Shown: positions 1-64,000 of the stretch, in pieces
Layout of the letters: every line of letters starts with the position of its first letter
How positions within the stretch are numbered: the first letter of the stretch is position 1
Assembly (NCBI GenBank): GCA_026393835.1
Contig: JAPKZK010000138.1
Location: 1 to 64,000, forward strand
Direction of reading: 5' to 3'
DNA: 64,000 bases
From: Candidatus Aminicenantota bacterium
GTDB lineage: Bacteria; Acidobacteriota; Aminicenantia; UBA2199
Program-made: the position numbers and the translations under genes
Notes under the pieces: model-generated
What the model was told of the DNA's origin: nothing
Databases searched by the model: none
What the model saw: only the letters and a program-made list of their open reading frames with translations

Positions 1-1
1 G

Positions 2-262
2 TTGGAGCCGTTCCTGGCGCAATATCCCCTATTGAAGTATTCGTATCTTATCGAAATCAAATACATCAAGCCCCAGGGAACAAAGAAAGTCCTGTCCCCC
101 TCCCCGGGAAATATCAAAAAAGTGCGTGAAGAAGCGGAAGCTCAATTAAAGCAGTACAGCCTGGATGAAAAATTTCAAAAAACCATCGGGCAAACCACGC
201 TGAAAAAAGTGGTGTTGATCTTCAGTGGAACCCGGTTGGTCTATCATGGGGAAGTTAATTAG
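2..262 (+). CDS. C-terminal part of a PD-(D/E)XK nuclease-family protein (gene cut by window edge)
   Basis: Only the last 86 codons are inside the window; the TTG at position 2 is simply the first possible start codon and not a credible start. The segment contains a short beta-strand motif IEIKYIK with the E-x-K arrangement of PD-(D/E)XK nucleases, followed by a helical stretch and a strand ending LVYHGEVN, the usual end of the DUF1703/PDDEXK_9 domain that follows an AAA-ATPase-like domain in this family. Such proteins are common in anaerobes and often multicopy; their role is not established. A second, broken copy of the same 3' end lies at 56345-56547. The family call is by motif and overall look, not by search. 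Confidence 0.6.
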   Translation: MEPFLAQYPLLKYSYLIEIKYIKPQGTKKVLSPSPGNIKKVREEAEAQLKQYSLDEKFQKTIGQTTLKKVVLIFSGTRLVYHGEVN

Positions 263-296
263 AGATTTTTGGCGCCAGGGCAATTTTTTCCTTTGG

Positions 297-325
297 TTGA
301 GATGTTGTTCCTTATCTGCTATACT
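297..325 (+). promoter_or_regulatory. Promoter of the SMEK-NACHT-WD40 gene
   Basis: TTGAGA at 297-302 and TATACT at 320-325 are separated by 17 nt, a near-consensus sigma-70 arrangement. The expected transcription start is about 331-333, immediately before the ATG at 334, and no Shine-Dalgarno sequence is present, so the mRNA should be leaderless. Confidence 0.6.
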
Positions 326-333
326 TTATTAAG

Positions 334-3300
334 ATGAAGATGAACGACGATTTTTCAAGGCTGGAAACATTGATAGCACGCTGGGTGGTGGAGACGGGTC
401 TTCATGCTAAATCCGGTTCCACCGATAAAAACAAATACAGCGAATATATCGCGGCTCAACTCCTAAACGCCGCTTTTTCCTATCGACTGGAAGTCCTACC
501 CCAAAATCACCCCGCCGTAGACCTGGGTGACCCAGTCAATGGTATTGCCTTTTCAATTACCTCCCGCACCGATGCGGATAAAATCCGCTCCGACCTACAA
601 ACCTTTCATGATCACAACTTGATAGCGGAATATCCCCAGGGCATCCGTTTCCTCCTGTTAGTGGACAAAAAGGAAGATTGGAGTACGAAAATAAAAGACT
701 CTTTCACCGAAATCCTGGCAGGATTCGATGCGGATGAGCATATTTTTACTTTAGCCAATGTGGTGGAGCGGTTGAAGAGAAATTACCCCGCAAATCCCGG
801 GCCATTCCACGATATCCTGGCCTTCCTGGAATGGCAATTCGGGGAAAAGGCGGGTGAGCCGCCCCTGCCTTTCCTCAGGGAAATGCTGCTCCATGGTTCC
901 CGGTCGTATCACCGGGCTTTAACCGGGGAAAACGGGAGGTTCCGCAATCTACACATCGAAGACCTCCTCCTCTCCCGGTCGGAAAGCGAATCCCGGTGGG
1001 TCCCGCAGCCGGTTTCCCTGGAAGGGGATAATAACGGCTGCCAGACCAATGAGACGGTCATTACCATGCTGCCGCGTTTGTGGAACCGACCGGTGGAACA
1101 TGCGGTAATCGTAGGAGAAGGCGGCATGGGCAAAACCGTTTCGCTGGTCCGGTTGTGGGAAACCTATTTAAACCGGGCCGCCCCCGGTACGGATGAGCCA
1201 ATCCCGGTATTTATCGCCCTGCATGAATTCAATAACACCGATACCTCCAGGGATTTTATTCGGTCGCGGATAGCTGATAGTTATCTTGATGATGATCGGT
1301 TGCGGAAGGGATTGAAGAAGCTATTTAAAACCAGGGGGCAGAGGTCGGACGGGATAACGTTTCCAAATGTGGTTCTACTGCTGGACGGGTTTAACGAGAT
1401 AACGGTAGAGAAACGGGAATTACTGTTGGAATTAAATCGCATGGTGGAAGAATGTCAGGGTGTCCAGGTACTTCTCACCAGCCGGTACGATATGCGGGGG
1501 AATTTCAACTGGGGACATTGGAACCTGGTCAAGCTCAACGAACTGGAAGAGGAAAATGCAGTGGAATATTTGCGGGGTAAGGGCCTGGCAATGCCGGAAC
1601 AAGAGCGGCTGCGGAAGTTGCTCTGTAATCCCATGATGCTGACGTTATACGCGGTAACCTGCGAAGTGCAGGCCAATCACCGGGATAACCGGTACTGTCA
1701 TTTCAAGGAAACCGTGGATGCGCCCGGGGAATTGTTATGGAATTTTATGGAAGCCCAGGTGGCCCAACTCCCGGAAAGGGTAGGACCGGAGGAAGGTCGT
1801 GTGGTATATTATTGGTTTTTACTCAAATATATACTGCCGGGGCTGGGTTTTGAAATGGAGAAGGCGGGGTTATTTGTATTCAGTCATGCTCAATTCCTGG
1901 AGAGCCTGGATCGGTTGTGCCAGAGGTTTGCGCTGGAGGATTTTTTGACGGCCATTCCGTTGCTAAGTAAATATTTAGATATGCTGCTGGTGGGGGAGTG
2001 CGGCAATACACTGGCACGGCACAAGAGGGCCGGTTTACTGCGGGATATTTTTTGTAATGAGTTGCATATGTTAGTGGAAGAGGGGCAGTCGCTACGATTC
2101 CTGCACCAGGATTTCCGTGATTTTTTTGCCGCCATGCATGTATTGAACGAGGTGGAGATCGGTTTGAGTAAGGGAGAGATTCCCGGGATATTGAAGGAAC
2201 GCATCCTGGATTATTTCGTACGTCGGTTGGTGGGTGAAATCGAAGGGGAGCACCGCTGTAAACCTTACCTGGTGGAAGGGCAGGGATGGAATATCGATAT
2301 AAATACGGAAAACCGGTTACATCGGGTGGTGGATTTATGCCGCGGTAAATTTAATAACCAGGAACAATTATCAAAAGTTTTTGGGAGTGCAGAACCCTTT
2401 TTTCAAAAAGGGTTTTGCCAGCAGGAGGCAGAAGTTAGTGTGGGCTATACGGTATGGAACATTATTACTATTTGGAAAGAGGTGCGGAGGGAGTTAAGTG
2501 GTGCAGATTTATCCAATCTTGATTTATCGGGAATATCCTTGAATGGAGTGACGTGCAGCCGGTATTATGAATTCGGCGACCGGGATTTGGTGTACTTAGC
2601 AGCAATATTTGATGGGTCAAGGGTCCATGGAAACAATCTTTTCGCCCAAGGGCATTCGTCTTGGGTTAATAGTGCAGTGTACAGCCCGGATGGTTCAAAA
2701 ATCCTTTCGGCTTCGGAGGATTATACCATCAAAGGGTGGGACGCGGGAACAGGCGAATGTGTAAAAACCCTTTCCGGGCATACGTGGGGAGTTAAAAGTG
2801 CGGTTTACAGCGCTGATGGGAAAAAAATCCTTTCCGCTTCTAATGATAGGACGATCAAAGAGTGGAATGCGGGAACTGCTGAATGCTTAAAAACCCTGGT
2901 CGGGCATACGGATAGAGTTAACTGCATGGTGTACAGCGCCGATGGGGAAAAAATTCTTTCTGGGTCTCATGATAAAACCATCAAAGAGTGGTGTGCGGGT
3001 ACAGGCGAATGCTTGAAAACCCTGGTTGGGCATACAGATGTAGTATGGATGGCGTTGTACAGCGCTGATGGGAAAAAAATTCTTTCCGCTTCGGAGGATT
3101 ACACCATCAAAGAATGGGACGCGGGAACGGGCGAATGCTTGAAAACCCTGGTCGGGCATACGTGGGGAGTTGAAAGTGCGGTGTACAGCGTCGATGGGAA
3201 AAAAATCCTTTCTGGGTCTCATGATAAAACCATCAAAGAGTGGTGCGCGGGTACAGGCGAATGCGTGAAAACCCTGGCAGGGCATACGAATAGTGTAAAC

Positions 3301-4398
3301 AGTGCGGTTTACAGCGGGGATGGGAAAAAAATTCTTTCCGCTTCGGATGATAACACCATAAAAGAATGGGATGCGGATATAGGTGTTTGTTTGAAAACAA
3401 TAACCGGGCATACGAATTGGGTAACCAGCGCAGTGTACAGCCCGGATGGGAAAAAAATTCTTTCCACTTCCAAGGATCATACCATCAAAGAGTGGGACGC
3501 AGGAACGAGCGAATGCTTGAAAACTCTGGCCGGGAATATCAGTTCAGTTACCTACGCGGTGGTCAGTCCGGATGAGAAAAAAATCATTTCCGATTCCCGG
3601 GATCAAATCATCAAAGAGTGGGACGCGCAAATGATCAAAGTGTTGAACGGTCTAACCCGTCATACGAATTGGGTTTACAGCGCGGTGTTTAGTCCAGATG
3701 GGGAAAAAATTCTATCTGCTTCTGGTGATAAAATCATTAGAGAGTGGGACATGGGAACTGGCGAATGCTTAAAAATCCTGGCCGGGCATACGAGAACTGT
3801 TAACAGGGCGGTGTACAGCGCTGATGGGAAAAAAATCCTATCCACTTCTGATGATCGAACCATCAAAGAGTGGGACGCGGGTACGGGCGAATGCTTGAAA
3901 ACCCTGGCCGGGCATACGGATGCAGTATGGATGGCATTGTACAGCGCCGATGGGAAAAGAATCCTATCCACTTCCGATGATTACATCATCAAAGAGTGGG
4001 ATGTGGGTTCGGGTGAATGCTTGAAAACCCTGGCCGGGCATACAGATGTAGTATGGATGGCGTTGTACAGCGCCGATGGGAAAAAAATCCTATCCACTTC
4101 TGATGATTATATCCTCAAAGAGTGGGATGCGGCCACCGGCCAATGCCTGAATACCTATGATGGAGATGATCCCAATATCCCCCGATTCACACCAGATGAA
4201 AAGAATATTGAATTAAGAACCGAAGGGAATAAAATCTATATCCCGGATGCCTCGGGCCAAAAGGAACGTGAGTTAATTAATGTGCCCGGACTCTTCATCC
4301 AGGGGTGTTCCTTTCAAAATCTGGAAAAAGGGAGCCAATGGAGCGAAGAGGGGCTGGCGATCTTGAAGCAGTACCATGCCGAGTGGAATGATGAATGA
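334..4398 (+). CDS. SMEK-NACHT-WD40 protein (NLR-like STAND NTPase)
   Basis: A 1354-residue protein. Residues about 1-150 resemble the SMEK domain (motif VDLGD then AFSITS), which occupies the N-terminal effector position of many bacterial STAND proteins. A NACHT NTPase follows, with Walker A GEGGMGKT at 261-268 and Walker B LLLDGFNE around 348-355. A short pentapeptide-like stretch (SGADLSNLDLSG, near 720-740) leads into at least 12 WD40 blades of exactly 42 residues (about 773-1277), with a degenerate blade behind them. The family is cytoplasmic; NACHT proteins with C-terminal repeats are known antiphage sensors in bacteria, so a sensor role for the propellers is inference. ATG 334 is chosen because the promoter ends just upstream; ATG 340 is an in-frame alternative. 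The gene stands alone, with an insertion sequence downstream in the opposite orientation. Confidence 0.85.
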   Translation: MKMNDDFSRLETLIARWVVETGLHAKSGSTDKNKYSEYIAAQLLNAAFSYRLEVLPQNHPAVDLGDPVNGIAFSITSRTDADKIRSDLQTFHDHNLIAEYPQGIRFLLLVDKKEDWSTKIKDSFTEILAGFDADEHIFTLANVVERLKRNYPANPGPFHDILAFLEWQFGEKAGEPPLPFLREMLLHGSRSYHRALTGENGRFRNLHIEDLLLSRSESESRWVPQPVSLEGDNNGCQTNETVITMLPRLWNRPVEHAVIVGEGGMGKTVSLVRLWETYLNRAAPGTDEPIPVFIALHEFNNTDTSRDFIRSRIADSYLDDDRLRKGLKKLFKTRGQRSDGITFPNVVLLLDGFNEITVEKRELLLELNRMVEECQGVQVLLTSRYDMRGNFNWGHWNLVKLNELEEENAVEYLRGKGLAMPEQERLRKLLCNPMMLTLYAVTCEVQANHRDNRYCHFKETVDAPGELLWNFMEAQVAQLPERVGPEEGRVVYYWFLLKYILPGLGFEMEKAGLFVFSHAQFLESLDRLCQRFALEDFLTAIPLLSKYLDMLLVGECGNTLARHKRAGLLRDIFCNELHMLVEEGQSLRFLHQDFRDFFAAMHVLNEVEIGLSKGEIPGILKERILDYFVRRLVGEIEGEHRCKPYLVEGQGWNIDINTENRLHRVVDLCRGKFNNQEQLSKVFGSAEPFFQKGFCQQEAEVSVGYTVWNIITIWKEVRRELSGADLSNLDLSGISLNGVTCSRYYEFGDRDLVYLAAIFDGSRVHGNNLFAQGHSSWVNSAVYSPDGSKILSASEDYTIKGWDAGTGECVKTLSGHTWGVKSAVYSADGKKILSASNDRTIKEWNAGTAECLKTLVGHTDRVNCMVYSADGEKILSGSHDKTIKEWCAGTGECLKTLVGHTDVVWMALYSADGKKILSASEDYTIKEWDAGTGECLKTLVGHTWGVESAVYSVDGKKILSGSHDKTIKEWCAGTGECVKTLAGHTNSVNSAVYSGDGKKILSASDDNTIKEWDADIGVCLKTITGHTNWVTSAVYSPDGKKILSTSKDHTIKEWDAGTSECLKTLAGNISSVTYAVVSPDEKKIISDSRDQIIKEWDAQMIKVLNGLTRHTNWVYSAVFSPDGEKILSASGDKIIREWDMGTGECLKILAGHTRTVNRAVYSADGKKILSTSDDRTIKEWDAGTGECLKTLAGHTDAVWMALYSADGKRILSTSDDYIIKEWDVGSGECLKTLAGHTDVVWMALYSADGKKILSTSDDYILKEWDAATGQCLNTYDGDDPNIPRFTPDEKNIELRTEGNKIYIPDASGQKERELINVPGLFIQGCSFQNLEKGSQWSEEGLAILKQYHAEWNDE
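2653..4164 (+). repeat. Twelve tandem 126-bp WD40-coding repeats
   Basis: Twelve consecutive units of exactly 126 bp (42 codons) encode WD40 blades of the form HT-x2-V-x3-YS-x-DGKKILS. Several units share long identical stretches at DNA level, for example the segments around 2980, 3230 and 3880, suggesting recent duplication or gene conversion between blades. Position 8 (about 3535-3660) is the most diverged. Confidence 0.85.
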
Positions 4399-4785
4399 TG
4401 AATGATGAAGAAAGCTGGAAAAGAAATGCCCCGGCGCAGGAAAAATCTAAAAATTCGGACTGAGTGTTGACAGATAACCCGGATCGGTTTATACTTGGTA
4501 ATGTCAAATAGTGTATGAAAGAATGAGAAGTAATAAAGCAAACAATTCGGAGCTCAGCGGTGGATTTATTCGTCACGTAGAGCTTGGTGTTCTTTGACTT
4601 TTTAGTTAAGCCCGGTTAATTGTTGAAAAAGCCTTGGAAATAGAAAATGGTGAAAAATCTCTGTTGATAGGAATCTGCCCCTATCCCCCCCAGGGGGTAA
4701 AACTGGGGGCACCTCCCCCAGACCCCCACCTTAACCACCCCCGCTCCCTTAATATTAAATACTCAAGGGGAAGGCTTCAGACCTC
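4399..4785. other. Intergenic region, no gene seen
   Basis: About 390 bp between the NACHT gene and the insertion sequence. It begins with AATGATG microrepeats (about 4388-4411) continuous with the end of the NACHT gene, a motif that recurs at 10080 and 44140. A GC-rich hairpin with arms CTGGGGG (4703-4709) and CCCCCAG (4715-4721) lies in C-rich DNA; it lacks a T-run, so it is not a typical intrinsic terminator. No coding potential was recognised. Confidence 0.5.
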
Positions 4786-6343
4786 TGTCAGGATGTCAGA
4801 TTATCAGTACATCATCGATATCAATTTAAGCCATTTTGCCTGAATGGTTTTAATATTATCCAATTGAGCGATATGGAGAGGAGGTTTGAAGTTCAGAGTT
4901 GCGTGAGGTCTCAAAAAGTTGTAGTAAGTGACAAATAGGGTGGTGAGGGCCATAGCTCCGTCAAAACAGTTAAAACCAGCAGCTGGTTTAATATGGTGCT
5001 TATAGGTTCTATTGAATCGTTCAATTATCTGTTTAAATGGCCGAAACTCCTCAGATACATCATCGTTATTTTGTAAGCCAATCACCTGGATATGTTTGAT
5101 TTTGTGTTCTTTTGGGCGGTCTTTGTTAAGGAACTGAATTGCCTCAATATAAGAAGGGTTTCCATCCGTGACAAGGGTAATATTCTGATCTATATCCGCG
5201 GTTCGGATGGCTTCATTGGTGGCGGCCACAGCAGGTATGGTCCCCCGGTTATCAGCCAGATGATATGCGGTAATAGACCGTTTGTTGGCCGAAAGGTAAA
5301 ACCAGACATAGTCAAATTCTCCACCGATTTTGATATAGGTTTCGTCGCCTACCGATATGGCGTCTATATCCCCTTTGTTTTTTAAATTGAACCGATGGGC
5401 ATAATGAGCCACTGCCTTTGCATAGTTGAGAACCGTTTGGTATGAACATTTTTCACCAAAAAACCATCGAATAATTAGAGCTGTTTTTCTTGCGCTTAAG
5501 GCGAATGAGATGTAGAAAGTCAGGGCAAGCCCCAGGATGTTGTCCGGTTTGCGGATTTTGAATATATCGACTATTTCCTTCCCAGGTATAGCAGGAGCAG
5601 CATGCTGGATTTGGATGGGTTTGAGATGGTATTCACGATATTGATAGTTGATTTTGAATTGAGATGGCTTCATTTTTTGAATCATCATTTCAGATGGTTT
5701 TAGTTGATTGAGCCTCTTGATACGATAGGGGCAGTTGTCATCTGAGCATTTGTATGTGGTAACTAAAAAATGGTGTTTCCACTGGAAAAGTGCATGGCCA
5801 CAATGAGGACAGTAATACTTTGCTTTTGACTTACGCAGGGGCTTGCAGAGTTGAAATGTCTGAGCACAAACTTTGCATTTCAACTGAGTTCGCTTTTTCC
5901 CATTGTTGAAATAGATATACTGATGAGGAGCGTTGCAATGGGGGCAGGTGACATCCTTCGGTACAACCAATTGGGGTGACTTACAATTAACGGGGCTTAT
6001 AGCCTTATTGTGGATTTGTTCATACTCTTGAAGAATTAGTTTATAGTCCTTTTGATTTTTTTTTGTTGGTTCAGTAAGGGGTTCAGTCGGATCAGGGGCA
6101 AAGTCCCTGTAGTTAGGATGTTCCTCTTTGAATTTATCACGAGGACCGAACCTGGAATTGGCGTCCTTCAGGATAGCAGATAATTCAGTAACGATTGCTT
6201 CCACCTGCTGGCTGCTAAATTTGGAACAAATCCACACAACGGCATTGGTTATATTACTCATGGGCTTACTTCTACCTTTTACCTATTTGTGATATTATGA
6301 TGTTAAATTATACCACAAAAAAGGGGGAGGTAATACCCTGACA
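4786..6343 (-). mobile_element. Insertion sequence with a DDE transposase
   Basis: The boundaries are tentative. TGTCAGGAT at 4786-4794 is matched in inverted orientation by ACCCTGACA at 6335-6343 (8 of 9 bases), placing short terminal inverted repeats just outside the single transposase gene and giving an element of about 1.56 kb. I see no target-site duplication. An extended -10 motif (TGGTATAAT, minus strand, about 6310-6318) lies near the right end and could drive the transposase. Confidence 0.4.
4804..6261 (-). CDS. DDE-type (IS6/IS240-like) transposase with N-terminal zinc ribbons
   Basis: A 485-residue transposase. The N-terminal half has two or more zinc-ribbon-like Cys clusters (CPHC, CKVC, CPHC, CSDDNC at about residues 108-190), likely DNA-binding. 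The C-terminal half carries the catalytic DDE triad: D in VGDETYIKIGG, D in LVTDGNPSY, and E in IIERFNRTYKHH, an arrangement typical of the DDE_Tnp_IS240 domain. It ends with the usual YYNFLRPH-type tail. The length exceeds classical IS6 transposases (about 230 residues) because of the Cys-rich extension, so it may belong to an unclassified group. The frame is intact, so the element may be active. Confidence 0.85.
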   Translation of the reverse strand: MSNITNAVVWICSKFSSQQVEAIVTELSAILKDANSRFGPRDKFKEEHPNYRDFAPDPTEPLTEPTKKNQKDYKLILQEYEQIHNKAISPVNCKSPQLVVPKDVTCPHCNAPHQYIYFNNGKKRTQLKCKVCAQTFQLCKPLRKSKAKYYCPHCGHALFQWKHHFLVTTYKCSDDNCPYRIKRLNQLKPSEMMIQKMKPSQFKINYQYREYHLKPIQIQHAAPAIPGKEIVDIFKIRKPDNILGLALTFYISFALSARKTALIIRWFFGEKCSYQTVLNYAKAVAHYAHRFNLKNKGDIDAISVGDETYIKIGGEFDYVWFYLSANKRSITAYHLADNRGTIPAVAATNEAIRTADIDQNITLVTDGNPSYIEAIQFLNKDRPKEHKIKHIQVIGLQNNDDVSEEFRPFKQIIERFNRTYKHHIKPAAGFNCFDGAMALTTLFVTYYNFLRPHATLNFKPPLHIAQLDNIKTIQAKWLKLISMMY

Positions 6344-6426
6344 AGAAAAACATTGAATATAGCCAATTTACAACAATTTAGTATGTTAAAAATTGACAAT
6401 ACAAGTATTAATAAAAGGAGGATATA

Positions 6427-7239
6427 ATGGCCAAAAAAAGAACATGGCTGTTAAGTATTATACTGTTTTCTCTCATATTTATAGTAGGTAGTTACTTTTT
6501 TTTTCACATCAAGCCTAGTTATGACCTTGGCTCTAAGTTAAATGAATATGGATATATAGAACTTAGACCACCTACGAAACTAGTTCCCCCAGGTACACTT
6601 GTCAAAGTTATAAAGACTGACCCAATGATTGTCGGAATTGTTTGTCCTCAAAAAAGTTCGCTTGGGGAAGAAGTCAAAAATGTAATACTTGAGTCCGATT
6701 CAAATGTTTCTGAAGTAGCTAAAGAAATTACAGGAAAATTTAATATTAATTTTAATTATCTAAAAAAAATGGACTCCAAAAACAAATATTCTGGTGTTAA
6801 GCAAATTAAAATCAATTTATCGAATGTTAAAATTCTGGAAATACCAGATGATGCGGTTTTTGACAACTTAAGGTATAGATCAAACGGTTGTAAGACCGCA
6901 CTTGTGGCAAGAAAAGCATCAAATGAAAAGGTTACCCTAATCAAATCTGTCATTCAAGCAGATGTAAATTATATAATAGAATTTAGCGAAAAACTTAATG
7001 CTGATGCTAAGATGAAAATTACTAAAGGTTTGGCAATAGAACTAGGGGCAGATATTGAAACAGTAACTACAAACTCAGCAAAAGGCAAAAATTTATATTG
7101 GGGGATACGTGATGACAAATTTTTAGCCGAAGTGACATTAGAATCACTACCACCGACTGGTGGCAGCATTAGAAAAAGGCTTCTTAATTCTAACGTTGCA
7201 ATGGTTGTTAACGATTCAGGAGAAAATGCACCGCTCTAA
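6427..7239 (+). CDS. Membrane-anchored protein of unknown function
   Basis: A 270-residue protein with a positively charged N-terminus and one hydrophobic segment (about residues 8-27), giving an uncleaved anchor or signal peptide, with the rest outside the cytoplasm. I do not recognise the family. A conspicuous stretch is ELRPPTKLVPPGTLVKV followed by IVCPQKSSLG. A strong AAAGGAGG ribosome site lies at about 6414-6421. The gene overlaps the next one, which starts inside its last codons, so the two are translationally coupled. The pair is much more AT-rich than the surrounding core genes, suggesting horizontal acquisition, and lies next to an insertion sequence. Confidence 0.7.
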   Translation: MAKKRTWLLSIILFSLIFIVGSYFFFHIKPSYDLGSKLNEYGYIELRPPTKLVPPGTLVKVIKTDPMIVGIVCPQKSSLGEEVKNVILESDSNVSEVAKEITGKFNINFNYLKKMDSKNKYSGVKQIKINLSNVKILEIPDDAVFDNLRYRSNGCKTALVARKASNEKVTLIKSVIQADVNYIIEFSEKLNADAKMKITKGLAIELGADIETVTTNSAKGKNLYWGIRDDKFLAEVTLESLPPTGGSIRKRLLNSNVAMVVNDSGENAPL

Positions 7240-7882
7240 AATTTTTTTTATTTTTGTTTTAACGTATTTGCTATTTTTTACGGGAGATGAAGAGAAATAT
7301 ATAAAAAGAGAATGTCTGTGTAATGTAAGTCCCGAACTTTTAAAATACCAAATACATTACAGAATAACACCTATTAAGCAAGAAAAATCAATGGATTGCT
7401 GGGCTACCGTCTATACCATGATGAATTCGTGGAGAATCAAAAAACATATTTCAGTTCATGAAACCATGGTTGATTTGGGATATCCATGGTACGAATATTA
7501 TTTAAACAATGAAGGGCTACCTGCAAGTCAAGAAAGAAGCTTTTTTTGTAAAGTAGGTTTAACTTTCGAACCCTCAGCTAACTATCTTATTTCATTTTAT
7601 AAAAATGCGCTTGGACGCTATGGCCCTTTATGGATTACTTCTGGTGACGGTTTTAATTCACATGCACGGCTTATGGTAGGTTTGTATGGTGACGGATCCT
7701 ATGAAAATACATGTCTCGAATTTATTGACCCTAAAACAGGAAAAGTCTATTGTCAGAGAGGGCTAGATTTTGCTTTAGAATTTGAAAAAGAAATGAGATT
7801 CATAGTAGATACTAAGATGTTGGTAGAATTACGTATACAAGTGATTCATTGGGGTTATTTCGGGATTAAAATTGAAAGGTAA
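7226..7882 (+). CDS. Secreted papain-like cysteine protease (C39/C70-like)
   Basis: A 218-residue protein starting at ATG 7226, preceded by CAGGAG; an upstream in-frame ATG at 7160 is rejected because it has no ribosome site and would disrupt the signal peptide. Residues 5-19 form a hydrophobic signal segment. The papain-like core is recognisable: Q52 (oxyanion hole) and nucleophile C58 in KQEKSMDCWATV, H146 in NSHARLMVG, and D168 in FIDPKTG, the usual order for AvrRpt2/C70- or C39-like peptidases. The start codon overlaps the end of the anchored protein at 6427-7239 by 14 bp. The partner may be a target, inhibitor or anchor; this is unproven. Confidence 0.75.
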   Translation: MHRSKIFFIFVLTYLLFFTGDEEKYIKRECLCNVSPELLKYQIHYRITPIKQEKSMDCWATVYTMMNSWRIKKHISVHETMVDLGYPWYEYYLNNEGLPASQERSFFCKVGLTFEPSANYLISFYKNALGRYGPLWITSGDGFNSHARLMVGLYGDGSYENTCLEFIDPKTGKVYCQRGLDFALEFEKEMRFIVDTKMLVELRIQVIHWGYFGIKIER

Positions 7883-8108
7883 AATAAAATATAAAATGAT
7901 TAAAATTCTTGGTGTCCTGGTGCGCCGTCTCTTGGTGGCAAAACTTTCATGATCCCCGGGTGACGGGTGACGATGGGCCGTCATTCTTGGCTGTCCCCAG
8001 TTCTTTCTCAATCATCCTATTCATCCTATCATCCTGTAAATCCCGGTTCAGACAATGGAAGTGGAAAAGATTGGTCTATCCCATAATCTATATCCCACAA
8101 TCCACCTC
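7883..8108. other. Intergenic repeat debris
   Basis: No gene seen. The stretch near 7930-8000 (TTGGTGGC, then TTTCATGATC, then a GGTGACG run) resembles 59718-59760, indicating a shared dispersed repeat. Confidence 0.4.
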
Positions 8109-8192
8109 ATACGTCACCAGGAAATAGATATGTAACACGCGGAGATGTCCATGCAGCGCACCGGGATATCTATGCGGCGCGCGGTAAAAGAT
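8109..8192. repeat. Four-unit outlier of the 21-nt array
   Basis: Four consecutive 21-nt units starting at 8109, 8130, 8151 and 8172 match the head of the large array at 9043, both preceded by CCTCAT and both including ATGTAACACGCG as the second unit. The last units overlap the 3' end of the PIN remnant. The two arrays bracket the decayed toxin-antitoxin locus. Confidence 0.7.
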
Positions 8193-8344
8193 ATTTTGGA
8201 CTGATCTGATATAATTCGCTGCCCTGAAGTTCACAAAATTTATTAAAACTCTTTTTTTGAAGACCATTGATTAATTTTTTATCTCCCGTCCATAAAAAGC
8301 CATCCAGTTCAATGGTCAAAGTTAGTATCTACGATGACTTTCAT
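8170..8344 (-). pseudogene. PIN-domain toxin with internal deletion
   Basis: The start ATG (8344-8342) overlaps the stop of the preceding gene (ATGA). The first residues MKVIVDTN are the canonical N-terminus of a PIN ribonuclease with its first metal-binding Asp, but a stop follows after 11 codons. In another frame directly behind lies a typical PIN C-terminus, ELDGFLWTGDKKLINGL, ending at the TAG at 8172-8170. The central part (about 70-80 residues) is missing, so an internal deletion joined the two ends out of frame. The product cannot be functional. Confidence 0.75.
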
Positions 8345-8592
8345 TTTATTTTTGCAAGAATTTGCTCTTTATTTTTTCCCCACCAGTTAGCCTTTAACTC
8401 GGTGTCCATTTCAAGGGCATCATCTTCCGTCATCCGGCTCTCTGAAATCAACTGCTTCACCCGTATCTTTTCAATAAACTCCCTTAACTCATCGTCTCGA
8501 ATCAGGTTCCGACTAAAGACAATGTTAACGTTATCACTTTTAACCTGCGCCCTTATAGCCTGTTCAGAACTAATACCCGGTATTCGCGGCAT
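8341..8592 (-). pseudogene. Chimera: HicA N-terminus fused to a PIN-associated antitoxin
   Basis: An 83-codon open frame. Its first 15 residues (MPRIPGISSEQAIRA) are those of a HicA mRNA interferase, but the catalytic His-containing double-stranded RNA-binding fold is absent. The remainder, including RMTEDDALEMDTELKANWW, resembles the small antitoxin that normally precedes a PIN toxin, which is what follows here with a 4-bp overlap. The simplest reading is a deletion that fused the start of hicA, downstream of hicB, to the end of a neighbouring PIN-system antitoxin. Whether the chimera is translated into a stable protein is unknown; HicA activity can be excluded. Confidence 0.65.
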
Positions 8593-8595
8593 GAT

Positions 8596-8793
8596 CTACA
8601 ACACTACTTCCCGTTCTATTACCCGAAAAACTTTCATCTCTTCTCTTTCAGCCCCCAGCCACTCCCTGATAGCATCCTTAATATTATCCAGGGCCTCTAC
8701 TATTGTCGCTCCCTGGGAATGACACCCACGTAACTGAGGACAACTTGCCGCAACTCCTTCTTCGGATTCAATGAGAATGACTTTGTATTTCAT
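8596..8793 (-). CDS. hicB: HicB-family antitoxin
   Basis: A 65-residue protein starting MKYKVILIESEEGVAASCPQ with the typical HicB partial RNase H-like fold: a strand, a segment that approaches but does not consume the substrate (CPQLRGCHSQG), then a helix EALDNIKDAI. It would normally neutralise HicA, and hicA starts 3 nt downstream but is truncated and fused, so this antitoxin is now orphaned. Antitoxins of this short class often autoregulate through a separate DNA-binding domain; no such domain is present here. Confidence 0.8.
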   Translation of the reverse strand: MKYKVILIESEEGVAASCPQLRGCHSQGATIVEALDNIKDAIREWLGAEREEMKVFRVIEREVVL

Positions 8794-9042
8794 ATTTCTA
8801 TAACTCCTTTAATTTTACCCTATTAATATAATCCAATTATTTCTCATTGTCAATGATATAAGATGCAAATTAAATGCAACCTGGAAAACTTGAATTGAAG
8901 CGCAATGCCCCGCCTGTCCTCTGGCCTTTATCCTTCGACAAAACTTGAATCAGTGAGCCACGGACGAACACGGACACAACACGGACAGACCCGAAACAGT
9001 AAAACTGAAATTTGAAGACCCCCGACAGAACATTTATACCTC
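8794..9042. other. Intergenic region upstream of hicB
   Basis: About 250 bp. The first part (8794-8870) is AT-rich and should hold the hicB promoter on the minus strand, with AGGAG about 8 nt before its ATG. No further gene seen. Confidence 0.4.
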
Positions 9043-9609
9043 ATACGGCGCGAGGAAATGGCTATGTAACACGCGTAAATGTGCATGCGGCACGCAAAAG
9101 CATGCATGCGGCGCGCGGGAATGTGCATGCGGCTATCGGTGATGGGCAAGCAGCTATAGGAAATGGCCATGGAGCTATCGGAAACTTTCATGCAGCTATT
9201 ATAAATGGGCATGCCGCGCGCGAAAATGTTTATGCAGCTATCGGTGATGTGTGAGCAGCTACCGGAAACGGCCATGGAGCTATCGGAAACTTTCATGCAG
9301 CTATTATAAATGGGCATGCCGCGCGCGGAAATGTTTATGCGGCTACAAGAGATGGCCGCGCAGCTATCGGAAATGTTCAAGTAGCTATCATGAATGGGCA
9401 TTTAGCTATGGTGGATAGCCATGCGGCTATTTGAAATGTTCATGCAACTATCAAGAATATCCATGTAGCTATCGAGAATGTTTATGCAGCTATGCAAGAT
9501 GGCCATGCAGCTATCGTGAATATTCATGCAACCATTAAAGATATACATGCAGCCATTCACGACGTGCATGCGGCTAGCGAAAACGTGCATTCGGCAAAAA
9601 ATATTTAAT
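9043..9609. repeat. 21-nt tandem array, 26 full units plus a partial, no indels
   Basis: Units begin every 21 nt exactly from 9043 to 9589, usually with ATGC(A/G)GC followed by TATCGG-like and AAATG-like segments. The units differ greatly in sequence (many share only 10-14 bases), yet not one insertion or deletion breaks the register over 546 bp. A 5-unit segment starting at 9169 is duplicated at 9274 (105 bp apart). On the plus strand the heptad GNVHAAI recurs, interrupted by two TGA codons; on the minus strand the heptad MAISDSC recurs, interrupted by one TAA. No ribosome site or start supports translation on either strand. Confidence 0.85.
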
Positions 9610-9637
9610 AAAACAGAACCTTATCCCGATATATCCG

Positions 9638-9643
9638 TATAAT
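9638..9643 (+). promoter_or_regulatory. -10 box of the XRE regulator gene
   Basis: TATAAT at 9638-9643 predicts a start near 9650, giving a 20-nt leader with GAGGT before the ATG at 9670. No convincing -35 was seen; the box lies just after the 21-nt array. Confidence 0.45.
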
Positions 9644-9669
9644 ACTTATTTAAAACCGTGAGGTAAACT

Positions 9670-10068
9670 ATGGATAGAAAAACATTGCTGAGAAACATCG
9701 GCCAGAAATTGAAGGACATCCGCAATTCCTTAAAATTGGAAGGCTTCACCATGGCCGATCGCATCGGCGCATATCGAACCAGCTACCGCCACTACGAAAT
9801 GGGCGATACCGCCCCCCAACTCACTTGCCTATACCACTTAGCTCATACCGACAATATCTCCCTCGACTGGCTGATCGTCGACCGCGGCCCCAAATTCTAC
9901 AAAGATAAAGAAACGATACCCGAACCCCCTAAGGAAACGGAAACCCTTCCTGCTATCGCCCATGAAAAAGACGTCAAAGAACTGCTGGAACATATGGACC
10001 AGGACTCCTTGCTGCGCCATGAAATCCTGCTGATGTTTTACAAATACAAAAAAGACCAGGAAGCGTGA
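9670..10068 (+). CDS. XRE-family helix-turn-helix regulator
   Basis: A 132-residue protein whose first about 65 residues form a Cro/C1-type HTH (IGQKLKDIRNSLKLEGFTMA, then a recognition helix region around TSYRHYEMGDTAPQ and the LAHTDNISLDWLI ending usual for the HTH_3 fold). The C-terminal part is charged and helical, possibly for dimerisation. GAGGT lies 8 nt before the ATG. Orphan gene; the target is unknown, though the adjacent 21-nt array immediately upstream is an obvious place to look for binding sites. Confidence 0.75.
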   Translation: MDRKTLLRNIGQKLKDIRNSLKLEGFTMADRIGAYRTSYRHYEMGDTAPQLTCLYHLAHTDNISLDWLIVDRGPKFYKDKETIPEPPKETETLPAIAHEKDVKELLEHMDQDSLLRHEILLMFYKYKKDQEA

Positions 10069-10079
10069 TTGAAGGATTG

Positions 10080-10345
<266 letters not shown>

Positions 10346-10347
10346 CC

Positions 10348-12993
10348 TTATTCCTTATATTCTCCAAGCTCTACACTGACTTTAAAACGCCCGGCTTCAA
10401 TTTCCTTATTCACCGTTTCATCCACGATTAAAACCGGCGGAGTCTCCGCGTTGGTGGAATCCATAATATAAGAGATCATCAACTTTACCGCATCCAGGTC
10501 CGCTTGCAAACCGCGAACCTCGATTTTTGCCGCCGGTCTTTTTTGAGAAACCTTATTAGTCGTCTTAAAACCCCGGACTTTCGAAATCACCTCGGTGGCT
10601 GCCGCGAAACTCTCAACGCTGACAGGGGCCGACACTGCCGCCACTTCTTCGATTACCGGCCAGGCAGCTTTGTGAATAGAAACAGACTCTTCCTTATAAC
10701 GCCAGGACCAGATTTCCTCGGTAACAAACGGAATAAATGGCGCAAACAACCTCAAGAAAGTCCGGAACGACCAATTTAACGTGGCCAGCGCGGAATTGCT
10801 TTCAGCCGTCGCGCCCGCCTTGTAAGCATTGATCTTGACCATCTCAAGATAATTATCGCAGAAATTCCAGAAAGCATCTTCCGTATATTGAAGCGCCGTC
10901 GTGTAATCATAATATTCGAAAGCCCCGGAGGCCCGCTCGATGACATCTTTAAGAATCGCGATCCAGGCCCGGTCGCATTCGGTGCATACCTGGTCCAACG
11001 AAAAATCGTCAACCGGTTTATTGGCCGCATCCAATTGGGTTAATATAAGCTTGGCGGCATTGAAAAGTTTGATCACCAATTTACGACCGATTTTAAAAGG
11101 CGTTTCATCGAAAGCCGAATCCACCCCCAAACGACCGCGGCTGGCCCAGTAACGGAAAACATCGGACGAATGCTGGTTTAACAACGATTCCGGCGTGACC
11201 ACATTGCCCTTGGACTTGCTCATTTTCTTCCGGTCCGGGTCCAGAATAAAGCCACTGATGGCCGCATGGGTCCAGGGAATTTTCTTCTCGTGCATCCAGG
11301 CCTTGACAATAGTGTAAAAAGCCCAGGTGCGAATAATATCATGGGCCTGCGGCCTTAAATCCGCCGGGAAAAGTTTTTTATGACGCTCCGCATCGACGCC
11401 CCAATGACTGCAAATCTGGGGGGTCAACGACGAAGTGGCCCAGGTATCCATCACATCCTTTTCACCCCGGAAACCACCCGGTTTATCCCGTTGGTCCGGC
11501 GAATAACCCGGCGGGACATCGATCAACGGGTCCACCGGTAAATCTTTCTTTGCCGGTAATATCGGGTTGGCATAATCCGGTTGGCCGTTTTCCAACACCG
11601 GGTACCAGAGCGGTAGGGGAACGCCGAAGTAACGCTGCCTGCTGACGCACCATTCCTGGTTTAAACCCGCGACCCAGTGCTCATACCGGGTGCGCATATG
11701 ATCCGGGTACCATTTTATTTTAGCCCCCTGTTCCAGCAGCTCCTGCTTAAACTCGAGAATCTTTATAAACCACTGCCGGCTGGGAATAAATTCCACCGGG
11801 TTATAGCCTTTTTCATAAAAGCGCACCGTATGCGTCACCGGTTTCGGTTCGCCGCTCATGGCCGCACCGTTGCCATCGGCGGCGCTGCCCGCTTCCGAGA
11901 GCAATTGAATCATTTTCACCCGGGCCGCTTTCACCGTTAAGCCCGCCAGTTGATCGTAGGCTTGTTGCGCGGCGTTCGCGTCCAGGCTTTCAAAAACGCC
12001 CCGGCCGAATATAATTTTTAGAAAGCGGCCGTCCATGCCCAGCACCTGCCGGATGGGCAGTTTGGATTTGCGCTGCCATTCCACGTCCGCCAGGTCGCCG
12101 AAGGTGCAAACCATAAGAATGCCGCTGCCTTTTTCCGGGTCCGCGTGTTCGCTGGCAACAATAGGAACCGGGGCCCTGAAAAGGGGCGTAATGGCTTTTT
12201 TGCCGAAGAATTTTTTATACCGTTCGTCGTCCGGGTGGGCGGCCACGGCAATGCATGCCGCCAGCAGCTCCGGTCGAGTAGTCGAAATAATAAACTCGCC
12301 GCCGCCTTCTACCCCGAACCTGAGATCGTGAAAAGCGCCAGTGACTTCGCGGTCTTCCACTTCCGCCTGGGAAACCGCCGTTCGAAAGTCCACATCCCAC
12401 ATCGTGATAGACTCCGTATTATAAGCCAGGCCCTTTTCCACCAGTTCCAGGAAAGAGAGCTGGGAAATACGGCGCGAATGGCTGCCGATAGTCGTATAGA
12501 TAAGCGACCAGTCGACGGAAAGGCCCAGTTTTCGCCAGGTGTTTTCAAAGGCTATTTCGTCTTCCCCGGTAATTATTTCACAGGCGTCGATAAAATTTTT
12601 CCGCGATACGGAGGTTACTTCTTTGGACTTATTACGGTCCGGTTTCCAATCCGGGTTGAAAGGAAGATGCGCTTCGCAACGGATATTAAATACATTTTGC
12701 GCCCTTCGTTCCGTGGGCAGGCCGTTATCGTCCCAGCCCATGGGGTAAAAAATATTTTTCCCGCGCATGCGGTGGTAACGGACCATCACATCGGTCTGGG
12801 CGTAGCTGTAGGCGTGGCCCACATGGAGCGAACCGGAAACAGTGGGGGGCGGCGTATCCACCACATAGGTTTTTTCCCTGGGTATTTGGGGGTTCCAACG
12901 GTATATACCTTGTTTATCCCATTCCTGCTGCCATTTGGTTTCTACTTCGAAATGTTCATAATCTTTCGGATATTTGTTTTCATTGTCAGACAT
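10348..12993 (-). CDS. valS: Valyl-tRNA synthetase
   Basis: An 881-residue class Ia aminoacyl-tRNA synthetase that charges tRNA-Val and edits mischarged threonine. HIGH-type motif HVGH at 57-60 (context TVSGSLHVGHAYS), a CP1 editing domain, and KMSKS at 590-594. The DDNGLPTERR segment and the VSGSLHVGH form are those of the archaeal/actinobacterial/rickettsial type rather than the common bacterial type. The C-terminus ends soon after the anticodon-binding domain without the coiled-coil arm of typical bacterial ValRS. It has its own promoter and a 57-nt leader with AAGGA about 8 nt before the ATG; no T-box was recognised in this short leader. Confidence 0.95.
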   Translation of the reverse strand: MSDNENKYPKDYEHFEVETKWQQEWDKQGIYRWNPQIPREKTYVVDTPPPTVSGSLHVGHAYSYAQTDVMVRYHRMRGKNIFYPMGWDDNGLPTERRAQNVFNIRCEAHLPFNPDWKPDRNKSKEVTSVSRKNFIDACEIITGEDEIAFENTWRKLGLSVDWSLIYTTIGSHSRRISQLSFLELVEKGLAYNTESITMWDVDFRTAVSQAEVEDREVTGAFHDLRFGVEGGGEFIISTTRPELLAACIAVAAHPDDERYKKFFGKKAITPLFRAPVPIVASEHADPEKGSGILMVCTFGDLADVEWQRKSKLPIRQVLGMDGRFLKIIFGRGVFESLDANAAQQAYDQLAGLTVKAARVKMIQLLSEAGSAADGNGAAMSGEPKPVTHTVRFYEKGYNPVEFIPSRQWFIKILEFKQELLEQGAKIKWYPDHMRTRYEHWVAGLNQEWCVSRQRYFGVPLPLWYPVLENGQPDYANPILPAKKDLPVDPLIDVPPGYSPDQRDKPGGFRGEKDVMDTWATSSLTPQICSHWGVDAERHKKLFPADLRPQAHDIIRTWAFYTIVKAWMHEKKIPWTHAAISGFILDPDRKKMSKSKGNVVTPESLLNQHSSDVFRYWASRGRLGVDSAFDETPFKIGRKLVIKLFNAAKLILTQLDAANKPVDDFSLDQVCTECDRAWIAILKDVIERASGAFEYYDYTTALQYTEDAFWNFCDNYLEMVKINAYKAGATAESNSALATLNWSFRTFLRLFAPFIPFVTEEIWSWRYKEESVSIHKAAWPVIEEVAAVSAPVSVESFAAATEVISKVRGFKTTNKVSQKRPAAKIEVRGLQADLDAVKLMISYIMDSTNAETPPVLIVDETVNKEIEAGRFKVSVELGEYKE

Positions 12994-13056
12994 AATAATT
13001 CCTTAGTTTTTAAAGTTTGAAGGATAATTTTCGGAAATTTTCCACTTCAAGGGGAT

Positions 13057-13085
13057 ATTGTATACCAAACAGGGTTATTTTTCAA
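13057..13085 (-). promoter_or_regulatory. valS promoter
   Basis: On the minus strand TTGAAA (13085-13080) and TACAAT (13062-13057) are spaced by 17 nt. Predicted start near 13050. Confidence 0.6.
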
Positions 13086-13158
13086 TCGTTACTTTTACAG
13101 TTCTCCCCCCCATTTTTTTAAAATGGGGAGTTGCCGGGAATTTTTATCAGGAATAGTG

Positions 13159-13164
13159 TATAAT
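13159..13164 (+). promoter_or_regulatory. -10 box for the metalloenzyme gene (leaderless)
   Basis: A perfect TATAAT lies 5 nt before the ATG at 13170, with no ribosome site between; the expected transcription start coincides with the start codon. No good -35 is seen at the standard distance. Confidence 0.55.
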
Positions 13165-13169
13165 AAAAT

Positions 13170-14183
13170 ATGACACGAATATTATTTATTTTTCTCGACG
13201 GCGTCGGCATCGGGGGAAGCGCGGACAACAACCCCTTTTTCGCCGCAAAGTCCGCGTTTCTTCCTTTTTACACCGCCAATAACACGGGACAACGCCTGCC
13301 GGACGGCGCTCCTATAAAAGCCATCGATGCAACACTGGGGGTGGATGGGTTGCCCCAAAGCGCCACGGGTCAAACTTCCCTTTTTACCGGGGAAAACATC
13401 CCGGCCATGGTAAACGGACACAAAGGCAGTTACCCCGATAAAACCATGCGCCGGATAATCAAAGAAAAAAACCTCCTCTCCCGTTTAAGAAACAAAAACC
13501 TTGACGCCCGGTTCATCAACGTCTATCCTTTTTACGCCCAACTATTCACCTATCCCCATATCGATATCGAGGCAGACGGCAGTTTCCTTTTTTCCGAGAA
13601 ATTTCCACCCCTATTCAAAAAAAGAATCTCCGTCACCACCTGTATGAGCATCGCCAACCGGATGACCCCTTTCGATGAAACCGATATAATCAGGGAAAAC
13701 GCCCTCTACCAGGATTATTCCAATCTTTCCCTGATCCATAGCCTGGAAGAGGCCCAAAAGTCGGGGAAACTAAACGGCCTCTTGAAAGACGCGGCGGTGC
13801 CCGGGCAGCCCCCGCCGACCCTACCCCTTTTCAGCCCGGGAAAAGCAGCGGAGATTTTATTTAAAGCGTCGCAAAAATACGATTTCCTGCTCTACGAATA
13901 TTTTCTTACCGATGTATTTGGACACCGCAACACGTTTGCCGAGCGGGTCCGGTTGGTTCGGCAGTTGGACCGTTTAGTGGGCAGGTTGATTTCCCTGCTG
14001 GATAAAAAACGCGATACCTTGTTGATTACCAGCGACCACGGCAACCTGGAGGACGGCGCCGCGTTGACCCACACCCGCAACCCTGTTCCGCTGGTGGTGT
14101 GGGGAAACCGAAGCCATGAGTTGAGAGAAAACATCCACAGCCTGGTGGATGTAACGCCGGCGCTGGAGAAGTTTTTTAACTAA
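13170..14183 (+). CDS. Metalloenzyme-superfamily phosphatase/mutase
   Basis: A 337-residue alkaline-phosphatase-fold enzyme related to phosphopentomutase and cofactor-independent phosphoglycerate mutase. Metal ligand Asp in LFIFLDGVGIG at residues 4-14, the phosphoacceptor Ser/Thr in SATGQTSLFTGEN (about 62-74), and the C-terminal metal sites in ITSDHGNLED and THTRNP. The substrate cannot be told from sequence; it is too short for iPGM (about 510 residues). It is divergent from valS and convergent with the REC-GGDEF gene, whose stop codon overlaps it by 4 bp. The absence of a ribosome site and the adjacent -10 box make a leaderless start likely. Confidence 0.85.
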   Translation: MTRILFIFLDGVGIGGSADNNPFFAAKSAFLPFYTANNTGQRLPDGAPIKAIDATLGVDGLPQSATGQTSLFTGENIPAMVNGHKGSYPDKTMRRIIKEKNLLSRLRNKNLDARFINVYPFYAQLFTYPHIDIEADGSFLFSEKFPPLFKKRISVTTCMSIANRMTPFDETDIIRENALYQDYSNLSLIHSLEEAQKSGKLNGLLKDAAVPGQPPPTLPLFSPGKAAEILFKASQKYDFLLYEYFLTDVFGHRNTFAERVRLVRQLDRLVGRLISLLDKKRDTLLITSDHGNLEDGAALTHTRNPVPLVVWGNRSHELRENIHSLVDVTPALEKFFN

Positions 14184-15151
14184 ACAAATTCCACCCGGTT
14201 TCGGCCGTTTCGTTTGGCCTTATAAAGCGCTTCGTCCGAGGCCCCAATCAGCGAATCCGGGTTTTTCCGGGCGCTGGGAACCATCGTCGCCGTTCCAAGA
14301 CTGATCGTCACATAATCGTTGATAGTGGAAGTCAGGTGGGGGATTTCCGCCGCTTCGATTTTCCGTCGCAGTCGCTCGGCCACCGCCGCCGCTCCTTTTA
14401 TATCCGTTCCCGGGAGAATGATCATAAACTCCTCTCCCCCATATCTGGCCAGCATATCACCCGACCTTGTCAGAGATTCATTCAACAGCAAGGCAATTTT
14501 TTTCAGGCATTCATCGCCGGCCTGGTGGCCGTAATGATCATTAAAGGCCTTAAAAAAGTCCACATCGATCATAACCAGGGTCAGGGGAAGTTTATTTCGG
14601 CAGCCCCTTTTCCATTCCTTATCGAAAGTTTCCATAAAATTGCGCCTGTTGGCGACGCCGGTCAATGGGTCAAGGTTGGCCAGCCGTTCCAGTTTTATAT
14701 TGGCTTCGATCAGTTGATCGTTTAGTTTTTTCAGTTGGTCTTCCACCTGTCTTCGTTTGAGAATATGCTCCCATTCCCGCAGCGCTCGTTGAATAATACG
14801 CGGCATGGCTTCCAACGTTTCGCTTGACTTTACCACATAATCCAGGGCGCCCAATTTGATGGCTTCCACCGCCACTGTCTCATCGCCGAAGCTGGTCATC
14901 ACCACAACCGGATATGGGAGCTCATCCGCCCTCGGTAATAGAAAGTCCATACCCCTGCCGTCCGGCAGCACCAGGTCTGACAAAATAATGCCGGGTACAT
15001 TTTCGGCCAGGTACTCCCGGGCCGCCCTAATACTGGCGACTACATTGATGTTGAAACGGTCTTCATGCCCCCTGAAGGCCCTGCGTAAAAGCCTGGCGTG
15101 ACCCTCGTCATCTTCGACCAACAAGACCTCGGTTTGTATTTGCTTTGTCAT
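14180..15151 (-). CDS. REC-GGDEF response regulator, diguanylate cyclase
   Basis: A 323-residue protein. The N-terminal receiver has acidic pocket EDD at 13-15 and a likely phosphoacceptor D59 (LSDLVLPD). A coiled linker (about 120-158) leads to a GGDEF domain with an intact GGEEF signature at 238-242 and a product-inhibition I-site RSGD at 229-232, exactly five residues upstream. It should make c-di-GMP when phosphorylated and be feedback-inhibited. Two PilZ proteins lie directly upstream on the same strand, likely effectors of the same signal. An inverted repeat overlaps the promoter. Confidence 0.92.
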   Translation of the reverse strand: MTKQIQTEVLLVEDDEGHARLLRRAFRGHEDRFNINVVASIRAAREYLAENVPGIILSDLVLPDGRGMDFLLPRADELPYPVVVMTSFGDETVAVEAIKLGALDYVVKSSETLEAMPRIIQRALREWEHILKRRQVEDQLKKLNDQLIEANIKLERLANLDPLTGVANRRNFMETFDKEWKRGCRNKLPLTLVMIDVDFFKAFNDHYGHQAGDECLKKIALLLNESLTRSGDMLARYGGEEFMIILPGTDIKGAAAVAERLRRKIEAAEIPHLTSTINDYVTISLGTATMVPSARKNPDSLIGASDEALYKAKRNGRNRVEFV

Positions 15152-15153
15152 CG

Positions 15154-15222
15154 TTTATACTATTGCTTTTTTCCAAATTAAATTACCAACGATAGTATAA
15201 AGGTTTTTGAAAAAAAATTCAA
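15154..15222 (-). promoter_or_regulatory. Promoter and 10-bp inverted repeat before the diguanylate cyclase
   Basis: On the minus strand TTGAAT (15222-15217), 17 nt, TATACT (15199-15194). The -10 lies inside one arm (15192-15201) of a perfect 10-bp inverted repeat, TTTATACTAT/ATAGTATAAA, whose other arm (15154-15163) ends 3 nt before the start codon; the spacer is 28 bp. A repressor bound to both arms would cover promoter and leader. Confidence 0.5.
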
Positions 15223-15229
15223 TAGAAAA

Positions 15230-15532
15230 TTATAAAGCGCAATAATTCATTACATATCGGCGATATTCAACCGGGGGGTCCTGGAGACTGACGCCCAGAC
15301 GGTTAAGGTTGATTAAGCCGTTTTTTCTCTGGATCCATTGGATAACCCCGCTGAGACTGATCAACTTTCCATCCGCCTCAAAAGAAACTTCGATTTTCCT
15401 GTTGCGGGGCAGTAAAGAAGTGGATACCTGCACCCCGTGGACCGATAAATCGTTTAATACTCCCAAATTCCCGTTAATGTCGGCAAATTGATGTACTTTT
15501 ATTCTACGGCTTTTTCTTTTTTCCATTTCCAT
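15230..15532 (-). CDS. PilZ-domain protein (c-di-GMP receptor)
   Basis: A 100-residue single-domain PilZ protein. The N-terminal basic motif (RKSRRIKV, around residues 5-12) and NDLSVHG (about 27-33) correspond to the RxxxR and (D/N)xSxxG c-di-GMP-binding signatures. It is a soluble receptor without an output domain. It lies 78 bp upstream of the diguanylate cyclase and 30 bp downstream of a second PilZ gene, all on the minus strand. Confidence 0.85.
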   Translation of the reverse strand: MEMEKRKSRRIKVHQFADINGNLGVLNDLSVHGVQVSTSLLPRNRKIEVSFEADGKLISLSGVIQWIQRKNGLINLNRLGVSLQDPPVEYRRYVMNYCAL

Positions 15533-15562
15533 TCCACCAGTAAAAATAAAATCCCGGGGAAA

Positions 15563-15859
15563 TCAAAAATTATCCAGGCTTTCCACGTATTGATAATACC
15601 GCGGCGGCGCGTCTTTGACAATAACGCCCAGTTCGTTAAGGCTCTGGATTGCAGTTTTTCGCCGAAACCACTGGACAACCCCCCTAACCGTTATCTCCTC
15701 CCCAAGGGCTTCAAAACATATATCGATTTTCCTGTTTTCCGGTAACAGGGCCGTGGATACCTGTAAGCCTTCATTGGATACGTTGTTCATCACTCCTATT
15801 TTGCCGCTAACACGGGCTATTTGATGAATTTTGATCCTTTTTTTTCTTCGTTTATCCAT
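15563..15859 (-). CDS. Second PilZ-domain protein
   Basis: A 98-residue paralogue of the neighbouring PilZ protein (shared patterns such as LLPENRKIDI and GVVQWFRRK). The start MDKRRKKR at 15859 is chosen because AGGAGAAGG precedes it; a longer frame to 15931 would add an unlikely hydrophobic segment. The binding signature is weaker: RRKKRIKI is present, but the second motif reads NNVSNEG, with Asn in place of Asp. It may bind c-di-GMP with altered affinity. Confidence 0.8.
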   Translation of the reverse strand: MDKRRKKRIKIHQIARVSGKIGVMNNVSNEGLQVSTALLPENRKIDICFEALGEEITVRGVVQWFRRKTAIQSLNELGVIVKDAPPRYYQYVESLDNF

Positions 15860-16008
15860 CTTTTTCCTTCTCCTAAGTACTAACTCATTAACGCAGGAAT
15901 ATATTATATAATTCCCCAGGAAAAATTTCAATACAAAAAATTAAAAAAAGATTTCTTTCGTGTTTTTCGGCTTTTCTTGTATTTCGCGGGCATTTTCCAT
16001 GGGATTTC

Positions 16009-16036
16009 TTGACATTAAGCGTCAATGGGTTATAAT
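16009..16036 (+). promoter_or_regulatory. sat promoter
   Basis: TTGACA (16009-16014), 16 nt, TATAAT (16031-16036): both boxes are perfect consensus. The -35 is part of a small inverted repeat TTGAC/GTCAA (16009-16013 and 16021-16025) that could be an operator. The 66-nt leader contains a CGCCAAGGCGC-type repeat also seen near 59705. Confidence 0.7.
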
Positions 16037-16108
16037 AGGACTTAAAAGAAATTAGACGCCAAGGCGCTAAGATACAAAGAAACCCAAAGAAAAACAAAGG
16101 AGTTAACC

Positions 16109-17299
16109 ATGATTAGACCTCACGGTTCCGACCGATTAAAACCTCTATACGTAATGGATGAGAAACAGCGCAGGGAGTTAGAAAAAGAAGCCCTGGGCCT
16201 TCCTTCGGTAGTTATCAGTTCCGCTGCGGCAGCCAATGCCGTAATGCTGGGCAGCGGGTATTTCACCCCCCTTAGCGGTTATATGAATTTGAAAGACACA
16301 CTGGGTGTGGCGGAAAACATGTACACCGGCGCCGGCCTTTTCTGGCCCATCCCTATCGTGAACATCTTGAAAGATACCCCCGCCATTGCCAAAGCCAAAC
16401 GCATTGCCCTGCGCGATCCCAATGTGGAAGGCAACCCGGTCCTGGCAATCCAGGAAGTGGAAACGATTGAGAAAGCAACCGAAGAACAGCTTGCTTTTAT
16501 TACGGAAAAAGTTTTTCGCACCACAGACCCCGCTCATCCGGGGGTAGCCACTTTTAATTCCCTGGGGGATTACGTGGTTTCCGGGCCCATACAGGTATTC
16601 AATTTTTCTTATTTTGAGACCGAGTTCCCCGAGACTTTCCGAACCGCTTACCGGGTACGGGAGGAAATGTCGGAATTAGGCTGGGAAAAAATCGTCGCTT
16701 TCCAGACGCGCAATCCCATGCACCGCGCCCACGAGGAGTTGTGTAAGATGGCCAAAGAAGCCACCGGAGCGGATGGCATCCTGATCCATATGCTGCTGGG
16801 TAAATTAAAACAAGGCGATATCCCCGCGGATGTCCGCGACGCCTCCATCCGTAAAATGGTGGACCTTTATTTCCCACCCAATACCGTTTTGATAACCGGT
16901 TATGGGTTTGACATGCTTTATGCCGGTCCCAGGGAAGCCGTACTACATGCTATTTTTCGCCAGAACAGCGGTTGTACCCACCTGATCGTTGGCCGGGACC
17001 ATGCCGGGGTCGGTAATTATTATGGCCCTTTCGACGCCCAGGCCATTTTCGATAAAGAAGTTCCCGCGGGCGCGTTGGAGATCGAGATATTCAAGGCCGA
17101 TCATACCGCCTGGTCCAAAAAGTTAAATAAAGTGGTTATGATGGGCCAGGTGGAGAATCACACCAAGGATGATTTCGTGATGTTGTCCGGCACCAAAGTG
17201 CGGGAGATGCTTTCCAAAGGAGAACCGTTGCCCGTGGAGTTTGCCCGTCCAGAAGTGGCGGAAATCCTCGGTCAATATTACCGTTCCCAGGTTAGTTAA
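16109..17299 (+). CDS. sat: Sulfate adenylyltransferase (ATP sulfurylase)
   Basis: A 396-residue homooligomeric-type ATP sulfurylase converting sulfate and ATP to adenylyl sulfate, or the reverse in sulfur oxidisers. The nucleotide motif QTRNPMHRAHE is at 199-209 and GRDHAG near 297-302. AAAGGAG lies 8 nt before the ATG. No APS reductase, APS kinase or sulfate transporter is adjacent, so its pathway (assimilation, dissimilation or ATP recovery) cannot be read from the context. Its near-consensus promoter suggests strong expression. Confidence 0.95.
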   Translation: MIRPHGSDRLKPLYVMDEKQRRELEKEALGLPSVVISSAAAANAVMLGSGYFTPLSGYMNLKDTLGVAENMYTGAGLFWPIPIVNILKDTPAIAKAKRIALRDPNVEGNPVLAIQEVETIEKATEEQLAFITEKVFRTTDPAHPGVATFNSLGDYVVSGPIQVFNFSYFETEFPETFRTAYRVREEMSELGWEKIVAFQTRNPMHRAHEELCKMAKEATGADGILIHMLLGKLKQGDIPADVRDASIRKMVDLYFPPNTVLITGYGFDMLYAGPREAVLHAIFRQNSGCTHLIVGRDHAGVGNYYGPFDAQAIFDKEVPAGALEIEIFKADHTAWSKKLNKVVMMGQVENHTKDDFVMLSGTKVREMLSKGEPLPVEFARPEVAEILGQYYRSQVS

Positions 17300-17385
17300 T
17301 AAAACAGGTTGGCCCCGGCATCGTTACTCATTTTAATAACCCCTTCGCGGCTAAAATGAGAATGCATGAATATTTTCAGACCTTC
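17300..17385. other. Short spacer between sat and the secA promoter
   Basis: No gene or convincing terminator seen. Confidence 0.3.
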
Positions 17386-17413
17386 TTGTTTTAATTTAAA
17401 TTTTTGATATAAT
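17386..17413 (+). promoter_or_regulatory. secA promoter (leaderless)
   Basis: TTGTTT (17386-17391), 16 nt, TATAAT (17408-17413). The ATG at 17423 lies 9 nt behind the -10 box; predicted leader is 0-3 nt and there is no Shine-Dalgarno site. Confidence 0.6.
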
Positions 17414-17422
17414 CTAATCACC

Positions 17423-20005
17423 ATGTTAAAATACGTAATAAACAAAATATTCGGTACCAGCAATGAAAGGGAGTTGAAGAAGTACACTCCTTATGTGACG
17501 GAAATCAACGCCCTGGAACCCCGGATTGAGAAACTTTCCAACGAGGAACTCCGGGGTTATACGGCCAGGTTCAAAGAACGGGTGAACCGGGGAGAAACCC
17601 TGGACGATATCCTGGTAGAGGCCTTTGCCGTGGTCCGCGAAGCAGGGAGGCGCGTGCTCAACATGCGGCACTTCGACGTCCAGTTGATCGGCGGCATAGT
17701 GCTGCACCAGGGACGGATCGCCGAAATGAAAACCGGTGAAGGTAAAACACTGGTGGCGACATTGGCCGCTTACTTAAATGCACTCTCGGGTAAAGGCGTG
17801 CATATCGTTACAGTCAACGATTACCTGGCCGGAAGGGACTCCGAATGGATGGGAAAAATCTACAAATTCCTGGGCCTGTCCGTAGGCGTTATCCAGCACG
17901 GCCTGGACGACCGGGAACGGCAAATCGCTTATAACTGCGACATTACCTACGGCACCAATAACGAATTCGGGTTCGATTACCTCAGGGATAATATGAAATT
18001 CGACGCCGACAGCCTGGTCATCCAACGGGAATTCAATTTCGCCATCGTGGATGAAGTGGACTCCATACTCATCGATGAAGCGCGAACCCCGCTGATCATA
18101 TCGGGCCCCACCGAAGGTTCTACCTCTTTCTATTACCATGTCAACGATTTTGTCAAAAAGATCAAAAGGGACAACGTCAATTACGAACTGGATGAAAAAA
18201 CCAAAACCGTGGTGCTGACTGAAAATGGTATCACCGAGGCAGAGAAATTTTTTAAGGTAGAAAACTTATATGATCTTAAAAATATGGATACGCTTCAACA
18301 AATCAACCAATCCTTGAAAGCCCACCTACTTTTTAATAATGATGTGGATTACCTGGTCAAAGACAGCCAGGTGCTAATCGTGGATGAATTTACCGGGCGC
18401 ATGATGCCGGGCCGGCGTTTTTCCGACGGGCTCCACCAGGCGCTGGAAGCCAAGGAAAACGTCCGCATCGAACAAGAATACCAGACCCATGCCACGATTA
18501 CCTTCCAGAACCTCTTCCGCATGTACAAAAAACTCTCCGGCATGACGGGCACCGCCGCCACCGAAGCCCAGGAGTTCCATTCCATTTACAAACTCGATGT
18601 CATCGAGGTCCCCACCAACAGGACATTGATAAGAAAAGAATTCCCGGACATGATCTACGGCAGCAAGGAAGAAAAATGGGACGCCGTGGCAGCGGAGATC
18701 AAAGAATTGAACGAAAAAAGACAACCGGTGCTGGTGGGTACGATTTCCATTGAGAACTCCGAACTGCTGAGCCGGAGACTGAAAAAGGAAGGGGTCAAAC
18801 ACGTCGTATTAAACGCCAAACACCACGAAATGGAAGCCGAAATCGTTGCCCTGGCGGGCCGGTTAGGCTCGGTCACCATCGCCACCAATATGGCCGGCCG
18901 CGGAACCGACATCCTGCTGGGCGGCAACCCGGACGCTATCCTGAGAGAAAACCTGAAAAAGAAACACTTCACGCCTGAAACGGCCCCGGAAGTAGTCTAT
19001 ATTGAACTCAAAAAGGAAGCGGAAGAAATAACCAAAAACGAACATGAAGAAGTGATAAGACTGGGCGGGCTTCATATCCTGGGAACCGAACGACATGAAG
19101 CGCGGCGAATCGATAACCAGTTAAGGGGACGGTCGGGCCGCCAGGGCGATCCCGGGTCCTCGCGTTTCTATATATCGCTGGAAGACGACTTAATGAAAAT
19201 ACTGGGCGCGGACCGGGTCAGGAACCTGCTGGTCAACGCCGGCATGCAGGGCGGCGTCCCTATCGAAAACAGGTTCGTTTCCCGGGCCATTGAAAACGCA
19301 CAAAAACAAATCGAAAGCCAGAACTTCAGCATCCGCAAACACCTGCTGGAATACGACGACGTAATGAATAAACAAAGACAATATATCTACCAGTGGCGAC
19401 GGGATATATTGATGGGCAAAGATTTTAAAGAATATATCTCCGAATTGATCGAAGACCTTTTCGAAGATATCTTTACCTTTCATATCGAAGAAAAAAAAGG
19501 ACCGGACGATTGGGATTTCGAAGCCCTCAAAAAAGAAATGCTGGCCCAGTTCGGTATCGATCCCAACGCCGTGATAAATGAAGATTATCACAATATCCCC
19601 TACTTCCAATTGAAAGATAAACTCTTAAACCATGTTAAATATGTGTACGACGAAAAAGAAAAAATAGTGGGCGGCGAACAGTTGCGAGAACTCGAACGCA
19701 TCATCATGCTGCAGATAATGGATTCCCAGTGGAAAGACAACCTGTTGAACATCGATCATTTGAAAGAAGGCATCGGTTTAAGGGGCTATGCCCAGAAAGA
19801 CCCGTTGGTGGAATATAAAAAAGAAAGCTTCTTTTTATTCGACGCCCTCCGGCAGCGGGTGGACGAAGAAGTGATTCGCTTTCTCTTCTTGTTCCGCCCC
19901 ATCCGGGAGGAAGAAGAAATCGATGCCTTGAGGCAAAAGAAACATATCAAACTATCGAAACCCTCTTCCAAATTACCGGGAAAACGGCACAGGGGAAAAC
20001 ATTAG
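17423..20005 (+). CDS. secA: Protein translocase ATPase SecA
   Basis: An 860-residue preprotein translocase motor. Walker A MKTGEGKT at 102-109, DEAD-like [16 protein letters not shown], and the second RecA fold with [12 protein letters not shown] and [12 protein letters not shown] are all present, followed by the helical scaffold domain ([13 protein letters not shown]). It ends in a basic tail ([10 protein letters not shown]) and lacks the usual C-terminal zinc-binding CxCxSGxxxxxCC motif that contacts SecB. Transcription appears to start at or next to the ATG. guaB follows 9 bp downstream and is probably cotranscribed. Confidence 0.97.
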
Positions 20006-21481
<1,476 letters not shown>

Positions 21482-21517
21482 CGACTCTAATACATGCCAT
21501 TTATTATTGTACTTCTA

Positions 21518-22801
21518 TTATTGTACTTCACACAAGGGTAATTCGATAGTAAATATAGACCCCACCCCAGGGGAGCTTTGGCAAGCGATTTTCCCCCCCA
21601 TTCTTGCCGCTAACCTGGAAGCGATCGTCAAACCCAATCCGATGCCCCCATAGGGCCGGGTGGACGACATATCTTCCTGGCTGAAAAGAGAAAAAACAAG
21701 CCCCTGTTTTTCTTTGGGTATACCGATGCCGGTATCGGACACGCGGATAAAGGCAGTGCCGTTTTGGTAACTGTAAACCGTCGTTACTTCTCCTGACGAA
21801 GTAAATTTCACGGCATTATCCACAATATTGGCAATCATCTGCTCTAACCTGTATTCATCCCCGGAAACCCGCCGCGGGGCGGACGCTTCTCTTACTATAT
21901 TAAAAAAAAGATTTTTCTTCTCCGTTTTCCCGATAAATCGCTCGTAAATTCGATTCAACATGTCTTCCATGGAAAAATCGATATTTTTCAATTCGATATC
22001 CCCGGATTCGATTTCGGCGAAATCAAGAATACCGTCGATAAGCTTGAGCAGCGTCTCCGCCGATTCATAGATAATTTTAAGATCGTTTAATTTCCCGGGG
22101 TCCAATTCATCGGAGAGCATGATATCCGTAAACCCCATAATGGCATTCATCGGGGTGCGCAATTCATGGCTCATGGTGGTAAGGAAATTGTTTTTAGCCA
22201 GGTTGGCCGCTTCGGCGGCCTCTTTAGCGATGCGCAACTGCTTTTCCACCTGCTTTCGTTCAGCGATTTCTTTTTCCAGTTTAATAGCTTTTTCACGGGT
22301 TTCATCGATATATTCGTTGCTGATAATGACCATTGAGAACAGCGCGCTCAATTGATTGAGAATATCTTTTTCTTCCCCGGGTACTTCCCGTTGGCGGTCG
22401 TCGTAAAGAGTATAAGTACCGAACGCTTTACCTTTACTAAAAAGCGGGACCCAGACAATGGTTTTGATATCGAACTGCATTAACAAGTCGCGCCATGGTT
22501 TAAGGCGTAATTCCCCCATGATGTCTTGAACCACCACGATTTTCCCGGAATCGACGGCGACGCCCGAAGGACTTGAAAGCACCGGCGCTTCCACTTTGTG
22601 TACCAGGGCCGGGTAGCTTTCAGGGAGATTAAAAGAAGAAAATAAGCTGCCCAGCCCTTTTTCATCCAGCAATATAATGGAGCCGAAATGGTATCCCATG
22701 TTACCGCAAATCGTTTTCAAAACCTCACGGCTGTACTCTTTGGGTTTCAAGCGAATATCGATATTGGCTATACCCTCGAAAATTTTTGCGCCTATTTTCA
22801 T
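21518..22801 (-). CDS. GAF-domain hybrid-type sensor histidine kinase
   Basis: A 427-residue soluble kinase: GAF-like sensor (about 1-165), a coiled segment (EIAERKQVEKQLRIA), HisKA with phosphorylation box MSHELRTPMNAI, and HATPase with NIVDNAVKF (N box), DTGIGIP (G1) and GIGLGLTIA (G2). No transmembrane segment and no receiver domain, so it senses a cytoplasmic cue and passes phosphate to a separate regulator; the partner is not adjacent. The start lacks a clear ribosome site. It lies 36 bp behind the OYE-family gene on the same strand. Confidence 0.9.
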   Translation of the reverse strand: MKIGAKIFEGIANIDIRLKPKEYSREVLKTICGNMGYHFGSIILLDEKGLGSLFSSFNLPESYPALVHKVEAPVLSSPSGVAVDSGKIVVVQDIMGELRLKPWRDLLMQFDIKTIVWVPLFSKGKAFGTYTLYDDRQREVPGEEKDILNQLSALFSMVIISNEYIDETREKAIKLEKEIAERKQVEKQLRIAKEAAEAANLAKNNFLTTMSHELRTPMNAIMGFTDIMLSDELDPGKLNDLKIIYESAETLLKLIDGILDFAEIESGDIELKNIDFSMEDMLNRIYERFIGKTEKKNLFFNIVREASAPRRVSGDEYRLEQMIANIVDNAVKFTSSGEVTTVYSYQNGTAFIRVSDTGIGIPKEKQGLVFSLFSQEDMSSTRPYGGIGLGLTIASRLAARMGGKIACQSSPGVGSIFTIELPLCEVQ

Positions 22802-22837
22802 GGTATCATATGGAAATATCTATCCGTCGATGGATTC

Positions 22838-24004
22838 TCACAAACCCGGTTTTTTGTAGTCCGGGTTGACGGCGCAATAAACCTCGGGGTCGCCGGTAGT
22901 CCAGAAAGTGCAGCTATTGCAGTGTTTACATTGGACAATTTCGTTTTCTTTTCCAGCCAGGGATTTTTTGACCAGGTAGGGATCAGCCATTTGTGCGCGT
23001 CCCAGGGCGCAAAGGTCCGCTTTTCCGCCAGCCAGGACCGCATCGGCCCCTTCGAGGCCGCGGGACATAATGGAACCAACCGCACACACAGGAACAGCGG
23101 CAAATTGTTTGATCCGGCCGGCAATATCCACATGGGGTGTAGGCCCCAGCGATTTGGGCGGTACGATGCGTTCCATGGATTCGTAGACGCCGGCGGAAAC
23201 GTGGATCATATCGATCCCTGCTTTTTCAAACATAGGAACGATCTCTTTGAAATCCCCGGGTTTTAAGCCGCCTTCGACAAATTCATCGCCGCTGATCCTG
23301 ACGCTGACGGCGATGCGGTCTTTTAGCCGTCCGCGGATGCCTTCGAGAATTTCGATGATGAGGCGGGCGCGGTTTTCGACGCTGCCGCCGTAGGCGTCGG
23401 TCCGTTTGTTGGAGTAAGGCGAAAGAAATTCATTCAACAAGTAGCCGTGGCAAGCATGTACTTCCACCACATCGGCGCCCGCCTCGGCCGCCCTCCCGGC
23501 CGCGTCGATAAATGCATTGCGGATATATTCGATATCCCCGGCCGTCATTTCCCGCACCCGGTATTGCGGATCATATTTCGACATCACCGGACAGGGAATG
23601 GCGCTGGGCGCCATCAATACATCCCCTGACACAGAGGTGGAGGATTGACGTCCATAATGAACCATCTGGAGACCAACGACGGCCCCGCGTTCCTTGAGGG
23701 CGGCAAAAAGTTTTTTCAAACCGGGGATATATTTATCTGCGTCGATGTGCATCACCCGGTCAAAGGGAATACCCCCAGGGGCGACGACGGCGCACCCCGT
23801 CATGATTAACCCGCAGCCGCCGTCGGCCAGGTCGGTAAAAAATTTCATTAATTTATCCGACACGGAACCGTCGGTTTCGGCATAGTTAAGCTGCCAGGTA
23901 GGGAATAAAATACGATTCGGCAGGGTGACCGGCCCCACTTTTAGTTCACGGAAAACATGCCCATAACTCTCAATTTTACTTTTTACTTTCACATCTTGAT
24001 TCAT
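22838..24004 (-). CDS. Old Yellow Enzyme-family NADH:flavin oxidoreductase with Fe-S motif
   Basis: A 388-residue FMN-binding TIM barrel. Typical segments: N-terminal LPNRILFPTW, GLQMVHYGRQ, a substrate-binding pair HACHGYLLNEFLSPYSNKR, and EGGLKPGDF. The C-terminal CKHCNSCTFW followed by YCAVNP supplies the four Cys that hold a 4Fe-4S cluster in 2,4-dienoyl-CoA reductase and trimethylamine dehydrogenase, but the following FAD/NAD-binding domains of those enzymes are absent. It therefore needs an external electron donor; the substrate is unknown. Confidence 0.88.
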   Translation of the reverse strand: MNQDVKVKSKIESYGHVFRELKVGPVTLPNRILFPTWQLNYAETDGSVSDKLMKFFTDLADGGCGLIMTGCAVVAPGGIPFDRVMHIDADKYIPGLKKLFAALKERGAVVGLQMVHYGRQSSTSVSGDVLMAPSAIPCPVMSKYDPQYRVREMTAGDIEYIRNAFIDAAGRAAEAGADVVEVHACHGYLLNEFLSPYSNKRTDAYGGSVENRARLIIEILEGIRGRLKDRIAVSVRISGDEFVEGGLKPGDFKEIVPMFEKAGIDMIHVSAGVYESMERIVPPKSLGPTPHVDIAGRIKQFAAVPVCAVGSIMSRGLEGADAVLAGGKADLCALGRAQMADPYLVKKSLAGKENEIVQCKHCNSCTFWTTGDPEVYCAVNPDYKKPGL

Positions 24005-24046
24005 ATTCCTTATTCTCCACTATGATTTTTATTTTTTTTAATTCTT

Positions 24047-24075
24047 ATTATAGAGGAAAATAATTTTTTTCGCAA
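24047..24075 (-). promoter_or_regulatory. Promoter of the OYE-family gene
   Basis: On the minus strand TTGCGA (24075-24070), 17 nt, TATAAT (24052-24047). Predicted leader about 36 nt with AAGGA just before the ATG. Confidence 0.55.
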
Positions 24076-24263
24076 ATTTTTTTTTACTTTTCGTGTTTTT
24101 CGGCTTTTATTATGTTTCTCAGGCATTCTCTTCGCGTCCCTTCGCTGCCCATAAAAACAAACAGTGAATCGGGTTGCATTTTCAATCATAACATGGTACA
24201 TTTATCTCTTAAAAGAATGACCCGCAAAAAGCAAAATCCCGTGGGTCCTCAAAGGAGTTGATT

Positions 24264-25412
24264 ATGACAAAATTAACCGGCGACGAACTCATAAAATTAA
24301 TACAATCCGTATTCCCCCTTTTCCCGGGCGACAAAAAACTGGGCATCCTGGTGGATATCCCCCGGTCAAAAGAGAACGACAACCCCGACTGGCAACAGCG
24401 GCGTTCCCTTGCCGAAGAATGGTTCCATACCCTGGAAAACAACGTCATTGCCATGGGCCTGGAAGGCGCCGCACTCATCGCTTACCAGGATGTCGGTTCC
24501 AATAATGCGGATTTACCCAGCGAGGCATTCTTCATAAAAACCAACCTGCCGGCCACTGCCCACCAACTGCCGGAAACCGGGCAACCCGTCCTATTTGAAG
24601 AGATATTTAAAGAATTCCAACTGTATCTGGCGCCCACCGAATATTCCACTACTGCGCCTTTGAAAAATGCGGCAAAAATATACGGCTTCCGCGCCGCCAC
24701 CATGCCCGGGTTTACCCCCAAAATGATCCCGGCCCTGCGCATCGATTACAACGAAGTCAGCCGACGTGTGACTATCTTAAAAGAAAAACTGGACCCGGCC
24801 CTCTGGGCGGAAGTCATCTTTACCGATAATGATGACAACTCTTATAAAATGTTTTTCGATCTGCGCTTCAGGAAAGCCCACCTCAGCCCCGGCCGTTTCC
24901 CTGAAAAAAGCACTGCCGGGAATTTACCCAGCGGCGAAACCTATATCGTTCCTTACGAAGGGGAACTGGGCGAAAAAACCCAGACCCGGGGCGTCTTACC
25001 CGTTCAAATAGGAAACGACATTGTCCGGTTCCTCATCGAGGAAAACAGGGCCGTCGGCATCGAAGGCAACGGCAAAACATCCGAAGCGGAAAAGGAACAT
25101 CTCAGACGGGAACCGGCCTACGGCAATATGGCGGAACTGGGTTTCGGTGTGTTGTCGGATTTCGGACTTGCGCCCATCGGCGAGATACTGCTGGATGAGA
25201 AACTGGGGTTTCACGTGGCTTTCGGGCGCAGCGACCATTTCGGCGGCGCCGTGGGGCCAAAGGATTTCTCTTCACCGCAGGAGGTTATCCACCTGGACCG
25301 CATTTATATCCCCGCCACCCAGCCGCGCATCCTGGTAAAATCCATTACCCTGGGCTTTGAAAACAACCAAACCGAAATGATTATGGAGAACGGAAAGTAT
25401 TTGTGTTTTTGA
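24264..25412 (+). CDS. M29-like (aminopeptidase T-type) metalloprotein
   Basis: A 382-residue protein. The C-terminal half carries motifs of M29 aminopeptidases: NLPSGETYIVPYEGE, NMAELGFGVL, ILLDEKLGFHVAFGRSDHFGG with His and Asp metal ligands in the expected order. It is close in length to M29 enzymes (about 370-410), but the N-terminal half is not easily recognised. It probably binds two metals and acts in the cytoplasm; peptidase activity is inference. ATG 24264 is chosen over TTG 24258 because AAAGGAG lies 6 nt upstream of it. Confidence 0.7.
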   Translation: MTKLTGDELIKLIQSVFPLFPGDKKLGILVDIPRSKENDNPDWQQRRSLAEEWFHTLENNVIAMGLEGAALIAYQDVGSNNADLPSEAFFIKTNLPATAHQLPETGQPVLFEEIFKEFQLYLAPTEYSTTAPLKNAAKIYGFRAATMPGFTPKMIPALRIDYNEVSRRVTILKEKLDPALWAEVIFTDNDDNSYKMFFDLRFRKAHLSPGRFPEKSTAGNLPSGETYIVPYEGELGEKTQTRGVLPVQIGNDIVRFLIEENRAVGIEGNGKTSEAEKEHLRREPAYGNMAELGFGVLSDFGLAPIGEILLDEKLGFHVAFGRSDHFGGAVGPKDFSSPQEVIHLDRIYIPATQPRILVKSITLGFENNQTEMIMENGKYLCF

Positions 25413-25478
25413 AAGTGGGGTAAAAACTTCTATTTCATTTTACTGCGATTTATGGTATAAATACCCACGGAGGTTTAC

Positions 25479-25904
25479 ATGAGGTATTTTTATCTAGCGT
25501 CTGATGATCAATTAAGTTCGATATACACTAACGGCGTTAACGCGGATACGCATGGGAATATACGAATTATCGCCCTTCAAGAAGATTTTTTAATGGATAA
25601 ATACATTTTCGATGTGTATGCTTATGAAATATTGGGTCTTGACATATATTGCCTGTTCCACATATTACCCCTGGGGTTCCAGGGAGAGATATTGGACAGT
25701 GATATAGACCATATCTTTGCCGGGGCCTTTAAAATTCTAAAACAGGAAACCATAGAAAGGAAGTATATAGCGCCTTATCAATCGCTGACCAGTTATGAAG
25801 GGATGGGGTTGGTGGAGGGGGTTTTCCCGGTTGAGAACAAGGATAAATTCACCCCTGAATACCAGCAAAAGATACTGGAGTATCTAAACGCACTGGGAAA
25901 GTAA
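25479..25904 (+). CDS. Hypothetical protein
   Basis: A 141-residue soluble protein I do not recognise. The N-terminus YLASDDQLSSIYTNGVNADTHGNI resembles in outline the start of RNA 2'-phosphotransferase/ADP-ribosyltransferase-like folds, where a small molecule-binding site follows a short SI-x-x-x-G-I/V turn, but the remaining motifs are not evident. GGAGG at 25469-25473 precedes the ATG, with TATAAA further upstream. Stand-alone gene, convergent with the EAL-HDOD gene. Confidence 0.55.
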   Translation: MRYFYLASDDQLSSIYTNGVNADTHGNIRIIALQEDFLMDKYIFDVYAYEILGLDIYCLFHILPLGFQGEILDSDIDHIFAGAFKILKQETIERKYIAPYQSLTSYEGMGLVEGVFPVENKDKFTPEYQQKILEYLNALGK

Positions 25905-26084
25905 CTGTTTTCAGCCGCGGATACCCGGGTAATTGGGAGCGATGTATTTTCGAATTTTCAACTGACTTCATGAAAAAATATACTTGACTTTTTAATCCTT
26001 TATTGTTATTTCATATTTTTAATTTCTCAATAGCGCGGCGTTCTTTTTTTACTTATCTAAAGGCCGGGCGCTATCCCTTTATTT

Positions 26085-27317
26085 TCAAAAAGCGCGTACC
26101 CACTGAACCGCTTCGATATAGTGGGCCGCTAACTTCCCCTCACCCAATTTCAACCGCCCGGATAAACTCCCCACTTCCTGCCAATCCGCCCTCTCATACG
26201 CCAACACCAGGTCCAATACTTCCTTGAAAATTCCCGGCTCTCCAATCAACGCGGATTTGATGGCAACATCCAACGGCAAATCGGCTAATATCTCTCCCAT
26301 GGGCCGGCCTAGAAACGCATCTGCCATGGAAAACATTCCCACCAGGAAGAAATCTTCTTTCTCCTCCTCCTGGAAATATATATCCTGGCCGATCAACTCG
26401 CAAAAACGCGCCCGCACCAATGTATTATGAAGTAACTCCTGGGGCTTATCCGCCCCCACCCCACTCAATGCAATCAACGTCAACCATTTCTTGACCTCCC
26501 GCTTCCCCAATAATACCAACGCATGCCGAATGGATCGGATCGTCACCATGAAACCATAAGCCGCCGAATTGATAAACCGCAGCAACTTGTAAGTCAACGA
26601 TACATCATGCTTAAGAACTCTTTCAATTTCATCGATGGGCAACTCCGGGTCGCACAGCTTTTTTAAAATTTGCAGGTAATTTAATTTATAACCGGGCATA
26701 TCCCGTGTACTGACAATATCCGGCTTCTGGAAGAAAAATCCCTGGAAATAGGAATATCCCAATTTTACTGCTTCTTCAAACTCCGCCTGCGTCTCGATCT
26801 TTTCCGCCAGGAATTTGACCCGCCGACATTCCGGCTCCTTCAAAATCGAACGCCGGTATTCATGCGAAGACGCCTGGAAATCGATCTTTACTATATCCGC
26901 CGCCTGCACCAATGGCCGGTATTCCTCCGTAATAACAAAATCATCCAGCACCAATAGGTAACCGGCCTCTTTTAATTTTTTACAGGCCTCGATAACTCGT
27001 TCATCCGGCTCCACCTGCTCCAGGATTTCTACCCCCAACAAGGCCGTGGGAAACATTTGCGGGACTTTACCCAATAATAACTGCCGATTGAAATTAATAA
27101 ACGCCCTTTTGCCGCCGGTAAGCCGGTTCAACCCGATGATCAGGCTGTTGGAAATAACCTTGAGCGTCGCATATTCTCCATCCGCATAAGAGGCGTAATT
27201 TTGAAACCCTTTCCTGAACAGTAACTCATAAGCAAAAACATTCCTGTGCGCATCGAATATGGGCTGGCGGGCCACGAAAATTTCTTTACCTTCATTCTCA
27301 ATATTCCCGTTAGGCAT
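26085..27317 (-). CDS. EAL-HDOD (YuxH-type) signalling protein
   Basis: A 410-residue protein. Residues 10-200 are an EAL fold (FVARQPIFDAHRNVFAYELL) in which catalytic motifs are degraded: DDFG-T reads DDFVIT, and the acidic metal site is incomplete, so c-di-GMP hydrolysis is unlikely. Residues 210-400 form an HDOD domain (LKHDVSLTYKLLRFINSAAYG). Family members act as c-di-GMP-responsive or protein-interaction regulators. No neighbouring partner; it may connect to the PilZ and GGDEF proteins elsewhere in this window. Confidence 0.88.
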   Translation of the reverse strand: MPNGNIENEGKEIFVARQPIFDAHRNVFAYELLFRKGFQNYASYADGEYATLKVISNSLIIGLNRLTGGKRAFINFNRQLLLGKVPQMFPTALLGVEILEQVEPDERVIEACKKLKEAGYLLVLDDFVITEEYRPLVQAADIVKIDFQASSHEYRRSILKEPECRRVKFLAEKIETQAEFEEAVKLGYSYFQGFFFQKPDIVSTRDMPGYKLNYLQILKKLCDPELPIDEIERVLKHDVSLTYKLLRFINSAAYGFMVTIRSIRHALVLLGKREVKKWLTLIALSGVGADKPQELLHNTLVRARFCELIGQDIYFQEEEKEDFFLVGMFSMADAFLGRPMGEILADLPLDVAIKSALIGEPGIFKEVLDLVLAYERADWQEVGSLSGRLKLGEGKLAAHYIEAVQWVRAF

Positions 27318-27356
27318 ATTATTCTCGGTCCTTTAGGCCCTTTGATTGATAAATGT

Positions 27357-27382
27357 AGGGGCGAACCACTGTGTTCGCCCCT
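27357..27382. repeat. REP-like palindrome
   Basis: Arms AGGGGCGAAC (27357-27366) and GTTCGCCCCT (27373-27382) around a 6-nt loop, lying between two minus-strand genes just behind the M16 stop. It could also act in termination. Confidence 0.6.
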
Positions 27383-27399
27383 TATTTTTTAAATTATAA

Positions 27400-29514
27400 T
27401 TACTTTTTTTCCTCGATGGTAAAGAGAGTTGCATCCACCGGTGGGTTTACTTTGACCTCTTTTACCGTCATATCGATAACCTTCTTGTCTCCGATAAACG
27501 TCTCGGATTTAAAAGCAAAAGGTATTCCCTCGATAACTTTGAAATCGGAATTCACAGTACGCGATACCCCGGTCATTCCCGGCGCATCCGCTACCTTTTC
27601 CTCTATCCCGATAAACCCGCTTTCCCTGTCGATGAAAAATTTTACCCAATTCTTCCGGTCATCGAAGATATAAAGCACGTCGTATTTTTTACCGTCGATC
27701 TCTTTCTCCCAGAGATATTGGAATTTGTATTTCTCCTTCACATGAAAGATGTGGTAAAGTTCGCTGAACTTTTGTCTGGCAATATCTTCTTCGGAAAGGA
27801 TTTTTTCCTGCCCCATTACCCGGGTAACGCCTTTCTTTCCGTTAACGATCGTGGGAATTTTCATCCCCATGACGGAAACTTCGACAAACATCTTATCCGG
27901 GTAAAGGGAAACGGTTTTAAGTCCCATGTCCATGGTCTGTCCCATCATGGACATCTTCATATCGCCGGTTGTTTCAAGGGATTTTATGGTTTTATAGCCG
28001 CCGTATTTCTTCCCCACCACCTCCGTAAACACTTGACTGCCTTTTGCCAGGGCTTCGGGCGAGGCTTCCGGGATTTTTTCCTTTAAAGCGGGCGGCTTGA
28101 TGGAGATATCGATCTTCTTAACCTTGCCGAGGTCTTCCAATTTACCGTCCAGGTCCTGTTCCTTGCCCAGGATAAAAATAACCATTTGGTCCGGGTGCAA
28201 GTATTTTTGGGCTACTTCCAGCACATCCTCCGCCGTGACTTTCTTTATATTCTCAAGCAGCTTTTCGGAATATCCTTCCATGAGATTGTAGAATTCCCTG
28301 TTAAGTTCCTGGTAAAGAATTCGTTCCGGCGAGCTGTATTTGAAAATGAAAGAATTGGCAAACGAATCTTTGGCGCTGACCAACTCTTTTTCCGTAACCT
28401 TTGCTTCCCGGATGATATTGATTTCATCAAAAATCGCTTTTATGGCGGCAATCGTGGATTGGGATTTGGTATAGGTGTAAAAATAGGTTTTACCGGGGAA
28501 AAGGTTCTCGGTTACAATCCCGCCCCCTATATCGTAAGTCAAGCCCATTTTGGTTCTTACCCTGTTAAAGAGCCGCGCATCCCAACTCTGGGAGAAGATG
28601 GAGTTAAAAACCATGATTTTGGCTTTTTCATCAAAATTTTCTTTTACACCCAGGCGCCCGAGGGCAAGATAACTCTGGGTCAGGGTTGATTTTTCGGCAA
28701 ATCCCACCTTAAAATCAAACGCCTGCTCCTGCACCTGCGGATAAGGGGGGATTTCAGCCTTTTGATTCCAGTTCCCGAAATACTTTTCAAAAATACTCTT
28801 GATTTTATCGATCCCCATGGGCCCGGTAATGCCCACCAGCATATTGTCGGGTGCGAAGAATTTTTTATAATTCTCGATTACATCGGCTTTAGCGATATTA
28901 TCCAGGTGCTCGTATTCAAGAACCGGGGCAAAAGGAGAGTTTTCTCCATAGATCAACTTATTAAATTCCCTGTGACTGATGGGCTGCGGTTCGTCATTTC
29001 TCCTGGAAATGCCGGAGGCCGCCTGGGTCTTGAGCTCTTCCAGTTTTTCGTCGTCAAACGCAGGTTCCATTAGTATCTTTGCTAGTATGGATACGGCCTG
29101 GTCCAGTTTTTCATCCAGGCAGTCCAGGGAAATAGTGTAAAAGTCATTCTGTGAATTGATGTTAATGGAAATCCCATTGGAGTCCAGGAATAAGTCCACC
29201 TCATCGCCCTTGAGCGCCCCGGCGCCGCCGATTCTTAACAATTGGGCCGTGATGCCTGCCAGTCCTAATTTCGCTGAAGGGTCATAAACATCCCCTCCTT
29301 TAATAAAAATAGTCAAACCGATTACAGGAAGTTTCTCGGTTTTTATCAACCTCAACTTTATCCCATTTTCGGTCTGGGCTTTTTCGATATCCGGCAGCTT
29401 AAATTCATGCAACCCGGGATATTTTAATTGATCGATGGGTTTAACTTTTGCGGCATAACCAACGTTGCCCAAAACGAACAGTGTCAGGATAGTCAGAATC
29501 AGTAGCTTTTTCAT
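27400..29514 (-). CDS. Inactive M16 peptidase subunit with LolA-like C-terminal domain
   Basis: A 704-residue exported protein (signal peptide about residues 1-21). Residues 35-460 are two M16-type domains, but HxxEH is absent: the corresponding region reads GLAGITAQLLRIGG. This is the non-catalytic partner of the active subunit encoded immediately upstream, with which it overlaps by 4 bp; together they would form a periplasmic M16B heterodimer as in mitochondrial processing peptidase. Residues about 500-700 form an additional beta-rich domain resembling outer-membrane lipoprotein-carrier folds (LETTGDMKMSMMGQT), not usual in M16B subunits. Confidence 0.85.
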   Translation of the reverse strand: MKKLLILTILTLFVLGNVGYAAKVKPIDQLKYPGLHEFKLPDIEKAQTENGIKLRLIKTEKLPVIGLTIFIKGGDVYDPSAKLGLAGITAQLLRIGGAGALKGDEVDLFLDSNGISININSQNDFYTISLDCLDEKLDQAVSILAKILMEPAFDDEKLEELKTQAASGISRRNDEPQPISHREFNKLIYGENSPFAPVLEYEHLDNIAKADVIENYKKFFAPDNMLVGITGPMGIDKIKSIFEKYFGNWNQKAEIPPYPQVQEQAFDFKVGFAEKSTLTQSYLALGRLGVKENFDEKAKIMVFNSIFSQSWDARLFNRVRTKMGLTYDIGGGIVTENLFPGKTYFYTYTKSQSTIAAIKAIFDEINIIREAKVTEKELVSAKDSFANSFIFKYSSPERILYQELNREFYNLMEGYSEKLLENIKKVTAEDVLEVAQKYLHPDQMVIFILGKEQDLDGKLEDLGKVKKIDISIKPPALKEKIPEASPEALAKGSQVFTEVVGKKYGGYKTIKSLETTGDMKMSMMGQTMDMGLKTVSLYPDKMFVEVSVMGMKIPTIVNGKKGVTRVMGQEKILSEEDIARQKFSELYHIFHVKEKYKFQYLWEKEIDGKKYDVLYIFDDRKNWVKFFIDRESGFIGIEEKVADAPGMTGVSRTVNSDFKVIEGIPFAFKSETFIGDKKVIDMTVKEVKVNPPVDATLFTIEEKK

Positions 29515-31037
29515 TTTTTCACCTCCTCTTTCTTCTCCTCTTTTTTATCCTCTTTCTTTTCAATTTTTGCAATGACGCGATTATTCTCGGTTAAGTACTT
29601 TTTGACTAAGTCCTGGATATCGCCGGTGGTAATTTTTTCTACAGCGTTCAATCCGTCAAACGCTTTTTCCCAGGAACCCCGCATCACTTCAGACTGCAGC
29701 ATTGCACCCAGGAAAAGTCTATCAGAGTTCATTCTTTGTAAGGTATTGGCCTTAAACCTTGTTTTAGCGGAATTGAGTTCCTCTTCCGAAACCGGGTTCT
29801 TTTTTAAATCTTCGATTTCCTTGTTAATCGCCTCTTCCAGTTCTTTATTGGTATGTTCCTGGTTGGGCCCGGTGGCAATAATAAAAAGGGCAGGGTATTT
29901 GACCCCGGGAAAACCGGCGAAAGATACGATAAAAAGGGCGGATTTGTCTTTTGTCACCATTTTCTTGTTGAGCCTGGAACTCCTGCCGCTGGTAAGAATA
30001 TTGTCCAATACACTGAACTTGATAAAATCCTCATCCCGTATCGAGGGGCAGTGATACCCGATTACCAGCCAGGGTTGGGAATCCTCGTAAATGGTCATTA
30101 GTTTTTCACCCAATTGTTTAGGTTCCACGGTGAATAGCCAGGGGTTTCTCCTGCCCGGCTGCAGTTTTGAAAAATACTTGTAGGCCAATTCTTTTAATTG
30201 GTCCGGGTATACATCGCCCGCCACACCGATGACCATATTGGACGCGGTATAATTGTTTTTAAAATACTCCATCATATCGGTCCGCCGGATGTTTTCAATA
30301 TTGCTCATGGGACCGATGGGACCGATGCCGTAAGGGTGGACTTTGAAAGCCAGCGCCAGTAGTTCTTCGGCGATCAGTTTTCCCAGGGGGCTGTTATCCA
30401 CCCGGACCCGCCTCTCTTCCCGGATGACCTCTCTTTCTTTGTAGAATTCCCGGAATACCGGGTCCTTGAAGCGGGTGGATTCGAGATAGGCCCATAATTC
30501 CAACCTGTTGGATGGCAGGCTGAAAAAATATACGGTAGAATCCATGCTGGTGCCGGCATTCAACCCGGAACCGCCGTTCCGTTCCAGGATAGAGGTGAAT
30601 TCATTGGTAACAACGTATTTATCGGCTTCCTTTTTTAGTTTTTCCAGCTCATCGGTCCACTGTTTGATTTTTTCCTGGTCCGGGTTGATGCTGTTCTGCT
30701 GGGCTAAAATCTTTTCGAAAATCCCGTCCATTTGGGTAAATAGTTTCTTTTCCGCCTGGGGGTCCGTGGTCCCGATTTCCGAAGTGCCTTTGAACGCCAT
30801 ATGTTCCAGGAAATGCGAAATCCCGTAGATTCCGATCCGTTCATCGCTGGCCCCGACATTGGCATAGGCCACAAAACTGGCAATGGGGACCGCATGGTCT
30901 TCCAATAAAATGAATTTTAACCCATTGGGTAGGGTAAATTCGCTGACCCTGTTCTTTATCTTGCTGAAATCGAATTCAGCGGACAGCGATATATTGAACA
31001 TTATCAGCAAAATCAAAACATAAATTTGCTTCTTCAT
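29511..31037 (-). CDS. Active M16 (insulinase/pitrilysin-family) zinc peptidase subunit
   Basis: A 508-residue exported peptidase with a signal peptide (about 1-20) and the zinc motif HFLEH at 75-79; the third ligand Glu lies in the EREVIREERR region after an about 60-residue charged, coiled insertion (about 88-145). The C-terminus is a Lys/Glu-rich tail (KKEDKKEEKKEEVKK). AAGGAGG precedes the ATG, and a TATAAT box lies about 40 nt upstream. It is the first gene of a two-gene operon with the inactive subunit. Confidence 0.9.
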   Translation of the reverse strand: MKKQIYVLILLIMFNISLSAEFDFSKIKNRVSEFTLPNGLKFILLEDHAVPIASFVAYANVGASDERIGIYGISHFLEHMAFKGTSEIGTTDPQAEKKLFTQMDGIFEKILAQQNSINPDQEKIKQWTDELEKLKKEADKYVVTNEFTSILERNGGSGLNAGTSMDSTVYFFSLPSNRLELWAYLESTRFKDPVFREFYKEREVIREERRVRVDNSPLGKLIAEELLALAFKVHPYGIGPIGPMSNIENIRRTDMMEYFKNNYTASNMVIGVAGDVYPDQLKELAYKYFSKLQPGRRNPWLFTVEPKQLGEKLMTIYEDSQPWLVIGYHCPSIRDEDFIKFSVLDNILTSGRSSRLNKKMVTKDKSALFIVSFAGFPGVKYPALFIIATGPNQEHTNKELEEAINKEIEDLKKNPVSEEELNSAKTRFKANTLQRMNSDRLFLGAMLQSEVMRGSWEKAFDGLNAVEKITTGDIQDLVKKYLTENNRVIAKIEKKEDKKEEKKEEVKK

Positions 31038-31144
31038 TCCACATCCTCCTTGTGTTTATTCTTAGGTATCATTATACGTAAAGGTTAAGTGTATAGTTTA
31101 ACATATTTTGAATGTTTTGTAACCTTTTCTCTAACTCATGCAAC

Positions 31145-31218
31145 AGGGCGTCCACGGGGGGACGCCCCTACATAAATTATTTCCAATTTGTAGGGGCAGG
31201 CCCCTGTGTCTGCCCCTA
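31145..31218. repeat. Two adjacent REP-like palindromes
   Basis: GGGCGTCC/GGACGCCC at 31146-31153 and 31160-31167, and TAGGGGCAG/CTGCCCCTA at 31191-31199 and 31210-31218. The second includes the lolD stop codon. Confidence 0.65.
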
Positions 31219-31896
31219 AGTTGTTAGGTGCCCTTCGTGGAGATGGTAGCGTTCATCCGCCAATTGGGCCAGTTGCTCGTTATGGGTCACAATCACGGCG
31301 GTTAAATTTTTCTCTCGCAGCAGATCTTTAAAAATATTAAAAACTTTCTCCCCGGTTTTCCAGTCGAGGCTGCCGGTGGGTTCATCGGCCATCAGTATTT
31401 CCGGCGAATTGATCAACCCCCTGGCAATGGCCGCCCTCTGCCGCTCGCCGCCGGAAAGTTGAAAGGGCATGTAATCTAATTTATCTTTCAAGCCCACATC
31501 CGCCAGGAGTTTTTCCGCCCGGGCATAGGCTTCTTCTTTATCGAAACGGTTCATTAAAAAGGGAAACGCCGCGTTTTCACGTACGTTCAACTCCGGCATC
31601 AGGTAATGGAATTGGAAGATAAATCCTACCTGTTGGTTGCGGTACCGGGTTTGTTCTTTGCGGTTAAAGCTTAATATGCTCCGGCCGGCCATGAGGATAT
31701 CGCCGGAATCGGGCTTATCCAGGCCGCCCATCAGGTGGAGCAGTGTGCTCTTGCCTGAACCGGAAGCGCCGGTGACGGCGATAATGGTTCCCCTGCCCAC
31801 TCCCAGGGACAGGTCTTTCAATACTTCCAACCGGGTTTTATCCGGCTGCAAAAAATATTTGTCTATGTTTTTTACTTCGATAATCAAATTATTCAT
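31216..31896 (-). CDS. lolD: LolD-type ABC transporter ATPase
   Basis: A 226-residue ATPase of the LolD/MacB group that extracts lipoproteins from the inner membrane with LolC/LolE. Walker A GASGSGKST at 43-51, signature LSGGE at 147-151, Walker B ILMADEP at 167-173. No lolC/lolE permease gene is adjacent, so the partner lies elsewhere and the exact substrate is inferred from subfamily likeness. A REP-like palindrome fills the 29-bp gap from the upstream MBL gene; no ribosome site is seen before the ATG. Confidence 0.85.
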   Translation of the reverse strand: MNNLIIEVKNIDKYFLQPDKTRLEVLKDLSLGVGRGTIIAVTGASGSGKSTLLHLMGGLDKPDSGDILMAGRSILSFNRKEQTRYRNQQVGFIFQFHYLMPELNVRENAAFPFLMNRFDKEEAYARAEKLLADVGLKDKLDYMPFQLSGGERQRAAIARGLINSPEILMADEPTGSLDWKTGEKVFNIFKDLLREKNLTAVIVTHNEQLAQLADERYHLHEGHLTT

Positions 31897-31904
31897 TATT
31901 TATA

Positions 31905-31925
31905 GGGCGGTTCACGGAACCGCCC
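31905..31925. repeat. REP-like palindrome before lolD
   Basis: Arms GGGCGGTTC (31905-31913) and GAACCGCCC (31917-31925) around ACG; related in type to the copies near 27360 and 31150. Confidence 0.6.
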
Positions 31926-32936
31926 CTACGATGACGTATTGGCCCTGGTTATATAATGGGCCAATCCCTGCGCATTCAGGTCCGCGTCGAGGAACAGGAA
32001 CTCTTTCTCTTCGGCTGTGGGACCGGAACCGCGGGCCGCACGGAATACCCGGTCAAAACGCTCCCCGATATCTTTATATAATAGGGTATACAATTCTTTT
32101 TCCCGGCGCCCCTCGCCGTACCGCTTTGCGGAGAAGGTAACGGAAAAATCGATCCATTCCTTTAACTGGTCATGGGCGCCGGCCAAATCTTCGATGCTTC
32201 CGTAATGGGTCAGCAATACGTGGGAGGGTTCCAACTCCATTATTTTTCGATAGGTATTAAGGGCTTCCACCGGATCGAACTGCACCGGCGACGTGGAAGG
32301 AAACGCCAGGCGGAAATGGCCGTAGGTAAACCTGGGGTAACTGATGCCGAAGGCGTCCCCGGAAAAAACCGAGCGGGTGTAGTGGTCAAAGATAAACATA
32401 TGGTGTTTGGCATGGCCGGGGGAATCGATTAATTCCAACGTCCGGTTGCCCAGGGCCAGCGTATTGGCGGTGGTCGCCGAAGGCCCCGGGGCGCCGCCGG
32501 CGTCTCCGTTTGCGGGCCATGAAACGGCCAGCACGCGGTTTTTATCGATAGGCAGGATTTCGCCGTAGAGTTCCCGGTATTTTTCTTCGCCGTAGACCGC
32601 TTTGACCCCTTCGATGAGTTTTTCAGGGTCGATCATGTGTTTGCGGCCCCTGGCGTGGACGACCAGTTGGGCGTTGGGCAGGCGCTTCATCAACAGGCCG
32701 GCCCCGCCGGCATGGTCCAGGTGGATGTGGGTAAGGATGACGTATTTTACCTGTTCGGGCGCGAATCCCAGGTCTGCGATCGCCCCCAACAGGAAGGGGA
32801 CGGCATGGTTGGTATTGGTTTCAACGATGGCCAGTTGGCCGTTGTCTTCGATCACATAGCAAGATGCGATCCCTTCCTGGCCCAGGTAATGGGTTTCTAC
32901 CAGGTAGACCCCAGCGGCCAGGTTTATCGGGTTCAA
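31926..32936 (-). CDS. MBL-fold metallo-hydrolase
   Basis: A 336-residue metallo-beta-lactamase-fold hydrolase with THIHLDHAGG at 69-78 (metal ligands), a later His in DSPGHAKHH, and Asp in FSGDAFG. Family members hydrolyse thioesters, lactones or phosphodiesters; the substrate is unclear. The start is a TTG (32936-32934) preceded by GAGGAG inside the last codons of the EF-G2 gene, so it is translationally linked to it. Residues around 130-145 contain a Gly/Ala/Pro-rich insertion. Confidence 0.85.
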   Translation of the reverse strand: MNPINLAAGVYLVETHYLGQEGIASCYVIEDNGQLAIVETNTNHAVPFLLGAIADLGFAPEQVKYVILTHIHLDHAGGAGLLMKRLPNAQLVVHARGRKHMIDPEKLIEGVKAVYGEEKYRELYGEILPIDKNRVLAVSWPANGDAGGAPGPSATTANTLALGNRTLELIDSPGHAKHHMFIFDHYTRSVFSGDAFGISYPRFTYGHFRLAFPSTSPVQFDPVEALNTYRKIMELEPSHVLLTHYGSIEDLAGAHDQLKEWIDFSVTFSAKRYGEGRREKELYTLLYKDIGERFDRVFRAARGSGPTAEEKEFLFLDADLNAQGLAHYITRANTSS

Positions 32937-32939
32937 GAT

Positions 32940-35018
32940 TTACTCCTCTTCTTCCTTGATCCTTCCTTCTTTCACCGCGTCATCGATGATTTTTTTCATG
33001 AGGTGGGCCGGGACTTCTTCGTAGTGACTGAACTCCATGAAATAGTCGCCCCTGCCGCCGGTGATAGAGGTCAGGGTGGGCCCGAAATCCAGCATTTCCA
33101 CCATGGGCACACTGGCTTTGATCACGTTACTTTTGCCTTTGGTTTCCATGCCCTGGATTCTACCTCTCCTGCCGCTCAGGTTGCCGTTGATATCGCCCAT
33201 GAATTCATCCGGGGCCACCACTTCGACTTTTACGATGGGTTCCAGCAGGATCGGTTTCGCCTCGCGCATGGCCTTTTTAAATGCTTTGGAGGCCGCGATT
33301 TTAAACGCCATATCCGAGGAATCGACATCGTGGTAGCTGCCGTCGTAAAGGTTGACTTTAAAGTCCACCACCGGGTAAGCGGCCAGGATCCCGGTATCTT
33401 TGCATTCGCGAATGCCTTTTTCCACGGCCGGGACAAAGTTTCTGGGGATCGAGCCGCCGAAAATCGTCTCTTCGAATTCAAAGTCGCCGCCGCGGGGCAG
33501 GGGTTCCATTTTGATGAGGATGTGCGCGTATTGGCCGCGTCCACCGGTCTGTTTCTTGTACTTAACTTCCACGTCGGCTTTACCTTTAATGGTTTCTTTA
33601 TAAGGGACTTTAGGCGGTTTCATTTCCACTTCCACGCCGTATTTCTTTTTCAGTTTATTCACTACCAGTTCCACGTGCAATTGACCGTTGCCGGAAATCA
33701 CCAGTTCCTTGGTCTGGATATCACGTTGGGTTTTGATGGTGGGGTCTTCTTCCATGATTTTTTGCAGGGCGGTGGAAATTTTACCTTCGTCGGCCCGTGC
33801 TTTGGGTTCGATGGCAAAGGAGATGGATGGGATGGGGAATTTTAATTCCGGGAATCTGAAATTTTCGCCTTTCAGGGACAGCGTATCGCCGGTCTGGGTT
33901 TCTTTCAGTTTGGCAACGGCCACGATATCGCCGGGCATGGCGTCTTCGGTGGAGTTCTGTTCTTTGCCCTGGAGGAAAAACGCGCCGCCGATGCGTTCGG
34001 CCGCGCCTTTATTAATATTATAATACGAGGAGTCGGCTTTGAATACGCCGGAGAAAACTTTCATGATGGAGATTTTACCGGTATATGGGTCGGAAATGGT
34101 TTTAAACACAAAAGCGGAAAAAGTGGAGTCTTTGCCGGTACCGATGCTGCCGTCAATGGTTTCGATTTCGCCCATATCCAGGATAGAGGGGGTATAATCG
34201 ATGATAAAATCCGTTAAGTGACGGACGCCGGTATTGGAATAGGCGTCGGTCACCAGGATGGGAAAGATTTCGCGTTTGACGATACCGATTTTCAGGCCGG
34301 CGGCCAGTTCTTCCGGGGTTAATTGGCCTTCTTCAAGGTATTTTTCCATTAAAGCTTCATCGTTTTCGGCGATTTTTTCGATTAGTTCTTCACGTTTCGA
34401 TTCCAGGTCATCCAGGTCGGGGGGGATATCTGTTTCTTCAAAGGAACCTTTTTCATCGTCGCTGTATTTATAGGCTTTCATGGCCAGGAGATCGACGATG
34501 CCGGTAAAGTCGCCGCCTTTGCCGATGGGGAATTGAACCGGGACGGCTTTTTTGCCGAAGGTTTCTACGATGGAGTTAACGGATTTATCGAAATCGGCCA
34601 GTTCTTTTTTCATTCTATTGACCACAAAGACCAGGGGTTTTTTCAGGTCCGCGGCTGCTTCGAAAAGTTTTTCCGTCTGGACTTCCACGCCTTCGGTGGC
34701 GTTAATCACCATCATGACGGTTTCGGCGGCGCGCAGCCCCACCCGGGCTTCCCAGGTAAAGTTGGCGAACCCCGGGGTATCTATCAGGTTGATTTTATAT
34801 TTGTCTTTCAAAGCATAGGCCATAGAGGCCTGGATACTGATTTTCTTTTCGATTTCTTCGTCTTCGTAATCAGTGACCGTGTTTCCTTGATCGACTTTTC
34901 CCAGGCGGTTGACCATCCCGGTGTTGAACAGTATGGCGGAGACCAAGCTGGTTTTTCCTGATTGACCGTGGCCTACCAGGGCAACAGTTCTTAATTTTTC
35001 ACTTTCGGTACTTTTCAT
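32940..35018 (-). CDS. EF-G2-like translational GTPase
   Basis: A 692-residue EF-G paralogue. P-loop GHGQSGKT at 16-23, switch I NTVTDYEDEEIEKKISI, DTPG at 80-83, followed by domains II-V (IFGGSIPRNFVPAVEKGI and a C-terminal EF-G fold). The base-recognition motif NKxD reads NRMK at 134-137. It belongs to the EF-G-like group with unknown or ribosome-recycling/stress roles rather than the main EF-G, which usually sits with rpsL/rpsG/tuf. ATG at 35018 is chosen because AGGAGG lies 8 nt upstream; a longer frame adds 12 residues without support. Confidence 0.9.
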   Translation of the reverse strand: MKSTESEKLRTVALVGHGQSGKTSLVSAILFNTGMVNRLGKVDQGNTVTDYEDEEIEKKISIQASMAYALKDKYKINLIDTPGFANFTWEARVGLRAAETVMMVINATEGVEVQTEKLFEAAADLKKPLVFVVNRMKKELADFDKSVNSIVETFGKKAVPVQFPIGKGGDFTGIVDLLAMKAYKYSDDEKGSFEETDIPPDLDDLESKREELIEKIAENDEALMEKYLEEGQLTPEELAAGLKIGIVKREIFPILVTDAYSNTGVRHLTDFIIDYTPSILDMGEIETIDGSIGTGKDSTFSAFVFKTISDPYTGKISIMKVFSGVFKADSSYYNINKGAAERIGGAFFLQGKEQNSTEDAMPGDIVAVAKLKETQTGDTLSLKGENFRFPELKFPIPSISFAIEPKARADEGKISTALQKIMEEDPTIKTQRDIQTKELVISGNGQLHVELVVNKLKKKYGVEVEMKPPKVPYKETIKGKADVEVKYKKQTGGRGQYAHILIKMEPLPRGGDFEFEETIFGGSIPRNFVPAVEKGIRECKDTGILAAYPVVDFKVNLYDGSYHDVDSSDMAFKIAASKAFKKAMREAKPILLEPIVKVEVVAPDEFMGDINGNLSGRRGRIQGMETKGKSNVIKASVPMVEMLDFGPTLTSITGGRGDYFMEFSHYEEVPAHLMKKIIDDAVKEGRIKEEEE

Positions 35019-35229
35019 AATTTGTCCTCCTGTTATGTGGCCGTTGAGGCCCAAAGATAAAAAGGTATAAATGATAAGGTATAAATCATAAGGGATAATG
35101 CAGACTTTGTCAAGGAGAAAAGCAAAGAAAAAGTAGGGAGGTGGAAGAGGTGGCTGGTCACCTGTCCGTTTTTGAGCTGTACCGGTTCTCCAAATTTATC
35201 GGGAGGCAGTTTTTTCGTGGGGTGTTTTC

Positions 35230-35257
35230 TTGACAATGATTTTTTTTTGACTAAAAT
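35230..35257 (+). promoter_or_regulatory. Promoter of the AAA ATPase gene
   Basis: TTGACA (35230-35235), 16 nt, TAAAAT (35252-35257). A second, overlapping option uses TTGACT (35247-35252) with a TAAGAT box at 35269-35274. The leader ends with GAGGT 8 nt before the ATG. Confidence 0.55.
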
Positions 35258-35319
35258 AGATTTGTGTATAAGATAACCTATACGTCTTTATGGAATAAAT
35301 TTAGAAAATGAGGTAAACG

Positions 35320-36690
35320 ATGAAACTACGGATTGACAATCTCGGTTATATTCAAAGAGCCGACATATGCACGAGACCTTTGACCATCGTGTGCGGGAAA
35401 AATAATACGGGGAAGACATATTTGAGTTATACCATCTATGGTTTGTTGAGTTTCATGCAGCAAGCGCGCCCCTTCCAGGTTGATCATGACGTACTCGACA
35501 ATCTTAGTCAGAAAGGCGCCGCCAGGATCGACCTCGCGAAGTATACAGACCAGAAGCAGTTGATGTATGTATTTCAAAATATATCCGAACAATTCTCACA
35601 GCATCTGGATCGGGTTTTCAGCAGTCCGGAGGGGGAATTTGCCACAGCAAAAGTAACCCTTGATCCGAATGGTTTGATTCCAGACCTGTCGCCTTCTATA
35701 AAAAATGTATTCCATGTAGGTAAAAGGAATTCGGTTACCGTCAATAAGCTGAGGGACTCAACTATTGTAGAGGTGGCTCTTTTGAACGAAGAGAACGCAC
35801 CGTCGCCGCCGGAACATATTTTAAGCGCGGTTCTTAATCGAGTCTTGTGTGAGATGATAGTCGGAAGCTACTTTAAAAATCCGTTTGTTATCACATCAGA
35901 ACGTACGGGTATCCAGCTTTTCAGCAAGGAACTCGATATCCGGAAGAATGAGGTGCTTGACACCCTGGTTGAGGGTAAAGGAAAAATAGCGGATCCGTTC
36001 GACCTCATAGACAAATTCATCTCTCGTTATCCAATCGCGATAAAGGACAACATCGATTACATTCGAGACCATGAGCGGCTGCGTAAGACGAACAGCTTTC
36101 TTCTCGGTACCCCGGGCCAGGAGGATTCACTGTTCGAGGTATGGGGTGAAATCATGGGGGGCAAACTAAATGTTATCGCGAATCAATTGGTATTTGTGCC
36201 CAGGGAGCGTGTAAACCGGAAGCAAGTGCACGTCCCCATTTATCTCGGTTCATCGGCAATCAAGTCCCAGGTCTCGCTTGATCTTTACCTGCGGCACAAC
36301 GCCCAACCGGACGATATGCTTATGATCGACGAACCTGAACTGAACCTGCATCCCGACAATCAGCGCCTTATGGCCCGCCTGCTGGCCCGCCTGGTAAATA
36401 AGGGAATCAACGTCTTCATCACAACGCACAGCGATTATATCTTAAAGGAGATCAATAACCTGCTTCTCCTGGCAAATCAATTCCCCACGAGGAAAGCCCT
36501 CATGCGGAAATATGGATATACTGAAGATGAGGTATTGAAGAATGGCTCAACCGGTGTTTACGTCATGCGCGATCACAAAGCCCAATTAGTCGAAATTACC
36601 AGCACAGGTATGGAATTATCTGTCTTTGATGAAATTATCATCAACCAGAATGGCGCCGCGGACGAAATCTATTATGGGCAAAAGGAGTAG
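35320..36690 (+). CDS. AAA-family (OLD/AAA_15-like) ATPase, putative defence gene
   Basis: A 456-residue SMC/ABC-like ATPase. Walker A GKNNTGKT at 26-33, Walker B MLMIDEPELNLHPDNQR with D337-E338, H-loop FITTHSDYIL. No TOPRIM domain follows, so it is a stand-alone ATPase of the type that is usually paired with an effector gene in defence systems. The next open frame begins 2 nt behind its stop with its own AGGAG but ends after 32 codons, so the partner has been lost. It resembles in layout the ATPase at 42692-44002. Confidence 0.8.
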   Translation: MKLRIDNLGYIQRADICTRPLTIVCGKNNTGKTYLSYTIYGLLSFMQQARPFQVDHDVLDNLSQKGAARIDLAKYTDQKQLMYVFQNISEQFSQHLDRVFSSPEGEFATAKVTLDPNGLIPDLSPSIKNVFHVGKRNSVTVNKLRDSTIVEVALLNEENAPSPPEHILSAVLNRVLCEMIVGSYFKNPFVITSERTGIQLFSKELDIRKNEVLDTLVEGKGKIADPFDLIDKFISRYPIAIKDNIDYIRDHERLRKTNSFLLGTPGQEDSLFEVWGEIMGGKLNVIANQLVFVPRERVNRKQVHVPIYLGSSAIKSQVSLDLYLRHNAQPDDMLMIDEPELNLHPDNQRLMARLLARLVNKGINVFITTHSDYILKEINNLLLLANQFPTRKALMRKYGYTEDEVLKNGSTGVYVMRDHKAQLVEITSTGMELSVFDEIIINQNGAADEIYYGQKE

Positions 36691-36692
36691 TT

Positions 36693-36791
36693 ATGCCGTT
36701 CAAATATCTTAACTCGATTTTGGAGGGTGGGCAGGTTCGTATCCCGTATGAGAGTGACCAGGGCCGTCTTTTCCTTCTTGGTCTCAATTAA
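36693..36791 (+). pseudogene. Truncated partner of the AAA ATPase
   Basis: A 32-codon frame (MPFKYLNSILEGGQVRIPYE...), with AGGAG overlapping the end of the ATPase gene, has the position and translational coupling of a second operon gene, but stops at 36789-36791 where repeated, non-coding DNA begins. It is probably the N-terminus of a deleted effector; the family is not identifiable from this length. Confidence 0.5.
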
Positions 36792-36910
36792 CGAGGAAGA
36801 GTAAAATATCCCCTTGCTTTCGTTTCCCAGTTCCGGTATAGGTGACGCTTAAATTCAAAACGCCGGTTGACCGGCAAAGAAAGTGAATACCGACCGCCGG
36901 GGCCCCGGGC
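36792..36910. other. Spacer before the 20/21-nt array
   Basis: No gene seen; includes a short palindrome CGCCGGTTGACCGGC near 36861. Confidence 0.3.
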
Positions 36911-37342
36911 GCCGATTTTGGTGTTCAAAGCGCCGATTTGGCGTTAAAAGCCCTGAATTGGGGCCTGGGACTGCGAAACGGCGCTCGAAGCTTCATCATT
37001 TTTAAAAAAAACTCCGATATCGATGCTCCAAGCACCGGTATCGGTGCAAAAAGCTCGGAATCGGGATTTTTAGCTCTAAAATATCGGAGTTAAAAGCCCT
37101 AAATTGGAGTTCCGAACTCCGATAACGGAGTAAAAAGCGCCGATTTGGAGTTCCGAACACCGATGCCGGAGTAAAAAGCACCGATGTTCAAGCTTTGAGC
37201 GCTGATTTGGAGTTAAAAGCGCCGAATTGGAGTTCCGAACACCGATAACGGAGCAAAAAACGCCAAATCGGAGCTTCGAACACTGATTCGGAGGTAAAAG
37301 CCCCTATTTGGCGCTCCGGGCACCGATTTCGATATCTTCCCC
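36911..37342. repeat. Degenerate 20/21-nt tandem array with two alternating unit types
   Basis: About 21 units of 20-21 nt (one is 22), each usually beginning CCGAT or a close variant. From about 37098 on, units alternate: type A continues TTGGAGTTCCGAAC, type B continues AACGGAGTAAAAAGC, giving a higher-order period near 41 bp. Unrelated in sequence to the array at 9043 but similar in period. No reading frame is maintained because unit length varies. Confidence 0.75.
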
Positions 37343-37423
37343 CGTCCTGTCCCTTTTTTCCCCTACCCCCTAGTTTCTCCGCTCTTCCTTTTTTCCCACC
37401 CCCTGTCCGTTATTCTCTTCATT

Positions 37424-37481
37424 TCAATTCGTCAAACTCGAACATGGTCACGGTTCCGTTTAAGTTGGCGGAAAATATAGG
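37424..37481 (-). pseudogene. 3' end remnant of a second WD40 gene
   Basis: Read on the minus strand this encodes IFSANLNGTVTMFEFDELK and a TGA stop, nearly the same as the last residues VFTANRNGTVTVFEFDELK of the cyclase-NACHT-WD40 protein ending at 37913. The similarity spans about 55 bp and then breaks off. It is the tail of a deleted paralogue. Confidence 0.75.
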
Positions 37482-37550
37482 GGGTATCCCGGTTTTCCTG
37501 TCCCGATTTACCGGGAAAGTTCCAAAAAAAGCGGATTGCCGGGCAAAATT

Positions 37551-37856
37551 CTACAAAACATTCGAGAAATAGTGATCGATTACACGCAATTTGATAAAAA
37601 ATTGCGTCCAGCCAGGCGGTTGATATTTATTTGGTTCGAATGATACCTCCAGCGTCGTCGGAAGTAATTTTAGGTGCTGAAAAATGGAATATTCCACGTC
37701 GGATGGAGTTTTTTCCCCAAAAAAATCCATGCGACCGCTTTTTATGGAGTGTTTAACCAAAAAAAATCCCTGCCGCCACTTTTTGCCGATCTTTTTGACT
37801 GAAAAAATGAAGGCCGCGGCGATTTGGGGTTCTTTCCCAATATTTTTCTTCCCCAT
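37551..37856 (-). CDS. Doubtful hypothetical open frame
   Basis: A 101-codon frame. The C-terminal third (LEVSFEPNKYQPPGWTQFF) looks protein-like, while the N-terminal part is low-complexity and Lys/Phe-rich. There is no ribosome site at the ATG. It may be a gene fragment within the degraded zone between the array and the WD40 gene. Confidence 0.2.
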   Translation of the reverse strand: MGKKNIGKEPQIAAAFIFSVKKIGKKWRQGFFLVKHSIKSGRMDFFGEKTPSDVEYSIFQHLKLLPTTLEVSFEPNKYQPPGWTQFFIKLRVIDHYFSNVL

Positions 37857-37865
37857 TTTTCTTTA

Positions 37866-37910
37866 TCATTAACAATTAACCATTGACAATTGACAATTAA
37901 CAATTATTCC
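37866..37910. repeat. Short AT-rich direct repeats
   Basis: Repeated TTAACAATTAACCATTGACA-like segments just behind the stop of the cyclase-NACHT-WD40 gene; function unknown. Confidence 0.5.
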
Positions 37911-37912
37911 TT

Positions 37913-40900
37913 TCACTTCAATTCATCGAACTCGAACACGGTCACGGTTCCGTTACGGTTAGCTGTAAAAACTTTCCAGGGGGAGGTGGGTGATAAAGTA
38001 ATATAAGCAGGTACCCATGGGAGTTTCAGCGTTTTATTGCACTGTCCGGTTCCTAAATCCCAGATCTTTACTGCTTTATCATATCCACAGGATACCATAC
38101 GACTAGCATCAAGAGAAACGGCGCAACTATATACAGGCCCTAGATGCCCCTTAAAAGACCGGATATCGCTACCGCTTCCCACTTCCCAAAGTTTCAAAGT
38201 ATGATCCGCAGAGCCAGACACAATCCTATCTCCACCTGGTAAAAATTCACAACATGTAACATATCCATTATGACCGTGAAAAGTTCGTATTTCTTTTCCG
38301 CTATCCACGTTCCACAGTTTGATGGTATTATCCCAAGAGCCAGATAATACACGTTCTCCATTGGGCGAAAATGAACAGCTTACAACATTTGCCTTATGCC
38401 GCGTAAAGGCACGAATTTGTCTGCCGGTAGCTACATCCCAAAGTAATAAGTTAGTATCTACACTACCAGACACCACTCGCCCTCCGTCCGATGAAAACGC
38501 TAGGCTTATAACACATTTCTCATGACCATTAAAGGAACGGATTTCTTTCCCGGTCATTACATCCCAAAGCTTTATAGTATTATCCCACGAGCTTGATACT
38601 ATACGCTCTCCATCTGGGGAAAAAGCGCAACTATATACATCCGCCTGATGACCAATGAAGGAGCGTATTTCCATACCGCTCTCAATGTCCCATAATTTCA
38701 AAATATGATCATATCCTGCGGATAACAGCCACTTCCCATCTGGAGAAACCGCGCATCTATATACGTCCCCCTGATGACCGTTTAAGGTTTGGAATTCTTT
38801 CCCACTTTTCACATCCCACAGTTTTAATGTATGATCAATTGAGCCAGATGCCACACAGCCCCCGCCCGGCGAAAATGCGCAGCTATAGACAGGACCTTGA
38901 TGTCCGGTAAAAACTCGAATTTCTTTTCCGCTTACTGCGTCCCACAGTTTTAAGGTGTTATCTCTTGACGATGATACCACTAATTTCCCGTCCAGCGAAA
39001 AGGCGCAACATGTCACAGCGCTTTTATGCCCAAAATAGGAGTGGATTTCTCTTCCATTCTTTAGATCCCACAGCATTAAGGTACTATCTTCAGATGCTGA
39101 GAGAATAGTTTTCCCATCCGGTGAAAATGTACAATTTGTAACACTTTTTTTATGCCCAATAAAATTTAGGATTTCTCGGCCGGTCTTCACATCCCACAGT
39201 TTTATTGTATTATCGGATGAGCCAGACACAATCATCTGTCCATCAGGAGAAAATGCGCAGCTTGTAACATATCCCCTATGTCCTGAAAATTCACGAATTT
39301 TCCTTCCACTTTCAACATCCCACAAATTTATTTGGAAAGAATCAGATGTTGAGACTACCATCAGGCCATTCGGTGAAAACGCGCAACTGGAGATATGAAA
39401 TTGATCCCTGGCAAAAGAGTGGATTTCTTTATCGCATCCCACATCCCACAACCTTAATGTATTATCCCATGAGCCAGATACAACCTTCTTTCCATCCGCT
39501 GAAAAGGCGCAACATGTGACCTTGTCATTATGACCATGAAAAGATCGGATTTCTCTGCCGCTCTTTTGGTCCCAAAGCTTTAAGGAGCCATCCTCTGATG
39601 CAGACAGTACCAAATTCCCATTCGGTGAAAAGACACATCCCAGTACATCACTGGAATGCCTCAGGTTCGGACTACCGAAAAAACCAACCAATTCTTTACC
39701 AGTCAATTCCCGGTAATAGCTGAAGTTCTTATCCTCGGGGTGATATCGGAAAGTGTCCAGTTGTAGTACATTGTCATATAACTGCGTTTCTTTTTTTTGC
39801 TTTGCTTCCCATTTTTCTACCAACTCTTTTTGCGCCAGTTTCAACAGCAATTGTCTTCTCAACTCCACCAGTTCCGAGTCTCCCTTATCGAATCCGTTAT
39901 AATCTAAAAATTCCTCCAGGAAGGTAGGCCGACTCAATTTCAACACACTCTCAAACTGCCGGGAATTCTCTTTTAATTTTTCTTTATCTTCGGTCAATAG
40001 AGTATCTTTCATGTATAGGTAAACCCACTTCACTGCCAACCGGTTCCGTTCCACAATATCATCGATGGTTTTCCGCATGCTTTTTATTCGGATAACGTTA
40101 TAGGTTTTTTGCAGCAGCCACTCCACTTCGGAAAGACACTTCACCCCCAATCGGTAAACACGCTCCGGGTAAGGAACTTCCCTAACCAGGTCTCCCGTAT
40201 GCATTAATACATCGTAACCTGCCGGTAGGCTGCTGCCCGCGGCAATGGGAACTGTTTCCAATTCCAAAAAGTTTTCTCTTCCGACGCACTGCCGAACCAG
40301 AGACGAAAAACTGGTGGCGTCCTTTTTCGCTTTACCCACTATATAATAAGCGGCCAGGAACTCCATGACGGTTGAATGAAGGAACACATACTTCCCGGCA
40401 CCAGCCTGCAGGAGCAAATGATCCCGGTGAAACCGTTCCCTCCATTGCGCCGCCATTATGTCCGCGGCATTATCATCATATTGATAAGACATCCGCTCTT
40501 TGATAAACGATGTAAAATACGCATTCAACACCTCTTCGGCCACGGAACGTTGAACGATTCCGTCCACGTCTTCATAAAATAACTTGAAACAAAGGGATGC
40601 CAGGGCGTCACAAAGAATTTCCGTCTCTGTATGTTTATCGAAGAAATCAGGGGCCTTGATCTCCTGAAAAAATAATTCCATATTTTTGTACGGGAACAGC
40701 CCGGTTTTGATGTTTTCCCAGGCTTTCAGCAGGATGAATTTTATCAAAAGATCGTACATGGGGAAGCGGTGGTCGAATTTTTCATAGGCCTGGAAATAAG
40801 CGGTCACCAGCAGGGCGGTAATGGGGGTGGCTGCCATTTTGACAACCACTTCCTCTTGCCACAATGCTTCGCTAAATTTTTTATAGATGCTCGAATCTTC

Positions 40901-42358
40901 TTTCAGTAAATTCCTGGCCACAGCCCGCACCTGTTCCATATTCAAAGATAATACTTTAAATAGGGGGATGTTGCACCGTTTGATATCCTGGGCTAGGTGG
41001 ATGCTTTCAGAAGGTCGCGACGTTAGATACAGGCGGTTTTGCGATGCACGCCTGTAAAGGGTCATGAATACATCTTTCATTTTTTCCCGCGTGGGGATGT
41101 CCGCGGCTTCGTCCAGCGCATCCACCAGCAGCGTGACCCTGTTTTCTTGAAACGCCTGCTTTACCCGTTTAGTGGATTCCCTGAACTCAACTAACTGATC
41201 TGGCGTCAGCGCGTCTATTGTTTTTCCGAAAAGACACACCCAGGTCATAAAATCCAGGGCATCCTCTCCGCTTATATCACTTGTGGTTTCCGGGCCTTGA
41301 TACTGTTTATACCATGTGTCGAATAAAGGGGCATTTCCACAGGGCACAAAAAGTATCACCTGCTTTTTCCCTTCCTCTTGCATTTCATTCTTTTTAAATT
41401 CTTTATATGCTATATTGCGGAGGATGGTGGTTTTGCCGGCACCGGGCAGGCCCATGATTATTCCTGTTCGGAATTTTTCATATAATGTAGGAACATCAAT
41501 GTCGTTAAGTTTTGACTGGCGGATAAATTCCTGTTCCATATCCAACTCATGGAACGGCCATTCCCCTTTTCCCACATGCCGCACTTTTTTAAATCCTCTC
41601 TTTTCTATATTGTCTTCCCTTTCTTCCGGCGGGTATTCATCGAATTTCTTTAGAAACTGGTCATCATCGCATACGAGGGAGAGGTTGATAAAATTTTTCT
41701 CCATGGGAACCGGTGGGTAAATATTGCCGAAAACCGGGATATATTGAACCTCATTTTCCAATTGGTTTAAGCGAGGTTCCAGAAGGTTGGAAGCTATTTC
41801 TTGCTCCTTTACGATACGCAATTTATAAACCATAGGCTCCCACTCCCGATTGTCGAATCCTTTTAGAGGTTCACGCAAATCCATACGAAAAACCTCCAAG
41901 CGCTTTTCGGTCAAAAGGCTTTTAATGCCTTCGTAGAGTGAAGGGGTAACCACCAATTCCCATGTTTGGGCCTGCTTTTCCAAGCGAAATAGAATAATAC
42001 CTTCGGGGCAGACCAAGTCTACCGGTCGGCCATTTTCTATTTTAAACTGGAAAAAACCGCTGTGGGCCACCATGCGGAACCTGGATATAAAACCGTATTT
42101 ATCTTCCGGTTTATCCCGATGGAATAGGTCCAGCATGATATCCAGCAGCCCTTCCACGTCGTAGCCAAACAGCAGTGCGGCGTCGCCGATGGACTTAATA
42201 ACCTGAAATCCATATTTCATGGAAATCCCCGTTACCTTTTCCTGGAAATAATCGGTATATTTTGCTGTGTACTTTTTTCCCAATTTCGTGGCCTGGCCGG
42301 TGAAATTCACGATGTCTACCATTGCCAGTATGCCGTGTAATGTTTTATGTTCCGCCAT
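37913..42358 (-). CDS. Class III cyclase-homology / NACHT / WD40 protein
   Basis: A 1481-residue protein of three parts. Residues 8-150 form a class III nucleotidyl-cyclase homology domain with both metal Asp residues, D15 (MVDIVNFT) and D59 (IKSIGDAAL), and Lys55 at the purine-recognition position; Arg125 is present but the catalytic Asn expected four residues before it is Ile121. Residues about 295-560 are a NACHT NTPase (Walker A GLPGAGKTT at 303-311, Walker B LLVDALDEA with D413/E417), followed by a helical region. Residues about 895-1481 are 14 WD40 blades, enough for two seven-bladed propellers. No membrane segment. It is the last gene of a three-gene operon with an AAA ATPase and a small protein. 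A role in signalling or phage defence is inference from domain type. Confidence 0.9.
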   Translation of the reverse strand: MAEHKTLHGILAMVDIVNFTGQATKLGKKYTAKYTDYFQEKVTGISMKYGFQVIKSIGDAALLFGYDVEGLLDIMLDLFHRDKPEDKYGFISRFRMVAHSGFFQFKIENGRPVDLVCPEGIILFRLEKQAQTWELVVTPSLYEGIKSLLTEKRLEVFRMDLREPLKGFDNREWEPMVYKLRIVKEQEIASNLLEPRLNQLENEVQYIPVFGNIYPPVPMEKNFINLSLVCDDDQFLKKFDEYPPEEREDNIEKRGFKKVRHVGKGEWPFHELDMEQEFIRQSKLNDIDVPTLYEKFRTGIIMGLPGAGKTTILRNIAYKEFKKNEMQEEGKKQVILFVPCGNAPLFDTWYKQYQGPETTSDISGEDALDFMTWVCLFGKTIDALTPDQLVEFRESTKRVKQAFQENRVTLLVDALDEAADIPTREKMKDVFMTLYRRASQNRLYLTSRPSESIHLAQDIKRCNIPLFKVLSLNMEQVRAVARNLLKEDSSIYKKFSEALWQEEVVVKMAATPITALLVTAYFQAYEKFDHRFPMYDLLIKFILLKAWENIKTGLFPYKNMELFFQEIKAPDFFDKHTETEILCDALASLCFKLFYEDVDGIVQRSVAEEVLNAYFTSFIKERMSYQYDDNAADIMAAQWRERFHRDHLLLQAGAGKYVFLHSTVMEFLAAYYIVGKAKKDATSFSSLVRQCVGRENFLELETVPIAAGSSLPAGYDVLMHTGDLVREVPYPERVYRLGVKCLSEVEWLLQKTYNVIRIKSMRKTIDDIVERNRLAVKWVYLYMKDTLLTEDKEKLKENSRQFESVLKLSRPTFLEEFLDYNGFDKGDSELVELRRQLLLKLAQKELVEKWEAKQKKETQLYDNVLQLDTFRYHPEDKNFSYYRELTGKELVGFFGSPNLRHSSDVLGCVFSPNGNLVLSASEDGSLKLWDQKSGREIRSFHGHNDKVTCCAFSADGKKVVSGSWDNTLRLWDVGCDKEIHSFARDQFHISSCAFSPNGLMVVSTSDSFQINLWDVESGRKIREFSGHRGYVTSCAFSPDGQMIVSGSSDNTIKLWDVKTGREILNFIGHKKSVTNCTFSPDGKTILSASEDSTLMLWDLKNGREIHSYFGHKSAVTCCAFSLDGKLVVSSSRDNTLKLWDAVSGKEIRVFTGHQGPVYSCAFSPGGGCVASGSIDHTLKLWDVKSGKEFQTLNGHQGDVYRCAVSPDGKWLLSAGYDHILKLWDIESGMEIRSFIGHQADVYSCAFSPDGERIVSSSWDNTIKLWDVMTGKEIRSFNGHEKCVISLAFSSDGGRVVSGSVDTNLLLWDVATGRQIRAFTRHKANVVSCSFSPNGERVLSGSWDNTIKLWNVDSGKEIRTFHGHNGYVTCCEFLPGGDRIVSGSADHTLKLWEVGSGSDIRSFKGHLGPVYSCAVSLDASRMVSCGYDKAVKIWDLGTGQCNKTLKLPWVPAYITLSPTSPWKVFTANRNGTVTVFEFDELK

Positions 42359-42368
42359 TAGCTTTCTC

Positions 42369-42683
42369 CTACGCCGGTAGGAATTCCTCTTTCTTAAACC
42401 ACTTTTTAAAATTCGCGGGCGAATAGATTTTTATTTCTTTAAAGAATTTATTCTTGTAAATACCCAACCCTAACCTAACCGAAACTGACCGGACATGCGT
42501 TTTATATCTTTTTCCCTTCTTGGAAGGGGTATCGTCATCAACAACATCCGCATCGATCGAGGGATTCTTTTTATCATTGTATACCAGGACAAAGGACTTA
42601 TCCAGGTTAATGTTACCGATGGTCTCCAAACAATCGCCGAAATTTTTGTAAATTATCTCTTTAACTCCGGTTACATCGATCAT
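42369..42683 (-). CDS. Small protein between the ATPase and the cyclase-NACHT gene
   Basis: A 104-residue soluble, charged protein I do not recognise; notable is an acidic patch DADVVDDDTPSKKGKRYKTH and a hydrophobic-basic ending NFKKWFKKEEFLPA. It sits 8 bp behind the ATPase stop and 10 bp before the cyclase-NACHT start, so it is clearly cotranscribed and probably works with both. Confidence 0.65.
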   Translation of the reverse strand: MIDVTGVKEIIYKNFGDCLETIGNINLDKSFVLVYNDKKNPSIDADVVDDDTPSKKGKRYKTHVRSVSVRLGLGIYKNKFFKEIKIYSPANFKKWFKKEEFLPA

Positions 42684-42691
42684 CAGCCGTC

Positions 42692-44002
42692 CTACTGGAG
42701 TAATTCCAATTCATCGAAAGGTTTCGATAATTTTTCAAATATCGGGGATGGGTCATGGGTAACGTCATATACCCGCGATACAAATGCGCCGTCTTTTTTA
42801 TCGGCCAGGTAAAAAGCGGCTGCGCCTTTCTCCAGGTTTTTGTCGCAATAAAGCTGCAGCGCTTCGATAAGATAAGGACTGTGGGAAGTTAATAAAATGG
42901 GATTCCCTTCCTTAACCAGTTTAACCAGCACTTCCGCAAACCGGGTTTGCCATTGTGGATGCATATGGGTTTCAGGCTCGTCGATGACCAGCAAACTTTT
43001 CCTGGAAATGAACCCGTTCAGCAGTAATATATTGATTGCCCCCATATACTTAATACCGGAAGCGATGGAAATTCCCTTAAACCTTTTATTCCCTTTTTCA
43101 AAGACAAAATCCCTTTCCTCCGGGGCATAATAAAAATCTCCCTGGATAATATGACGAATACGTTCGGGAATCTCCAGCGACGTCCTCCCGGTTTTCCGGT
43201 CCGTAAGTTTCATGATAAAGTCCTTCATATATTCGGGGGCATAGCCTTTTTCAAGGTAATCTACCTTTTTCCTGGTTTCAATGTCCATATCGAATTCATT
43301 TTTGGAGAAACGGAGCAGGTCGGCCAGGTTTAATAATACGGGGGACTCGATAAAGGTAGCGTCTTCATAATAAAATTCCCGGTCTAATCGAACCGTTATG
43401 GAACCGTTGCTCCCTGTTATCTCGAACACTGTCTTATTTCCTTCTTCACCGGTAATCGAATAGCCTTTATTTTCTGAGAATTTGTTGGCCACTTCCCCGT
43501 TGAACAGCGAGTTCATGTATTTTCCGAAAGACCGTTTAAATATCTCTTCCGGCGACGGCTTTTTATCGACGAATTCGATAACCTGGGCAGGGAAATTGGC
43601 AAAATTTATATCGATCCCGGAAACCGTCTTTATGACCTCAGCGACGCTTTTTAGTTTTTCATCGAGGGAGAGTCGGATTTTATCTTTATCCGGGGGAGTA
43701 TCCATCATTTTAAGGGCATCGTTTTTAAGTTCGAGAAATATAGCCCTCACGTCCGCAAGCGCGGGAGAGTTGCTGTATTTTCTTTTGAAATCGGAATAAT
43801 AGTCTTCGATAGTATCTTCGATATTTCTCATCCGGTAAACGAGGGCGTCTTTTTCATACCGGTTAAAAGTTTTGATAATGGAAAAAATGAGTTTACCGAT
43901 GGTGCTTTTTCCCGTATCGTTCTCACCGGCAATCACTGTCAGGCCATTCAAACGGATACCGGCTTCTTCTACCATTCCGGCATTCTTAAATGTTATAAGC
44001 AT
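42692..44002 (-). CDS. AAA_21/OLD-like ATPase, first gene of the putative defence operon
   Basis: A 436-residue ABC/SMC-like ATPase with Walker A GENDTGKST at 26-34, a Ser-Gly signature-like ASGIKYMGAINILLL, Walker B LLVIDEPETHMHPQWQ and H-loop ILLTSHSPYLI. No nuclease domain follows. Related proteins act as the sensor/ATPase component of several antiphage systems (OLD, AbiEii-like, PARIS-like ATPases). The gene has a near-consensus promoter and an AGAGGT site 7 nt before the ATG, and heads the operon ending in the cyclase-NACHT-WD40 gene. Confidence 0.85.
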   Translation of the reverse strand: MLITFKNAGMVEEAGIRLNGLTVIAGENDTGKSTIGKLIFSIIKTFNRYEKDALVYRMRNIEDTIEDYYSDFKRKYSNSPALADVRAIFLELKNDALKMMDTPPDKDKIRLSLDEKLKSVAEVIKTVSGIDINFANFPAQVIEFVDKKPSPEEIFKRSFGKYMNSLFNGEVANKFSENKGYSITGEEGNKTVFEITGSNGSITVRLDREFYYEDATFIESPVLLNLADLLRFSKNEFDMDIETRKKVDYLEKGYAPEYMKDFIMKLTDRKTGRTSLEIPERIRHIIQGDFYYAPEERDFVFEKGNKRFKGISIASGIKYMGAINILLLNGFISRKSLLVIDEPETHMHPQWQTRFAEVLVKLVKEGNPILLTSHSPYLIEALQLYCDKNLEKGAAAFYLADKKDGAFVSRVYDVTHDPSPIFEKLSKPFDELELLQ

Positions 44003-44036
44003 TTAAACCTCTATTGTCATTATATTTTCTGCCTTA

Positions 44037-44065
44037 ATCATAGAAGAAAAAATGATAAATGTCAA
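44037..44065 (-). promoter_or_regulatory. Promoter of the ATPase / cyclase-NACHT operon
   Basis: On the minus strand TTGACA (44065-44060), 17 nt, TATGAT (44042-44037). Predicted start near 44030; leader of 28 nt with a ribosome site. Confidence 0.65.
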
Positions 44066-44136
44066 CCCGCTTTCCCGTATAACCAGGACCTGGGACAGGG
44101 AGATTAGGAGACAGCCCGGAAATCCCTCAAAAATTG

Positions 44137-44400
44137 GCGAATGATGAATGATGAATGATGAAAAAGGAAAATCCGAAATTCGAAATAGCGTTACATGAAA
44201 TTCGAAACAAATCCAAATGACCAAAACGGTAAAAAGATAAAATGATGAATGCTGAATGATGAATGATGAAAAAAAACATTCGTGAAAATTCGAGTAATTC
44301 GTGGGCTTGCTTTTGTTTGGAATTTTGAAAATTTGAATTTTGAATTTGTTTCGAATTTCGTGCTTCATGAGGCGTGCTTCGGATTTATTATAATTAATGG
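44137..44400. repeat. Dispersed AATGATG / TTCGAATTTC repeat, copy 2
   Basis: Two runs of AATGATG units (44142-44163 and about 44242-44270) and the same TTCGAAATTC, TTTCGAATTTCGTGCTT and AATTCGTGGGC blocks found at 10080-10345. It fills the gap between the defence-like operon and the rRNA/tRNA methyltransferase gene. No gene seen. Confidence 0.65.
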
Positions 44401-45189
44401 TCAAGCCGGATGCTGTAGTTTCCTCAACTCATGCATGATAATGCAGGCGCTAACCCCTACATTCAACGATTCCACTTTATCGGTCTGGGAAACCCGGAGC
44501 GCCGGATACCGAAGAAAAAACGCCTCCGGCAATCCCTGCCCCTCATTGCCAAATAATACTAGACAGGGAAACCGAACTTGCTCCGGCCCCAACGTCCCCA
44601 CGGCACCCGGGATATCGTGAGATGACGTTAAATAGATATTCAGCCCGGCTTTTTCCGCTTTTCCCACCAGGTCCTCGATGGTCTCGAAATGCTGGAATGG
44701 AACTTCGAAAAAAGCGTCCTGGGCCGCCCTTAAAAATTTGGGGTTGGTGGGCTTGACGCAAGCCCCGGAAAAGGCGACGGCGTCCATCCCAAACGCCGCG
44801 GCACAGCGGAATACGGTCCCGGCATTGGCCGGGTCCTGGATACTATCCAACGCAATTATAACTTTCACCCGCCGGAAATCGATGTGTTTCTCTTTCAATT
44901 CCAATACAGCTATAAAATCGGGCGTCTCCTTTAGAGAAGATATTTTTTTGAGAACACCGTCATTGACGTACCAGGTCTCTTTAACATTCCCGGCAGGGAT
45001 AGACAGCCGGTTTTCCTTTGCTTCATGAATTACCAGGATATTTACTTTCATCCCCCTCCGGAGAATATCCCCAACCAATTTCTCGCCCTCGAAAAAGTAA
45101 TAATGGTCCTTCTTATCCAGCAGGTCTTTTACCCGCGGATTGGTACGGGAAGTGATGCGATGTATTGTTTGTCTTTCTTGTTGAACCAT
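44401..45189 (-). CDS. TrmH/SpoU-family RNA 2'-O-methyltransferase
   Basis: A 262-residue SPOUT enzyme that methylates a ribose 2'-OH in rRNA or tRNA. N-terminal substrate-binding domain (ITSRTNPRVKDLLDKKD) and the three SpoU motifs: LDSIQDPANAGTVFR, LVLFGNEGQGLP, and SLNVGVSACIIMHELR. The start at 45189 has GGAGG 5 nt upstream; a longer frame overlaps the upstream radical SAM gene and lacks support. The target nucleotide (for example Gm2251-type) cannot be told from sequence. Confidence 0.9.
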   Translation of the reverse strand: MVQQERQTIHRITSRTNPRVKDLLDKKDHYYFFEGEKLVGDILRRGMKVNILVIHEAKENRLSIPAGNVKETWYVNDGVLKKISSLKETPDFIAVLELKEKHIDFRRVKVIIALDSIQDPANAGTVFRCAAAFGMDAVAFSGACVKPTNPKFLRAAQDAFFEVPFQHFETIEDLVGKAEKAGLNIYLTSSHDIPGAVGTLGPEQVRFPCLVLFGNEGQGLPEAFFLRYPALRVSQTDKVESLNVGVSACIIMHELRKLQHPA

Positions 45190-45211
45190 AATACCTCCGG
45201 CGGGCGCCGCG

Positions 45212-45243
45212 CCAGGGGGCTTTTTTGAAAAATCGCCCCCTGG
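45212..45243. repeat. Imperfect hairpin with shared flank
   Basis: Arms CCAGGGGGC (45212-45220) and GCCCCCTGG (45235-45243) around TTTTTTGAAAAATC, followed by CCCTAAAA and ACTTTT. The same layout (palindrome, TTTTGAAAA centre, CCTAAAA, ACTTTTATTTAT) occurs at 47787-47840. Confidence 0.55.
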
Positions 45244-45265
45244 ACCCCTAAAAAACTTTTGTTTA

Positions 45266-47758
45266 TTATCCACTTACCGGGGGCTTGAAAATAACCCGGG
45301 TACGAGTCAAATGAACCGTGTACCGCTTCTCCGGATCGATGAGCCTGTAAATCGCGGCAAACCGCTCCTGCCCACCATGTGCATAATCCATGATTAAAAC
45401 CAACTTTTCCCCTACCCACGAAACCGCATCCGCCTCTCCCAATAACTTCACCACGGCTTCAACTTTTTCACTATCCTGCCCCAGCCCAGGCATTCCAATC
45501 GCAAACTCTATAAAATGGATGTCCTTTGTCAACGAACGCGACCCTTCGGATAAAACAACCTTGTGAAACACAAATCCTCCGGATGAAGCGACCGCCGCTT
45601 GATTTAACCGCATCAACATTTCCCCCGGCGTAAGACCTGCCGCCGCGAAAATTTCCACCACTTCTTCCAAACCCGAGGCAAAAACAGGCAGCGCCGGAAG
45701 CGACGCCATCTTTATCCGCGGATGAAACCCCTCCGAACATTTATACTCGATCCCGGCCCTACGAATCAAACGCTCGACATAACTGATCATGGATAGATGC
45801 GAAAAAAAAGTGTATTCCCCTTTCTTCTCATAAAAGATTCTAATTTTATTAAATGCCGCCGCTTCCTTCCCGGTCTCACCTGCCGGGACAGCCGGGACTG
45901 CCGGGACAACGACAGTTTGCCCGTCAATTTTTGGCGCAACCTTTTCCCGCTTAAACCCGTAAAAACACCCCCGGCACTCGCCGCACTCCATCTCCTCGCA
46001 AGAAGGCGTAAGCACCGCGGCCCCGGCTTTTTCATATTCTTTCGATAAATACTCTTTATTATAATTTACCTCGAAAAAATCCCAGGGCAAAGGTTCGGCC
46101 GGATCGATTTCTTCCAGGAACGATTCCCATTCGGTTCCACTTTCATCCATCAACCGCCGCCATTCGGGGTAATGGAAATCGACATCCCAGGCGGAAAATA
46201 TTTCACCGGCTTCAAAGGCTTTTTGCAGCAGGTCCCCCACCCGGTAATCGCCCCGGGTCAGGATGGTCTCGATCAATCCTTTCTGCGGCGAGTGAATGTC
46301 CAGGTCCAGGAATTTGATGGTTTGCAAGCGCTTGCGTAGATAATCGATTTTCTCAAAAAGGGTTTTGATGTCTTCCCTGGCCGCCCATTGCAGCGGCGTA
46401 TGTGGTTTGGGTACAAAAGAGGAAAAAGAGACATGGATGTTGATCTTTTTCCCGGCATCAGAGGCGGTTCCTTTTATTTTCCGGATCAATTGAATTATGG
46501 CTTCGATATCCTCCATGGTCTCGGTGGGCAAACCGATCATGAAATATAATTTTAATTTTTGCCAGTTGAAACGCAGCGCCAATTCCACGGCTTTAAAGAT
46601 TTCTTCGTCGGTAACGTTTTTATTGATCACCCTTCGCAGCCGTTCGCTCCCTGCTTCAGGCACGAGGGTGATACCGGTCCGCCGGAACAGGGCCAGGGTA
46701 GCAAGTAAATCCTGGGATAATGTGGAGGGCCGCAAGGAAGGCACGGAAAAAGAGGTGCCCGGGGTAATGACCTGGGGAATTAACTGCAGCAGCTCTTCCA
46801 ACTGCGGGTAATCCCCGGAACTGAGGGAGGAAAGGGAAAAGTCCTCAAAACCGGTTTCCGAGATGCCGTCCTTGATGGCGGCAACGGTATCCGGCAGGGA
46901 TTGGGTCCGGTAAGGGGAGTAATAGGCTTTGGCCTGGCAGAACCTGCAGTTTTGCGGGCAGCCCCTGGCGATTTCGACGGTGAGGCGGTTAAATACGACG
47001 TTGGTAATGGGTACGATTACTTTATGCCCGGGGATGGCATCCGCGGTTCTGAGGGTAGGGGAGACCTGTTTCCGCTTCTTCCCGGTTTTCACCTGGGGGA
47101 TATAAAACCGGCCTTTTTTTTCCAGGGGCGCCAGGCTGGGTACATAGATGCCTTTGACTTCATCGAAAAGGGATAAGGCGCTGTCTCTATTTAATGTTTT
47201 ATTTTTGACTTCGGATAGAACCGTAATGATTTCCGGGAAGAGTATTTCGCCGTCGCCAACGGCAAAGATATCGATAAAGTCTCTCAGGGGTTCGGGGTTT
47301 ACGGCGGAGATGCCGCCTGCGGCAATGATGGGGAAATGTTCCCCGGTTTGTTCCCGTTGTTCCCGTTGTTCACGGCGTATAGGGATTTGGGCCAGGGCCA
47401 GTACTTGCAGGACGTTGGTATAGGTCATTTCGGTCAGCAGGGAGAAGCCGATGAGGTCGAAAGTTTTTAAAGGGCGTTTGGTTTCCAGGGAGAAGAGGGG
47501 GAAATTGTGTTCTTTAAACACCTGGATGGAAGCTTTTTCAGGTAAAAAGCAGCGTTCGGCGATAATGTCTGGGATTTGGTTCAGCATGTGATAGAGAATC
47601 TTTATCCCGTCGTGGCTCATGCCGATTTCGTAGGTATCGGGGAATACCAGGCAGATGTTGATGGAATTTTCCGTGGGTGTTTTGTGTACGGCGTTGATTT
47701 CTTTGCCGGTATAGACCTGGGGGTTTGACAGTTTATAAATAAATTCCTGTGTGGTCAT
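45266..47758 (-). CDS. B12-binding-type radical SAM protein fused to a DUF2344-like domain
   Basis: An 830-residue protein of the TIGR03960-type. An N-terminal cobalamin-binding-like region (TYEIGMSHDGIKILYHMLN), the radical SAM cluster CPQNCRFC with cysteines 267, 271 and 274, a second cysteine set (CEEMECGECRGCFYG) around 600, and a C-terminal DUF2344-like domain (about 650-830, with FFSHLSMISYVERLIRRAG). Two tandem-repeat insertions are visible: REQREQREQ and VPAVPAVPA. Its substrate is unknown; homologues usually lie next to ribonuclease G and ribosomal protein L21 genes, which are not seen here. Confidence 0.88.
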   Translation of the reverse strand: MTTQEFIYKLSNPQVYTGKEINAVHKTPTENSINICLVFPDTYEIGMSHDGIKILYHMLNQIPDIIAERCFLPEKASIQVFKEHNFPLFSLETKRPLKTFDLIGFSLLTEMTYTNVLQVLALAQIPIRREQREQREQTGEHFPIIAAGGISAVNPEPLRDFIDIFAVGDGEILFPEIITVLSEVKNKTLNRDSALSLFDEVKGIYVPSLAPLEKKGRFYIPQVKTGKKRKQVSPTLRTADAIPGHKVIVPITNVVFNRLTVEIARGCPQNCRFCQAKAYYSPYRTQSLPDTVAAIKDGISETGFEDFSLSSLSSGDYPQLEELLQLIPQVITPGTSFSVPSLRPSTLSQDLLATLALFRRTGITLVPEAGSERLRRVINKNVTDEEIFKAVELALRFNWQKLKLYFMIGLPTETMEDIEAIIQLIRKIKGTASDAGKKINIHVSFSSFVPKPHTPLQWAAREDIKTLFEKIDYLRKRLQTIKFLDLDIHSPQKGLIETILTRGDYRVGDLLQKAFEAGEIFSAWDVDFHYPEWRRLMDESGTEWESFLEEIDPAEPLPWDFFEVNYNKEYLSKEYEKAGAAVLTPSCEEMECGECRGCFYGFKREKVAPKIDGQTVVVPAVPAVPAGETGKEAAAFNKIRIFYEKKGEYTFFSHLSMISYVERLIRRAGIEYKCSEGFHPRIKMASLPALPVFASGLEEVVEIFAAAGLTPGEMLMRLNQAAVASSGGFVFHKVVLSEGSRSLTKDIHFIEFAIGMPGLGQDSEKVEAVVKLLGEADAVSWVGEKLVLIMDYAHGGQERFAAIYRLIDPEKRYTVHLTRTRVIFKPPVSG

Positions 47759-47786
47759 TGTTTAGGTCGATGCCTCTGGCAGGTCA

Positions 47787-47884
47787 GAACCCTTTTGAAA
47801 AAGGGTTCCGACACCTCCTAAAACTTTTATTTATCAAAAATTTTGGGGGGGTCAAGGGGACCCTTTTATAAAAGGGTCCCCTTG
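47787..47884. repeat. Two perfect palindromes downstream of ppdK
   Basis: Stem 1: GAACCCTTTT (47787-47796) with AAAAGGGTTC (47799-47808). Stem 2: a perfect 32-bp palindrome at 47853-47884 with half-site CAAGGGGACCCTTTTA. Stem 2 begins 17 bp behind the ppdK stop and may terminate its transcript, though no T-run follows directly. Confidence 0.7.
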
Positions 47885-47900
47885 CCGTCGGAGACATATC

Positions 47901-50531
47901 TTACTTTCTCTCTTTCTTAATTTTAGCTTGAGCTGCGGCCAGTCGGGCAATGGGGACGCGGTACGGGGAACAGGACACATAATTCATGCCCACATGGTAG
48001 CAGAACTCGACTGAGCTGGGTTCGCCGCCGTGTTCGCCGCAAATGCCGACTTTTAAATCGGGTCGCGTCTTACGGCCCCGCTGGATACCCATATCGATCA
48101 GTTGCCCCACGCCTTCGCGGTCCAGCACCTGGAACGGATCGACGGGCAGGATGCCTTTCTTGACATATTCGGGTAAGAACGTACCCGCATCATCCCTGGA
48201 ATACCCGAAGGTCATCTGGGTGAGGTCATTGGTCCCGAAAGAAAAGAATTGGGCGGTCTCGGCGATTTTATCCGCCACCAGGCAGGCCCGTGGGATTTCG
48301 ATCATGGTTCCCACCAGGAAATCCACCCGGTCATTTTCTCTTTTAAAGATATCTTCCGCTGTCCGCATAATGATATCTTTCAAGTAGATGAATTCTTTTT
48401 CCGTACCGGTTAAGGGGATCATGATTTCGGGGAGGACTTTAACGCCTTTTTTCTTGACAGTCAGCGCCGCTTGTAGGACGGCTTCGGTTTGCATGACGGC
48501 GATTTCAGGGAAAGTGACGGCCAACCGGCAGCCGCGGTGTCCCAGCATGGGGTTGAATTCTGCCAGGCTTTCAGCTTTGGCTTTCAATTTTCCAAAAGGA
48601 ATGTTTGCCGCTTTGGCCAGTTCTTGTAATTCTTTATCGGTATGGGGAATGAATTCATGCAGGGGGGGGTCTAAGTAGCGGATGGTGACGGGGAGGCCGT
48701 CCATGGCCTCGAAAATCCCGATAAAGTCTTCTTTTTGCATGGGGAGGATTTTAGCCAGGGCTTTTTCCCTGCCGGCCTTATCGTCGGCCAGGATCATTTC
48801 GCGGACGGCGTCGATGCGGTCGCCCTGGAAGAACATGTGCTCGGTGCGGCAAAGCCCGATGCCCTCGGCGCCGAATTTGCGGGCGACTTCGCTGTCTTTG
48901 GGGGTATCGGCATTGGTTCTAACTTTGATGGGGCGTTCTTCGTCCACCCACTTCATGAACTCTTCGAAATTCCCGGAGATTTCGGGGGTGATGAGTTTAA
49001 GGGCGCCGGCGATGACTTCGCCGGTGGTGCCGTTGAGGGTAATGGTATCGCCTTCTTTAAACGCCTTGCCGGCGATTTCGCAGGTATTACCGGGTTTGAT
49101 TACCAGGTCGCCGCACCCGGCCACGCAGCATTTACCCATACCCCGGGCCACTACTGCCGCATGGGAAGTCATACCGCCGGTGGCGGTGAGAATACCCTGC
49201 GCTTTGTCCATGCCGCCGATATCTTCGGGGGAGGTTTCTTTGCGAAGCAGTACGACTTTTTCGCCCGAGGCCGCCCACTCTTCGGCTTTTTCGGCGGTGA
49301 AGACGATCTTCCCTACCGCGGCGCCGGGGGACGCCGGCAGACCTTTGGCCAGCGAGGTATAATTTTCCCTGGGGTCGATATTGGGATGCAGCAGTTGCTC
49401 CAACTCTTCAGGTTTAACCCGCATAATGGCTTCTTGTTTTGTGAATAATCCTTCATGCATCATGTCCACTGCGACCTTTACGGAAGCAAAACCGGTGCGT
49501 TTGCCGTTCCGGGTTTGTAAAATAAATAATTTGCCGTTCTCGATGGTAAATTCCATATCCTGCATGTCGGCGTAATGGTGTTCCAATATATTTTTAATAT
49601 CGATCAATTGTTTATATATTCCCGGCTCCTGTTTTTCCAGTTCCGCTACCGGCAGGGGGGTCCGGATGCCGGCCACCACGTCCTCGCCCTGGGCGTTCAT
49701 CAGGTATTCGCCGTAATACTTGTTCTCGCCCGTGGAGGGGTTCCTGGAAAACGCTACCCCGGTGCCGGAGGTTTCGCCCAGGTTGCCGAAAACCATGGAT
49801 TGTATATTCACGGCGGTGCCTTTGAGGCCGGTAATTTTGTATAATTCCCGGTACTTAATGGCCCTGGCGTTGTTCCATGAACCGAATACCGCGTCGATGG
49901 CTTTCCACAATTGGTCTTTAGGGTCCTGGGGGAATTCCGCGCCGGTTTCTTTTTTGACCAATTCTTTGTATTTAAGAACGATTGTTTTCAAGTCGTCAAC
50001 ATCCAGGTCCACGTCTTTTTCAATTTTTTTAGCAAGTTTCTGTGCATGGAGTATCTCTTCGAATTTATTTTTGTCGATTTCCAGGACGACGTCTCCGAAC
50101 ATCTGGATGAACCGCCTGTAGGAATCGTAAGCAAAGCGGCTATTGCCGGATTTTTGCACCAGTCCGGTCACGGATTGGTCATTGAGTCCCAGGTTGAGGA
50201 TGGTGTCCATCATACCGGGCATGGAAGCGGCGGCGCCGGAACGTACGGATACCAGGAGCGGGTCATCTTTAGCGCCCAACTTTTTCCCCATCAGTTTTTC
50301 CAACCGTTCCAGGTTGGCTGCTGCTTCTTGTTCCAGGCCCTGGGGATAGCTCTTATTGTTTTTGTAATATAGGTCGCATACTTCCGTGGTAATAGTAAAC
50401 CCGGGCGGGATGGGTAGTTTTAGTCCGCTCATCTCTGCCAGGTTGGCGCCTTTGCCACCTAGTAGGTCTTTCATTTCTTTTTTTCCTTCGGTGAAATCCT
50501 TGGAAAAAAAATAAACATATTTGTTTGCCAT
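47901..50531 (-). CDS. ppdK: Pyruvate, phosphate dikinase
   Basis: An 876-residue enzyme interconverting pyruvate/ATP/phosphate and PEP/AMP/pyrophosphate. N-terminal ATP-grasp domain, the swivelling phosphohistidine domain with GGMTSHAAVVARG and H457, and the C-terminal TIM barrel with TNDLTQMTFGYSRDD and catalytic C831 in GICGEHGG. The start at 50531 (MANKYVYFF) has AAGGAGG 4 nt upstream. Its presence suggests PEP/pyruvate metabolism coupled to pyrophosphate, common in anaerobes; the direction in this organism is unknown. No regulatory PPDK phosphorylase (DUF299) is adjacent. Confidence 0.95.
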   Translation of the reverse strand: MANKYVYFFSKDFTEGKKEMKDLLGGKGANLAEMSGLKLPIPPGFTITTEVCDLYYKNNKSYPQGLEQEAAANLERLEKLMGKKLGAKDDPLLVSVRSGAAASMPGMMDTILNLGLNDQSVTGLVQKSGNSRFAYDSYRRFIQMFGDVVLEIDKNKFEEILHAQKLAKKIEKDVDLDVDDLKTIVLKYKELVKKETGAEFPQDPKDQLWKAIDAVFGSWNNARAIKYRELYKITGLKGTAVNIQSMVFGNLGETSGTGVAFSRNPSTGENKYYGEYLMNAQGEDVVAGIRTPLPVAELEKQEPGIYKQLIDIKNILEHHYADMQDMEFTIENGKLFILQTRNGKRTGFASVKVAVDMMHEGLFTKQEAIMRVKPEELEQLLHPNIDPRENYTSLAKGLPASPGAAVGKIVFTAEKAEEWAASGEKVVLLRKETSPEDIGGMDKAQGILTATGGMTSHAAVVARGMGKCCVAGCGDLVIKPGNTCEIAGKAFKEGDTITLNGTTGEVIAGALKLITPEISGNFEEFMKWVDEERPIKVRTNADTPKDSEVARKFGAEGIGLCRTEHMFFQGDRIDAVREMILADDKAGREKALAKILPMQKEDFIGIFEAMDGLPVTIRYLDPPLHEFIPHTDKELQELAKAANIPFGKLKAKAESLAEFNPMLGHRGCRLAVTFPEIAVMQTEAVLQAALTVKKKGVKVLPEIMIPLTGTEKEFIYLKDIIMRTAEDIFKRENDRVDFLVGTMIEIPRACLVADKIAETAQFFSFGTNDLTQMTFGYSRDDAGTFLPEYVKKGILPVDPFQVLDREGVGQLIDMGIQRGRKTRPDLKVGICGEHGGEPSSVEFCYHVGMNYVSCSPYRVPIARLAAAQAKIKKERK

Positions 50532-50559
50532 TTGGCCTCCTTCGTTTTTCATTTATTTT

Positions 50560-53220
50560 CTACGACAATTTATCCAAAACTTTTTTCTTAAAATCCATTA
50601 ATTGGAAGGGTTTTTTTAAGCACTCGACTTTAGTCTTCTTTAAGAATTTATAGATATCCTGGGAATAAGGGTCTGCCGTCACCATGATGACTTTTTTTTC
50701 CATTTTTTTTGTGCGTAAGAACTCGTAGATATCCATACCGCTGATTTCCGGCATGCGGATATCGGTAATAACCAGGTCGAAACCGTCGTCGCCCTGGAGC
50801 ATCTGCAGGGCTTCCGGGCCGCTGGTGCTGGTGACGATATCCAAATCGACGTCATTTAACAGGATTTCTTTCATCAAATCCACCAGGTAGGCTTCATCGT
50901 CCACGATCAGGATTTTTCCGCGCAGGGATTTCTTCCTGGGCGCCGGTATATAATCGGTTATCACTTCCTCCGCCGGCGTTTTCTTAAAAGGAAATGTAAC
51001 TGTAAGTTCCAGGTACTCTCCTTTTATCGATTTAATAGTGCGGGATGCTTCGTGGTTGGCAATAACTCTTTCACAGATGCACAGGCCCAGGCCTGCTTTA
51101 CCTGGGAAATGCGAAAAAAATGGGGTCCAGATTTCCTGGAGTTCGGCCTCGTCGACGCCGATGCCGTTGTCCCGGACGGTTAATGTATAGGCATGAGCGT
51201 TCCCGGGCCTCGTTATGCGGGTTTTTATGGAGATCATGCCGACATGACCGGCATGGCCGGTCTTTTGTTTTGCTTTTTCTTTGATGGCCTGGACTGCATT
51301 ATCGATTATATTGGTGGCCAACACCTCGATTTGTCCAGGAATCAGCATAACATAGGGAACCGAAGGGTCCAGGTCCAGGTTTATTTTTATGTTTTCTACG
51401 GACTGGATTTCGATGAAATAGGGTTTTAATGAACCGATAATATTATTTAAATTCTCTTTCTCTCTTATTTGTTCTTCGCCTTTGAAATAGTCCTTTAAGA
51501 AGTTTAACTGCTCGGTCAATTCATTGGCATTTTTTTCTATCTTGAGAATCCTCTCCCGGATGAACTCATCTTCTACTTTGGTTAATAGTATCTGGGAATA
51601 TCCCAGGATAGGGGTCAATTTATTTTTGAGTTTATGGAATATCACCGGGAGCATCTCGCCTAATACTTCATTTTTCTGTAATATCAGCAGGTTTTTTTTC
51701 GATTGGGTTAACTCCTTATCAAATGTAAATAGTTCGCGGGTGACCAGCGTTTTCTTATTGGTCTCATTTTCCCTGCCCTGGTAATTGAAATAATTCTGGA
51801 AAGAATTGGCAATGATATTGGCCAGGATTTGTACGTAAGACATTTCCAGGTCAAGGGCCAGGTAATCCTCACTGGCCACTTTCAACAGTAGAAACCCGAA
51901 AAAGTTGTTGTGGTAAGAAATGGGAAATACCAGGGTATATTTATCCGGATCTATTTCTAATTCTTTCATCTCCGTGGTTTCCAGCCGGACCGGTTCATTG
52001 GATATCCGTGATTTCACCAGGCTCTGGAAATCGTCTGCGCTAATGGGTTTTTTACTGAACTCTTTACCGGTCATCAGTGCGAAATGATCGGTTGCCGGGT
52101 CCTTATAGATAAATTCGATGGTAAATTCGTTGATAAAGTGTTCGAAATACTCGAACAATGAGGCCATGATTTTTTCCGGGGAAACCAGTGAAGAAAAGAA
52201 ATAGGACAGGTTCAGCATATGGGACAGGAATATTTTTTCCCTGGCCACCTGCGCCTGGGCGCCGGATAATTGCTGCGTCAGCAGCACCATATCCAATTCT
52301 TCTTTCATCAGGGTTATAATTAACGATGAGCCGGTGGCGATAATTTTAGCCAGGTCTTTCTGCATTTCCGGGAAGTCGTTGATATAGGTCCCCATGATAT
52401 TGGGAAGCGCTTTTATGGTTGCATCCACTTCCGAAAGGGAGAGGTGCAATAATTTTTTGGTATTGTTTTCCACCTCTTTGAAAATATCTTTCCTATCGGA
52501 ATCATCGTCTGAGAGCAGCAGTTCCGTCAATTGGTTGGCAATAAAGGAGATTTTGTTCGGGACTTCATCGCTAGTCAGTTCAACGTGGTTTTTAATCCCT
52601 TCTTTGAAGTAACCCGGGAAATTCCAGTATTCACAAAATGTCATACCCAGTTCGATATGATCGGTAGCGAATGCTTTCCTTTCTTCTTTGATCAATTTTT
52701 CATCCCTGGGCGAATAGATTTTATGATATTTTGCCGGGGTATGCAGGAATAAAACCAGTTGGCCGATATCGGCCAGTAGACCGGAGACATATAATTCATC
52801 AGGATCAGGATAGCTTACTTTTTGGGCCAGGAGCAAACTGATGGAAGAAAAGATAAGGGATTTTTTTAGGATGCAGTTGAAAGTGTTGCCGAATTTGGGC
52901 TGATAATCTACTTTCTTGAGAAAATCGAAAATCGAAAAAGTAAAGGCAAGGTCGCGTATCTTACGCGTGCCCAGGAGAACAATGGCGTGGGAAAGGGTAC
53001 GTATCTCCTGCGGGAACCCGTAAAAAGGAGAATTGGCAACTTTGAGGATTTGGGCTGATAAAAAAGGGTCTTTGCCCACGACTTCCGTCAAATCCTTTAC
53101 AAATGATACCGGGTTTCGTTTTTCCAGTTCGATGATGTCATACAGTGTCTTCGACAGCGTCGGCAGCTTGATAGAGTGTAAAACTTTTTCTAAATCCATT
53201 GGTACTCTCTGAAATTCCAT
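50560..53220 (-). CDS. HDOD - GAF-like - histidine kinase - receiver protein
   Basis: An 887-residue multidomain signalling protein: HDOD domain (about 1-240, with DPFLSAQILKVANSPFYGFP), a helical/GAF-like sensor (about 310-470), a kinase core whose H-box is VIFHKLKNKLTPILGYSQIL, HATPase motifs NIIDNAVQAI and DNGIGVD, GLGLCICERV, and a C-terminal receiver (ILIVDDEAYLVDL, phosphoacceptor in VITDIRMP). No membrane segment. MEFQRVP at 53220 is chosen because a consensus promoter ends 7 nt upstream; the longer frame would overlap the promoter itself. Confidence 0.88.
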   Translation of the reverse strand: MEFQRVPMDLEKVLHSIKLPTLSKTLYDIIELEKRNPVSFVKDLTEVVGKDPFLSAQILKVANSPFYGFPQEIRTLSHAIVLLGTRKIRDLAFTFSIFDFLKKVDYQPKFGNTFNCILKKSLIFSSISLLLAQKVSYPDPDELYVSGLLADIGQLVLFLHTPAKYHKIYSPRDEKLIKEERKAFATDHIELGMTFCEYWNFPGYFKEGIKNHVELTSDEVPNKISFIANQLTELLLSDDDSDRKDIFKEVENNTKKLLHLSLSEVDATIKALPNIMGTYINDFPEMQKDLAKIIATGSSLIITLMKEELDMVLLTQQLSGAQAQVAREKIFLSHMLNLSYFFSSLVSPEKIMASLFEYFEHFINEFTIEFIYKDPATDHFALMTGKEFSKKPISADDFQSLVKSRISNEPVRLETTEMKELEIDPDKYTLVFPISYHNNFFGFLLLKVASEDYLALDLEMSYVQILANIIANSFQNYFNYQGRENETNKKTLVTRELFTFDKELTQSKKNLLILQKNEVLGEMLPVIFHKLKNKLTPILGYSQILLTKVEDEFIRERILKIEKNANELTEQLNFLKDYFKGEEQIREKENLNNIIGSLKPYFIEIQSVENIKINLDLDPSVPYVMLIPGQIEVLATNIIDNAVQAIKEKAKQKTGHAGHVGMISIKTRITRPGNAHAYTLTVRDNGIGVDEAELQEIWTPFFSHFPGKAGLGLCICERVIANHEASRTIKSIKGEYLELTVTFPFKKTPAEEVITDYIPAPRKKSLRGKILIVDDEAYLVDLMKEILLNDVDLDIVTSTSGPEALQMLQGDDGFDLVITDIRMPEISGMDIYEFLRTKKMEKKVIMVTADPYSQDIYKFLKKTKVECLKKPFQLMDFKKKVLDKLS

Positions 53221-53227
53221 TCTTCCA

Positions 53228-53256
53228 ATTATATGACATTTTAATCGCAAATACAA
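53228..53256 (-). promoter_or_regulatory. Promoter of the HDOD-kinase gene (leaderless)
   Basis: On the minus strand TTGTAT (53256-53251), 17 nt, TATAAT (53233-53228). The ATG (53220) is 7 nt from the -10 box, so transcription should start at or next to it. Confidence 0.65.
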
Positions 53257-53314
53257 CTGTAAGGTGAGAATTCAAAAAAAAAACCGGGTCTTCACCTTCG
53301 CCAGGAATTGGCGA

Positions 53315-53343
53315 TTGGCGGATGAGTGGGTTTATGTTATAAT
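53315..53343 (+). promoter_or_regulatory. lptB promoter
   Basis: TTGGCG (53315-53320), 17 nt, TATAAT (53338-53343), with an extended -10 TGT before it. The 39-nt leader holds AAGGAG before the ATG. It diverges from the HDOD-kinase promoter. Confidence 0.6.
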
Positions 53344-53388
53344 AAATCGGTCCGCGAATTTTTGAATTCACGGCCCGCAAGGAGAAAA

Positions 53389-54150
53389 ATGAACAGTACG
53401 GCAGTTCCGCAAGAAACAGCAAGACATCGATTACAAACGGTCGAGTTGACAAAAATTTATAACAAAACAAAGGTGGTGGACCGCATAAACCTGGGCGTCG
53501 AGAGCGGGGATATAATCGGCTTGCTGGGCCGCAACGGCGCAGGCAAAACTACTACCTTTCTCATGATGTCCGGTATTGTCAAACCCGACGGCGGAAAAGT
53601 ACTGCTGGACGGCGAAAACATGAATGACCTGCCTTCCCATCTGAGGGCGGAAAAGGGCCTGGTCTACCTGCCCCAACAGCACTCTGTCTTCCTGAAAGCC
53701 ACTGTTTTCCAGAATTTATTCATGGTGCTGGAACTTTACCATGATAAACAAAGCGCCGTGGAAAAAGCCCGGGGGTTAATGGAAGACTTCGGCTTAACTA
53801 CGGTGGAAAATTCCATTGCCTACCAACTGTCCGGCGGTGAAAAACGCCGACTGGAAATCGCCAGGGCCATGATTATGCAACCTAAATTCCTGTTCCTGGA
53901 CGAACCTTTTACCGGCATCGATCCTATCACCATCCTGGAAATCCAGAAGGTTATCCTGAAATTGAAAGAGAGGGGGATGGGGATCATCATTACCGATCAT
54001 AATGTCAAAGATACGTTCGATATCACGGATAAAGTCTACATTATCCAGAAAGGGCAATTATTAAGTTCCGGTCCCCCGGCGGAAGTGGTTAAAGAAGAAC
54101 GCACCCGCCAACTTTTTTTGGGACATGACTTCGAATGGGAGGAAAGGTAG
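53389..54150 (+). CDS. lptB: LPS export ABC transporter ATPase LptB
   Basis: A 253-residue ABC ATPase that powers LptFGC in moving lipopolysaccharide to the outer membrane. Walker A GRNGAGKTT at 47-55, LptB-type Q-loop region LPQQHSVF, signature LSGGE at 147-151, Walker B FLFLDEPFTGIDP at 167-179, H-loop IITDHNV. The start at 53389 has AAGGAG upstream; the extra frame to 53326 runs through the promoter. lptA/lptC are not adjacent. Its presence indicates an LPS-type outer membrane. Confidence 0.93.
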   Translation: MNSTAVPQETARHRLQTVELTKIYNKTKVVDRINLGVESGDIIGLLGRNGAGKTTTFLMMSGIVKPDGGKVLLDGENMNDLPSHLRAEKGLVYLPQQHSVFLKATVFQNLFMVLELYHDKQSAVEKARGLMEDFGLTTVENSIAYQLSGGEKRRLEIARAMIMQPKFLFLDEPFTGIDPITILEIQKVILKLKERGMGIIITDHNVKDTFDITDKVYIIQKGQLLSSGPPAEVVKEERTRQLFLGHDFEWEER

Positions 54151-54156
54151 GGGCGT

Positions 54157-54999
54157 TTACTTTTTGTCCCGGGCAAGGAGAACCGGGTAGAAACGGGGAA
54201 AATGGTCGATGACCCGCAGCCCCGGGGCGAGTTGGAGCGAATCTTGCAGGGCCCGGGTAATGTAAATTTTCGCCGTATTAACCGCTTCCCGGAGAGTTTC
54301 CCCACGGGCAATAGCAGCGGCAATGGCTGAGGCCAGCGTGCACCCGGAGCCATGATTGTTTACCCCCCGGATCAGCTCCGACTCGAAACTTATCATTTCC
54401 TTGCCGTCGAATAAAATATCCACTGCTTTGTTGGATTCCAGGTGCCCGCCTTTCATTAAAACAGGGACTTTAAAACGTTCAAACAGTTCCCGCGCGGCTT
54501 CTTCCAGGTGTTGGCGCGTCTCCAACCGTTTATCCAGGAGAATCCCGGCTTCCGGCATGTTGGGGGTGATTAGTGCGGCCATGGGAAAAAGTTTCTCGGT
54601 TAATAGGCGGATGGCGTCATCCCGGATGAGTTTGCTGCCGGAGGTGGCTGCAAAGACGGGATCGATGATGAGGGGCGCTTTTGGGTAATGTGGGTCGGCC
54701 AGGGTGTGGGCGATTATCTCGATGATTTCGGCTGAGAAGAGCATACCGGTTTTAATGGCTTTGATGGGGAATCCTTCCAGCACGGCGATGAGTTGTTTTT
54801 GAACGACTTCGGGGTCGATGGGTTGAATAGCGGAGACGCCTTTGAGGTTTTGGGCGGTTACGGCGGTAATGACACTGGTCCCGAAAACGCCCAGGGCGGA
54901 GAAGGTTTTTATATCGGCCTGGATGCCGGCGCCTCCGCCGGAATCGGAACCGGCGATGGTTAAGGTCGCGCAATTTTCTAACAATTTTTTCATCATCAT
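54157..54999 (-). CDS. thiD: Hydroxymethylpyrimidine (phosphate) kinase ThiD
   Basis: A 280-residue ribokinase-fold kinase phosphorylating HMP and HMP-P in thiamine biosynthesis. Motifs: [35 protein letters not shown], and the anion hole [23 protein letters not shown] lies 7 nt before the first ATG, with a TATAAT box further up. No TPP riboswitch was recognised in the short leader. It is convergent with lptB and separated by 6 bp. Confidence 0.93.
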
Positions 55000-55062
55000 A
55001 CTTTGCCTCCGACGGGTCAGAATCCTATTATATCAAATTTACGGAGAAATGGCCACTCCCAC

Positions 55063-55091
55063 TTGATAATAATGGGCACTTCAATTAAAAT
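55063..55091 (+). promoter_or_regulatory. tadA promoter (near-leaderless)
   Basis: TTGATA (55063-55068), 17 nt, TAAAAT (55086-55091); the ATG at 55106 lies 14 nt behind the -10 box. Predicted leader about 7 nt, too short for a ribosome site, and none is present. Confidence 0.55.
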
Positions 55092-55105
55092 AGTTACTTA
55101 CAAAA

Positions 55106-55597
55106 ATGGAACAAGATCATTTATTTTTTATGGAAAAAGCGTTTGAGCAAGCAGAACTGGCCTACAGGGAGGGAGAGGTGCCGATAGGCGCGGTAATCGT
55201 ATTAAATAATGAAATCATCGGCAAAGGGTACAATTCCGTCATCAAAAATTCCGATCCCACGGCCCATGCAGAAATCATGGCCTTGCGAGCTGCAGGAAAA
55301 GCAGCGCAAAATTACCGCTTGCTGGATACGGCTATTTATGTCACCCTGGAACCCTGTTTCATGTGTTATGCCGCGTTAGTACATGCCCGGGTCAGGAATC
55401 TTTATTTTGGGGCAAGCGATCCCAAGGGCGGTATTTTTTCCACCGGCAAATTCGCTGCAATAAAAAATATTTTTAATCACACAATTGAAGCAAAATCTGG
55501 TATAATAGGGGATAAAGCTTCGAGACTTTTGCAAGAATTCTTCCAGGCCCGGAGGGGTGCCGGAGCGGTTGAACGGGACGGTCTCGAAAATCGTTGA
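55106..55597 (+). CDS. tadA: tRNA-specific adenosine deaminase TadA, 3' end inside a tRNA gene
   Basis: A 163-residue cytidine-deaminase-fold zinc enzyme that converts A34 to inosine in tRNA-Arg(ACG). Zinc/catalytic motif HAE at 54-56 and PCFMC at 83-87 (C84, C87), with GAV at 28-30. The canonical domain ends near residue 148; codons from about 149 to 163 (GAGAVERDGLENR) are formed by the first 47 nt of the tRNA-Ser gene that follows, so the C-terminal tail is a by-product of the overlap. A near-leaderless promoter drives the gene. Confidence 0.93.
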   Translation: MEQDHLFFMEKAFEQAELAYREGEVPIGAVIVLNNEIIGKGYNSVIKNSDPTAHAEIMALRAAGKAAQNYRLLDTAIYVTLEPCFMCYAALVHARVRNLYFGASDPKGGIFSTGKFAAIKNIFNHTIEAKSGIIGDKASRLLQEFFQARRGAGAVERDGLENR

Positions 55598-55640
55598 CCT
55601 GGTAACGGGTCCGTGGGTTCAAATCCCACCCCCTCCGCCA
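55551..55640 (+). tRNA. tRNA-Ser(CGA), CCA encoded
   Basis: A 90-nt class II tRNA. Acceptor stem GGAGGGG pairs with CCCCTCC, discriminator G, CCA encoded at 55638-55640. Anticodon stem ACGGT/ATCGT encloses loop CTCGAAA, giving anticodon CGA (reads UCG). A long variable arm with GACC/GGTC stem and T-arm GTGGG-TTCAAAT-CCCAC confirm the serine type. The first 47 nt also encode the end of tadA. It is likely cotranscribed with tadA and processed by RNase P. Confidence 0.95.
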
Positions 55641-55663
55641 TTTGCCATTTGCTATTTGCTATT

Positions 55664-56107
55664 TTACCTGATGGTAGGAACCTTAATAATGGAGAGAAAA
55701 AGGCCCAGGTATTCGAGGGCTTTTTCAAAATCATCGTATGATGCCGGTTTGGGAATATAATTATTGCATCCCAGCAGGTGGCAGCGTTCCACCTCTTCCG
55801 GGTCATTCATCGTGGAGATTATGATTACGGGAATTTTGCGCAGTTCCGGGTCTGCTTTTATTTTAATCAACACTTCTTCGCCGCTCATACAGGGCATGCG
55901 AATATCCAGGAGCAGCAGGTAACTTTTGTTTTTTCCTGATTTTTCATCGCCACTCTTCACTGTACCGAACAAGAAATCCAGTATGGCCCGGCCATCTTTA
56001 AAAAATAGAATCCGGTTGTTAATCCCGGCGCGGCGCAAGTTCTTTTCTATAAGTCGTAAATGTCCTTCCTCATCATCCACAATGAGGATATTAAATTCAT
56101 CATTCAT
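55664..56107 (-). CDS. Single-domain response regulator
   Basis: A 147-residue receiver of the Rcp1/CheY-like type used by bacteriophytochrome-like and hybrid kinases: acidic pair in LIVDDEEGHL, phosphoacceptor in LLLDIRMPCMSG, Lys in IPKPASY. It has no output domain. ATG 56107 is preferred (GGAG 9 nt upstream); ATG 56116 would be too close to the site. Its kinase is not adjacent; the orphan kinases at 21518 and 50560 are candidates. Confidence 0.9.
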   Translation of the reverse strand: MNDEFNILIVDDEEGHLRLIEKNLRRAGINNRILFFKDGRAILDFLFGTVKSGDEKSGKNKSYLLLLDIRMPCMSGEEVLIKIKADPELRKIPVIIISTMNDPEEVERCHLLGCNNYIPKPASYDDFEKALEYLGLFLSIIKVPTIR

Positions 56108-56344
56108 ATTTTTCATCTCCAGCGAGGAAAATAAGTCCCCGTTTCAATAATATTCTTCAATATTCATTTATAACAAAACAAAAAAAAAAATGCAATAGGA
56201 AATTTTTTTTTTCATGATGTTTGTTTGAAAAAAAAGAACCGGCCCTGCTCTCCTGGCCGATTGTGTCAAGTATTTTGAATAAAATGGGAATGGCAATAGA
56301 CCTGGAGAAACGAAGGAGAACAAAGGGGACAGGCAGGAATGCCC

Positions 56345-56547
56345 AATATATCAAACCCAAGGGAACAAAGAAAGCCCTATCCCCCTCCCCGGAAAATATC
56401 AAAAAAGTGCGTGAAGAAGCAGAAGGTCAATTGAAGCGATACAGCCTGGATGAGAAATTTCAAAAGGCCATCGGGGAAACCACGCTGAAAAAAGTGGTGT
56501 TGATCTTCAACGGAACCCGGTTGGTCTATCATGGGGAAATTAATTAG
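56345..56547 (+). pseudogene. 3' fragment of a PD-(D/E)XK nuclease-family gene
   Basis: Encodes YIKPKGTKKALSPSPENIKK through LVYHGEIN, a near copy of the end of the gene at 2-262, including the TTAATTAGAG just behind the stop. Upstream the similarity ends and the frame runs into unrelated low-quality sequence (RRRTKGTGRNAQ), without ATPase domain, start or catalytic core. It is a broken duplicate. Confidence 0.8.
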
Positions 56548-56829
56548 AGTGATTGGCCCGTGGCGGATTTCTTGGCTGTCCCCTTCCGTTCCCCCTCAAG
56601 TCTGGATCTGGGGGGTGCCGGGTAACCGGCATTCCTACCGCGACGGAAAATTCCCTGGTGGGTATCGGGTTTGGCCGGGAAGATAGGAATATCTCCCAGG
56701 TCAAGTATGCATCGTTCAAGAATCAGTGTTAATCGGTGTAAGGAACAAGTAAATATTTATAATTATTTACACAGTGAAACGCCTCTATTATCCAACCTTC
56801 AAATAAAAAAAGGTAAACTTTTATAAATT
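56548..56829. other. Intergenic repeat debris
   Basis: No gene seen. Contains a GGCGGATTTCTTGGCTGTCC block (about 56563) related to 59183 and 60713, and a block GGTAACCGGCATTCCTACC (about 56623) nearly identical to one at about 61055, each with further similarity around it. Confidence 0.5.
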
Positions 56830-56860
56830 TTGACTAAAATTTGGAAAATAGTGTTATATA
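56830..56860 (+). promoter_or_regulatory. Promoter of the lectin-domain gene
   Basis: TTGACT (56830-56835) and TATATA (56855-56860) with 19-nt spacing (18 nt to the overlapping TTATAT). AAGGAGG precedes the ATG at 56881. Confidence 0.4.
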
Positions 56861-56880
56861 TATGGGGTAAGGAGGATGAG

Positions 56881-57495
56881 ATGAGACAAAAATATGTTTT
56901 ATCAATCATACTTGTGATTAATATATGCTGTATGTTTGTCTATGGGGATTCAGACAAAATAAAAAATCCCGCCAATGGCCATTGGTATCAGCGATTTGAT
57001 ACACCTATGTCATGGCATCAAGCAAAAGCATATTGCGAAAGCCTTGGCGGTCATCTGGCCACGATTACATCAGCGGAGGAAAACAACTTTGTTTATTTAA
57101 ATGTGGTTGTTAATCCTCTCAGCCAGGTGCTTGAGTGTTGGCTGGGAGCCACGGATGAAGAATATGAAAGTATTTGGAAATGGGTGACGGGGGAAACGTG
57201 GAATTATACAAATTGGGGGTATGGAGAGCCAAATAGTTGGCAGGGAAACGAAGACTATCTTACAATTTTTACCACTGTTGAATCCCAGAGATTCTCAAAA
57301 TGGAATGATCGCGGGAACAATTATAATTATTCAACGATTTGCGAATGGGAGGCTGAAAAGCAAACGATTACAGTTACTTCTCCCAATGGCGGAGAACGTT
57401 GGACTGTAAATGATAATCATTCGATTAAATGGACTACTAAGGGCAGCGTCAGAAATGTTAAGATCGAATATACCACCGACAATGGCGCCACCTAG
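56881..57495 (+). CDS. C-type lectin-domain surface protein, N-terminal part up to a premature stop
   Basis: Residues 1-22 form a signal peptide (MRQKYVLSIILVINICCMFV). Residues 30-158 are a C-type lectin-like domain: WYQRFDTPMSWHQAKAYCES, GGHLATI, a WIG-like WLGA, Ca2+-site GYGEPN and SKWND, and the final Cys in STICEWE. An Ig-like segment begins at 162 (ITVTSPNGGERW). Codon 205 (57493-57495) is TAG; the same frame continues without another stop to 59127, and the expected family residue at this place is Trp (TGG). A single base change therefore truncates the protein. The truncated product would be a secreted lectin domain. Confidence 0.8.
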   Translation: MRQKYVLSIILVINICCMFVYGDSDKIKNPANGHWYQRFDTPMSWHQAKAYCESLGGHLATITSAEENNFVYLNVVVNPLSQVLECWLGATDEEYESIWKWVTGETWNYTNWGYGEPNSWQGNEDYLTIFTTVESQRFSKWNDRGNNYNYSTICEWEAEKQTITVTSPNGGERWTVNDNHSIKWTTKGSVRNVKIEYTTDNGAT

Positions 57496-57651
57496 TCCAC
57501 GATTACTTCTTACACCCCCAATAAAGGCTCTTATGCATGGACTATTCCCAATGCCCCTTCCTCTCAATGCAAAATAAGAGTAGGCGAATATCACCACGGG
57601 ATCCCAACGGATACCAGCGACACTGTTTTTTCCATAACGGCGGCGTCATCT

Positions 57652-59127
57652 ATGTCCACTATTCATTTAAGTCGCACCAAATTAAATTTTTGTTCTTTAA
57701 CATCCGGAGCCGCTTCAACTCCTCAGGAGGTATCGATTACCAACAGCGGCAGCGGAACTCTGAAATGGAATATCAGCGTCGATGCGCCATGGCTTATTTG
57801 CGCTCCGGGCTCAGGCGCCGGTAACGGTACTATATTCGTATCGATAAATTCCGCCGGATTAACCCTGGGAACCTATACGGGGAAAGTCATCATTTCCGAT
57901 CCCAATGCAACTAATTCTCCTCAATCCATCTTCGTTACCCTGAAAGTAAAATCCGGGGCCCAGTACACCGGGCCATTTGGCGAATTTTCAACGCCGGTGG
58001 ATGGTTCTACCGTTCGAAATAGCATCCCTGTAACCGGTTGGGCGCTGGATGATATCGAAATTCAAAGCGTTAAAATTTACCGGGAGGATGGAAATGCCCT
58101 TGTATTAATCGGCGATGTTGTATTTGTCGAAGGCGCCCGCCCGGATGTCGAAGCCGCATACCCGGATTACCCTTTTAATTATAAAGCAGGCTGGGGATAC
58201 ATGCTGCTTACCAATTTCCTACCCAATGGCGGTAACGGTGTATTTAAACTGCATGCAGTCGCCGCCAGTACAGAGGGAAAAATCGCCGATCTTGGCGTTA
58301 AGACCATCACAGTCGATAACGCCCATGCGGTGAAACCCTTTGGCGCCATTGATACGCCTACCCAGGGCGGCACTGCCTCCGGTAAACACTTTATTAATTC
58401 CGGTTGGATATTAACACCGATGCCCAATATGATACCCTTCGATGGTTCCACCATTGGAGTATGGATAGACGGCGTCTATATCGGACACCCGGTTTATAAT
58501 AAATACAGGGAAGATATCGCCCTATTATTTCCCGGGTATGCCAACAGTAATGGGGCGGCCTGTTATTATTACCTCGATACCACGGCATACAAAAATGCAA
58601 TTCACACAATCCAATGGACAGCGGCAGACAGCGGCGGGAACATCGACGGGATTGGAAGCCGGTATTTCAGCATTCAAAATTCAGCGATTCCAGGAGCAGG
58701 CGGGGCAAATGACCAGGCGCCGGGGATCAGATATCAGGGATCAGAATTCCGTAGAGGCGAACCTGTGTGTTCGCCCAATCCTGTCCAGTGTTTGCCCGTC
58801 AAAAACTTGTTCGGCACGGTGGATATAGTAAAAGGCTATCGAGAAGACGCCGCCACCACTCCACAGACAGTTTATCCCAATGAGAATGGAATAATAGCCG
58901 TTGAAATCAAAGAACTGGAACGGGTTGAAATCCATTTCCCGGTTTCACCGGTGAACAACATTTCTTCTCTTCCTATTGGTTCAACGTTAGACGTCGAAAA
59001 GGGAATTTTCTATTGGCAGCCTGGGCCGGGGTTTATTGGCGAGTATCATCTTGTTTTTATAGAGAAAGAGGAAAGAGGACCTGTAAACCGGAAAGATGTA
59101 ATAGTAAAAATCATTCCTGGGTATTAA
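57652..59127 (+). CDS. Continuation of the lectin-domain protein: BACON and Ig-like domains
   Basis: In frame with 56881-57495 and open from 57496 on; the ATG at 57652 is merely the first Met, with no ribosome site. It encodes a BACON-type domain (about 57670-57950: LNFCSLTSGAASTPQEVSI, ISVDAPWL), then two Ig-like/adhesion modules (EFSTPVDGSTVRNSIPVTGW and AIDTPTQGGTASGKHFINSGW), and a C-terminal putative Ig/cadherin-like segment. It would be the extracellular stalk of a 748-residue surface protein. A REP-like palindrome is embedded at 58756-58775. Expression would need stop-codon readthrough, suppression or an internal start. Confidence 0.65.
   Translation: MSTIHLSRTKLNFCSLTSGAASTPQEVSITNSGSGTLKWNISVDAPWLICAPGSGAGNGTIFVSINSAGLTLGTYTGKVIISDPNATNSPQSIFVTLKVKSGAQYTGPFGEFSTPVDGSTVRNSIPVTGWALDDIEIQSVKIYREDGNALVLIGDVVFVEGARPDVEAAYPDYPFNYKAGWGYMLLTNFLPNGGNGVFKLHAVAASTEGKIADLGVKTITVDNAHAVKPFGAIDTPTQGGTASGKHFINSGWILTPMPNMIPFDGSTIGVWIDGVYIGHPVYNKYREDIALLFPGYANSNGAACYYYLDTTAYKNAIHTIQWTAADSGGNIDGIGSRYFSIQNSAIPGAGGANDQAPGIRYQGSEFRRGEPVCSPNPVQCLPVKNLFGTVDIVKGYREDAATTPQTVYPNENGIIAVEIKELERVEIHFPVSPVNNISSLPIGSTLDVEKGIFYWQPGPGFIGEYHLVFIEKEERGPVNRKDVIVKIIPGY
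58756..58775. repeat. REP-like palindrome inside a coding frame
   Basis: GGCGAAC (58756-58762) and GTTCGCC (58769-58775), same core as the palindrome at 27357, encoding the residues RGEPVCSPN of the surface protein. Confidence 0.55.
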
Positions 59128-59233
59128 CCCATGAAAAGAGTAGGGGGCAGTCAAAATTTTCCCCGAAGTGGATTGGCGGATTTCTCGGATTTTTTGACTG
59201 TCCCCTTCCGTTCCCCTATTATTTTTCAAGATT
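59128..59233. other. Intergenic repeat debris
   Basis: No gene; contains the GGCGGATTTCT ... GACTGTCCCCTTCCG block shared with 56563 and, less well, 60713. Confidence 0.4.
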
Positions 59234-59473
59234 TCATACCACTTGTCTATTAAACCGGAGGGGAAATCGTTCCGGCGCTTCTAAAGCTTCGAGTTCGATA
59301 TCGCAATCCAGGGATTGCCAATATAATTGACTGGGAGACAGGAATTGTACATTGAAAATTTCATCTATCTTTGCATTTTTAAATTCCGGGTAATTGGAGA
59401 AAGGAACAAAATATTCCTTATCGTTTACCAATATCCGGAGGCCAATGTTTGAGATGTTTAAAGACAAATTCAT
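59234..59473 (-). CDS. DUF2442-type small protein
   Basis: A 79-residue protein (MNLSLNISNIGLRIL...) with the DUF2442 outline: LVNDKEYFVPFSNYPEFKNA, then a strand and YWQSLDCDIELEAL, the W-x-x-L-D-x-D-I motif. DUF2442 proteins usually accompany DUF4160 and are often listed near toxin-antitoxin loci; no DUF4160 gene is present. A consensus promoter ends 6 nt from the second ATG (59473), which is chosen; the first ATG at 59476 is possible. Confidence 0.7.
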   Translation of the reverse strand: MNLSLNISNIGLRILVNDKEYFVPFSNYPEFKNAKIDEIFNVQFLSPSQLYWQSLDCDIELEALEAPERFPLRFNRQVV

Positions 59474-59479
59474 CATCTA

Positions 59480-59508
59480 ACTATATACGAAATCATCTGA
59501 AATTTCAA
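59480..59508 (-). promoter_or_regulatory. Promoter of the DUF2442 gene (leaderless)
   Basis: On the minus strand TTGAAA (59508-59503), 17 nt, TATAGT (59485-59480). The predicted start coincides with the ATG at 59473; there is no ribosome site. Confidence 0.6.
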
Positions 59509-59963
59509 CTGGAAAAATTTTTATTTTCATCGGTGACTACCATGAAAATAGCCGCGAAGAACGCGAAGGACCGCGAAGTAGGGGCGAGCCGCAGTGTCTC
59601 CGTATTCGCCCGTTTATTGGCCGGGGATCCTGGCCCTCCCTGCTTTTTTCTTCTCTTCTTCTCTTCTGCTCTTCATCTCTTCTTCGCTTCTATCTTTTTC
59701 CCCTTGGCGCCTTGGTGGCGACAATTTCATGATCTCCGGGCGAAGGGGCGAAGGGTAACGTCAGACCGCTGCGCCCTCACGACAAACTACCATGATGCCA
59801 GCCGGGAATCAAGGAAAAAATGGAATGTTGGGCTAGGGGGCAGGCCAATTAGGCTCCTAAAGACTTACATTGTAGCCGACATCCTGATGAAGGTAGATCG
59901 AATGAGTATGGCTGCCGGCCTGTTTTTTTGCCTGTCTTGTTCTTCCGCATTTTTCCAGGGTAC
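59509..59963. other. Intergenic repeat debris
   Basis: No gene seen. Includes GCGAAGAACGCGAAGG units (59555), a degenerate REP-like palindrome (about 59580-59612), a pyrimidine tract (59640-59700), a CCTTGGCGCCTTGGTGGC block (59703) related to the sat leader and to 7930, and an AAGGAAAAAATGGAATGTT block (59813) repeated at 60761. Confidence 0.5.
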
Positions 59964-60308
59964 TTAATACTCGATTACTGCCGCTATTGCCGCTGTAATC
60001 GATTTCATTACAGTTGGAGAAACTTTTCCAAGCCTTTGAACAAAACGCTGTGTATCAACACCTCGCAGTTGCAATGTATCCACCGCAGAGGTTTTATCCA
60101 GGCCATTTATACTATCTGGAACCAATTTTACATGCCATATATTATGAATAAAATAATCTTTCCATTCGGTAATAGGCGCAACCAGCCGGATTGGTAATAT
60201 CCCGATTGAATCAGAGTTTACCACAACCACTGGGCGAATTTTGCGAATTTCTGCGCCAAGAGTTGGATCGAGATTTACCGTCCATATCTCACCGCGTCTA
60301 GCTTTCAT
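59964..60308 (-). CDS. mazF: MazF/PemK-type mRNA interferase toxin
   Basis: A 114-residue toxin with the PemK/MazF fold: N-terminal RRGEIWTVNLDPTLGAEIRKIRPVVVVNSD, including the conserved Arg and the Asp/Thr turn, and a C-terminal helix. It would cleave mRNA at short motifs. The start overlaps the antitoxin gene by 11 bp, the usual arrangement in such operons. Confidence 0.88.
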   Translation of the reverse strand: MKARRGEIWTVNLDPTLGAEIRKIRPVVVVNSDSIGILPIRLVAPITEWKDYFIHNIWHVKLVPDSINGLDKTSAVDTLQLRGVDTQRFVQRLGKVSPTVMKSITAAIAAVIEY

Positions 60309-60561
60309 CGATAAAATTCCCTTCCTGCCAATCCCTACGCTCGGTGGCTGTTTTTTTATAATATGCTGCCATTGTCCTGGCTTGATTTTTCATGAGTTTC
60401 CGTCGTTCAGATATGGGAAGCTTTATAAAATCAACCGGCGATATCTCCTCATCTTCTGCTTTTTCTGCCATTTTCAGGATCATACCGTACACTCGATCAA
60501 GTTTAGCTGGCGGCACATGTCTAACCAATTCTTGAACCTGAGTATAAGTTACCGTGCTCAT
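60298..60561 (-). CDS. Antitoxin partner of the MazF-type toxin
   Basis: An 87-residue, charged protein (MSTVTYTQVQELVRHVPPAKL...) located directly upstream of and overlapping the toxin gene. The central part (LDRVYGMILKMAEKAEDEE) is helical; it does not look like a typical AbrB-fold MazE and belongs to the group of small helical antitoxins found with MazF toxins of this type. AAGGAG lies 10 nt before the ATG at 60561. The longer frame to 60582 lacks support. Confidence 0.75.
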   Translation of the reverse strand: MSTVTYTQVQELVRHVPPAKLDRVYGMILKMAEKAEDEEISPVDFIKLPISERRKLMKNQARTMAAYYKKTATERRDWQEGNFIDES

Positions 60562-61290
60562 GTTTCTTGAACTCCTTGTCATTTACATCCAACTACCTGG
60601 CTTGCTCTGGATTTTTTATTCTATAATATGTAAAAGTACCACAAGTCACAAAAAAATTCAAGTATTTTTGCTGTAACTATCCAGTCCAGGGCAAAAGCAA
60701 AAAGGAACAGGCGGATTTCTTGACTCTTAACTGTCCCCTGATTCGTTACCCGTCAAACAAGGAAAAAATGGAATGTTTGGATAGGGGACAGGCAGAAACC
60801 GCCACCAAGGGAGTGGACTTAGAGTACCGAGACCCTCAAGAGCCTTAAACCACACTTAAACCACAAAAGTCGCGGTTCAGCGGTTCGGGGTTCATAAAGG
60901 TCAAGACTCTATGAGCCAAAGATTCTGTAAATTAAATAATTAATCCAAATGACATGGTATGTATGTAACCCAGTGAGATCGGCGTTAGACACAAGGTGAG
61001 AGCGCGATGAGGTAGTTCCGCAAGTCCGGATCTCTGCGGACAATGGCGTGTGCCAGGTAACCGGCATTCCTACCACGACAAAAAATGACTAAAATAAGGG
61101 ACGGCCGGAAAATTTCCAACAGGAGTTGACTTTTTTTCGTAATGTGTGTTAAAATTAATTCTTCCGGTGAACCCGGTGATGTTCATAATTAGAAAATTTA
61201 GGTTGGTAGTGCAAACTGGTAGGGCCAAGGAGCGGAAGCTTACGCAAAATTAAAACATTCAAGGTTTTATCGTTTAGAGAGGATAATAAT
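60562..61290. other. 729-bp intergenic region with dispersed repeats
   Basis: No gene seen. It contains the GGCGGATTTCTTGACT block (60713), the AAGGAAAAAATGGAATGTT block (60763), a hairpin near 61013-61045 (TTCCGCA/TGCGGA), and the GGTAACCGGCATTCCTACC block (about 61055) shared with 56623. From about 61130 it becomes AT-rich, merging with the following gene pair. GAGAGG before the TTG at 61291 serves that gene. Confidence 0.5.
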
Positions 61291-62268
61291 TTGAAAGTCA
61301 TAAAAATTACGGATATAGCAGGAATAAAAGTTGGGCATGCCCAAAATAAAAGTGCTGCGACTGGTTGTACTGTAATAATTTGCGAGGACGGTGCAATTTC
61401 AGGAGTAGACGTTAGAGGTGGCGCTCCAGGAACAAGAGAAACTGATCTTTTAAACCCTCTAAATTTGGTTGAAAAAATTCATGCTATTATATTGGCTGGG
61501 GGTAGCGCTTTTGGATTAGATTGTGCAAGTGGGGTGATGGAGTATTTAGAAGAGCACGGTATTGGGTTTGATGTAGGAATTACAAAAGTGCCAATAGTTT
61601 GTGGTGCGGTCCTTTTTGATCTGATGATAGGAGATCATAAAATAAGGCCGGACAGAGCTATGGGGTATAAGGCATGCCAGAATTCAACAAGAAAAAAATG
61701 TTTTGAAGGAAATGTTGGTGCGGGAACAGGGGCAACTGTAGGTAAAATTTTAGGGATTGAGAGAGCCATGAAAGGGGGATTAGGTATATATGGACTCTGT
61801 ATTGATGATTTAAAAGTGGCAGCCATAGTGGCAGTAAACTGCCTTGGCGATATAATTGATCCATACAATAATGAGATAATAGCTGGCTTGCTATCGGAAG
61901 ATAAAAAAAATATTATAAGCACAGAAAATATAATCCTAAATAAATACTACGATAAAAAATGTCAGTTTGTTGGAAATACTACAATTGGAGTTGTTGTTAC
62001 AAATGCAAAATTAAATAAATCACAAGCAAATAAGTTAGCTTCAATATCACATAATGGATATGCGAGAACGATAAATCCGACCCACACTATGATTGACGGT
62101 GATACCATTTTTACTATGGCAACAAATAATATTAAAGCCGATTTTGATTCTGTTGGAATTTTATCAGTAAAAGTAGTAGAGCAGGCAATTTTAAGAGCTG
62201 TGAAAAAAGCAAAAGACTTACATGGCTATAAAAGTTATTCTACTATTAAATCTTTGTTTAAAACCTAA
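61291..62268 (+). CDS. P1-family (DmpA/S58) aminopeptidase
   Basis: A 325-residue Ntn-type autoprocessing hydrolase (L-aminopeptidase/D-esterase type). Typical segments: N-terminal GIKVGHAQN and the GCTV motif, RGGAPGTRETDLL, AIILAGGSAFGLDCASGVM, VGAGTGATVGK, and the self-cleavage site GNTTIGVVVTN, where Thr230 or Thr231 should become the N-terminal nucleophile of the smaller subunit. The start is TTG with GAGAGG about 8 nt upstream. The gene and its neighbour are strongly AT-rich relative to the core genes, suggesting recent transfer. Confidence 0.9.
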   Translation: MKVIKITDIAGIKVGHAQNKSAATGCTVIICEDGAISGVDVRGGAPGTRETDLLNPLNLVEKIHAIILAGGSAFGLDCASGVMEYLEEHGIGFDVGITKVPIVCGAVLFDLMIGDHKIRPDRAMGYKACQNSTRKKCFEGNVGAGTGATVGKILGIERAMKGGLGIYGLCIDDLKVAAIVAVNCLGDIIDPYNNEIIAGLLSEDKKNIISTENIILNKYYDKKCQFVGNTTIGVVVTNAKLNKSQANKLASISHNGYARTINPTHTMIDGDTIFTMATNNIKADFDSVGILSVKVVEQAILRAVKKAKDLHGYKSYSTIKSLFKT

Positions 62269-62405
62269 ATTGATTGAATGGCATTGAATCATATTTTCCA
62301 TAATCATTCGGTTCCCATTTCACGGTGAACCAATACAATAGGCAAAAACACCAATGACAATTACAAATAAAAAAAATAAATAATTTCTAAGGAGGTTTAG
62401 AAACC

Positions 62406-63464
62406 ATGAAAAAATCGGAGATTTGTTTGTTTTTCAGTTTTTTAATCTTATTTTACGGTTTAGCTTTTTCTACCAATTTGGAATTGACTCTTCCACAAAT
62501 AGAGTATATTTCTTATGCGCAAATGGAAAAACTAAACACAGTTAGATATGCGCAATGTCAGTTGAAGTATGAGCTATTTCCAAACAAAAAAACAGGATTG
62601 TCTATGGTGAAAGATCCTGAAAAACTTGAAAATAAGATTAGGATGTGTTTGCAAATTGGCTTAGAAAAGAAAGTTAATGTTTTCATTTTTCCTGAATTAT
62701 CATTGTCCTTGCCAGAAAAAATGAGGGAAAATTTACTAAATGATTTATTTACATTTTCTAAAAATAACGATTTGATAATAATTGGAGGATCTTTTTACGA
62801 TGATTTCAGAAAAAATAAAGTGCCAATTATTATACCTTCAGGTATATTCTATAGTTATAAAATACGGCAATCAAAATTCGAGGTATCACCCTTAAAAGGT
62901 GAGGGTATGGAAGCAGGAGAAAAATTGTTAGTTTTACATACAAAATATGGAAATATACTTGTTATCACGTGTGTTGATTTGATATCTGATGATATACAAT
63001 ATATTGCAAGATATTTATCTAATAGAAAATTAATAAATATTCTTATCACAATTAGTTATAATCCTGTCTCAATGGAATTCATGCGCGAGGTTTCAGCAAT
63101 TGTTAAACGGCATGAGCTATTTGGTCTTATTACTAATATATCCAACCCTAATGCACTTAGTAATGACAACTCAAACTGTAAAGACGATAATAAATATGGG
63201 AATTCCTCGGTTTTTGCCACTATAAACGATGAATATAAAAAAAATTTAATACCATTAATTTCGGATTGTTTTAAAGATTGTAATTTAGAAACAATTAATT
63301 CTTCTTACTCTACGCTTATAGCTCAACTTAACTCAAATGATGAGGCAATGTTAATTTGTGATTTAAATTTAAATGTAATCCGTCCACCATTAGTAACAAA
63401 TGCCCCAGACCAGGGATATCCACCGATAAAGAATATAGAAAAAATATTTATTCAAGAAAAATAA
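62406..63464 (+). CDS. Secreted carbon-nitrogen hydrolase (nitrilase-superfamily) protein
   Basis: A 352-residue protein with a signal peptide (about 1-23) and a nitrilase-type catalytic set: Glu97 in FIFPELSL, a Lys in the KFEVSPLKGE segment (K157), and Cys189 in LVITCVDL. Most nitrilase-family amidases are cytoplasmic, so export is unusual. AAGGAGG lies 11 nt before the ATG. It follows the P1 peptidase by 137 bp in the same AT-rich block; both could act on amide or peptide substrates, one of them outside the cell. Confidence 0.75.
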   Translation: MKKSEICLFFSFLILFYGLAFSTNLELTLPQIEYISYAQMEKLNTVRYAQCQLKYELFPNKKTGLSMVKDPEKLENKIRMCLQIGLEKKVNVFIFPELSLSLPEKMRENLLNDLFTFSKNNDLIIIGGSFYDDFRKNKVPIIIPSGIFYSYKIRQSKFEVSPLKGEGMEAGEKLLVLHTKYGNILVITCVDLISDDIQYIARYLSNRKLINILITISYNPVSMEFMREVSAIVKRHELFGLITNISNPNALSNDNSNCKDDNKYGNSSVFATINDEYKKNLIPLISDCFKDCNLETINSSYSTLIAQLNSNDEAMLICDLNLNVIRPPLVTNAPDQGYPPIKNIEKIFIQEK

Positions 63465-64000
63465 CTGGGGCAAGGGGCGGTTTTATGTATGCCAGGAAAG
63501 TTGGGGCAACCCAGCGGGTTAAAATTCCGCACGGGAAAAGCTTTGCCAGTAGCTCGTAATATTAAATTACATCTAAGGAGGTAACGAACTAGATGATGCC
63601 TACGACTTTGAAATACCAGGCCGCAACGGAAATGAATGCGTTGACGAACTGTTACTCAAATTATTTCTCAAAATAATAATGCCCTTTGATGCCATTTTTG
63701 AGCTTTCATCATTTAATGAATAAGTTCACATTGATATTAATGGTTTTATCTTGATTAAGGGATTTGGGCAACAATCCGACAAGACCTGATCCTGTAAACA
63801 TTTTTTTTTCGACCGATTCAGCCAGAAAAAACCTTATCACCTATAGCTTATCACCTTTAGTATTAAATATTGGAGTAACAATTGTTCAATCCACCATTTA
63901 ACTTGCCTCTAGGAGACGAAGTGATAAAGAGGTAAGATAGGATTGTCTCAAACTCGGCAAAATTCCCTGATTGGGCATGTTTGATTGGGATTTTTTATTT
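63465..64000. other. Intergenic region with a structured-RNA-like segment
   Basis: A hairpin with a GCAA tetraloop lies at 63500-63515 (arms GTTGGG and CCCAGC), followed by a second small stem GCGG/CCGC (63514-63517 with 63527-63530) and AGCTTTGCCAGTAGCT. AAGGAGG at about 63575 precedes a 27-codon frame (63593-63676, MMPTTLKYQAATEMNALT) that I cannot assign. The rest to the window end holds no recognised gene. Confidence 0.4.

Follow-up and report, generated by a model that had tools for sequence, protein, structure and literature searches.

WonAB is an experimentally demonstrated anti-phage pair in which nuclease activity (K71) and the ATPase are both needed (PMC12137116). In multidomain NTPase conflict systems centred on MoxR and vWA, cNMP cyclase domains have been described, some of them predicted to be inactive (Kaur et al. 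2020, PMC7159879). Pycsar cyclases, in turn, use two conserved aspartates (PMC11224242).

We compared these systems with an operon found in a 64,000-nucleotide stretch of a Candidatus Aminicenantota genome (hereafter the window). Its likeness to WonAB is one of architecture and PADLOC matches: in intact sister loci of the same genome (contigs C161 and C110), a single-domain OLD-ABC ATPase is directly followed by a small, putative PD-(D/E)XK protein. The operon differs from WonAB by a third gene, encoding a cyclase-NACHT-WD40 protein (the NLR gene), and by a window nuclease that appears to lack its core. HEC-02A (1.2e-28) and PD-T4-4_A (7.8e-28) are the best PADLOC profiles of the window ATPase, and HEC-02B is the sole PADLOC family touched by an intact nuclease (1.1e-4, C110 only), but these scores lie far below full-family matches and the window middle protein has no match. 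Bacterial NACHT antiphage proteins share the plan of an N-terminal effector or signalling domain, a central NACHT and a C-terminal repeat sensor; here the N-terminus has a predicted class III cyclase fold, the sensor probably forms two WD40 propellers and the gene sits in an ATPase/nuclease operon. The match to known NACHT defence families is weak (EruA, 2e-5). Like cyclase-containing STAND/vWA conflict systems, the locus places a cNMP cyclase domain within a multidomain NTPase system, whereas those described by Kaur et al. are MoxR-vWA-centred (PMC7159879) and ours is a direct cyclase-NACHT-WD40 fusion accompanied by an OLD-ABC pair. It shares with Pycsar the predicted class III fold and conserved metal aspartates, but the cyclase is fused to an NLR and the catalytic Asn is absent. 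No cyclic-nucleotide receptor effector (TIR or membrane/TM) was recognised beside any copy examined, and membership of Pycsar was ruled out for want of one.

Operon layout and promoter

A first-pass annotation, made from the sequence alone, had described three minus-strand genes, 8 and 10 bp apart, under one TTGACA-17-TATGAT promoter, and both the ORF coordinates and the exact promoter match agree with it. The 8-bp gap separates the ATPase gene from the middle gene, and the 10-bp gap separates the middle gene from the NLR gene. Each of the three ORFs is uninterrupted and has a start codon, and the gaps between them are short. The features are as follows.

44037–44065, minus strand: promoter TTGACA-N17-TATGAT (exact match; the leader ends in a GAGGT ribosome site)
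42692–44002, minus strand: OLD-ABC-type ATPase, 436 aa (Pfam AAA_21/AAA_15)
42369–42683, minus strand: putative PD-(D/E)XK-type nuclease remnant, 104 aa (alignment with the intact C161 and C110 partners; family profile)
42609–42614, minus strand: approximate junction of the predicted internal deletion (profile match boundaries and alignments)
37913–42358, minus strand: cyclase-homology/NACHT/WD40 protein, 1481 aa (domain matches; four same-genome paralogues)
41744–42358, minus strand: predicted class III cyclase-fold domain, aa 1–205 (AF2 model, Foldseek, alignment)
41009–41464, minus strand: NACHT NTPase core, aa ~299–450 (Pfam NACHT, 2e-9)
37913–39646, minus strand: 14 WD40 blades (13 WD repeats at exactly 42-aa spacing plus a closing blade)
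37419–37471, minus strand: orphan copy of the 3' end of the NLR gene (encodes ..ANLNGTVTMFEFDELK, then stop)

The promoter match is not mere chance, because the paralogous loci on C161, C110 and C172 keep the -35 and -10 hexamers, the 17-bp spacing and a homologous leader 5' of their ATPase genes. On contig C33, a similar promoter and leader lie directly before an NLR gene.

The ATPase and its predicted nuclease partner

The first gene had been read as an OLD-like, ABC/SMC-like ATPase. Its AAA_21/AAA_15 matches place it in the broad OLD-ABC group, but the TOPRIM nuclease domain of OLD is missing: Pfam gave no TOPRIM match in the protein, which stops ~60 aa past the H-switch. OLD nuclease, Gabija and PARIS were thereby rejected as identities, the middle-protein family not being TOPRIM-like by motif either. 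Walker A, Walker B and the H-switch are intact in the ATPases of the window, C161, C110 and the plasmid and phage homologues; aligned with the latter, the window motifs read GENDTGKST, LLVIDEPETHMHP and TSHSPY. The window ATPase is 52% identical to its C161 paralogue and 48% to that of C110. Other OLD-ABC-like ATPases with small partner genes are encoded in the source genome.

The middle protein, previously left unrecognised, can now be placed by alignment and profile as a probable gutted nuclease. Its counterparts at C161 and C110 are intact (208 and 225 aa), and their genes overlap those of the ATPases by a few bases. Both carry the PD-(D/E)XK-type motif D..EFKxG, which also occurs in partners that directly overlap ATPase homologues on Acinetobacter and Klebsiella plasmids and a phage scaffold. 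In the window copy, the N-terminal ~23 aa align as fused to the C-terminal ~80 aa, and the family profile matches in two pieces (model positions 1–25 and 133–203). About 115 codons present in the paralogues are missing, including the whole catalytic core and the segment that bears the motif, so that within the genome a directly following nuclease with D..ExK is found only at C161 and C110. A PDB search with the middle-protein profile gave no match. Judged by motif and weak profile matches, the intact partner is a putative PD-(D/E)XK-type nuclease, and the window protein appears to be its in-frame, internally deleted form. Together with an intact nuclease, the ATPase would fit the OLD-ABC ATPase/REase pairs (WonAB, HEC-02, PD-T4-4-like).

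A cyclase-NACHT-WD40 protein of NLR type

The third gene had been said to join a class III cyclase domain to a NACHT NTPase and 14 WD40 blades, and each element was recovered. The NACHT core has Walker A (GLPGAGKTT) and Walker B (LLVDALDE) motifs, most of whose residues are invariant across the paralogues, and lies centrally, preceded by an N-terminal domain and followed by a C-terminal repeat sensor, as is typical of NLRs. The 14 blades probably form two seven-bladed propellers. Relatives of the protein were found in sister species, Desulfobacterota and Nitrospinota.

Pfam did not recognise the N-terminal domain in the window copy; on paralogue C209, Guanylate_cyc scored above its cut-off. 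An AF2 model of aa 1–205 (pLDDT 71.5, pTM 0.72) was used as a Foldseek query, and the best 50 PDB matches were class III cyclases without exception (best E 6.7e-9). The structure model thus predicts that the domain truly has the class III cyclase fold. Aligned with the cyclase of the same genome, it keeps the metal aspartates D15 and D59, the base-contacting residues K55 and D114, and R125, with D15 and D59 invariant in the cyclase-domain alignment. The position of the transition-state Asn, four before R125, is substituted in every relative examined, and one relative, G678, lacks the metal aspartates.

The orphan copy of the 3' end of the gene sits downstream, about 0.45 kb beyond the true stop codon. 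A diversity-generating retroelement was considered as the source of this repeated tag and rejected, as the mismatches between gene end and orphan, scored by eye, are not adenine-biased.

Recurrence within and beyond the source genome

A search for the same gene order, set beforehand, found that it recurs, once intact and otherwise as relics, but only inside the source genome (counts of paralogues come from searches of that genome). The intact case is C161, where the ATPase and the NLR are each about 50% identical to those of the window. At C172 there remain the promoter, an ATPase fragment of the first ~45 aa, a decayed NLR gene and what may be the tail of the nuclease; C110 still has both ATPase and nuclease, with the NLR gene reduced to a weak trace; and on C33 the operon leader directly precedes a solitary NLR gene. 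When the C161 ATPase alone was used as query, a genome scan found none.

The genes thus co-occur at C161, whereas outside the source genome the NLR gene mostly stands alone and the ATPase/nuclease pair occurs without it. Solitary NLR genes, with ATPase and nuclease absent, were found in sister species and in HSG8 and G678, and in Nitrospinota an AAA_14-DUF4143 protein is fused in front of a related NLR. Pairs lacking the NLR gene occur on the Acinetobacter and Klebsiella plasmids, the phage scaffold and G132. No relatives were found in plasmid searches with NLR and nuclease queries, in a phage search with the nuclease or in three viral-contig scans with NLR, ATPase and nuclease. The phylum-wide negative searches are weak, with only 2–4 candidates scored per genome.

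Discussion

We conclude that the operon is a real bacterial immune-type unit made of an ATPase, the remnant of a DNA/RNA-cutting partner and an NLR-like sensor with a cyclase-shaped front. It had been proposed to be a defence or signalling system; the likeness of its OLD-ABC/PD-(D/E)XK pair to WonAB and the NACHT-WD40 anatomy support this, while the confinement of the three-gene order to the source genome counts against it. Our preferred reading, with a probability of roughly 0.6, is a lineage-specific defence composite that joins an abortive OLD-ABC ATPase/PD-(D/E)XK module to an NLR and whose nuclease was lost in the window copy. Genes 1 and 2 would be, or have been, a pair akin to WonAB, HEC-02 or 'OLD-ABC + novel REase', where infection is sensed by a dimer of the ATPase, which licenses the toxic nuclease. 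Gene 3 would be an NLR-like STAND protein whose two WD40 propellers sense and whose NACHT oligomerises. The active site of class III cyclases arises only at the dimer interface, so oligomerisation would bring the N-terminal domains into dimers and turn on nucleotide binding or synthesis. Both arms are present in the intact version at C161; in the window, with the nuclease core apparently deleted in frame, any action would be left to the ATPase, the NLR and a stub that cannot catalyse.

That the window locus is simply a decaying copy of a three-gene defence unit, drifting since its nuclease was lost, is rather unlikely, though worth weighing. The nuclease seems gutted in frame, the C172, C110 and C33 copies are broken in other ways with other parts lost, and a neighbouring PD-T4-4_A-like ATPase (35320–36690) is likewise without a recognisable partner. 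Against drift, all three window ORFs have stayed open with their starts and short spacing, and over 1900 codons no ATPase or NACHT motif is broken. The remnant's codon-position differences, moreover, resemble those that separate the two intact copies across the columns it covers, a weak test in which relaxed constraint is not visible. We also regard as unlikely that the NLR works on its own in signalling or defence and that the ATPase/nuclease pair is a passenger, inserted between promoter and start in some copies. The two arms can exist apart, because most NLR homologues are solitary and the solitary C33 gene shares the operon leader, and the pair is mobile and occurs without the NLR; yet all the ATPase genes of this kind that were found in the genome directly precede, or apparently preceded (C110, from a weak trace), an NLR gene, and the divergence of the ATPase has run parallel to that of the NLR, to about 50% identity, with the two never separated.

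A Pycsar-like system, with a cyclic nucleotide from the N-terminal domain switching on a separate effector, is very unlikely. The predicted fold, the two metal aspartates shared with Pycsar cyclases (PMC11224242), the Lys and Asp at base-contact positions and the Arg speak for it, but they are outweighed by the substituted Asn, the loss of the aspartates in G678 and the missing TIR or membrane effector. The earlier suggestion that the ATPase helps a nucleotide-generating NLR becomes one option only, because the nuclease may be the missing effector. Within the composite reading, a closer coupling can be imagined, which we hold to be quite unlikely: WD40-triggered NACHT oligomers would assemble composite cyclase sites, and a nucleotide product or nucleotide-bound assembly would license the ATPase to unleash the nuclease; in window-like copies the nuclease would be dispensable and the ATPase and stub would serve the NLR.

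Most parts of the operon are known; their combination is new and occurs several times within one genome. The literature searched did not describe OLD-ABC/nuclease pairs together with an NLR fronted by a class III cyclase domain, as joined here. As the middle gene illustrates, a short 'unrecognised' gene within a defence operon can be all that is left of a toxic effector that was gutted, which matters when systems are annotated as active. As whole and part-deleted natural versions exist side by side in one genome, control of ATPase-nuclease effectors by an NLR is directly testable.

Operon layout and the cyclase-like domain

The operon comprises three minus-strand ORFs separated by 8 and 10 bp behind a TTGACA-17-TATGAT promoter, exactly as the first-pass annotation had described. 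Paralogous ATPase genes on three other contigs of the genome (C161, C110 and C172) share this -35/-10 arrangement (TTGAC[A/T], TA[T/A]GAT; 17 bp spacing) in a homologous leader, so the window promoter is not a chance match. The large third protein (NLR) indeed carries a NACHT domain (2e-9) and 14 WD40 blades: 13 repeats spaced by exactly 42 aa and a closing blade. In the C161 copy (L010 12504-13946) the blades average 89% DNA identity, versus 60% in the window copy, a sign that the sensor repeats there were recently amplified or homogenised. Another large protein of the window (334-4398) contains an array of 126-bp WD40-type repeats (2665-4155).

Pfam gave no match to the N-terminal domain of the window copy; Guanylate_cyc scored above the Pfam cut-off on the C209 paralogue. 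An AlphaFold model of the window domain (pLDDT 71.5, pTM 0.72) had class III cyclases as all 50 of its 50 best PDB matches. In an alignment with the ordinary cyclase of this genome, the domain keeps the metal aspartates D15 and D59, Lys55, the base-contact Asp114 and Arg125, but every relative aligned has another residue in place of the transition-state Asn; these residue roles are established for class III cyclases. Lys55 and Asp114 are not conserved in all distant relatives. In one distant relative (G678, from the phylum of Desulfococcaceae HSG8; L068 4983-9350) the metal aspartates are lost (AELVDF, RRHSIAFFG), which suggests a non-catalytic role there. The class III fold is thus well supported, and the domain may or may not be catalytic.

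An OLD-ABC ATPase with a gutted nuclease

Gene 1 encodes a 436-aa ATPase of ABC type that falls in the broad OLD group (AAA_21/AAA_15 domains; PADLOC best matches HEC-02A and PD-T4-4_A); its Walker A, Walker B and H-switch motifs are intact. The earlier OLD-like label holds to that extent only: the protein has no TOPRIM domain and is therefore neither an OLD nuclease nor GajA, and the window ATPase has no AriB-type TOPRIM partner. The group is now named OLD-ABC, and pairings with PD-(D/E)XK, HNH and PIN nucleases have been described (PMC12839542).

The middle protein (104 aa), initially unrecognised, is a gutted relative of two longer proteins of the same genome, of 208 aa (C161) and 225 aa (C110), whose genes each overlap the upstream ATPase gene. 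It matches the family profile at the first ~25 and last ~70 positions only; alignment with the long versions places the missing ~115 residues over the entire core. Both long proteins contain PDMI..(F/I)FVEFK(S/N)GRIEG, the D..ExK signature of PD-(D/E)XK nucleases, and the intact C110 protein weakly matches HEC-02B (1e-4); this motif and profile match, rather than structure, tentatively point to a nuclease. A search with the C110 copy retrieved ATPase homologues (25-29% identical to the window ATPase) on a phage scaffold and on two plasmids, one from Acinetobacter and one of 5.9 kb from Klebsiella; each overlaps a downstream gene for a ~200-aa protein that has D..EFKxG as well. The arrangement at C161, C110, the plasmids and the phage scaffold matches the design of WonAB, whose anti-phage defence needs both ATPase and nuclease (K71) and in which WonB overproduction is toxic in a WonA-dependent manner, with translation blocked (PMC12137116).

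A second OLD-ABC ATPase of the window also lacks an intact nuclease partner; PD-T4-4_B was not recognised downstream of it, where there is only a 32-aa ORF:

window 35320-36690, plus strand, full-length PD-T4-4_A-like ATPase (PADLOC, 432 bits)

The genome has further OLD-ABC-like ATPases (L087-L092). Judged by eye, each has a small gene as its partner, HNH-like and TOPRIM-like ones among them.

Lineage-specific coupling to the NLR

The NLR gene occurs at five loci of the genome: C71 (the window), C161, C33, C209 and C172. C161 holds a complete ATPase-nuclease-NLR operon (52%, 31% over the retained part only, and 54% identity to the window, respectively). At C172 there remain the promoter, ~45 aa of the ATPase and a possible nuclease tail, and the NLR gene there lacks part of the cyclase domain and the propellers. 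At C33 a solitary NLR gene stands directly behind the operon leader (77% identical to that of C161 across 100 bp), as would be expected had genes 1 and 2 been lost. The C209 gene is solitary, and its gene neighbourhood is shared with sister species G003. C110 carries ATPase and nuclease; its nuclease frame ends in MAAFKR, which may, suggestively only, be a trace of an NLR start.

The gene order was found to recur within this genome, intact at C161 and in decayed or partial form at C172, C110 and C33; all three-gene loci come from this single genome (212-contig assembly, 92% complete, 6.6% contamination), and the negative phylum-wide searches scored few candidates per genome. No ATPase or nuclease was recognised beside any of the at least five NLR copies of sister species G002. 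Outside the genus the NLR is solitary in HSG8 and G678, and a Nitrospinota bin has two copies, both of them fusions, in which the NLR follows either an AAA_14-DUF4143 protein or a similar C-terminal segment:

L035 861-4713 and L065, the two fusions of the cyclase-NACHT protein, the one to the AAA_14-DUF4143 protein being in frame

Conversely, the ATPase/nuclease pairs read elsewhere (plasmids, phage scaffold and others) have no NLR neighbour. The coupling is therefore lineage-specific, yet repeated within the genome and persisting through deep divergence.

Each of the four full-length NLR genes of the genome is followed downstream by orphan copies of the final ~45-85 bp, at ~77-94% DNA identity versus ~65% for the rest of the gene:

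window 37419-37471, orphan NLR 3' end
L010 14894-14987, 15898-15970 and 16078-16119, orphan NLR 3' ends
C209 and C33 loci, orphan NLR 3' ends

Small cargo is bracketed by these copies (e.g., genes for a TumE-type toxin and a HEPN protein, and a VapC-like PIN pair), as if toxin-antitoxin cargo had been inserted repeatedly at the 3' end of the NLR gene.

Degenerate repeat arrays recur in the genus near defence-type loci, as seen at the following places:

window 9116-9553, ~21-bp (or 42-bp) repeats
window 36909-37331, 41-bp repeats
L010 16711-16992, ~21-bp (or 42-bp) repeats
L088, L089, L090, L092, L045, L047 and L050, ~21-bp (or 42-bp) repeats

Of six short loci that surround other OLD-ABC-like ATPase genes, four contain such an array, and a ~240-aa helical-looking protein follows some arrays (L010, L047, L045).

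A possible mechanism

Each building block is already known; a limited literature search did not find a fusion of class III cyclase, NACHT and WD40 parts that shares an operon with an OLD-ABC/nuclease pair. Class III cyclases are active as dimers, whose interface holds the active site, and STAND NTPases work through ligand-driven oligomerisation. On the economical model, the WD40 propellers would sense, and NACHT oligomerisation would pair the cyclase domains; the arm made of ATPase and nuclease would act as an abortive effector like that of WonAB. It is a matter of inference which of the arms does the sensing and whether they communicate. Codon-position patterns do not tell apart the two readings of the window copy: because its effector nuclease is gutted, it is either an NLR unit that retains a leftover ATPase-stub, or a locus in the course of being lost.

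Follow-up and report, generated by a model that had tools for sequence, protein, structure and literature searches.

The window, the whole stretch of 64,000 nucleotides that was analysed, comes from a genome of the Candidatus Aminicenantes lineage (Acidobacteriota) and carries on its forward strand a tadA gene (55106..55597, 163 codons followed by TGA). The identity of the product as a predicted tRNA adenosine(34) deaminase is secure. It matches NF008113, the NCBIfam equivalog for TadA, with 171.3 bits against a cut-off of 150, and in an alignment of 34 TadA sequences the residues that form the deaminase motifs HAE and PCxxC (H54, E56, P83, C84 and C87) are invariant, as is Arg150. Sequence comparison places TadA enzymes as the closest solved structures, and the best fold match is E. 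coli TadA (PDB code 1z3a). The AlphaFold2 model has a helix at residues 135-156 and a tail, residues 153-163, with pLDDT below 50. As predicted from the open reading frame, the C-terminus ends ...RRGAGAVERDGLENR.

The gene for tRNA-Ser(CGA) lies on the same strand at 55551..55640 (ARAGORN; Rfam RF00005, 53.3 bits). It is intact, with seven of seven acceptor pairs and an encoded CCA, and has the cloverleaf, long variable arm and CGA anticodon of a type II tRNA. Across the genome 44 tRNA genes were detected, and none of the others encodes a serine tRNA with a CGA anticodon.

The two genes share 47 nucleotides (55551..55597), equivalent to tRNA nucleotides 1-47. This segment supplies the last two bases of codon 149 (55550-55552), codons 150-163 and the stop. 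The codons CGG AGG at 55550..55555, specifying Arg149 and Arg150 of the FFxxRR helix, are composed of one leader base and tRNA nucleotides 1-5. The tadA frame then reads GAGAVERDGLENR and finishes at a TGA (55595..55597) formed by tRNA nucleotides 45-47, directly 3' of the anticodon stem. A preliminary description of this DNA had tadA running 47 nt into a same-strand tRNA-Ser(CGA), with the last 15 or so residues being translated tRNA; every coordinate proves right, codon 149 lying partly and codons 150-163 wholly inside the tRNA. Because Arg150, invariant in the alignment, is encoded by tRNA nucleotides, the overlap is more than a loose tail.

Open reading frames of at least 80 amino acids enter 10 of the 44 tRNA genes of this genome on the same strand (10 ORFs); Pfam matches are confined to tadA and ispE. 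That the tadA overlap is in excess of chance is indicated by its retention at 16 of 22 family loci. In each of 85 overlapping loci the acceptor stem retains its seven pairs. Pair 5 shares its 5' base with the last position of codon 150 (Arg); 40 of the 85 loci have G-C there and 45 have A-T. The set is partly selected with a pattern demanding A or G at that position, and some loci in it are counted twice. Either pair gives an arginine codon, AGG or AGA. Such substitutions indicate that tadA and the tRNA are constrained simultaneously.

Conservation, displacement and recurrence

A search of 60 genomes, including that of the window, gave a set of 22 TadA loci (L001-L022) from the 34 genomes of the window's family; here and in the samples below, the loci are those retrieved from genomes that have a full-length TadA match. 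The preliminary description had proposed examining relatives for the overlap, and 16 of the 22 loci have it with tRNA-Ser(CGA), over 47-57 nt, in seven genera and at TadA identities down to about 52%. Elsewhere in the set, L003 has undetermined bases within the tRNA, and at L018 and L022 the tRNA is on the opposite strand and TadA terminates at FFKNKR or FFKNRR.

At L015, L017 and L020 the overlap is lost and the tRNA lies farther downstream, and here the tadA C-terminus is a copy of tRNA nucleotides 1-14. In L015 and L017 this copy is CGAAGGGGTGCCGGA, compared with CGGAGGGGTGCCGGA at the tRNA itself, the sole difference being a synonymous change of CGG to CGA (Arg); the L020 copy has one change more (RRRAGK). 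These copies look as expected for the fossil of a former overlap. Their survival as coding sequence although the tRNA has moved away suggests that the RR codons were retained for the protein after their role in the tRNA had ended. At L015 the promoter and the 5' part of tRNA-Ser also occur twice in the stretch that follows tadA and runs to where the intact tRNA ends, one copy leading into a broken tRNA.

Among 21 loci from the class beyond the family (L023-L043), three overlap, all in one family (f2) and by 149-155 nt. There tadA traverses the entire tRNA-Ser(CGA) and finds its stop in a following tRNA-Ser(GGA). The tRNA is absent from this position at six of the 21. Relatives that retain an earlier stop, as would be expected were the overlap to result from stop-codon loss, account for a further 12 of the 21, with the tadA stop no more than 45 nt before the tRNA.

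Contigs were also scanned for codons of the type (L)xx(L)..FFxxRR running into a tRNA-Ser start, a pattern that covers one register. It returned 95 stretches, most of them TadA reading into tRNA-Ser and the remainder without a TadA frame at the junction. Those with TadA come from records named as Aminicenantes, Deltaproteobacteria and Syntrophia-type bacteria, Nitrospirota, Bacillota, WOR-3, Stahlbacteria, Caldisericota, Coprothermobacterota and Planctomycetota.

A sample drawn without regard to tRNA genes comprises 246 TadA loci in five phylum samples, each labelled by the phylum of its centre genome; from one search, with 175 matching genomes, 30 loci and a further 40 stretches were used, approximately one per family group. 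A same-strand tRNA-Ser occurs within 300 nt downstream of tadA at 151 of the 246; 49 of these overlap, four being pattern-chosen centre genomes (L249, L302, L306 and L341), and 102 do not. Expressed per locus with a nearby tRNA-Ser, overlaps number 22/56 in the Acidobacteriota sample, 4/30 in Bacillota, 9/21 in Desulfobacterota, 3/22 in Nitrospirota and 11/22 in WOR-3, values that are not phylum frequencies, four samples being centred on known overlapping genomes and the Acidobacteriota sample being dense in the window's family. Overlap lengths range from 1 to 155 nt and cluster at 14 nt (a UGA at tRNA nucleotides 12-14), 47-49 nt and 56-57 nt. On a TadA tree there are at least 20 changes of overlap state, a rough figure that derives from short TadA cores and FastTree. 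The preliminary description had also suggested examining whether TadA homologues end before this point, and most do; the median number of residues after FFxxxR is three in non-overlapping TadAs (n = 196) and 13 in overlapping ones (n = 49). Upstream of tadA, tRNA-Arg(ACG), the editing substrate of TadA, is present within 400 nt at 67 of the 246 loci.

A second case is found in the same genome. The ispE gene (TIGR00154, 229 bits; L173:642-1604, on contig C168 of genome G000) traverses a whole same-strand tRNA-Gln(TTG), 86 nt. Considering this locus and its relatives (L386-L410), ispE overlaps tRNA-Gln at 21 of 25, by 76-100 nt at 16 and by 10-11 nt at five; two loci lack the overlap and two are unreadable.

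Predicted promoters

Promoter-like sites were scored at 19 of the 22 family loci with a generic sigma-70 scorer and shuffled controls, the promoters characteristic of the phylum being little known. The predicted tadA promoter in the window, TTGATA-17-TAAAAT at 55063..55091 on the forward strand, ends 14 nt before the ATG and similar sites are present in relatives. The interval from 55063 to 55106 presents no clear ribosome-binding site between the predicted promoter and the ATG, and the tadA mRNA may be nearly leaderless.

Where no tRNA-Arg lies upstream, a promoter-like site precedes tadA at 12 of 13 family loci (p ≤ 0.03), the exception being L003. At the six loci with tRNA-Arg(ACG) 22-111 nt upstream there is no such site before tadA (0/6), and at five of the six one precedes the tRNA-Arg (p ≤ 0.02; L012 has p = 0.10). 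Displaced tRNAs have a promoter-like site of their own in both of the two testable cases, with none of 200 shuffles as good. With sites preceding tadA or tRNA-Arg, and displaced tRNAs carrying their own, most of the family probably makes one shared tadA-tRNA RNA.

Inside tadA the position differs between genera. A candidate tRNA promoter, the extended -10 element TGGTATAAT, is found at 55498..55506 on the forward strand, 44 nt before the tRNA. It falls within a 15-nt run that is the longest identical among L001, L003 and L004, sequences whose third codon positions are otherwise 29% identical. Under a null model of synonymous codons the p values are 0.007 (L001), 0.013 (L003) and 0.076 (L004). 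The element is conserved in the window's genus only. Since it is conserved there, part of the tRNA may arise without tadA mRNA, and this genus may thus add a tRNA-only transcript to the shared one. Weak sites are also seen inside tadA at L007 and L019 (p = 0.030 each against shuffles). Under the synonymous-codon null, promoters are not generally enriched at the tadA 3' end, four of 56 overlap representatives having p < 0.05. Comparison with control windows inside tadA gave an apparent enrichment (p = 0.007, 53 representatives), but conserved codons confound that comparison, and the effect vanished under the same null, the window's genus excepted.

The preliminary description had the enzyme level coupled to tRNA processing, and named a separate promoter for the tRNA as part of what would count against this. 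The claim has partial support. The promoter anatomy of most of the family agrees with shared transcription, whereas the internal extended -10 of the window's genus speaks against strict coupling; that element is a plausible separate promoter, conserved there alone. Termination of tadA transcripts ahead of the tRNA, also named as a contrary observation, cannot occur if the message is to include its stop codon, which lies inside the tRNA.

A proposed shared transcript and its possible fates

Our preferred reading, which we hold with moderate confidence, is that tadA and tRNA-Ser(CGA) probably constitute one transcription unit in which the final 47 nucleotides of the coding sequence serve a double purpose. 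On an intact transcript ribosomes would enter the tRNA and halt at its nucleotides 45-47, so preventing the 5' half from folding. When ribosomes no longer occupy it, the tRNA would fold and RNase P would cut before 55551 to yield the tRNA. That this cut would remove the tadA stop, as the preliminary description had it, follows from the anatomy, and the Arg149-Arg150 codons would go with it, so that cleavage would end the complete tadA message. Ribosomes trapped on the cut message would need rescue by tmRNA, and a tmRNA gene is present in the genome (157.8 bits). Each RNA molecule might in this manner support only a restricted amount of TadA synthesis and give no more than one tRNA. Extra tRNA probably comes from the internal extended -10 promoter in the window's genus.

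How would such an arrangement arise? Most likely, where tadA and tRNA-Ser had long been neighbours, a short spacer and the tadA stop were repeatedly lost. TadA requires hardly anything after FFxxRR and the tRNA frame provides both RR and a stop, which would explain why the overlap was tolerated. Compaction of this kind is the favoured origin of the overlap, because length varies, most loci with a nearby tRNA lack the overlap and ispE has no link with tRNA editing.

Several other explanations have to be considered. The overlap might be without consequence for expression if there were two transcripts, a tadA mRNA made from the upstream promoter and left unprocessed, and a tRNA made from a promoter inside tadA. 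The TGGTATAAT element, 44 nt before the tRNA and within the 15-nt run identical in L001, L003 and L004, is what such a model calls for, as are the p values of 0.007 and 0.013 obtained for L001 and L003 with the synonymous null. Conservation of the element is, however, restricted to the window's genus, and the overlapping genera as a group are without such sites. Moreover a tadA mRNA needs the stop inside the tRNA and so contains at least the tRNA 5' half, or, unless a terminator intervenes before 55640, the entire tRNA. We regard two independent transcripts as unlikely. Assembly error or a tRNA pseudogene would be a natural concern given that nearly all the sequences are MAGs, but an identical junction appears in independent MAGs from many studies, and the tRNA is single copy with its cloverleaf and CCA intact; artefact is therefore highly improbable.

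A further alternative is an adaptive switch, with the level of TadA set by RNase P activity or by the rate of tRNA maturation. The recurrence of the overlap in several phyla, frequently in the same register, is in keeping with this, as are the removal of an invariant residue together with the stop by a single cut and the proximity of tRNA-Arg(ACG), the TadA substrate, at 67 of 246 loci. Against it, the tRNA that overlaps is not a TadA substrate, the genes do not overlap at 102 of the 151 loci where a tRNA-Ser is close by, and overlaps elsewhere are anything from 1 to 155 nt long. In addition ispE, unrelated to tRNA editing, overlaps tRNA-Gln likewise, which favours compaction. We judge a switch unlikely. 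Any regulatory role is putative, and compaction that happened repeatedly would be enough to account for the tadA-tRNA layout. A broader proposal is that of a recurrent design, one transcript with two fates, in which the coding end of a protein gene, stop included, is formed by a tRNA body and RNase P acts as an off-switch through which protein yield depends on tRNA maturation. It would apply to tadA in several phyla and to ispE in this lineage. We offer it tentatively and consider it doubtful.

Comparison with known systems

Bacterial co-transcripts of mRNA and tRNA are familiar, for example E. coli secG-leuU, where the frame ends before the tRNA and the cut leaves a complete message. As in such systems a protein gene and a tRNA would share one primary RNA to be separated by RNases; the promoter anatomy agrees with this, and the window's genus has the internal -10 as well. 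In contrast to the secG-leuU type, the tadA frame is not complete before the tRNA, ending at its nucleotides 45-47, and the stop and a conserved residue sit inside it. In mitochondria, tRNA punctuation means that tRNA excision sets the mRNA ends, and polyadenylation can complete stops lost at the cut. Where mitochondrial genes overlap, one transcript cannot give both products, and the same would apply here. The tadA case differs in that the cut message would have an incomplete codon 149, and in a bacterium; we know of no completion for a bacterial message cut within a codon in this way.

Same-strand overlapping protein genes can arise by stop-codon loss (e.g. PMC3887535). The tadA locus resembles such overlaps in that an upstream gene would have lost its stop and now ends at one inside its neighbour. 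Unlike in pairs of protein genes, the neighbour of tadA is a structured RNA, so that the C-terminus is fixed by tRNA folding and not by another protein. No description of a tadA/tRNA or ispE/tRNA overlap was found in the literature searched, which covers subscription journals thinly and includes part of PMC10454642.

What sets the arrangement apart is that a structured, processed RNA encodes both the stop codon and an invariant residue of a protein gene, in a form kept over long evolutionary distances and reached many times. The layout makes competition between translation and RNase P testable on one molecule, and would be expected to generate non-stop mRNA naturally. There is a practical aspect also. 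Some annotation pipelines by default drop coding sequences that overlap tRNAs, and this could lose genes such as tadA and ispE.

Two observations concern the wider neighbourhood. A tRNA-Arg(ACG) is directly upstream of tadA at L009, L010, L012-L014, L016, L029, L031, L042 and others. In the Bacillota sample, L258, L259 and L369 each have a single run of tRNA-Ser(TGA), tRNA-Ser(GCT), tRNA-Arg(ACG), tRNA-Arg(CCT), tadA, tRNA-Ser(CGA) and tRNA-Ser(GGA), and portions of this run of Ser and Arg tRNAs, tadA and Ser tRNAs recur across most of that sample.
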